Of a stretch of DNA of 27,468 bases, positions 1 to 27,468 are shown in pieces. The position numbers and the translations under genes were made by a program. This stretch comes from a virus. Numbering within the stretch: position 1 is the stretch's first letter; every line of letters begins with the position of its first letter. The notes under the pieces are model-generated. The model saw only the letters and a list, made by a program, of their open reading frames with translations. It was not told the origin of the DNA and ran no database searches. The stretch spans positions 1 through 27,468 of the IMG/VR virus record IMGVR_UViG_3300025120_000425, one strand, 5' to 3'.

Positions 1-10
1 ACAAAAAATA

Positions 11-2857
11 ATGGCAGATAAAGTATTTGTGAGTCCTGGTGTTTACACTTCAGAAAATGACTTATCGTTTGTAACACGTCAGGTTGGTGTTACTACTCTT
101 GGATTAGTTGGTGAAACTACTAAAGGTCCAGCGTTTCAACCTATATTCGTAAGTAATTACGATGAATTTAAATCTTTTTTTGGTGGGTTAAATGCTACAA
201 AAATTAAAGAAAATAACTCTCCTAAGTATGAATTACCTTATATAGCTAAATCTTATCTTAGTCAGTCAAATCAATTATATGTAACTAGAGCTTTAGGGTT
301 TTCTGGTTATGATGCTGGTTTGGCTTGGGGAATTACTTTAGATGCTGCGTTAGACACTAGTACGGTAAGTTCTACTTTTACGTCTAGCCCTGTTAATAAT
401 TTAATTCAGTTTACAGCTAATACAAATAATATAATAACTAATGTAGTTTCGGCTGACCCATTGGTTCAGTCGTTATATGATGGTGGTCTTTTGACTAGTG
501 ATTTAGCTTTTTTAGGGGCTTCTGTTACTTCAACTACGGTTAATAGTATTGGTCCTGTGTATCAAAAAACTGCAGGTACTTTTTCTGGTGCTGCTATTAC
601 TTTTGTGTACACTACAAAAGGAACTGATGGGCTTGGTAATACAACTGGTTTGACTAGTGGTAGTACTATTCATTATTCTGGTACTGGTTATTCTAATGTA
701 GAAGATAAATTAGTAACCTTACTAAGAAGTAGAGGTAAGTTTAATGGTGCTCAGCAATTAATTTTTAATATTACAGGTTCTACCGATGTAGATTTTAGTT
801 CTTCAATTATAGGTGCTGATTCAGACCCTAAAGGTAATTTTGGTATTACTGGTACTACTTCGGTTGGAAAATCTTTTGATTACTCACTATCTTTTGATAG
901 GACTAAAAAGAATTATATTAGTAGTGTACTAGGTAAAGGTACTCAAGATGGTACTACAGAGTTATTTGTTGAAGAATTATTCGAAAATATGTTTGATGAC
1001 GGTATAACTAATAAGCAAATTAGAGGTATAAACATTGGTTCACTAATTAAATATATTGATAAATTTAAGGATTATAAAGTACAATATCAACCAGCTGTAA
1101 CTCCTTGGGTTGTTTCAGAGCTTAGAGGTACAAACCTTTTAAGGCTTTTTAGACTTTGGACAATATCAGATGGTGATGCTGCAAATAATCAGTTTAAAAT
1201 TTCTATTAAGAATATTAAACCAGACGATAAAGAGTTTGACGTTGAAATTAGAGCTTATTATGATACTGATGCTAAACCAGTAGTTTTAGAAAGATTTACT
1301 AGGTGTAGTATGAATCCAACTTCTGGTAATTTTATTAGTAAAAGAATTGGTACACTTGATGGTGAGTTTGCTTCTAGGTCTAACTATGTTTTAATTGAAT
1401 TAGAAGAAGAGTCTGATACTTCAGATGCGTTTCCAGCTGGATTTGTTGGATTCCCTGTAAGAGATTACACCGAGAATCTTAACACCAGTGTTAAAACACC
1501 AGAAATTGAATATAAGAAAAGTTATACAGCTTTTGAAAATAAAAGAAAAAGTTATTTAGGTCTTTCAAACACTAAAGGTATTGACCAAGATTTCTTTGAC
1601 TATAAAGGTAAACCTGATTCTACTACTCAAAATATTTGGACTGGTATGACTAAAGGATTCCATATGGATGTTGATGTAACTGGAGCTACAATTGATAATG
1701 TAGAAATTGTTATTGACGCTTCTGGTAATACGTATAGTCCAGTATTTAAGTTTGAAACTGGTAATGCTAGGTTTAGAACTGAAACTGGAGTTGCTGGAAC
1801 TGATTATGAAAAAGTTTTTGCTAGAAAATTCACATTTGCACCTTATGGTGGTTTTGATGGATGGGACAAGTATAGAACTAGAAGAACTAATACAGATGGT
1901 TATCAGCGTGGAGGTGTTAAATCTGACGCAGGTGTTGGAACTCTAGCGTTTAAAGCTAAGGCTGTTAGTAATGGTGACCAGGGTACTACTTCTGATTACT
2001 ACGCTTATTTAGAAGCTATATGGACTATGAAGAATCCAGAAGCAGTAAATATTAACGTATTAACTACTCCAGGTATTGATACTTTTGATAATACTAACTT
2101 AATTGAGGAAACTATAGAAATGGTGGAGCAAGATAGAGCGGATTCGCTTTATATAGCAACAACACCTGATACTGACGCTTCTGGTGATGTTTTATTACCT
2201 GAAGATGTTGTTGATACATTAAGTAATGAGTTTGATAGTAACTATACTGCAACGTATTGGCCTTGGATTCAAGTTAATGACGCTGAAAATAATGTATATG
2301 TTTATATGCCATCTACTAGAGATGTTGTAAGAAACATTGCTTTAACTGATAATATTGCATTCCCTTGGTTTGCGGTTGCTGGTGTACAAAGAGGTGATGT
2401 TGATGCTATTAAAGCTAGAGTTAAGTTAACTCAAACTGATAGAGATGTTCTTTATGACGGTAGAATTAACCCAATAGCTACTTTCGCTTCAGAAGGTGTT
2501 AAGATTTGGGGTAATAAAACCCTTCAGATTAAAGATTCTGCACTTAATAGAATTAATGTTAGAAGACTATTGTTACAAGCTAGAAAACTTATTTCTGCTG
2601 TATCTATTAGACTTTTATTTGAACAAAACGATGATGTTGTAAGAAATCAATTCTTGTCTCTTGTTAATCCAATTTTGGATAATATTAGAAGTGAGAGAGG
2701 ACTTACTGACTTTAGAGTAGTGTTAGATGATGACCCAGAATCAATTGACAGAAATGAATTGGTTGGTAAGATTTATTTAAAGCCTACTAGAGCGTTAGAG
2801 TTTATTTCATTAGAATTCAATATTATGCCTACTGGTGCTAGTTTTGATGATATTTAA
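11..2857 (+). CDS. Contractile tail sheath protein (T4 gp18-like)
   Basis: This is the sheath subunit that polymerises around the tail tube and contracts to drive the tube through the host envelope. The 948-residue product opens with the usual sheath N-terminus (SPGVYTSEND, residues 8-17). It ends with a conserved sheath C-terminal domain: NPIATFASEGVKIWGNKTL near residue 819, then INVRRLLLQARKLI and a final segment LKPTRALEFISLEFNIMPTG. T4 gp18 is about 660 residues, so some 290 residues are extra. Most of the extra appears to be a Ser/Thr/Gly-rich, beta-prone stretch at about residues 110-300, likely a surface-exposed insertion. The start is preceded by an A-rich leader without Shine-Dalgarno. 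A strong terminator follows. The tube gene, which usually follows directly, is separated here by two accessory genes. The family call is secure; the role of the insertion is inference. Confidence 0.94.
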   Translation: MADKVFVSPGVYTSENDLSFVTRQVGVTTLGLVGETTKGPAFQPIFVSNYDEFKSFFGGLNATKIKENNSPKYELPYIAKSYLSQSNQLYVTRALGFSGYDAGLAWGITLDAALDTSTVSSTFTSSPVNNLIQFTANTNNIITNVVSADPLVQSLYDGGLLTSDLAFLGASVTSTTVNSIGPVYQKTAGTFSGAAITFVYTTKGTDGLGNTTGLTSGSTIHYSGTGYSNVEDKLVTLLRSRGKFNGAQQLIFNITGSTDVDFSSSIIGADSDPKGNFGITGTTSVGKSFDYSLSFDRTKKNYISSVLGKGTQDGTTELFVEELFENMFDDGITNKQIRGINIGSLIKYIDKFKDYKVQYQPAVTPWVVSELRGTNLLRLFRLWTISDGDAANNQFKISIKNIKPDDKEFDVEIRAYYDTDAKPVVLERFTRCSMNPTSGNFISKRIGTLDGEFASRSNYVLIELEEESDTSDAFPAGFVGFPVRDYTENLNTSVKTPEIEYKKSYTAFENKRKSYLGLSNTKGIDQDFFDYKGKPDSTTQNIWTGMTKGFHMDVDVTGATIDNVEIVIDASGNTYSPVFKFETGNARFRTETGVAGTDYEKVFARKFTFAPYGGFDGWDKYRTRRTNTDGYQRGGVKSDAGVGTLAFKAKAVSNGDQGTTSDYYAYLEAIWTMKNPEAVNINVLTTPGIDTFDNTNLIEETIEMVEQDRADSLYIATTPDTDASGDVLLPEDVVDTLSNEFDSNYTATYWPWIQVNDAENNVYVYMPSTRDVVRNIALTDNIAFPWFAVAGVQRGDVDAIKARVKLTQTDRDVLYDGRINPIATFASEGVKIWGNKTLQIKDSALNRINVRRLLLQARKLISAVSIRLLFEQNDDVVRNQFLSLVNPILDNIRSERGLTDFRVVLDDDPESIDRNELVGKIYLKPTRALEFISLEFNIMPTGASFDDI

Positions 2858-2874
2858 TAAATAACACATAATAT

Positions 2875-2901
2875 AAAAAAGCCCCTATATGGGGCTTTTT
2901 T
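2875..2901 (+). terminator. Rho-independent terminator after the sheath gene
   Basis: A perfect GCCCC/GGGGC stem with a TATAT loop is flanked by six A on the left and six T on the right, which extend the stem to 11 bp. The A-tract on the other side means it could work in both directions. It sits 17 nt after the sheath stop codon and separates the sheath from the next gene. Confidence 0.88.
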
Positions 2902-2913
2902 GTTTTAATAATA

Positions 2914-2921
2914 TATTTATA
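2914..2921 (+). promoter_or_regulatory. TATTTATA element, candidate phage late promoter
   Basis: An exact TATTTATA lies 16 nt before the start codon of the OmpA-domain gene, directly after a terminator, where a new transcript must begin. The same octamer lies upstream of seven other genes here. No TTG box is found at the host spacing. Confidence 0.5.
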
Positions 2922-2937
2922 TATATAACCTAATATA

Positions 2938-3972
2938 ATGGCTAAAAAAATAAAAATAACAGAACATCAATTAAGTTTAATTGTAAATCATATAAATGAA
3001 AATAAAGATTCTGAAATTCTAGAAGAGGGTATTAAAGAATGGATGTTGGTTGGTTTAATGACACTTGGTAGTATATCAGGAATTAAAGCTCAAAAGGAAG
3101 ATATTAGTTCTGACCATATAAAAGCTGCTGAGTTAGTTCAAGATAGATTACAGTCTGGAGATAAAGAACTTGTTAAGTATTTCGATAAAGCGGATATAGA
3201 TTTAAATCAAGCTAATTTACAAAAATTATTAGGAGTTAGTGATGCTAAAATAGACACTTTTAGGACTAGCTATTATAAAACAGCAAAACAAAAAATTGGA
3301 AAGGGTTACGTACTTAAGAGTTTTAATTTAACTAAAGACACTTTAATTAGTGAATTACCAGCTGAGACTACATTAGATACTACTTTAAATGTTGACCTTT
3401 CTGGTAATTTATTTGATGAAGGTAGATTTGAATTAAATAATCAAACAGTTTCTGAGTTAAGTGATATTATTAAGGTTATAGAATTAAACGGTGGTACTAT
3501 AAATTCAATAGTTATAGAATCTTCCACTGATAAACAACGTATATCTCCAGAATTAGAGCCTAAGTTAGTTGATGCTATAGGTAAGGGTGGTAATGAAGGT
3601 TTGTCAACACTTAGAAATGGTAAGGTTAAAGATTATATAACCAGCTTAGGCGTTGATAGCTCTGTTGTAAAGCAAGATATTAAGTGGGAGCAAGGTAAGG
3701 GTGAAGATAATGCAGAAACACCTCAAGACCCTTCTGCAAGGTACGTTAGGGTTATTATAGATGTTAGTTACGATGTAGCTGGATTACCTTCAGATGCTAC
3801 AGTAGGTAAAATTACTGAAGATGTGTATTTTGTTTTAATTAAAAAAGGTGAAAAAACAGGTTCTAGACGAAGTAAAGGTAGTAAAGGTAAGTCCAATACT
3901 AATAGTCGTAAAAATTCTTGTAAATTCAACTTTCTAAAAGGGAAAGGAATACCTTGTCCAGGTTTTGATTAA
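2938..3972 (+). CDS. OmpA-like-domain protein with signal-like segment, unknown role
   Basis: The 344-residue protein has four visible parts. Residues 1-30 form a polar helix with repeated I/L-x-E motifs (ITE 7-9, INE 19-21, LEE 28-30 before Gly), similar to N-termini of other proteins in this window. Residues about 35-51 are hydrophobic and end in KAQ, resembling a signal peptide or membrane anchor. Residues about 165-285 resemble an OmpA-type peptidoglycan-associated fold: beta strand IVIESSTD near 192, then GNEGLSTLRNGKVKDYI, where OmpA domains carry N-x-x-LS-x-x-R-A-x-x-V, then a closing strand VRVIIDVSY. The tail after about 300 is Lys/Arg/Ser-rich with two cysteines. The domain call rests on pattern resemblance only. 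It sits between sheath and tube genes, with its own terminator-bounded promoter element. It could bind peptidoglycan in the virion or act in the cell envelope. Confidence 0.6.
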   Translation: MAKKIKITEHQLSLIVNHINENKDSEILEEGIKEWMLVGLMTLGSISGIKAQKEDISSDHIKAAELVQDRLQSGDKELVKYFDKADIDLNQANLQKLLGVSDAKIDTFRTSYYKTAKQKIGKGYVLKSFNLTKDTLISELPAETTLDTTLNVDLSGNLFDEGRFELNNQTVSELSDIIKVIELNGGTINSIVIESSTDKQRISPELEPKLVDAIGKGGNEGLSTLRNGKVKDYITSLGVDSSVVKQDIKWEQGKGEDNAETPQDPSARYVRVIIDVSYDVAGLPSDATVGKITEDVYFVLIKKGEKTGSRRSKGSKGKSNTNSRKNSCKFNFLKGKGIPCPGFD

Positions 3973-4631
3973 AAGGCAAAATTTTGTACACAAGTTTTTT
4001 TACTCATGTATATACTTATTAATTTTACTTTAGGGTCTAGTATGTTTCTTCTGTGACCTCTGTTATCTATTCCAGCGTCTACTAGTAGATTTATAATTAT
4101 AGGTTTAACATTTTGTGTTTTATAAATAAATGAACCTACACTACATACGTTTTCAGATATTATTCTTAAATTTAGAGAGTTAAATCTATTACTAAGTGTT
4201 TCTTTATTAGGTCCGTAATGACCTCTAGTGTTGACACTGTCTAAGTATTTTCCATGCTCATCAGTTATACTGTCCATATATGAATTAAAAATTAATGAAT
4301 TAAGTTTTTTTATTTTTTTCAATTCTAATATAAGTTCTTTTGCTGCCATTATATTTCTATTAACACATGAAATACCACTAATTGTTTTAGGGTTTTTCAT
4401 TTTATTATCACTTGTCATAACACCAGATATACTAGTGGTTTTAAACTTACCTTTTCTGATTAAAATTTTCATTTTTTCTTGGGTAAGAATATAATTTTCT
4501 ATAAGTGGTATATAAGATTTAGGGTTAGTTCTTACGTTATTTATTTCACTAAATATTAAGCTATCCATACCTGTTTGTGATAACATTAGGTGTGAAATAA
4601 TAAATAAAGAAATAGATAATAATACTTTCAT
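3969..4631 (-). CDS. Secreted CAP-superfamily (SCP/PR-1-like) protein, phage cargo gene
   Basis: This is the only gene on the minus strand. The 220-residue product starts with a short basic residue and a hydrophobic run ending near residue 19 (LLSISLFIISHLMLSQ), a plausible Sec signal peptide without a lipobox cysteine. The rest fits the CAP superfamily: INNVRTNPKSY at 30-40, GHYGP with His138, SENV with Glu160, and GHRRNIL with His193. These supply the two histidines and one glutamate typical of the CAP cavity. Its stop codon overlaps the stop of the convergent upstream gene by 4 bp. It interrupts the sheath-tube gene order found in T4-like phages, and its opposite strand suggests independent expression, as for a moron gene. 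CAP proteins are widespread and mostly of unknown biochemical activity. Whether this acts in the periplasm, on the host surface or outside the cell cannot be told from sequence. Confidence 0.8.
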   Translation of the reverse strand: MKVLLSISLFIISHLMLSQTGMDSLIFSEINNVRTNPKSYIPLIENYILTQEKMKILIRKGKFKTTSISGVMTSDNKMKNPKTISGISCVNRNIMAAKELILELKKIKKLNSLIFNSYMDSITDEHGKYLDSVNTRGHYGPNKETLSNRFNSLNLRIISENVCSVGSFIYKTQNVKPIIINLLVDAGIDNRGHRRNILDPKVKLISIYMSKKTCVQNFAF

Positions 4632-4706
4632 AACCTTAATATATAATAAAAAAACGTATAAAGCAAATATTAGAATGTTTTTTTTAATTTTTTTCTAAAA
4701 ACTAGA

Positions 4707-4714
4707 TATTTATT
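4707..4714 (+). promoter_or_regulatory. TATTTATT, one-mismatch copy of the putative late element
   Basis: GATATTTATTAATAAA lies 52 nt upstream of the tail tube start in the 135-bp gap between the divergent CAP and tube genes. It differs from TATTTATA in the last base. A promoter for the tube gene is expected here because the upstream gene runs the other way. Confidence 0.3.
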
Positions 4715-4766
4715 AATAAAGCAAAGACTTTTATTTAAAATAATGAATATTTAAAAAAACAAAATT

Positions 4767-5255
4767 ATGGCAGATTTATTAATGAAAATGCCAGGAACTT
4801 ACGAGCCAAAGAAAAAAAATAGATGGCTATTGAGATTTCCTGCAGATTTAGGAATACAGGAATGGTGGTTGGCTTCCGCTTCAAGACCTTCTATTTCACA
4901 AAATGAGGTGGAGATACCATTCTTAAATACTTCTACTTGGGTAGTTGGTAGATTTACTTGGGAGTCAATTTCTGTTACGTTTAGAGACCCTATAGGTCCT
5001 TCTGCTTCTCAAGCTATAATGGAGTGGGTTAGGTTACAGTCTGAATCTATTACAGGTAGGCAAGGTTATGCTGCTGGTTATAAGAAAGATGTTGAATTAG
5101 AAATGCTTGACCCAACTGGTGTAGTAATTGAAAAATGGTTATTACAGCAGTCTATGTTGACTAACGTTAACTTTGGTGATTTATCTTTTGATGATGATGG
5201 TATTGCTGATATTACGGCTGATTTGAGGTTTGATAGAGCAATATTATTATTCTAA
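4767..5255 (+). CDS. Tail tube protein (T4 gp19-like)
   Basis: This is the subunit of the inner tail tube through which DNA passes. The 162-residue length matches T4 gp19 (about 163). Family-like segments include the N-terminal PGTYEPKKKNRWLLRFPADL, the strand TWVVGRFTWESISVTFRDP, the helix SQAIMEWVRLQSESITGRQ, and a C-terminal pair GVVIEKWLLQQSMLTNVNF and DDGIADITADLRFDRAIL. The start is set in AAAATTATGG with no Shine-Dalgarno. It is followed by a structured region with a terminator, so it is probably a single-gene transcript, as expected for a protein needed in high copy. The sheath gene would normally be its direct neighbour; two accessory genes separate them. Confidence 0.93.
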   Translation: MADLLMKMPGTYEPKKKNRWLLRFPADLGIQEWWLASASRPSISQNEVEIPFLNTSTWVVGRFTWESISVTFRDPIGPSASQAIMEWVRLQSESITGRQGYAAGYKKDVELEMLDPTGVVIEKWLLQQSMLTNVNFGDLSFDDDGIADITADLRFDRAILLF

Positions 5256-5280
5256 TAATAATTAATAAATTAAAAATATA

Positions 5281-5313
5281 CGGATTAGGACCGTTATAGC
5301 TACGGCTATTGAG
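5281..5313 (+). other. Compact structured RNA segment upstream of terminator
   Basis: This segment is richer in G+C than its surroundings. It can form CGG-ATTAGGA-CCG (5281-5293) and ATAGC-TACG-GCTAT (5296-5309). The second hairpin is a C(UACG)G loop, one of the very stable UNCG tetraloops. Together with the terminator at 5314-5350 it makes a string of three hairpins in the 3' end of the tail tube mRNA. It may be a 3' stability element or the body of a small RNA; nothing decides between these. Confidence 0.4.
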
Positions 5314-5350
5314 CCACTTAGTAGTATCGCTACAACTAAGTGGTTTTTTT
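5314..5350 (+). terminator. Rho-independent terminator after the tail tube gene
   Basis: A perfect 9-bp stem CCACTTAGT / ACTAAGTGG with a 12-nt loop is followed immediately by seven T. The loop itself can pair GTA with TAC. It ends the tail tube transcript before the TATTTATA element of the next gene. Confidence 0.88.
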
Positions 5351-5363
5351 GTATTTACTACAA

Positions 5364-5371
5364 TATTTATA
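5364..5371 (+). promoter_or_regulatory. TATTTATA element, candidate phage late promoter
   Basis: An exact octamer sits 17 nt before the start codon of the 177-aa gene and 13 nt after the T-run of the tail tube terminator, so it is in the right place to start a new transcript. Confidence 0.5.
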
Positions 5372-5388
5372 TATAAATACCTTATATT

Positions 5389-5922
5389 ATGGATAAGAAA
5401 ATGTTAAACGAATTTAGAAGATTATCTGGAATTGAATTGATTACTGAATCTACAAACTATAAAGAAGTCGCTCAAGAAATAAATAACTCAATTTTAAAAA
5501 TTGATGAAAATTTAGATGTTGAAAATTTTGCACTTGCTGTTGGTGAGATATTAAAGGAAGAGTATGGTTCACACAATTACAAAACATTTAAGAAAACATT
5601 AAATGAAGTTTTAGGTTCTTCTAAAGATTGGTTAGACTTAGAATCGCATCCATATGAAGAAATTAATGATAAACCTATAAATGAAAATAATTTAAATGAA
5701 AGTGATGATTATAGGGGTATGGCAAATGTTGTGGCTACTAAATTAGTTCACGACCCTAGCTATAATGGTACTAGTGATGAGTTGTACAATTTTATAATTA
5801 ATAATGAAAAGTTGATTAAAGATATGGGTAATAAAATATCCGATATTGTTACTAAGTATCCAGAAATTATGATATTACTTGCACAACACCCTAAAGAACT
5901 TCAAAAATTAATAAATAATTAA
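5389..5922 (+). CDS. Small protein with capsid-targeting-like N-terminus, unknown role
   Basis: The 177-residue protein is not recognised as a known family. The first 21 residues, MDKKMLNEFRRLSGIELITE then Ser, form a short basic amphipathic helix ending in I-T-E before Ser. This is the kind of sequence the T4 prohead protease gp21 cleaves (L/I-x-E), and T4 internal head proteins carry a comparable N-terminal targeting helix. A second such site, NLNE before Ser105, splits the protein into an acidic N-terminal half and a C-terminal domain (about 106-177) ending in YPEIMILLAQHPKELQKLI. It is flanked by terminators and preceded by a TATTTATA element, so it is its own transcription unit. Head targeting is inference; the protease gene is not in this window. 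Confidence 0.55.
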   Translation: MDKKMLNEFRRLSGIELITESTNYKEVAQEINNSILKIDENLDVENFALAVGEILKEEYGSHNYKTFKKTLNEVLGSSKDWLDLESHPYEEINDKPINENNLNESDDYRGMANVVATKLVHDPSYNGTSDELYNFIINNEKLIKDMGNKISDIVTKYPEIMILLAQHPKELQKLINN

Positions 5923-5961
5923 AAACATATTATAATATTAACTATTATAATATTTTAAATT

Positions 5962-5987
5962 AAAGACCATTAACTTGGTCTTTTTTT
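5962..5987 (+). terminator. Rho-independent terminator after the 177-aa gene
   Basis: An 8-bp stem AAAGACCA / TGGTCTTT with a 6-nt loop runs into a T-run (5981-5987), 40 nt after the stop codon. Confidence 0.83.
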
Positions 5988-6008
5988 ATTTAAAAACTTT
6001 ACTTATGA

Positions 6009-6016
6009 TATTTATA
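6009..6016 (+). promoter_or_regulatory. TATTTATA element, candidate phage late promoter
   Basis: An exact octamer lies between a terminator and the gp26-like gene, 41 nt before its start codon, a longer leader than for most other copies. Confidence 0.42.
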
Positions 6017-6057
6017 TGTTACATTACTAAATAATAATTATAAAAAAAGTTTTAAGT

Positions 6058-7182
6058 ATGAGTGATAAAAAACCTAATGTTTTTCCAAGTGCTGAACAGA
6101 TTTCGTCCGCAAATGAAAACACTTCTAAGGTTACTGAACAAGTGAATCAAGAAAATAATGTTCAAAATTTTAGTGTTTCAGAAAGTGAAGCTAAGGCTGT
6201 TGAGGAAATGAGAAAAAGAACGGCTGAACAAATGAAACTTAGAGATGAGCAATTAGCTAAGAACGCTAAGGCTTCTGAAGAGTTGTATTCCAGAAGAGAC
6301 GAGTTGATGTCTCAGACTAAAGAGTCAGTTCAGGCTGCTAATAAAGTAGAACCGCCTGTTGTTCCACCTGTTGTACCTCCTAATTATGGTGGTTATGATA
6401 ATTCTGGTGATTCTAAAGGTAAAGGTAAGGACCCTTATATTGAATCTATTAGTCAGCCCCAAATGAATCAACCTTATGATGTTATACCATTACCTTCTAA
6501 GGGTAAGTTTTATCCAGGTAATAAAAAAAGTGTTAAGGTTGCTTATTTAACTACTGCTGATGAGAATATTTTAACATCACCTAACTTGGTTGAAAGTGGT
6601 GACTTTTTAGAAATATTAATTAATAGAAAATTACTTGAACCTGGGTTAAGATATAAGGATTTAATACCTGGAGATAGAAACGCGATTATGATTTGGCTTA
6701 GAGCGACTGGTTACGGTGAAATGTACCCAGTGACTATGACTGATGAAAACGGTGATGAATTTGAACATGAAGTAAATCTTTCAAGTTTAAAAACTATTGA
6801 ATTAACGGTTGACCCTTCTGATGATGGTTTTTATAATTTTGAATTACCGTTAGCTAAAAATGTAGTTAAGTTTAAATTATTAACGACTGGAGATATTGAC
6901 GAATTAGAAGAAATTATAAGTAATACGCCAGATGGTGTCGTTAGTGAAGAGCAAACATTAATATTAGAAAAACAAATTGTTGATGTTGACGGAAGTAAGG
7001 ATAGATTGTTTATTAAGAACTTTGTAAATAGTATGCGTATTTTAGACGCTCAGAAATTAAGAAATTTTGTTTCTACAATAACATGTGATATTGACCTACA
7101 AATAAGCGTTAGGACTCCTGGAGGTGGGTCCATTGACACGTTTCTTCCCTTTACACAAAGGTTTTTTTGGCCTAACCGCTAG
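6058..7182 (+). CDS. Baseplate hub protein, T4 gp26-like (T4_baseplate family)
   Basis: The conserved part begins near residue 139 with YDVIPLPSKGKFYP and continues with VKVAYLTTADENILTSPNLV, LLEPGLRYKDLIPGDRNAIM and WLRATGYGEMYPV. These are features I associate with the gp26-like baseplate family. Residues 1-95 are polar and helical. A Pro-rich linker (PPVVPPVVPP) at about 97-107 separates the two parts, making the protein longer than T4 gp26 (about 208 aa). It ends TQRFFWPNR then TAG. The last codons include a run of seven T (7162-7168). A second ORF in the +1 frame overlaps this end and reads naturally onward, so the true C-terminus could lie in that frame. Its neighbours are tail and baseplate genes. 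The leader has no Shine-Dalgarno. Confidence 0.75.
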   Translation: MSDKKPNVFPSAEQISSANENTSKVTEQVNQENNVQNFSVSESEAKAVEEMRKRTAEQMKLRDEQLAKNAKASEELYSRRDELMSQTKESVQAANKVEPPVVPPVVPPNYGGYDNSGDSKGKGKDPYIESISQPQMNQPYDVIPLPSKGKFYPGNKKSVKVAYLTTADENILTSPNLVESGDFLEILINRKLLEPGLRYKDLIPGDRNAIMIWLRATGYGEMYPVTMTDENGDEFEHEVNLSSLKTIELTVDPSDDGFYNFELPLAKNVVKFKLLTTGDIDELEEIISNTPDGVVSEEQTLILEKQIVDVDGSKDRLFIKNFVNSMRILDAQKLRNFVSTITCDIDLQISVRTPGGGSIDTFLPFTQRFFWPNR

Positions 7183-7447
7183 TTTCAAGGAGAATTTATG
7201 GGAGGAAATTTTCGCTTGTATTAAACATGTTGGTATGACTTACCAAGATGTATTATCAGCCCCTACCTGTGAAAGAAGGTTCTTTTTACTTAAATTGATA
7301 GACGATAAACAAAAAGAACATGAAGCTGTGGAAGAGCGTATGGAGAGTATGAATAATAAAAACGCTAAAGGGTCTAGGACGACAAAGGTTGGTGGACAAC
7401 AGTTGAAGTCTAAATTTAAAGACGGTAATTTAGATTTAACTGGGTAA
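7124..7447 (+). CDS. +1-frame ORF: C-terminal extension of gp26-like protein, or small gp51-like hub protein
   Basis: From about 7169 this frame encodes a natural-looking helical protein: ASFKENLWEEIFACIKHVGM, then TYQDVLSAPTCERRFFLLKL and a basic, polar tail. No ATG exists in a sensible place. The available starts are GTG 7124 and TTG 7133 (8 nt after a GGAGG that also encodes Gly-Gly of the upstream gene). Both would add about 12 residues of unlikely sequence over the overlap. If one T of the run at 7162-7168 is skipped, the upstream protein continues as TQRFFGLTASFKENLW. The product occupies the place where T4-like phages often have the hub assembly protein gp51 after gp26; that identity is only positional. 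It may be a separate gene, a programmed frameshift product, or the result of a one-base sequence error. Confidence 0.55.
   Translation: MGPLTRFFPLHKGFFGLTASFKENLWEEIFACIKHVGMTYQDVLSAPTCERRFFLLKLIDDKQKEHEAVEERMESMNNKNAKGSRTTKVGGQQLKSKFKDGNLDLTG
7162..7168 (+). other. T7 homopolymer at the gp26 frame junction (possible frameshift or slippage site)
   Basis: The gp26-like frame reads AGG TTT TTT TGG and stops 12 nt later. The downstream coding frame is +1 relative to it. Moving one base forward on the T-run joins the two frames (Arg-Phe-Phe-Gly-Leu-Thr). A T-run allows tRNA or polymerase slippage, but is also a common place for sequencing indels. Confidence 0.4.
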
Positions 7448-7453
7448 TTTTTA

Positions 7454-7461
7454 TATTTATA
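7454..7461 (+). promoter_or_regulatory. TATTTATA element close to a start codon
   Basis: An exact octamer ends only 4 nt before the ATG of the 61-aa gene. If it is a -10-type element, the transcript would start at or just inside the start codon, giving a leaderless mRNA or a later start. Confidence 0.35.
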
Positions 7462-7465
7462 ATAT

Positions 7466-7651
7466 ATGAAAAAATATAAAGTTTTAATTATTCAGAGTAA
7501 TGGGTTATATACTAATAATATGTCAGTGTTTTATAACCCTATTTATAACGAAGGTGATAGTACTTTTGAAACTGAAGAAGAAGCTATAGATTTTTGCAAT
7601 AGTATAGATGAAATATCAGAATTTGCAATTGTACCAGTATATATAAAATAA
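7466..7651 (+). CDS. Small hypothetical protein, 61 aa
   Basis: The short product (MKKYKVLIIQSNGLYTNN at the start, then ETEEEAIDFCNSIDEISEF and AIVPVYIK) has a beta-alpha-beta look: an opening strand, a Glu-rich helix and a closing strand. It has no motif that gives a function. It lies 18 nt after the +1-frame ORF, has a TATTTATA element just before its start, and is followed by a clear terminator. These support it being real despite its size. Alternative internal starts exist at Met19. Confidence 0.55.
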   Translation: MKKYKVLIIQSNGLYTNNMSVFYNPIYNEGDSTFETEEEAIDFCNSIDEISEFAIVPVYIK

Positions 7652-7677
7652 TAAGATATATGTATTAAAATGTAATA

Positions 7678-7710
7678 AATACCTAACTATTAATTTAGTT
7701 AGGTATTTTT
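7678..7710 (+). terminator. Rho-independent terminator after the 61-aa gene
   Basis: A perfect 12-bp stem AATACCTAACTA / TAGTTAGGTATT with a 6-nt loop ends in a run of T (7706-7710). Confidence 0.86.
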
Positions 7711-7722
7711 CATTATATCAGA

Positions 7723-7730
7723 TATTTATA
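7723..7730 (+). promoter_or_regulatory. TATTTATA element, candidate phage late promoter
   Basis: The context is GATATTTATAATAAAAGGTT, 14 nt before the start codon and 12 nt after a terminator. The same extended context (TATTTATAATAAAAG) recurs before the 1585-aa baseplate gene. Confidence 0.55.
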
Positions 7731-7744
7731 ATAAAAGGTTTAAG

Positions 7745-9283
7745 ATGAAATTAGTATTAAGTGAATCTCAATATAATAGAATATTTAACAACAAGAAAAG
7801 AAAAATAGTTGTTACAGAGTCTCAATATAATAGACTTTTAAATGAGTCTGATTTAAGTGATAACTTTAGTAAGATAAAAAAGTTCGATATTGTTAAAATA
7901 GATATGGATGATAGTAGACATAGTACTTTACACTTTAGAGTAATGTCTATGACTTCAAATGGGTTAATAATGATTAATTGTAATAATGGTGTTTATAAAA
8001 ATGCTTATTTCTATATTAATAAGAGTGGGTATTCTGGTGATAGTTTAAAATATAAAATAGCACAAGATAAAAGTGTTGAAGATAAAAAAGATTTATGGAG
8101 TACGCTTGGAGACACTAAGTTATGGCGAAGTTCTACATTTAATAATATAACTAAAGTTGATGTATATGTAGACGGTGAAAAAGATTGTAATCTAGCTGAT
8201 AACGCTAAGAAAAAATTATCGGTAGTTGACGATACCTCTAAAGATGATTCTAAAGACAAGTCTAAACCTAAAGGAAAAATTGATTCTATGACTTCGGTAG
8301 TTAGTACACTTAATCAAATTAAACCTGATTATAAATATAATATAATTATTGGTGATTATAAAGAGAATAGTAAAAAAAATAAAGAGGGTAAAATAGCTAA
8401 TAATATAAAAGATGGTAATGTGATAATACATGTAACCTCAAGAGCTGGTAAAACAGTTGATTTTGAAGTGTTAAGTGTTGAAGGTGAGTCTGGTAATATA
8501 TACAAACATTTAGTAGGTAAAGACTCAACTTTTATTATAGATAAAAAAAGTATAACTATAGACGAAGAAAGTAAGGCTGTATTTAAAATGTTTACTCTTG
8601 ATATAGAAACTTTTAAAGACGAGAGTAAAGATGGTGTTAGAGCTAAAGAAGATGACGCTATTGCTAGTATAATGCAGTTTTATGTTGCTGGACCTTATGA
8701 TAAAGATAAGGATTATAAAGAGGGTGAAGAAGAAGAAGAGGTAGAGTTATCTGATGAGGAAATAGAAAAGGCAGTTAAAGAAGATGATATATTGAAAAGG
8801 ATGATTCAGAATAATCCTGGAGATTTTTTTACATTTATGGGTGTTGCTAGAAAAAAAGGTATTATACCTAGTCAAGAAATTTTTGACAAGTGGAATGCTG
8901 ATGATAAAGGAAGTGATGCGTATGGTAAATTAAAGACAGATGGTGAGATTGAATTTAAATTTGAAGGTAAATTAGAACCAATAGGAACTAGGAGTGATGA
9001 GCAATTAGCTGATTTAGAAAAGTTTAAAAAAGCAGTTAAAGATAAGAATGGTAATCTTATCGCTAAGGTTGGTAAGTATAAATCAACTGATAAATACATG
9101 AAGCTTTACGGTAAAGGAGTTGATGGTTTTAATTATGGACTTAGATTGTATAATACTGAATCATTTGGTAAAGAAGATGTTATTGAGGTTGTAGTTGTGT
9201 TATATGATAAAAACGGAGCCAAAGGAGAAGAAATAGCTAAAGACAAAATAAAAATTATAAAGAATACATCTAAGGAAAAATAA
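7745..9283 (+). CDS. Unrecognised 512-aa protein with duplicated ESQYNR motif
   Basis: The family is not recognised. The N-terminus carries a tandem duplication: LVLSESQYNRIFN (3-15) and VVTESQYNRLLNE (22-34), each with an L/V-x-E-Ser motif. LNE-Ser (32-35) would be a third site. These resemble prohead-protease targeting sequences and the N-termini of other proteins in this window. The remainder is rich in Lys, Asp and Glu. It has a low-complexity linker near residues 160-178, a strongly acidic patch near 330-345 (EGEEEEEVELSDEEIEKAV), and a C-terminal beta-rich part. It is transcribed from its own TATTTATA element. It ends 3 nt before the tape measure start, so the two are probably co-expressed. 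A structural or tail-assembly role is suggested by position only. Confidence 0.55.
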   Translation: MKLVLSESQYNRIFNNKKRKIVVTESQYNRLLNESDLSDNFSKIKKFDIVKIDMDDSRHSTLHFRVMSMTSNGLIMINCNNGVYKNAYFYINKSGYSGDSLKYKIAQDKSVEDKKDLWSTLGDTKLWRSSTFNNITKVDVYVDGEKDCNLADNAKKKLSVVDDTSKDDSKDKSKPKGKIDSMTSVVSTLNQIKPDYKYNIIIGDYKENSKKNKEGKIANNIKDGNVIIHVTSRAGKTVDFEVLSVEGESGNIYKHLVGKDSTFIIDKKSITIDEESKAVFKMFTLDIETFKDESKDGVRAKEDDAIASIMQFYVAGPYDKDKDYKEGEEEEEVELSDEEIEKAVKEDDILKRMIQNNPGDFFTFMGVARKKGIIPSQEIFDKWNADDKGSDAYGKLKTDGEIEFKFEGKLEPIGTRSDEQLADLEKFKKAVKDKNGNLIAKVGKYKSTDKYMKLYGKGVDGFNYGLRLYNTESFGKEDVIEVVVVLYDKNGAKGEEIAKDKIKIIKNTSKEK

Positions 9284-9286
9284 GTT

Positions 9287-11857
9287 ATGGCAGCAGACGA
9301 TTTTAAAAAGAACTTTGACGAAATGATTGCGAAGCAAAAGCAGATTAATGCTGGAGCTAAAAAGTTAGAAACAAGTCTTGCGGCTCAGCTTGATATGCAA
9401 AAAGATATCTTAGCCGTTAAGCAAGATATTAACAATACCCAAAAACGTATTAATGAATTAAAAGAGCAAGAGAAAAAGGCTTTAAACGACGAAAAGGTTA
9501 AGTTAAAAGAAATTGAAGAGGAGAAAAAGAAAGGTGCTAAAACTGATAAGAAGAGACTAGAAATTCTTAAAAAAGAATTAGTAGCTATTCAAAAAATAAA
9601 AATAGAAAAAGGTGAAAAAATAGCTTTAGGTAAACATGAATTAGAACAACAAGAGAAAGGGTTGGCTAACATGAGAGCCATGGTTAAGGAGAGTAATAAA
9701 CTTAAAGCTATTGGTAAATCCGCAGTTAATTTCACTAAAAAATGGGGTTGGGACAACCTTAAAAAGTACGGTATCTTTGATATGGATAAGGCAATCCGAA
9801 ACACCGCTCGTAGTATGGGTGTTGCTGGACCTGCGTTCAAAGATATGTCTAATAATCTTCAAGATGCTGGGTTAGCAACTCAATCTATGGGTATTGGTAT
9901 AACTAAACTAGCTGAAATGCAAGGAAGTTATAGTAAGGAGATTGGTAGGTCTGTTATGTTAACCAAAGAAGGTCTTGTGGCTATGGGTGAGTTATCTCAA
10001 GGTACTGGACTTGGTGAGCAGTTTGCTGTAGGTATGGCTGGCGCTATGGATAATTTTGGAGCTAGTGTAGGGACCAGTAGGGACTTGATTGAGGAAACCA
10101 TGAATATAGCCGATAGCATGGGCGTAAACTCAGCTGCGGCTGCGGAGTCAATGCAAAAGAATTTAAAGTTTGCTCAAAAGTATAATTTTAAAAATGGGGT
10201 TAAGGGGCTTGCTAAAATGACTAGTGAGGCTTTGAGACTTAAATTAGACTTGGATGGTATAGCTGGGTTAGCTGACAAGGTTTTTAGACCTGAAGGTGCT
10301 ATTGAGTTGTCTGCTAAATTATCCACCATGGGAGGTGCGTTTGCTCAAATGGCTAACCCTATGCAGTTGATGTTTAAAGCTAGGAATGATTTTGCTGGTT
10401 TTGCTAAAGATATAGGTAAAGCTACATCTGAATTTGTAGAATACAACAAAGAAAATGGTACTTTTGACGTGAAAGGTGGTCTTGCTCGTGATAGAATGAG
10501 GGAGATTGCTAACATGACTGGCATTGGTGTTGAGAAGTTACAGGAAATGGCTACTCAACAAAAAAAGATTCAAATGATTGGTTCGGCTTCCCCTATTAAT
10601 ATACCTGAAAAAGATAAAGCTATGGTTGAGTCTTTTGCTAATATAGGTAAAGATGGGAAAATAGAGATAAAGGTAGGTAATGAAGTTAGAGAATTAAAAG
10701 ATTTAAGTGATAAGGATTTAGAGACGATTAGAAAGAAAGACCAAAGTCTTAAAAAGAGAGGTGAAGATGCTAGAACTGCTCTTGATATTTTTGACGACAT
10801 ACAAAAAGAACTACAAGGATTATTATTACCATTAGCGCAAGGACTTAGGACTGCTGTAGAACCATTGCAGCAGATGATGGCTGATGCTCAAAAAGAAGGT
10901 GGTCTAGTAGAGGTTATGAAAAATTTTATTAGAGATATAGGTGACCTAGGAGGTGTGTTGAAAAAATATCTGGTAAAACCTATAGCGAAATTAGCTGAAT
11001 GGGGTGGTGCTAAGGGCGTTTTAGCTGGTATTATAGGTTTTAAATTAGGTACTTGGGTACTTAGAGGAATGAGTTTAGGTAAGGGTTTTAATCTTACAGC
11101 TAGAGCTGGCGGCGGCGGTGGACTTGGTAGTATGTTAGGTGGAAAAAAGACTAAATTAGGTAGACTTGCTAGGAATAGTAAAGCTATGAGGTTGAGAGCT
11201 GGTAGAGGTCTTGGTAGAAGTATGGCTAGAGGTGGTGGTGCTGGTATGGGCTTAGGATTATTAGCTGGAGGTATGTCGGCTTATAGTGAGTATCAAGAGA
11301 ATAAAGAACTAGGTATAGGTACTAAAGAAAATGTTGGTAGAAGTGCTACTAAAGGTATAACCGCTGGACTTGGCGCTTGGGGAGGTGCGGCTGCTGGAGC
11401 TGCTATAGGTAGTGTGGTTCCTGTTATAGGTACTGTTATTGGTGGTCTTATTGGTGGTGCTTTAGGGGCTATGGGTGGAGATGCTATTGGTGGTGGACTT
11501 GGTGATGCTATGTATGGTGAAAAACAACGTAGGTATGATGGTTCTGAGGTTAAAGATGGTATAATCAAGTTTCATCCTAATGATAAGTTCATGCAGATGA
11601 ACGATGGAGCTATATTAGCTTCAACACAAGAAGGTCAATTACATAAAGCTGCTAAAGAGTTAAATGGTGGTGGTGATGTAAATCATAAATTTGATGATGT
11701 TAATATTAATATTAATATTAATGCAACTGGTATTGATAACGATATAGCTAAGAAGATTATTGATAATAAATCATTTATTAGAAATTTAAATACTAAGATT
11801 AAAGAGGAAGCTGCTATGGTACTTTCGGGAGGTATTTTAAATCCTACACCAGCATAA
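9287..11857 (+). CDS. Tail tape measure protein
   Basis: This protein sets tail length by spanning the growing tube and is ejected or inserted into the host membrane at infection. The 856-residue product has the usual architecture. A Lys/Glu-rich coiled coil covers about residues 1-130. A long Met/Ala/Gly-rich helical middle follows (for example TARSMGVAGPAFKDMSNNLQ). Hydrophobic Gly/Ala segments lie near 573-600 and 694-735 (GAWGGAAAGAAIGSVVPVIG and onward), like the membrane-active helices of tape measure proteins. The C-terminal repeat of Asn-Ile is followed by a helix. At about 0.15 nm per residue it would fit a tail of roughly 130 nm (an estimate from the usual rule). It follows the 512-aa gene by 3 nt and precedes the A/T repeat. 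No close similarity to T4 gp29 is visible; the call rests on architecture and position. Confidence 0.85.
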   Translation: MAADDFKKNFDEMIAKQKQINAGAKKLETSLAAQLDMQKDILAVKQDINNTQKRINELKEQEKKALNDEKVKLKEIEEEKKKGAKTDKKRLEILKKELVAIQKIKIEKGEKIALGKHELEQQEKGLANMRAMVKESNKLKAIGKSAVNFTKKWGWDNLKKYGIFDMDKAIRNTARSMGVAGPAFKDMSNNLQDAGLATQSMGIGITKLAEMQGSYSKEIGRSVMLTKEGLVAMGELSQGTGLGEQFAVGMAGAMDNFGASVGTSRDLIEETMNIADSMGVNSAAAAESMQKNLKFAQKYNFKNGVKGLAKMTSEALRLKLDLDGIAGLADKVFRPEGAIELSAKLSTMGGAFAQMANPMQLMFKARNDFAGFAKDIGKATSEFVEYNKENGTFDVKGGLARDRMREIANMTGIGVEKLQEMATQQKKIQMIGSASPINIPEKDKAMVESFANIGKDGKIEIKVGNEVRELKDLSDKDLETIRKKDQSLKKRGEDARTALDIFDDIQKELQGLLLPLAQGLRTAVEPLQQMMADAQKEGGLVEVMKNFIRDIGDLGGVLKKYLVKPIAKLAEWGGAKGVLAGIIGFKLGTWVLRGMSLGKGFNLTARAGGGGGLGSMLGGKKTKLGRLARNSKAMRLRAGRGLGRSMARGGGAGMGLGLLAGGMSAYSEYQENKELGIGTKENVGRSATKGITAGLGAWGGAAAGAAIGSVVPVIGTVIGGLIGGALGAMGGDAIGGGLGDAMYGEKQRRYDGSEVKDGIIKFHPNDKFMQMNDGAILASTQEGQLHKAAKELNGGGDVNHKFDDVNINININATGIDNDIAKKIIDNKSFIRNLNTKIKEEAAMVLSGGILNPTPA

Positions 11858-11881
11858 TTTAAAAAAAATATCACTTAGGTG

Positions 11882-11912
11882 TTGACAAACGTAATTTTAA
11901 ACAGTATTTTTG
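11882..11912 (+). promoter_or_regulatory. Bacteroidota-type housekeeping promoter (TTG-N20-TATTTTTG)
   Basis: TTG at 11882-11884 and TATTTTTG at 11905-11912 are 20 nt apart, matching the Bacteroidota -33 TTTG / -7 TAnnTTTG arrangement. It lies 24 nt after the tape measure stop, just before the A/T repeat, and would give a leader of about 185 nt to the 1585-aa baseplate gene. Confidence 0.5.
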
Positions 11913-12022
11913 TTTATATATATATATAATATAAGATATATTAATAATAAATATAATAATATATATATATATAATATAATAATATATATATAATATAATA
12001 ATATAATAATATAATAATATAA
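11913..12022 (+). repeat. A/T-only simple repeat with four perfect 8-bp units
   Basis: Within 110 bp there is a single non-A/T base (G at 11935). It begins with TA dinucleotide runs and ends with four exact head-to-tail copies of TAATATAA (11991-12022); another copy is at 11972-11979. The surrounding non-coding gap (11858-12102) also holds a host-type promoter upstream and a weak A/T hairpin at 12024-12049. The repeat could be a strand-opening region, a promoter-spacing element or neutral slippage. Confidence 0.85.
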
Positions 12023-12079
12023 GGAATTTATTTTTAATAGTTAAAATTCTTTATTTTCTAAAATTTTCCATTAGCATAG

Positions 12080-12087
12080 TATTTATA
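12080..12087 (+). promoter_or_regulatory. TATTTATA element, candidate phage late promoter
   Basis: The context is AGTATTTATAATAAAAGATT, 15 nt before the baseplate gene start. Thirteen bases after the octamer nearly match those of the copy at 7723, which suggests that the element extends downstream of the octamer. Confidence 0.55.
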
Positions 12088-12102
12088 ATAAAAGATTTTA
12101 CT

Positions 12103-15100
12103 ATGCCAGGTAGTTCACCATTTACCATAAACAACTTCTCTCCAGATTTTAGAGATGCATTATTAAATAGAAACCTATTAGTTGATACTGTTACTAATAA
12201 CAGTCTTAGTTCATGGTTAGATAGTATTAACAAGATACCCTCTATAGGTGATGGTGTAGGTATTATTAAAGGTTCTGAAGATATAGAAATAGATGGAGTT
12301 TTATATAGGGAGTCTAATGTTATATTTAGTAAAATAAATAAAGATGAATATTATACAGGAATAGGTATAGATTACTCAAGTGTAGATGTAGATTATGGTA
12401 TAGTATCAACTGGTCCAATAAGCTCACCAACTAATGATAGTGATTTTTGGAGAGACGAAAATACAGTATTCAATATATTTAATGAGGGTAACCCTGAGTA
12501 TTACGGTAATTCAGTTATAGATTACTCAAATACTAATGTAGTTACTAATACTGATTATATTAACAACAGTTTATTTAGTGCTCAAAATAGTCCAGAAAAT
12601 GATGCGTCTTTTAGAAGAGAATTAAATATAACTCAAAATCAATACAAGGCTGATATATATGAAAAAGTAAGTTTAGATTTATTACCATTTGAAGTAGACT
12701 TAGCTTTAGCTACATTAGACTTAGACCCAAATACTTATTCACCAAGTTTAGAAGCTTATACGTTAAAATCAGTACCAGAAAACGGACCATTTCAAGGTGG
12801 TAATATTAGACAATTCAATACATCCAAAAATATGTATTTGGATGTAGATAAACAAACTAGGGTAGATTTAAATACACAGCCAATGGCTACCGTTCAGTAT
12901 AAATCTTACTTAGATGAAAATGGTAATCTTAACTTTGGTGACACAGGCTCAGTTCAATTAGTTGATGCAATAGGTTCAGTCTTGACTGGTGGCGGTATAG
13001 GCCTTGACCCTAACTCAGGTAGTATCGTACCTGACTTTGACGTTAGAAGTTCATTAGCTGGTAGACTGTTAACTAGTGCTGGAGCTTTAGATGACACTAG
13101 ATTAGGGCAGATAAGTCCTCAATATTTAGGTATGGCTATTGGTAATAATATAGCTTTTAATTTACAAGAAGAAACATTAGGTAGAATAAACACAAACCCA
13201 TTAAGCTTAGCTATGGGTGGTAGTCTTATAGTTCCAAACAATAAGATAACAGTTAAAGACGGTCCTTTAGGCTTTGGGGCTGATATCTTAGAAAGAATGA
13301 CTGGAGCTAAAATTCCAGTAAGTCTTTTACCAAAAGAAGCTGATATATTTTCATACGATACTAAAGGCTACATAGGAGGGGGAGGTAACATCCAAAGAGC
13401 TAATGCTATTTTAAAAAATACAGGTAAGGGCACTGTTAGTTATTTACTTGGTAATGTAAAAGCTAGTATAAACACTAATTTTACGGGTAATAGACAAGGA
13501 TACGCCCCAGCTTTTGACGGTGGAGGTAATGACAAAATAAGCGATTCTGAAGCTAAGTTATATGCATTATATGACGGTGAAAAAAGTGGTTTTGTTAAAG
13601 ATATTTTAAGTCAAACAAAAGAAAACACCCCTGTACCTCAATCATCATATGACTTAGAAGGTATGGTTAGAAATAGCGGGTTTAATCAAGGTCCAGCTAC
13701 AATTTTCAATCATCATGTAGAAACGATAGATAATACACCACCTTTATTTTCAAAATTTACATGGAGCGACAAATTATATAACAAACTAGCCAGAATAAGC
13801 GATACGGCTTTAAACGGCACAGATTTTACAGAACCAAAAACAATCCTATTCAAAACTCAAGAATTGTTTAATTCTGGAAAAATGAGAACTTTAGTAAGTG
13901 GTAAAGGAGTTAAAGCAAATATACCTGTAGGTGAGTTAGATGAAATAACTAGCACTTATGAAATAGCGGGTCAAAGATACATGTCTAAAGGTAGTGCCGT
14001 ATTTAAAAATGGGGGTAGAGATTTAAATAAAGATTCTACACCAGACAATATGTTTGCTAGAGCATGGTCAACTGTTGATGCTTACAACTCTTATGACGAC
14101 CTTCAAAAACATAGCGCATTAAGTCCTGACGGAAGAGTTGATAGAAATTTAAATATTGAATCATCAGTATTAAGAGACCCTGGTGTTGTTCAAATTGGAC
14201 CGTATAAAGGTGAAAAAATAAAAAGATTTATGTTTTCATTAGAGAATTTAGCTTGGAGTGACTCACTAACCAAATTAATGCCATGTGAAAAAGGTCCAGG
14301 CGACCCATTAACAGGTAGAAGTGGTAGAATAATGTGGTTTCCACCGTATGATATAGCAATAAACGAAAGTGTTTCAGCTAGTTACGATAGAACTAATTTT
14401 ATAGGTAGAGGTGAACCAATATACACATATAATAACACAGAAAGAAGTGGAACACTATCTTGGAAGATAGTAGTTGACCACCCTAATTATATAAATTTCT
14501 TTAGAGATGGTACTGATATGGATTATGCTTCATTCTTTGCTGGAGCAATGAGTGTTGAAGAAATAAGAAACAGGGTGCTATCTGATGAAGAAAAAGATAA
14601 GTATGAAATAGCTGAAGCTAATAAAGACATAAACGGTGTACCAAAACAAGTAAAACCTAAATTTGAATTTAATATATATTACCCAAATGATAATTCAGAA
14701 GTACCATATTATGACTCAAGTGTTATTGTTACTGGTAGTAACATAAATTCATACGAGAGCGGACGTGACTACGATGGTAATTTTATAGACTACGGACAAC
14801 ACCCTTCAGGTATTGTATATGATACCGTAGAGGTTGATGGGGTAATTAATGCCACTACTGGTTTCACTACTGTTTACGGTATGAAAACAACAACTAGAGA
14901 TGGTGGTAAAACTGATATTGACAATACTAACTTCGGGTTAAACGGAACCTCTAATTCGATAAAGTTAAGTATGTCAGATATTGAGGAATTAGACGGGTGG
15001 TATGGTTTTGAGGATTTGAGAACAGGAGACGATTTAGATAATTATTTCATTAGTAAAGAAGGTAATTGTAGATATTGTAGATTTACAATAAAAGGATACG

Positions 15101-16860
15101 CCTCACCTCAAGGAAATTTTGAAGCCAATAAGATATTAGCTAAAAAAAGAGGGGACAATCTTAAACAACATATTATTGATACTATAGGTGTAGATGAAAA
15201 AAGAATTACAGTTCTAAAAGCTGAAGCTATACAACAAAGTGGGTGTAAACAAGATAGTAGTAAAGATATTATAGAATGTAAAGAAGACAGAAAAGTAACA
15301 GTTAGTGTAGCATACGACTCTAAATTAGAGAAGGACGCTAATCCCAATCCTACAAAACGTGACCCTAATGAACCTGACCCTAAATTCACAATACCATTAT
15401 CTAGGTTTTATACTGAATGCAATTATTTTGAAAGTATAAAAGAAACTGACAACTTCGTTTATGCACAATTTAAAGATAAAATTAAAAACTTTCACCCAGC
15501 ATTTCACGCTATAACACCAGAAGGATTTAATTCAAGACTTACCTTCCTACAGCAATGTATGAGGCAAGGACCTACTAATGGTTCAGATAGTCCAGATAAT
15601 CTTGCTTTTGGTAAACCGCCAGTATGTATACTTAGATTAGGTGATTTTTATCATACTAAAATAATAATAGAAAGTTTAACTATTGACTATGAACCTATTG
15701 TTTGGGATTTAAATCCAGAAGGTATAGGAGTTCAACCAATGATAGCAAATATAAATATAAGTTTTGCATTTATCGGAGGGTCAAGTATGAAAGGACCTAT
15801 TAATAGATTACAAAACGCTATATCATTTAATTACTTTGCAAATACTGAATTATATGACCCAAGAGCTGAAAGAATAGTAGATGGTGAAATACAAGAAGGA
15901 AACTTCCCTTTCTCTAAAGACGTAACAGACCGATTAGCAGCAGAAAAGAAAGACCAAGAAGAAGTTTTAGCTTTTGAAAAGAAAAAGCTAGCTGAAGAGG
16001 AGGCTCAAAAAGCAAATATAAAAGAAGAAGAAGCTTTCTTAAAAGCACTTGCAAACGACCAAGAAATATTAAAAGCTATTAGTATTTCTGAGTATAACAA
16101 TCCATCTACTTTTGATACTGGTTCAGCGGCACCAGTATTGGATGATTCTGGTAAACAAATACCTTCTTTTGGTGATATACCTTTCTACTTAAGAATAGAA
16201 GTAACTAACAATGATAAAATAACAGATACAGGTCTACAGAGAGAATACTATGGGCAACTTTTCATTAAAAACGCACAAAATAATTCAAAAAGAACTATAG
16301 GCTTTCTTACAGCTAAACCTATAAACGATACCTCATTTTTAATTGAAAGTAGGTCATTTACTGAAGGTGATAATAAATCAAGTGAACCACCACTTACTAA
16401 AGAAGACCAAGAAGCTATATTTGAGATAGTCGCTCCACCAGACCTTCCTACAATACCAGCAACATTAGGTAGTTTTTATTTTGAAAATGGTGCTAATCGT
16501 CATTTTATAGAAAACGCAGAGTTACTAAATCCTTGTACAATTACCGTATTTGAAGATATTGGTAATTTAGAAATAGGTGGACAAACTGAAGGAACAAAAT
16601 CAACTGCTCAAGAAACTAGAGACGCTCTGACTAGAGCTGCAGGCGGCGCTACTGATGAAGAGAAAAAAGCTACGGCTTCTGAGTTAAATAAAAGAATGGC
16701 AGAATTAAGGGGTGATAATATGGTAAATATAAAACAGTCAACCAGACCTTGTCCAGGAGGTGAACATCAATTAGTATTAGAGTGGAAAGATAAACAAGGT
16801 TTCAAAACATCAAGTAGGGTAATTTATAATAAAGAAACTAATAATAAAATTTTTAATTAA
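12103..16860 (+). CDS. Large baseplate protein (1585 aa) with nested OmpA-like domain
   Basis: Residues 1-700 show no recognisable domain and are Asn/Ser/Gly-rich. Residues about 705-815 form a compact conserved-looking segment (RFMFSLENLAW, RIMWFPPYDIAINESVSASY, RGEPIYTYNNTERSGTLSWK). Residues about 990-1080 look like an OmpA-type peptidoglycan-binding domain: CRFTIKGYASPQGNFEANKI, LAKKRGDNLKQHII, IGVDEKRI and KVTVSVAY. Residues about 1095-1265 return to a beta-sandwich-like segment resembling tail-tube-fold adaptor proteins of contractile systems (PVCILRLGDFYHTKIIIESL, IANINISFAFIGGSS). A charged coiled coil covers about 1276-1320, followed by a beta-rich C-terminal part. It lies between the tape measure gene and a gp53-like gene, so a baseplate or tube-initiator role is likely. 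The exact equivalent in T4 is not clear. Confidence 0.65.
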   Translation: MPGSSPFTINNFSPDFRDALLNRNLLVDTVTNNSLSSWLDSINKIPSIGDGVGIIKGSEDIEIDGVLYRESNVIFSKINKDEYYTGIGIDYSSVDVDYGIVSTGPISSPTNDSDFWRDENTVFNIFNEGNPEYYGNSVIDYSNTNVVTNTDYINNSLFSAQNSPENDASFRRELNITQNQYKADIYEKVSLDLLPFEVDLALATLDLDPNTYSPSLEAYTLKSVPENGPFQGGNIRQFNTSKNMYLDVDKQTRVDLNTQPMATVQYKSYLDENGNLNFGDTGSVQLVDAIGSVLTGGGIGLDPNSGSIVPDFDVRSSLAGRLLTSAGALDDTRLGQISPQYLGMAIGNNIAFNLQEETLGRINTNPLSLAMGGSLIVPNNKITVKDGPLGFGADILERMTGAKIPVSLLPKEADIFSYDTKGYIGGGGNIQRANAILKNTGKGTVSYLLGNVKASINTNFTGNRQGYAPAFDGGGNDKISDSEAKLYALYDGEKSGFVKDILSQTKENTPVPQSSYDLEGMVRNSGFNQGPATIFNHHVETIDNTPPLFSKFTWSDKLYNKLARISDTALNGTDFTEPKTILFKTQELFNSGKMRTLVSGKGVKANIPVGELDEITSTYEIAGQRYMSKGSAVFKNGGRDLNKDSTPDNMFARAWSTVDAYNSYDDLQKHSALSPDGRVDRNLNIESSVLRDPGVVQIGPYKGEKIKRFMFSLENLAWSDSLTKLMPCEKGPGDPLTGRSGRIMWFPPYDIAINESVSASYDRTNFIGRGEPIYTYNNTERSGTLSWKIVVDHPNYINFFRDGTDMDYASFFAGAMSVEEIRNRVLSDEEKDKYEIAEANKDINGVPKQVKPKFEFNIYYPNDNSEVPYYDSSVIVTGSNINSYESGRDYDGNFIDYGQHPSGIVYDTVEVDGVINATTGFTTVYGMKTTTRDGGKTDIDNTNFGLNGTSNSIKLSMSDIEELDGWYGFEDLRTGDDLDNYFISKEGNCRYCRFTIKGYASPQGNFEANKILAKKRGDNLKQHIIDTIGVDEKRITVLKAEAIQQSGCKQDSSKDIIECKEDRKVTVSVAYDSKLEKDANPNPTKRDPNEPDPKFTIPLSRFYTECNYFESIKETDNFVYAQFKDKIKNFHPAFHAITPEGFNSRLTFLQQCMRQGPTNGSDSPDNLAFGKPPVCILRLGDFYHTKIIIESLTIDYEPIVWDLNPEGIGVQPMIANINISFAFIGGSSMKGPINRLQNAISFNYFANTELYDPRAERIVDGEIQEGNFPFSKDVTDRLAAEKKDQEEVLAFEKKKLAEEEAQKANIKEEEAFLKALANDQEILKAISISEYNNPSTFDTGSAAPVLDDSGKQIPSFGDIPFYLRIEVTNNDKITDTGLQREYYGQLFIKNAQNNSKRTIGFLTAKPINDTSFLIESRSFTEGDNKSSEPPLTKEDQEAIFEIVAPPDLPTIPATLGSFYFENGANRHFIENAELLNPCTITVFEDIGNLEIGGQTEGTKSTAQETRDALTRAAGGATDEEKKATASELNKRMAELRGDNMVNIKQSTRPCPGGEHQLVLEWKDKQGFKTSSRVIYNKETNNKIFN

Positions 16861-16871
16861 TAAAATAAATT

Positions 16872-17195
16872 ATGGCTCAATATTTTGATAGGTATTCAGA
16901 ATTTAAAAGTGATGGTTCTATGAAGCCAATTCCAGGTATTAAAATACCATTAAGGAATACAGATAAAAATATTCTTTATAAACTTGGTGAAACAAGACTT
17001 GACATTGTCAGTCAAAAGTACTATAATAACCCATATTGTGGGTGGTTAATACTACTAGCTAATCCACAATACGGTGGATTGGAATTTAGTATAAAAAATA
17101 GAGAAATACTAGTAATTCCATACCCACTTAACTCAGGATTAGACAGGTATTTAAATGCGGTAGAAATTTATAGAAAACTTTATGGCGAAGAATAA
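16872..17195 (+). CDS. Baseplate wedge protein, T4 gp53-like with LysM-type fold
   Basis: The 107-residue protein carries the segment LYKLGETRLDIVSQKYYNNP followed by WLILLANPQYGGLEF and REILVIPYPL. This is the LysM-like pattern of gp53-type wedge proteins and of short tail proteins that join baseplate parts: a strand, a helix reaching a Tyr-rich turn, a helix with LLANP, and a closing strand with VIPYP. T4 gp53 is longer (about 196 aa), so this would be a minimal version. The start is in AATTATGG, 11 nt after the upstream stop. Its end overlaps the following gene by 14 nt, a sign of translational coupling within the baseplate operon. Confidence 0.75.
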   Translation: MAQYFDRYSEFKSDGSMKPIPGIKIPLRNTDKNILYKLGETRLDIVSQKYYNNPYCGWLILLANPQYGGLEFSIKNREILVIPYPLNSGLDRYLNAVEIYRKLYGEE

Positions 17196-20100
17196 AAAAA
17201 TATTAACGGATGATGAGAATAGGTTAATCTACATAGAACCTAATTGTTCAGATAGAGGCATCCCAAATACTGAAGACTTTTCTATATCTGTAAAATTAAC
17301 AAGTATAAAAAAGAGTAGAACCACTTTAATTAATGGGGACGTATCAAGTACAGCAGGCTCATCAAAACCAATAGGGTTTATAGACGGTACCAATATAGGT
17401 GGTGAAAGAAGGTCTTTAACCACTAACTACACTGAAATAGGTACAAATTTTTTTACTGAAAATAAATTTGGTGAAAAAGAAAATGATTTAGAAACTCTAG
17501 GTATAGAGTCAATAGATATCACCTTTGATACTGCTTATACTCCTGTTATAAAAATAAAATTCATAGACATAAGAGGTAACGCTTTATTATCAAAGGGTAA
17601 TGATTCAAGGTATAAAATGTTTTTTGACTTACCATTTCCTATATTTGATTTAACGGTAAAAGGTTTTTATGGTAAAGCGGTAAAATACTGTTTACATTTA
17701 ACTAGATGGAATGCATCATTTAATTCTGGTACTGGTAATTTTGAAATAGATACTGAGTTTATAGGTTACACATATGCTTTATTAACTGATTGCTTATTAG
17801 GGTATATGAGAGCTACTGTTTTTACAAAAATAGGGGCTACCAAACTACAGGAATATCAAAATATGCCATTATTAGATGAAAATAACAAACCTATTAAACG
17901 TGATGGTAAATTAGTTAAAAAGTATCCTCAACTAACATCTATTGAAGATTTTTTAGACTATATTAAAAAAATAAGTGATGAATTTGGTAAAATAAAAACC
18001 AATGATGATAATATAAAACAACTTAATATTTTAACAAATTTAAGTAGTTCACTTACCGCAATTGAAAATAGAATAACTGATTTAAAAAAAGGAAGTATAG
18101 GTGGTGATGAACGTGATAAATTTGATGGTTTAGAATCAAAATTAGCTTTATTAAAAAAATCCCCTGATTATAATAATTTAAATGGTTCTAATAGTAGAGA
18201 AAAAATTGATGATAGAATAAAAAAATATAAAGAAAATCAAAAAAACTTTATTAGTTCTATTAATAAAGACATAGAAGTAGATTCATTAAAAATAAAGATA
18301 GATGAAATACAAAAAATAGTTATATATCCTGTTAACTACATAGTTAAAGATACCAAACTCATCGAAGTTTTACATGGTGGTGCTATGGAAAAATCTTATG
18401 AAGAGTCTTTAGAAAAAACAATAAAGGATGGATACAATACAAACAATACAGAAGATTTATATCTATTTGATTTTAAAGAATCTTATGGTGAAATAGAAAG
18501 AGTCAGGAGTGAAATAAGAAAAAGAAAAGAATTACTAGAAGACAACCTAACTAGTATCTTAAAAAGTAAAGTAGATACTCTTACATTTAAGCCAACTATA
18601 AGAAACATAGTTAATATACTATGTATTCATGCTCAAATATTCTTAGAAACTCTAAGAGAGGTATCTAAAGAAGCTGAAAAAAGTCAAACTAGAAAAACAG
18701 CTATTAAAAAGCTACCTGAGTTTAATAAAAACGAAAATAAAGACAAGCAAATATACCCATGGCCAGAATACAGAAAAGTTAAAAATGGAACTCTTGTTGA
18801 AACATGGATTGGTTCAGATTTACCAGAAGGACAATATGAAAACGTAAATGAGGTTATGTTTGTAGAAGAACTACTAACCAACCTAATGAAAATAGCTAAA
18901 GAAGACGAGTTAAGAGAATTAGCTGGGTCTACTAACATATCTGATTTTTTCCCTGTATCACCAGCTGAAGCTAGAATACCATTTAACGGGGAAGATGATA
19001 GTTTAATTTTAAATAATCCATACAATGAAGCTTTAAAATCAGAAAGAAGTTCAGGTACAGTTCAAGAAGCTATTAGATGTTTATTATTTAGAACTTTTAC
19101 TTATTTAGGTGTTACTAATAGACTAATTGGTAAAAGACAAATAAGTATTATGGGTAAACTTGAAGCTGATAATTTACTTAGTGTTTTAGAAAAAGATTTT
19201 GACACAATACCAAAAGATAACTTTATTAGAGGAATTAGAGACCTAGCAAGCGGAACAAAAGGAATTCCTGGAGCTGTTGAAGAAATAACTGAATTGTGGT
19301 CAAATTCAAATGGTGAAGGATATACAGGAACAACAATTGAAGGTGTATCACATCCAGAAGATAGTGATGGTAGAATGTTTTATAAAGACGTCTCTATATC
19401 TAAAGAATCTTTCGGGCTTAAAGATATTTATGTTTACAAATATATACGACAAGATAATGGTACTGGCAAAGGTGTTGTAAATGACGGTGTAAGAACTATA
19501 AAAAATAATAAAATCCAGGGTAATTCTCTTCCCGCTAAAAAAGCTGTACAATATATACCTATAAGTGGAGGATTTGATGGTAAAGACTTTTACAAAGATA
19601 CTGTACCTCCAGGTACTTTTTCTACTGTTCCAAACACACGTATTTTTAAGTCTAAAGCCGAGCTAGTAGAGTTGTCAAAAGAATTAATATTTACTAGTAC
19701 CAACTATGTTTTAGGTAATTCGACAATAAACAACATGATTAAAAAAGAAGATGACGGCGCCTTACTTTTTAAAATATTAGCTGATGATGATGGAATACCT
19801 ATAGCTGGGTCTCCCACAATAGCTGAGTCATCAGCACTTGATGAGTATAAAAAAACGATTTCTGAAAGTAGTAATGAAATTAGACTATTAGAAGAAGAAG
19901 TCTTAAGAGCAAATAATATATATTTTTCTGATTCTTTTAGTCAACAAGCAACAATTGAGGGTGACGCATTAGATATGTATAATAGTATTTATAAAACTCT
20001 AGAAATAGATAAAATATATTATACAAAAAACGAACAAAAGGGGCAAGCTAAAGCCGCTGAAGACACTGTATTAAAAGCTTATTTTTATGGTGCGAACGAC

Positions 20101-23100
20101 GATAATATAATAGGGGTTAAAAGTGATTGGGTGACTTACGTTAATCCTACAGCATTAGAAGAATGGTGTGGAGGTACATTTTTAGCTAAAAAAAGATTGA
20201 TAAATTCGAATGATATTAATGTAAGTAGTGGAACTATAACAAAAAAAGAATTTAATACTGCAATGAAACCTTATACATTTGACACTTTACAATGGGTATA
20301 TGATACTTTAAAGTTATCAGATAAAGAAGATTCAGACTACCAGGCAGTAACCAATGATATAAAATTTGGCTCTAAAACGTTAACCGAACAAGGGACAGAT
20401 GAAAAATATATATTTAAAAACAAACGTAAAGACGTAGAATCTAAACTTTTTAGTCCCTTATCTCCATATTTTGCAGCTGAAACACTTGTTGATGGGTTGT
20501 TAAACGGAAAGGTTAAAGGAACTACGGATGCTTCACAATATCAAACTAGAGAAGTAATTGGGCAGTTAGCAAACGGAAAATGTGGTATAGATGAAGTGTA
20601 TGTGCCATTCGTGGACATGAGTTTTAGTAATTTAGAAGACAATGATACTGGTTTGCGATATGATAACGCTGGAAATAAATCACCTTTAGTTGGTGATAAC
20701 TTTCCTTTCGCTCATTCATTTAGTTTATTTGGTAGTTTATTTTATTATAGTCAAGAAACAGATGAAGCGAAAGCCTTTTTATTCTTACACACAATATCAT
20801 GGGAAGGGGTTATAGGTGATGTATTAGACTCTGGTGAGGAAAGTAAGATAGTCACATCCATAATAGGGGGTGATTCACCAGATGTCAGTTTATTTGATTT
20901 ATGGGATAATAAAGGTAAAAGCTTTCAAAATGATGATACTACTTTTATTCTAAAGGGAGTATATGGTAGTAATGGTTCATTTACAAAAGCACCTAAATTA
21001 TGGTGTGCATTTATAGGTGCTTTATTATATAGATTTGACAAATCAAGAACCGCAAAGCCAGGTGGAGGCACCACTTATATTGGTGATATAATTAAATGGA
21101 ACTCAGCAGGTAAAGACCCACATGCAACAGATGGGACTACCCCCAGTCACAGGCAATTAATATTACCTTACCAAACTAAACAAAGTTACATTCCAAAAAC
21201 GCATGAATATCTAAGATACAATGATGACGAGCAAAGTGGTGCGGGATTAGCTTTGTTAATGGACCTTGATAGAGATTTCAGTGGGGGGTTTTCTAGTTTT
21301 AATCAAGACAAAAAAAGTTATGCCCAAGTTGATAATGTAATTTTAAATCTACCCAAGCAAGTAAGAGAAGAATTTAAAAGAATTTTCATTAGTTTTGTTA
21401 ATAATGATTTTGAAACCATACAAAGAAATTATGAATTATTCAGTAGTGCAGAAGACTTAAAAACTAAGCATAAAGCTTGTACTGAAAGAATTGTAACTGC
21501 TGAATTTTTGAAGGTAAATGGAAAAAATCTTTATAACGCCACGTCTTCATCTGTATCTTTAAAAATATTTGATAGTGATTTAACGGGAACCGCTAAGAGA
21601 TTTGAATTGGTTAGCTCCGCTATTTCTAATGGTGTAAAAGCAATTAAAATATCTGACCTTAAGTTCGTATTGAAAGAAGAAAAAGCACCACTTATAGGTG
21701 TCTATCATATAGCTAAAGAAGGTAAAAACGCTAAAGGAGCTAACTTTTTAGAAGTTTTTGAAAATTATGAAAATATATCACCAATACCAGATATAGTATA
21801 TTCATCAAGTGATGATAATGTAGCAGACATTGGTGAAAAAATGAATTTTTATACCAAAAAAAAGATAACAAATAATGCCCAAGATGAAGACGGACACCAA
21901 GGCGCAGATGAAATATTTCAATTTGACCTAACACTATCTGCCAACGGTGGAGCACAGAAGCATTTAAGTAGTCTATTCGCTCAGTATTACGATGTAATGA
22001 ACGCAGCACCTAGAATATTTAGACCAACTGAAGGAGACTCTAAAGGTAATTATACTGGAGAGATAACATGTGCTAAAGAAGATTTTGACAGGGTACTTAC
22101 TAATTTCTTTAAAAGATTTTTAGAGCTAACAAAGGATAAAAGTAAAGATAAAAACGATAGAATACAACAAAAAATATTTAATAATGTGGATGACGATATT
22201 ATTAAATTAAATATCTACAGAACGTTGTCATCTATAAATGACAAATGGCTTGGTGGTGAAACAAAAAACCTAACATGTACTAACATAGACAAAATAGCTG
22301 AAAGTTTTAGATTTTTAGATGCTGGATTCTTAGACATAGGTGATAAATTTTTAATTAACCCATTAAGTGTGCAACAAAAAATGGTAAGTAATTACAATCA
22401 AAGTTTTTTTGACTTAGTCAATACAATACTTCTTGAAAATAATTTTAACTTCATAGCGTTACCCTCATTTATAGACTTTACTACTGCGAAAAAAATGAAA
22501 GAAGATGTTTTTACCCCTTATGCTTGGAGTGAAGAGATTTCAGATACATCAGCAGGTGCAGCATTTGTTTGCGTATATGTCGGTCAAAAGTCATCTAACT
22601 TAAATTTAAATGACCCAGAACATAAAGATGATGGTTTTTCTATAATAAGTGATGGTAACTGTGATGACGAAACTGAAACATTAGCAAATCCTTTGTCACT
22701 ACCAGATGTGTTTAAAAACGAAGGTAAAGAAAAAGGATATAAAATACCATACTTTTTAGTCAGTTATGGTAAGGGAAATCAAAGTATTTTTAAAGATGTA
22801 AAACTAGACCAAAGAGAGTTTACGGAGACTGCTGAATCTTTAGAATCGATTAGTGATATATCTGATACTGGTGATAAAACTAGTCCTTCATATAAGGGTC
22901 AAAATTTATTTAATGTTTATCAAAAAAGAGCATATTCTGCTGAGGTTGAAATGATGGGTAACGTTACAATACAACCTATGATGTATTTTCAATTAAACAA
23001 TATACCAATGTTCAAGGGTGCTTATTTAATTCACAATACAACACATAGTATAACGGCTCACAACATGAAAACAACATTTAAAGGGTCTAGAATAAAAAAA

Positions 23101-23262
23101 GTAAAAACACCTTTAATTACAGAGGTTCAATTATTTCAAAGTTTAATAGGCTCGGTAACAGACGGTGGTAAAGCTGACACCATAAGTAATAAGAAGATAA
23201 AAATTACTAGCCCACTAACCCCACCCGATACTGTTAAAAGTAAGGTTATAAAAATTGGTTAA
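17182..23262 (+). CDS. Giant putative baseplate hub protein (2026 aa)
   Basis: The N-terminal 60-250 region has a compact beta-rich pattern: GIESIDITFDTAYTPVIKIK near residue 106 and DLPFPIFDLTVKGFYGKAVK near 148. The extreme C-terminus (about 1905-1985) has YQKRAYSAEVEMMGNVTIQP, YFQLNNIPMFKGAYLIHNTT and HSITAHNMKTTFKGSR. That pattern resembles the C-terminal part of gp27/gpD-type hub proteins that form the baseplate ring above the spike. The roughly 1650 residues between contain helical stretches (about 255-520) and segments I cannot assign. No transmembrane or signal sequence is seen. It overlaps the gp53-like gene by 14 nt and is followed after 22 nt by the amidase gene, as hub and cell-wall hydrolase often are. 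The hub call is inference from C-terminal pattern and position. Confidence 0.55.
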   Translation: MAKNKKILTDDENRLIYIEPNCSDRGIPNTEDFSISVKLTSIKKSRTTLINGDVSSTAGSSKPIGFIDGTNIGGERRSLTTNYTEIGTNFFTENKFGEKENDLETLGIESIDITFDTAYTPVIKIKFIDIRGNALLSKGNDSRYKMFFDLPFPIFDLTVKGFYGKAVKYCLHLTRWNASFNSGTGNFEIDTEFIGYTYALLTDCLLGYMRATVFTKIGATKLQEYQNMPLLDENNKPIKRDGKLVKKYPQLTSIEDFLDYIKKISDEFGKIKTNDDNIKQLNILTNLSSSLTAIENRITDLKKGSIGGDERDKFDGLESKLALLKKSPDYNNLNGSNSREKIDDRIKKYKENQKNFISSINKDIEVDSLKIKIDEIQKIVIYPVNYIVKDTKLIEVLHGGAMEKSYEESLEKTIKDGYNTNNTEDLYLFDFKESYGEIERVRSEIRKRKELLEDNLTSILKSKVDTLTFKPTIRNIVNILCIHAQIFLETLREVSKEAEKSQTRKTAIKKLPEFNKNENKDKQIYPWPEYRKVKNGTLVETWIGSDLPEGQYENVNEVMFVEELLTNLMKIAKEDELRELAGSTNISDFFPVSPAEARIPFNGEDDSLILNNPYNEALKSERSSGTVQEAIRCLLFRTFTYLGVTNRLIGKRQISIMGKLEADNLLSVLEKDFDTIPKDNFIRGIRDLASGTKGIPGAVEEITELWSNSNGEGYTGTTIEGVSHPEDSDGRMFYKDVSISKESFGLKDIYVYKYIRQDNGTGKGVVNDGVRTIKNNKIQGNSLPAKKAVQYIPISGGFDGKDFYKDTVPPGTFSTVPNTRIFKSKAELVELSKELIFTSTNYVLGNSTINNMIKKEDDGALLFKILADDDGIPIAGSPTIAESSALDEYKKTISESSNEIRLLEEEVLRANNIYFSDSFSQQATIEGDALDMYNSIYKTLEIDKIYYTKNEQKGQAKAAEDTVLKAYFYGANDDNIIGVKSDWVTYVNPTALEEWCGGTFLAKKRLINSNDINVSSGTITKKEFNTAMKPYTFDTLQWVYDTLKLSDKEDSDYQAVTNDIKFGSKTLTEQGTDEKYIFKNKRKDVESKLFSPLSPYFAAETLVDGLLNGKVKGTTDASQYQTREVIGQLANGKCGIDEVYVPFVDMSFSNLEDNDTGLRYDNAGNKSPLVGDNFPFAHSFSLFGSLFYYSQETDEAKAFLFLHTISWEGVIGDVLDSGEESKIVTSIIGGDSPDVSLFDLWDNKGKSFQNDDTTFILKGVYGSNGSFTKAPKLWCAFIGALLYRFDKSRTAKPGGGTTYIGDIIKWNSAGKDPHATDGTTPSHRQLILPYQTKQSYIPKTHEYLRYNDDEQSGAGLALLMDLDRDFSGGFSSFNQDKKSYAQVDNVILNLPKQVREEFKRIFISFVNNDFETIQRNYELFSSAEDLKTKHKACTERIVTAEFLKVNGKNLYNATSSSVSLKIFDSDLTGTAKRFELVSSAISNGVKAIKISDLKFVLKEEKAPLIGVYHIAKEGKNAKGANFLEVFENYENISPIPDIVYSSSDDNVADIGEKMNFYTKKKITNNAQDEDGHQGADEIFQFDLTLSANGGAQKHLSSLFAQYYDVMNAAPRIFRPTEGDSKGNYTGEITCAKEDFDRVLTNFFKRFLELTKDKSKDKNDRIQQKIFNNVDDDIIKLNIYRTLSSINDKWLGGETKNLTCTNIDKIAESFRFLDAGFLDIGDKFLINPLSVQQKMVSNYNQSFFDLVNTILLENNFNFIALPSFIDFTTAKKMKEDVFTPYAWSEEISDTSAGAAFVCVYVGQKSSNLNLNDPEHKDDGFSIISDGNCDDETETLANPLSLPDVFKNEGKEKGYKIPYFLVSYGKGNQSIFKDVKLDQREFTETAESLESISDISDTGDKTSPSYKGQNLFNVYQKRAYSAEVEMMGNVTIQPMMYFQLNNIPMFKGAYLIHNTTHSITAHNMKTTFKGSRIKKVKTPLITEVQLFQSLIGSVTDGGKADTISNKKIKITSPLTPPDTVKSKVIKIG

Positions 23263-23284
23263 TAATGAATAAAAATATATAATT

Positions 23285-24076
23285 ATGGCAAAAGAAAAAG
23301 AAATAAAACATTTAACCGAAGAAGAGTTTTCCCATTTAACAGCACCTAAATTAAAATCTGGGGTAAATAGAAGTATAGATAAAATTGATACTATAGTATT
23401 ACACTGGACTGGCTCATCCAGCTTCGGTGTTGCAATAAATGCATTAGAAACAAAGGGGTCTGCTTATCATTTTATTATAGATAACGATGGCTCTGCTGGC
23501 GGTGTTGGCAAAGTAATACAATTAATCGACGTAAGAAGAAGGGCAGGTCACGCTGGAGCAAGTTACGGACCAAACGGAATCGGTGTTAACGGGTACAGTA
23601 TAGGAATATCATTTCAAACTAGAGGCTTAGATAAGGACGTACCTGGTTCAACAAAAATAAAAGATGAAGCGTACAATTCATTACTTAAACTACTTAAAGA
23701 GTTGTTTGAAATTTGTCCAAAATTAAAATATATAACAGGTCATCATTGGGTTGCACCAAGACACAGGGTTGACCCATACACATTTCCATTTGAAAAATTA
23801 ATGCGTGAATCATTTATAAAAGACCGAAAAATGGAACTATGGAAAACGGGGTACCCTCCATTCCCAAATGGTCTTTTAGATTGTGAATGTATTGATAAAG
23901 CACCATTAAATAACGGTCAAGAATATTGTAAAACATCAAAAGGAGATTGTTATGGTAAAATGACCAAAAGAGGGAATTACGGGCGTGAAAGAAAGTTCAA
24001 CGAAAGAGAATTATTTTCAACTAGAGGGGCATTTAATGCTTCTAACCTTGACTTTATTCAAGACACAGGTACTTAA
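23285..24076 (+). CDS. N-acetylmuramoyl-L-alanine amidase (Amidase_2 family), probably tail-associated
   Basis: It cleaves the bond between N-acetylmuramic acid and L-alanine in peptidoglycan. The Amidase_2/PGRP domain spans about residues 30-175: IVLHWTGS with His40, GSAYHFIIDNDG, RRAGHAG with His89, and TGHHWVAPRHRVDPY with His153 and Asp163. His40, His153 and Asp163 have the spacing expected for the zinc ligands. The usual catalytic Lys two residues before the Asp is Arg161 here. The C-terminal 90 residues contain a cysteine cluster (CECIDKAP, EYCKTSKGDCYGK), which may bind metal or form disulfides. There is no signal peptide. Its place directly after the hub gene suggests a tail-tip lysin that opens the wall at infection, but an endolysin role at lysis cannot be excluded. 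Confidence 0.88.
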   Translation: MAKEKEIKHLTEEEFSHLTAPKLKSGVNRSIDKIDTIVLHWTGSSSFGVAINALETKGSAYHFIIDNDGSAGGVGKVIQLIDVRRRAGHAGASYGPNGIGVNGYSIGISFQTRGLDKDVPGSTKIKDEAYNSLLKLLKELFEICPKLKYITGHHWVAPRHRVDPYTFPFEKLMRESFIKDRKMELWKTGYPPFPNGLLDCECIDKAPLNNGQEYCKTSKGDCYGKMTKRGNYGRERKFNERELFSTRGAFNASNLDFIQDTGT

Positions 24077-24090
24077 TAATATTTAAAATT

Positions 24091-24120
24091 TTGTTTTTAA
24101 AAAATTTATTAGTATTTTTA
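24091..24120 (+). promoter_or_regulatory. Possible host-type promoter, one mismatch (TTG-N19-TATTTTTA)
   Basis: TTG (24091-24093) and TATTTTTA (24113-24120) are 19 nt apart in the 48-bp gap after the amidase gene. The last base of the -7 box differs from TAnnTTTG. The box ends 4 nt before the next ATG, so transcription would start at the start codon. Confidence 0.25.
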
Positions 24121-24124
24121 CATT

Positions 24125-24724
24125 ATGTTAATAGGTAATGTTGTATGTGAAAGACATATTAAGATTGATAAAAACTTTAATCTTATTAAGTCAACTGATG
24201 AAATTATCGAAAATTTACCCACACTTATAATTGGTTTAGACAACGCTAAAAGTTTTACCGACAAGATATCTTATCTAGATAGAAAAATAAATACAAATAC
24301 TTTTTGGACCTTTACTAGGTTAGAAAAAAGAGATTTATTTGAAGAAGATTTATTTTACTTTATAAAATTTTCATATGATGAACTATTAAAATCGGCTAAC
24401 TTTAAGTTTATTGATTTAATACTTAGTGATTCTGATGAAATAAATAAAGTTTTTAATCAAATTAAAATAAGTGAAAACGTTATCACTTTTTCATATGAAA
24501 ATATGGTGTATACGTACATAAATGATATGATTTATGGTTTTGATTTAAGACAAGTAGATTACATAGGTAAATCAAAAAACATCTTTATAGATAAAATAAA
24601 AGATATGTCAGATGTTTTTTTGTCAGATGAAAAGATACTTATAGAGTATAAGAAAGAGTTAAGTGTACTTAATGATGAGATTAAGTACGTACCTCTAATA
24701 TACTTGTTAAGAAATAATGAATAA
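24125..24724 (+). CDS. Conserved-looking hypothetical protein, 199 aa, first of an overlapping pair
   Basis: No family is recognised. The protein is rich in Ile, Lys, Asp and Phe, without signal peptide or membrane segment. It has an ordered alpha/beta look: NLPTLIIGLDNAKSF early (a strand with Gly-Leu-Asp), KINTNTFWTFTRLEKRDLFE in the middle, and KILIEYKKELSVLNDEIKYV near the end. It overlaps the next gene by 8 nt (ATGAATAA), which indicates coupled translation and a joint task. It lies between the baseplate block and the DNA-metabolism genes, so context does not decide whether it is structural. The start is in a TTTACATTATG leader without Shine-Dalgarno. Confidence 0.6.
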   Translation: MLIGNVVCERHIKIDKNFNLIKSTDEIIENLPTLIIGLDNAKSFTDKISYLDRKINTNTFWTFTRLEKRDLFEEDLFYFIKFSYDELLKSANFKFIDLILSDSDEINKVFNQIKISENVITFSYENMVYTYINDMIYGFDLRQVDYIGKSKNIFIDKIKDMSDVFLSDEKILIEYKKELSVLNDEIKYVPLIYLLRNNE

Positions 24725-25118
24725 AAACATATTATTAGCGTCATTTATCACCCCAGATAAAATAGATTGGTTTATTGATTATTTAGAATCAGAGTTTTCT
24801 ATCCCCAAAAATAAAGTATTTGTTTTTAAAAATTTAGAAGACTTGTCTAAACTTATTGTAACATTTAAATTTACTATATCTAGAACTGAAAGAGTTAACT
24901 TTAAAGACTTATTTCCAAACGCTATATTAATTCATAAAAAGTCTAATTGTATTTACACAATTAATGCGTTAAATAGACTTATTGAAACCGAATATATCAG
25001 CTCACCAGGAAACGTAGACCATAAATCAATTAAAATAAACTGGGAAGACTATCAGGATAGAATTATACTAATTAATAATAATAAGTTAAAGATATCTGAG
25101 ATAAAGCGTATTTTTTAG
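24717..25118 (+). CDS. Hypothetical protein, 133 aa, second of an overlapping pair
   Basis: No family is recognised. The product has alternating strands and helices: LLASFITPDKIDWFIDYLES, IPKNKVFVFKNLEDL, VTFKFTISRTERVNFKDLFP, then NAILIHKKSNCIYTINALNR and a C-terminal RIILINNNKLKISEIKRIF. This suggests a small globular alpha/beta protein of about one domain. The start codon lies within the last codons of the 199-aa gene and no other start would fit. It ends with TAG, and the next gene begins 49 nt later after a TATTTATA element. Partnership with the upstream product is inferred from the overlap. Confidence 0.6.
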   Translation: MNKNILLASFITPDKIDWFIDYLESEFSIPKNKVFVFKNLEDLSKLIVTFKFTISRTERVNFKDLFPNAILIHKKSNCIYTINALNRLIETEYISSPGNVDHKSIKINWEDYQDRIILINNNKLKISEIKRIF

Positions 25119-25129
25119 TATTTTTCACA

Positions 25130-25137
25130 TATTTATA
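25130..25137 (+). promoter_or_regulatory. TATTTATA element, candidate phage late promoter
   Basis: An exact octamer lies in the 49-bp gap before the 60-aa gene, 30 nt from its start. No terminator is visible between it and the upstream gene. Confidence 0.42.
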
Positions 25138-25167
25138 TTATATATAAGACTACTAAAATTTTATGTT

Positions 25168-25350
25168 ATGAGCAATAATAAATTAAAAAACAACATAAAC
25201 AATTTTCTTAATAGTGACGAAGACTTAAACGGAATACAATCAGAAATGGACTGTACTTCTAATGAGTGCGTTATAAAAAATGATAAGAGTTTAGTTGAAA
25301 GAATAAATAAAAGAATAATCACCGAAGACGGTAGGGAATTATTACTATAG
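25168..25350 (+). CDS. Small hypothetical protein, 60 aa
   Basis: A short hydrophilic protein not assigned to a family. The first half is acidic and Asn-rich with two cysteines (MDCTSNEC, residues 27-34). The second half is a basic helix, KSLVERINKRIITEDGRELL, containing an I-x-E motif (ITE, 51-53) like those in the N-termini of other proteins here, but placed at the C-terminus. Its TAG stop is 2 nt before the ATG of the acidic repeat protein, so the two are translated together. An upstream TATTTATA element and this tight coupling support it as a real gene. Confidence 0.55.
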   Translation: MSNNKLKNNINNFLNSDEDLNGIQSEMDCTSNECVIKNDKSLVERINKRIITEDGRELLL

Positions 25351-25352
25351 TT

Positions 25353-26099
25353 ATGAAAAAGAAAAAATTTAACAAAGACCTTCTTAAAGAAGAAGTATCT
25401 AAATTTAAAATGATGTCAGAATATTCTTTTTATGAAGATAGGTCAGAACCAGAGTTAGATAAAGACGAAGAAATTATATTAGGTAGTCAAACATTTAACG
25501 AAGAAGAAGAAGACCCATTCGGAGGAGAAGCAGAAGCTGCCGAAGACGAAGCTGAAGGTGAAGACGAAGCTGAAGGTGAAGAAGAAGCTGAAGGTGAAGA
25601 CGAAGCTGAAAGTGAAGAATTGTCATTTGGTGATGAAGAAGAAGGTGATGAAGAAGACTCATTCGGAGAAGAAGAAGAACCTGCTGAAGACGAAGTAGAA
25701 TTAGACGTAACTGAATTAGTTAAGGGTTCTGAAGAGGCTAAATTATCAGCAGACGCTGCTAATGAAAAAATAGATAAATTAATGGGTATGATTGGTAACT
25801 TAGAAACTCAAATTAGTTCTATGGATAAGATATCGACTAAGATTGACGATTTAGAAAATGAACTACAAAAAAGAGCACCTACCCCAGAAGAAAAAATAGA
25901 AATGCGCTCTTTAGATTCTTACCCTTATAATATGAAGTTAACGGATTTTTGGGCAAATCAAAAAGACCAATACGACATTATTCCAGACGAGGAAAAAGAA
26001 TATATATTAGATAAAGAGAGTATAGATAGCGATTATTCAGATGCTAGTGTAAAAGATACTTTTGATTCCGACAACGATTACGAAGAAGAAGATATTTAA
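25353..26099 (+). CDS. Acidic repeat and coiled-coil protein, 248 aa, unknown role
   Basis: The family is not recognised. Order of parts: a basic amphipathic N-terminus (FNKDLLKEEVSKFKMMSE, 6-23) similar in character to head-targeting helices; an extremely acidic tract about 45-115 of Glu/Asp/Ala/Gly including four 6-residue repeats; a predicted coiled coil about 129-172 (IDKLMGMIGNLETQISSMDK); and a conserved-looking C-terminal segment (EMRSLDSYPYNMKLTDFWAN) followed by an acidic end. Acidity plus coiled coil is a composition seen in phage scaffold or DNA-mimic proteins, but nothing here proves either. It is coupled to the 60-aa gene and followed by a strong terminator, which separates it from the ssDNA-binding gene. 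Confidence 0.6.
   Translation: MKKKKFNKDLLKEEVSKFKMMSEYSFYEDRSEPELDKDEEIILGSQTFNEEEEDPFGGEAEAAEDEAEGEDEAEGEEEAEGEDEAESEELSFGDEEEGDEEDSFGEEEEPAEDEVELDVTELVKGSEEAKLSADAANEKIDKLMGMIGNLETQISSMDKISTKIDDLENELQKRAPTPEEKIEMRSLDSYPYNMKLTDFWANQKDQYDIIPDEEKEYILDKESIDSDYSDASVKDTFDSDNDYEEEDI
25542..25613 (+). repeat. Four tandem 18-bp repeats inside the acidic protein gene
   Basis: The unit GAAGACGAAGCTGAAGGT is present four times head to tail. Units 1 and 2 are identical, unit 3 has GAA for GAC, and unit 4 ends AGT. Each encodes Glu-Asp/Glu-Glu-Ala-Glu-Gly/Ser. The near identity suggests recent slippage or duplication and likely length variation between related phages. Confidence 0.9.
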
Positions 26100-26121
26100 A
26101 ATATATAACAGTTAAAATATT

Positions 26122-26160
26122 AAAAATGAGATAATTTCAAAGATTATCTCATTTTTTTTT
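26122..26160 (+). terminator. Rho-independent terminator after the acidic protein gene
   Basis: A perfect 14-bp stem AAAAATGAGATAAT / ATTATCTCATTTTT with a 7-nt loop continues into a long T-run to 26160. This is the longest stem in the window and marks the boundary between the late-type genes and the DNA-binding gene. Confidence 0.9.
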
Positions 26161-26169
26161 AATAAACTA

Positions 26170-26200
26170 TTGTAATAAGTTTAAAATAGAAGTATATTTG
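26170..26200 (+). promoter_or_regulatory. Bacteroidota-type housekeeping promoter of the ssDNA-binding gene
   Basis: TTG at 26170-26172, a 20-nt spacer and TATATTTG at 26193-26200 match the Bacteroidota -33/-7 consensus (TTTG, TAnnTTTG). It follows directly on a terminator and would start transcription near 26206, leaving a leader of about 115 nt. Use of the host polymerase form fits a gene needed early. Confidence 0.6.
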
Positions 26201-26254
26201 TAGGGTTAAGTTAAAAAAATATGTAATAATATTATCTTTTATAGTATTTGAACA

Positions 26255-26262
26255 TATTTATA
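26255..26262 (+). promoter_or_regulatory. TATTTATA element in the ssDNA-binding gene leader
   Basis: An exact octamer lies 59 nt before the start codon, downstream of the host-type promoter. The gene may thus have both promoter types. A small hairpin CAAGT-TAA-ACTTG (26267-26279) lies just after it. Confidence 0.35.
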
Positions 26263-26321
26263 TAAGCAAGTTAAACTTGTAAGACTATAGCAAAACAATA
26301 AAAATTTAAACTAAAGCAATT

Positions 26322-27269
26322 ATGAGCAATTTCGAAGAAATGATGAAGGAGTATGAGAACTCCAAAAAACAAACAAACTCAAACTCAAAACAAAAAGAGT
26401 ACAAATTAGAAAACTATTTCAGTACTTGGATTCCTAAAACAGAAAATTCTGCAGACAAACAAATTAGAATTCTACCAATTGATGGTCAGAGTAAATTTTG
26501 GGTTGAATTTTACGGACACAAGGCTCAAGTAGATGGTGCCTGGAAAACATTTCCATGTTTAGATAAAGAAGAAAACAGCGAATGCCCTTTCTGTCAAGCA
26601 AAAGATATATTCCTTAAAAGGTATAGAGACGCTAAAGCCGCTGGAGATACTGCATTAGCTGACATGAATAAAGAGTTAGTTAAGAAGTTTTCAGAAAAGA
26701 AAATGTACATCTTGAAAGTTATTGAAAGAGGTAAAGAAGACGAAGGGGTTAAATTCTGGAGATTTAATCATTCATACGACAAGGGTGGTACGTTAGATAA
26801 AATAATGAACGCAATAAAAGTTGTAAAACACGATGTAACTGACCCAGAAACTGGTAGAGATTTAATTATTAATATTTCTAGAAACCAAATGAAGATTCCA
26901 GTTGTTCAATCAATAAGTTACCCACTAGAGAGTACAAAACTAAGTGATGACGAAGCTAAATCTAATGAATGGCTTAGTGATAATAGAACTTGGAGAGATG
27001 TATATAGTACTAGAAACTATGATTATTTAGATATTGTAGTTAGAGGTTACACGCCAGTTTGGAGTAAAGAACAGGAAAAGTTTGTAGCTAAAGAAAAATT
27101 AGAAGCAGAAAATGAAACACCTTCTTCTAAACAAGAAGACCCATCATCTGAAATAGAAATGGGATTCAACAATAAGCATGAAATAGCTGAAGCTGTACCA
27201 GTTGTCGATACTACACAATCAACTGTAAAAGTAACAGAAGAAGAAGAGGAAGACGACTTACCTTTTTAA
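26322..27269 (+). CDS. Single-stranded DNA-binding protein, T4 gp32-like
   Basis: It coats single-stranded DNA during replication, recombination and repair. The 315-residue length is close to T4 gp32 (301). The zinc site is plain: His66-X12-Cys79-X8-Cys88-X2-Cys91 (CPFC), against His-X12-Cys-X9-Cys-X2-Cys in T4 gp32. The N-terminal 1-25 region is polar with Lys, fitting the cooperative-binding arm. The core has aromatic and basic residues (KFWVEFYGHKAQ, KFWRFNHSYDKGG, NYDYLDIVVRGYTPVW). The C-terminal 60 residues are acidic and end EEEEEDDLPF. That last piece is the canonical tip of bacterial SSB, unlike the tip of gp32. A host-type promoter precedes the gene and a probable uvsX follows, the expected partner in recombination. 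Confidence 0.9.
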   Translation: MSNFEEMMKEYENSKKQTNSNSKQKEYKLENYFSTWIPKTENSADKQIRILPIDGQSKFWVEFYGHKAQVDGAWKTFPCLDKEENSECPFCQAKDIFLKRYRDAKAAGDTALADMNKELVKKFSEKKMYILKVIERGKEDEGVKFWRFNHSYDKGGTLDKIMNAIKVVKHDVTDPETGRDLIINISRNQMKIPVVQSISYPLESTKLSDDEAKSNEWLSDNRTWRDVYSTRNYDYLDIVVRGYTPVWSKEQEKFVAKEKLEAENETPSSKQEDPSSEIEMGFNNKHEIAEAVPVVDTTQSTVKVTEEEEEDDLPF

Positions 27270-27284
27270 TCAATCAATTAATTA

Positions 27285-27316
27285 AATAATGGGTACGTTA
27301 ATGTACCCATTATTTT
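27285..27316 (+). terminator. Hairpin between ssDNA-binding gene and the next gene (terminator or attenuator)
   Basis: A perfect 12-bp stem AATAATGGGTAC / GTACCCATTATT with a 6-nt loop is followed by only a short T-run. With a weak T-tract it may terminate partly, lowering expression of the following recombinase relative to the ssDNA-binding protein. Confidence 0.6.
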
Positions 27317-27345
27317 AACTAAAAAAGTTTTAAATATATACAATT

Positions 27346-27468
27346 ATGGGTAAACCACCAAAAAAACCAATAGGTAAAAAAAGTTTTGACTTAGGTAAAT
27401 TCAAGAAAAACAACGGTATGGATATCGTTGTTAAAGAAAAAGAACTAACATGGGTTCCGTTATCAGAT
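27346..27468 (+). CDS. Probable UvsX/RecA-like recombinase, 5' part only
   Basis: The window ends after 41 codons. The visible N-terminus is basic (MGKPPKKPIGKKSFDLGKFK) and continues MDIVVKEKELTWVPLSD. A DLGKFKK segment followed by a W-x-P-(L/F)-S-D run just before the expected Walker-containing core is the pattern I associate with UvsX-type recombinases of T4-like phages, where it precedes a stretch about loading at a peptide PGIP. Position directly after a gp32-like gene supports this. No Walker motif is inside the window, so the call is tentative. The start is in CAATTATGG without Shine-Dalgarno. Confidence 0.5.
   Translation, partial: MGKPPKKPIGKKSFDLGKFKKNNGMDIVVKEKELTWVPLSD

Follow-up and report, generated by a model that had tools for sequence, protein, structure and literature searches.

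Why should a phage keep a gene for an exported protein in the middle of its tail genes? The question is raised by a linear IMG/VR virus record of 27,468 bases, probably a fragment, which is referred to over its whole length as 'the window'. Between the genes for the tail sheath and the tail tube lies a minus-strand gene for a secreted protein of the CAP superfamily (Table 1). An initial annotation had read it as a moron, that is, as cargo taking no part in virion assembly. CAP proteins are widespread, yet little is known of what they do biochemically in bacteria and phages.

Table 1. Features of the sheath-tube region of the window
Feature	Position	Strand	Basis
Tail sheath gene, left neighbour	11..2857	+	Pfam profile scan
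Terminator-like hairpin and T run, after the sheath gene	2879..2904	+	By eye
ATATTTATA, promoter-like motif before the OmpA gene	2913..2921	+	Upstream-region motif count
OmpA-domain partner, 344 aa, made up of a tag, a hydrophobic segment and an OmpA-like peptidoglycan-binding domain; tail-to-tail with CAP, the two stop codons overlapping	2938..3972	+	ORFs, Pfam, Foldseek
Tag, residues 1-31, ends LEEG; common to unrelated proteins of the phage group	2938..3030	+	Profile hits
OmpA-like domain, residues 158-258	3409..3711	+	PF00691, E 4e-6, above cut-off
CAP-superfamily secreted protein, 220 aa	3969..4631	-	ORF list, Pfam, AlphaFold2, Foldseek, structural comparison
His193 codon	4053..4055	-	Kept in 26/26 phage CAPs
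Glu160 codon	4152..4154	-	Kept in 20/26 phage CAPs
His138 codon	4218..4220	-	Kept in 26/26 phage CAPs
Predicted signal peptide, residues 1-19, hydrophobic, end ...LSQ	4575..4631	-	Sequence, by eye
ATATTTATT, promoter-like motif as before the OmpA gene, directed towards the tail-tube gene; CAP side without it	4706..4714	+	Upstream-region motif count
Tail tube gene, right neighbour	4767..5255	+	Profile scan

The window gene encodes a CAP-superfamily protein

Among ORFs of at least 80 aa, this gene was the sole credible one on the minus strand, as had been annotated, the other minus-strand ORFs all lying inside longer plus-strand genes. Its product scored just short of the Pfam profile PF00188 (E 0.0044, 18.3 bits for a gathering score of 21.1), and relatives at loci L018, L036, L045, L060, L088, L168, L170 and L175 scored above it. 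An AlphaFold2 model built with 14 homologs had a mean pLDDT of 90.1 and a pTM of 0.83. Its top matches among solved structures were all CAP/SCP proteins, namely BB0689 (Z 17.1, 1.7 A over 118 residues), 4ifa (Z 16.9) and SAV1118 (Z 16.3), with Foldseek E values of 6.6e-6 to 9.8e-4. Eukaryotic CAP proteins ranked lower (GAPR-1, Z 13.2; Pry1, Z 11.8), and the CAP domain of PrgA gave Z 10.4. Foldseek TM-scores were near 0.4 with a large rmsd, probably owing to a hairpin inserted at residues 60-85, with which VIA-align copes. The alpha-beta-alpha fold of CAP proteins is thus present in the prediction, with matches at Z 16-17, and this predicted fold settles the borderline Pfam score: as modelled, the window gene is a member of the CAP superfamily. 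The annotation of a signal peptide followed by a CAP domain was therefore borne out, by the 220-aa ORF and by its predicted fold.

Members of the superfamily have an active-site-like tetrad that includes His and Glu residues. Candidates for three of its four positions, His138, Glu160 and His193, singled out in the initial annotation, were indeed found in the protein (conservation in Table 1), and H126 was kept in 18 of the 26 aligned phage CAPs. The export signal, whose loss in homologs would have spoken against a secreted protein, is general among them: all 26 had a signal-peptide-like N-terminus as judged by eye. Full-length relatives at 65 to 86% identity occurred in five other viral contigs, and dN/dS was 0.15-0.26 over 10 pairs, so that the gene is under purifying selection. 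With the window protein as query, no match was obtained in PHROG, nor by tblastn in 50,697 named-phage records (E up to 10), and a sequence search of the PDB gave no CAP match.

The facing gene encodes a predicted peptidoglycan-binding protein

The gene had been described as splitting the sheath-tube pair. This is correct as to location, but the CAP gene is not alone there, since a plus-strand gene for an OmpA-domain protein shares the slot. All 20 aligned homologs of this protein keep two of its residues, Asp198 and Arg226, which correspond in alignment to the TD...R motif of OmpA. In Acinetobacter baumannii OmpA, the Asp and Arg that correspond by motif are described as binding diaminopimelate (PMC6572160), and Asp198 and Arg226 fit the role of predicted diaminopimelate-binding residues. 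The OmpA domain also has the expected fold: in Foldseek the model of the partner matched the peptidoglycan-binding domains of OmpA, OprF, Pal and MotB, one of the matches having been solved with a meso-diaminopimelate peptide (mean pLDDT of the model 58.2, poor outside the OmpA domain). Pfam detected no hydrolase domain in either the CAP protein or its partner. Among named phages, homologs of the partner were found in two records, both of uncultured 735-kb phages. Elsewhere in the window, a 1585-aa protein (12103-16860) seems by eye to contain another OmpA-like stretch, and related records hold ORFs of 1165-1433 aa with an OmpA-like domain.

CAP and OmpA genes form a convergent pair

To follow the pair across related phages, the best 80 of 444 hits of a tail-tube homolog search were taken as loci; with the window and 13 loci from CAP and OmpA searches, this made a census of 94 loci, near-duplicates included, with the sheath-tube junction visible in 85. 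A census with a full-length OmpA profile had counted 54 of 85 loci as OmpA-bearing and L055 as CAP-bearing. These counts included matches to the N-terminal tag only or to the signal peptide only, and the profiles were therefore rebuilt on the domain bodies, from which the final counts derive.

An OmpA body was present in 36 of the 94 loci and a CAP body in 30, all of them within those 36; as 13 loci were picked for holding CAP or OmpA, these fractions are not a population estimate. The two genes were convergent in 30 of 30 cases, with a gap of -16 to +21 bases at the 27 loci where it was measured, the set being completed by L146, L163 and L167. A blind search with the CAP profile returned 21 viral contigs (16 new loci and five already in the set), and an OmpA homolog lay beside CAP in every one. 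The pair was also found outside the sheath-tube slot: L152 and L157 have it near portal-like, prohead-protease and tRNA-nucleotidyltransferase-like genes, and the OmpA search added a third context in the near-identical contigs L175-L177, where a CAP protein of 151 aa is encoded opposite an OmpA protein of 297 aa. Beside bacterial CAPs, no OmpA was detected at 49 loci (fetched flanks, E 1e-2), the profile used being that of the phage OmpA body and not a general OmpA model. Six of the 36 OmpA bodies had no neighbouring CAP; in two of these, G012 and G013 (353 and 363 kb), OmpA was at the slot and CAP elsewhere in the record. In these records (L092 and L091, respectively), the short CAP gene is close to a membrane-protein gene, which we take to be TerC-like.

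Since the pair occurs at two other kinds of genomic site as well, we conclude that it behaves as a module of two genes that was gained or lost repeatedly. The CAP gene looks like half of a cell-envelope module, not stray cargo, because it lies nearly always tail-to-tail with the gene for a tagged peptidoglycan-binding protein. The moron reading thus holds for the accessory distribution, confirmed by comparison of related phages (CAP in 30 of 94 loci), and fails for the lone cargo, given the convergent partner in 30 of 30. As had been proposed, the protein stands outside virion assembly as far as the tail is concerned: a role as tail component was ruled out, because sheath and tube stand together without it in 23 of 85 junctions, with less than 300 bases (about 80-175) between them.

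The slot has other contents too. Genes on the minus strand, 476-602 aa long, occupy it at L014, L023, L037, L040, L041, L052 and L083; treble-clef zinc-finger, REase-like (MTES_1575) or Mom-like domains were identified in the four scanned (L014, L023, L052 and L083), possibly marking them as homing-type insertions. At L050 (2746-5825) it contains an RNA-repair cluster of polynucleotide kinase-phosphatase, nucleotidyltransferase and T4-type RNA ligase. L065 (336-716), a locus without CAP, contains a 126-aa stub that is similar to the beginning of the OmpA protein but has no OmpA body, as if the OmpA body and CAP had been lost together. Finally, at L049 (2875-4220), L055 (2651-4192) and L056 (2672-4172), a tagged protein is paired, in the facing orientation, with a secreted protein other than CAP. 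The tagged protein matched PG_binding_1 weakly (E 2e-4 for L049, 0.03 for L055, none for L056). This layout parallels the OmpA-CAP arrangement with both halves exchanged.

The OmpA partner carries an N-terminal tag found on unrelated proteins

The tag comprises about the first 33 residues of the OmpA proteins, with a consensus like KKIKITExQLxxIV...LEEG. Its profile matched 94 of 1371 locus ORFs, in 90 of which the match began at residue 6 or before, and 58 of the 94 had no OmpA body. There were no matches among 789 ORFs with the first 45 residues cut off, 1371 shuffled ORFs or 697 bacterial ORFs. The bodies behind the tag formed four families by single-linkage grouping. In 19 of 20 sequences the tag is closed by (I/L)-E-E-G, after which a hydrophobic stretch follows. 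A regular expression for the tag had no match in G002, and the counts rest on the profile instead. The OmpA protein of L175, which belongs to the unrelated phage G017, bears not the tag but a peptide type common in its own phage; the pattern of this peptide was found in 24 of 297 N-termini against 0 of 922 internal 30-mers, a control made lenient by the initial-Met anchor.

In phage T4, the prohead protease gp21 is reported to cut after L/I-X-E, and the internal proteins are described as having diverse bodies with only a targeting peptide in common (PMC9026906, PMC3012670). The end of the tag, (I/L)-E-E-G, fits a site for a T4-type prohead protease. A profile of gp21-type proteases matched 6 of 11 records and had no match in the other five, G002 and G017 among these. 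By analogy with T4, we infer that the OmpA partner may be packaged in the head and cleaved; the tag could also serve another role. Should it be a packaging signal, a whole set of proteins delivered with the virion would be indicated for this widespread and mostly uncultured group of phages. A stretch of G002 (L190, 2895-12476) contains several neighbouring genes with unrelated bodies and common amphipathic N-termini ending LKE or LNE, a set that is like a repertoire of internal proteins.

Promoter-like motifs differ between the two genes

Before the plus-strand genes of the window, ATATTTATA was present in 6 of 13 upstream regions in sense orientation and in none in antisense, which makes it a candidate structural-gene promoter. 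The T4 late-promoter consensus TATAAATA, with 1 sense and 7 antisense occurrences in the window, was rejected as the motif in favour of its reverse-complement form. For TATTTATA, sense and antisense counts were 7 and 1 of 13 upstream regions in the window, 26 and 7 of 143 in G002, and 7 and 7 of 213 in the unrelated G017. This motif preceded OmpA in 13 of 16 pairs and CAP in 2 of 16, and a looser form faced the tube gene in all 16. Judging from these counts, TATTTATA is probably the promoter type of the structural genes and, as it is usually absent before CAP, the CAP gene is likely to be expressed under other control. As to a promoter of its own, such as a moron would have, what was observed for the CAP gene is this absence of the neighbouring motif.

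Evolution of the pair

The long phage CAPs cluster together (SH-aLRT 85), and matches to bacterial CAPs had 21 to 41% identity in their best segments; a recent capture from the host is thus unsupported. A single origin of long and short phage CAPs had a p-AU of 0.50. On the sheath-plus-tube tree, OmpA requires 10 changes and CAP 9, of which at least 6 and at least 5, respectively, are forced by well-supported branches. Gain and loss of the two genes tend to coincide: of 6 independent contrasts, 4 or 5 had CAP changing with OmpA and none had it changing in the opposite direction (median P = 0.0625, short of significance). Their co-divergence beyond the common tree is weak. The partial r was 0.36 for the 17 long CAPs only (24 of 2000 permutations as high) and 0.15 for all 21 rows (310 of 2000, which is no support for the whole protein), with 0 of 2000 when the 21 rows were compared by the tag segment alone. 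The mean distance was 0.18 in sheath plus tube, whereas CAP reached 1.00 and OmpA 1.49. Such rapid divergence, together with the likely separate transcription and the accessory distribution, would suit a function in conflict.

Contigs bearing tail-tube relatives of this phage group reached 362 kb. Distant tube relatives belong to Flavobacterium and Rhodothermus phages and also to a Microcystis phage, a weak hint that the host is one of the Bacteroidota or their kin.

Possible function of the pair

We favour, with middling confidence, a two-gene cell-envelope module consisting of a virion-associated peptidoglycan-binding protein and a separately timed, exported CAP partner. The OmpA partner would be associated with the virion, perhaps packaged in the head, and is probably produced with the other virion proteins. 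Its N-terminal peptide, which is capsid-targeting-like, would be removed by a gp21-type prohead protease after (I/L)-E-E, and the processed protein would carry, at its newly formed N-terminus, a segment resembling a membrane or export sequence. The CAP protein, transcribed separately, would be exported by means of its signal peptide. In the periplasm of the infected cell it may then work on the partner attached to peptidoglycan, or jointly with it, by binding or by proteolysis. The outcome would be an altered reception or holding of phage components by the envelope. Counting against this reading are the six OmpA bodies with no neighbouring CAP, the weak co-divergence, the contrasts short of significance, the poor OmpA model outside its domain and the five records in which the gp21-type profile had no match. 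The make-up of the two proteins suggests an encounter at the peptidoglycan, which one would bind and the other would reach by export to the same compartment. Within the module CAP is tied to a single partner whose ligand, peptidoglycan, is known, and a candidate target of CAP is thereby at hand. The envelope or exclusion roles that the initial annotation had put forward for the CAP protein would accord with these data.

Exclusion could take a definite form, in which CAP, made early, inactivates or cleaves the peptidoglycan-binding protein of incoming siblings in the periplasm. We regard such a self-exclusion pair as a tentative possibility. It agrees with the census, where CAP never occurs without OmpA whereas OmpA occurs without CAP, with the different promoter contexts of the two genes, with their divergence being far faster than that of sheath and tube, and with the slot of L049, L055 and L056, where a tagged, weakly PG_binding_1-like protein faces another secreted protein. 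Precedents are on record in T4 Spackle (PMC7677548) and in PrgA (PMC10588982), the CAP domain of the latter being a structural match to the window protein. The weak co-divergence speaks against it, as does the fact that the early class of CAP is deduced solely from a missing motif. Self-exclusion might also be modular, which we think rather unlikely: a tagged peptidoglycan binder packaged in the head would be delivered at entry, and the secreted partner made by the resident phage would neutralise the peptidoglycan binder of later arrivals, the whole being a swappable convergent cassette. The secreted partner is proposed to be CAP in the window, and a different secreted protein in L049, L055 and L056.

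CAP proteins function extracellularly in many organisms, and the window gene might be an ordinary moron with an independent role in the envelope or outside the cell (lipid or sterol binding, or action on other microbes), its adjacency to OmpA reflecting common inheritance in one slot. The accessory occurrence of CAP, for which well-supported branches force 5 or more label changes, is as this would predict; yet CAP co-occurs with OmpA in 30 of 30 loci, and the convergent layout recurs at sites elsewhere in the genome and involves two subgroups of CAP, which makes the proposal improbable in our view. A device for cell-wall remodelling or lysis timing, stabilising or weakening the peptidoglycan late in infection, appears decidedly unlikely. 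The partner does have a peptidoglycan-binding domain, and a combination of LysM and CAP in one protein is described for Bacillus phages Slash and Stills, but CAP lacks the motif found before OmpA and the tail genes, and neither protein has a hydrolase domain according to Pfam. Hardly probable at all is the proposal that a homing or selfish element brought to the slot a CAP gene without function for the phage. It would be in line with the contents of the slot at other loci, where genes of 476-602 aa on the minus strand encode zinc-finger, REase-like or Mom-like domains; it is disfavoured because of the purifying selection on CAP, whose histidines and signal peptide are conserved.

Comparison with known systems

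Literature searches on phage CAP found no report of a convergent tagged OmpA-CAP pair, and it is on these searches alone that novelty is claimed: the tagged, convergent pair is new, and phage CAP proteins as such were already known from Slash and Stills. The nearest structural relatives are bacterial CAP/SCP proteins (PF00188) of the BB0689, 4ifa and SAV1118 type, which resemble the window protein in fold, signal peptide and His pair. The window protein differs from them by the insert around residues 60-85, the borderline Pfam score and its place in a separate phage subgroup. The secreted LysM/CAP proteins of Bacillus phages Slash and Stills, to which the published descriptions ascribe no known role (PMC3861416, PMC4541274), likewise join a phage-encoded secreted CAP with peptidoglycan binding. 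There the association is a single fused protein with LysM, in siphophages that are maybe temperate, whereas the window has two convergent genes, an OmpA domain and a contractile-tailed phage group.

PrgA of the enterococcal plasmid pCF10, described as a CAP-bearing surface exclusion protein that likely cleaves PrgB, is similar in having a CAP domain on a mobile element. Unlike the window protein, it is wall-anchored with a long stalk, and acts in a Gram-positive host and in conjugation rather than phage infection. With T4 Spackle (gp61.3), reported as a periplasmic protein, made early, by which the lysozyme of the virion (gp5) is blocked, it is the logic that would match, a periplasmic phage protein being set against a virion protein acting on peptidoglycan; the target of CAP is hypothetical, and Spackle is a small helical bundle of unrelated fold. 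The T4 internal proteins, as described, resemble the tagged proteins in carrying a common N-terminal peptide on diverse bodies, with an L/I-X-E site. Compared to the T4 targeting sequence, the tag of the OmpA partner is longer and of other sequence, the body behind it is an OmpA domain, and its packaging is a prediction.
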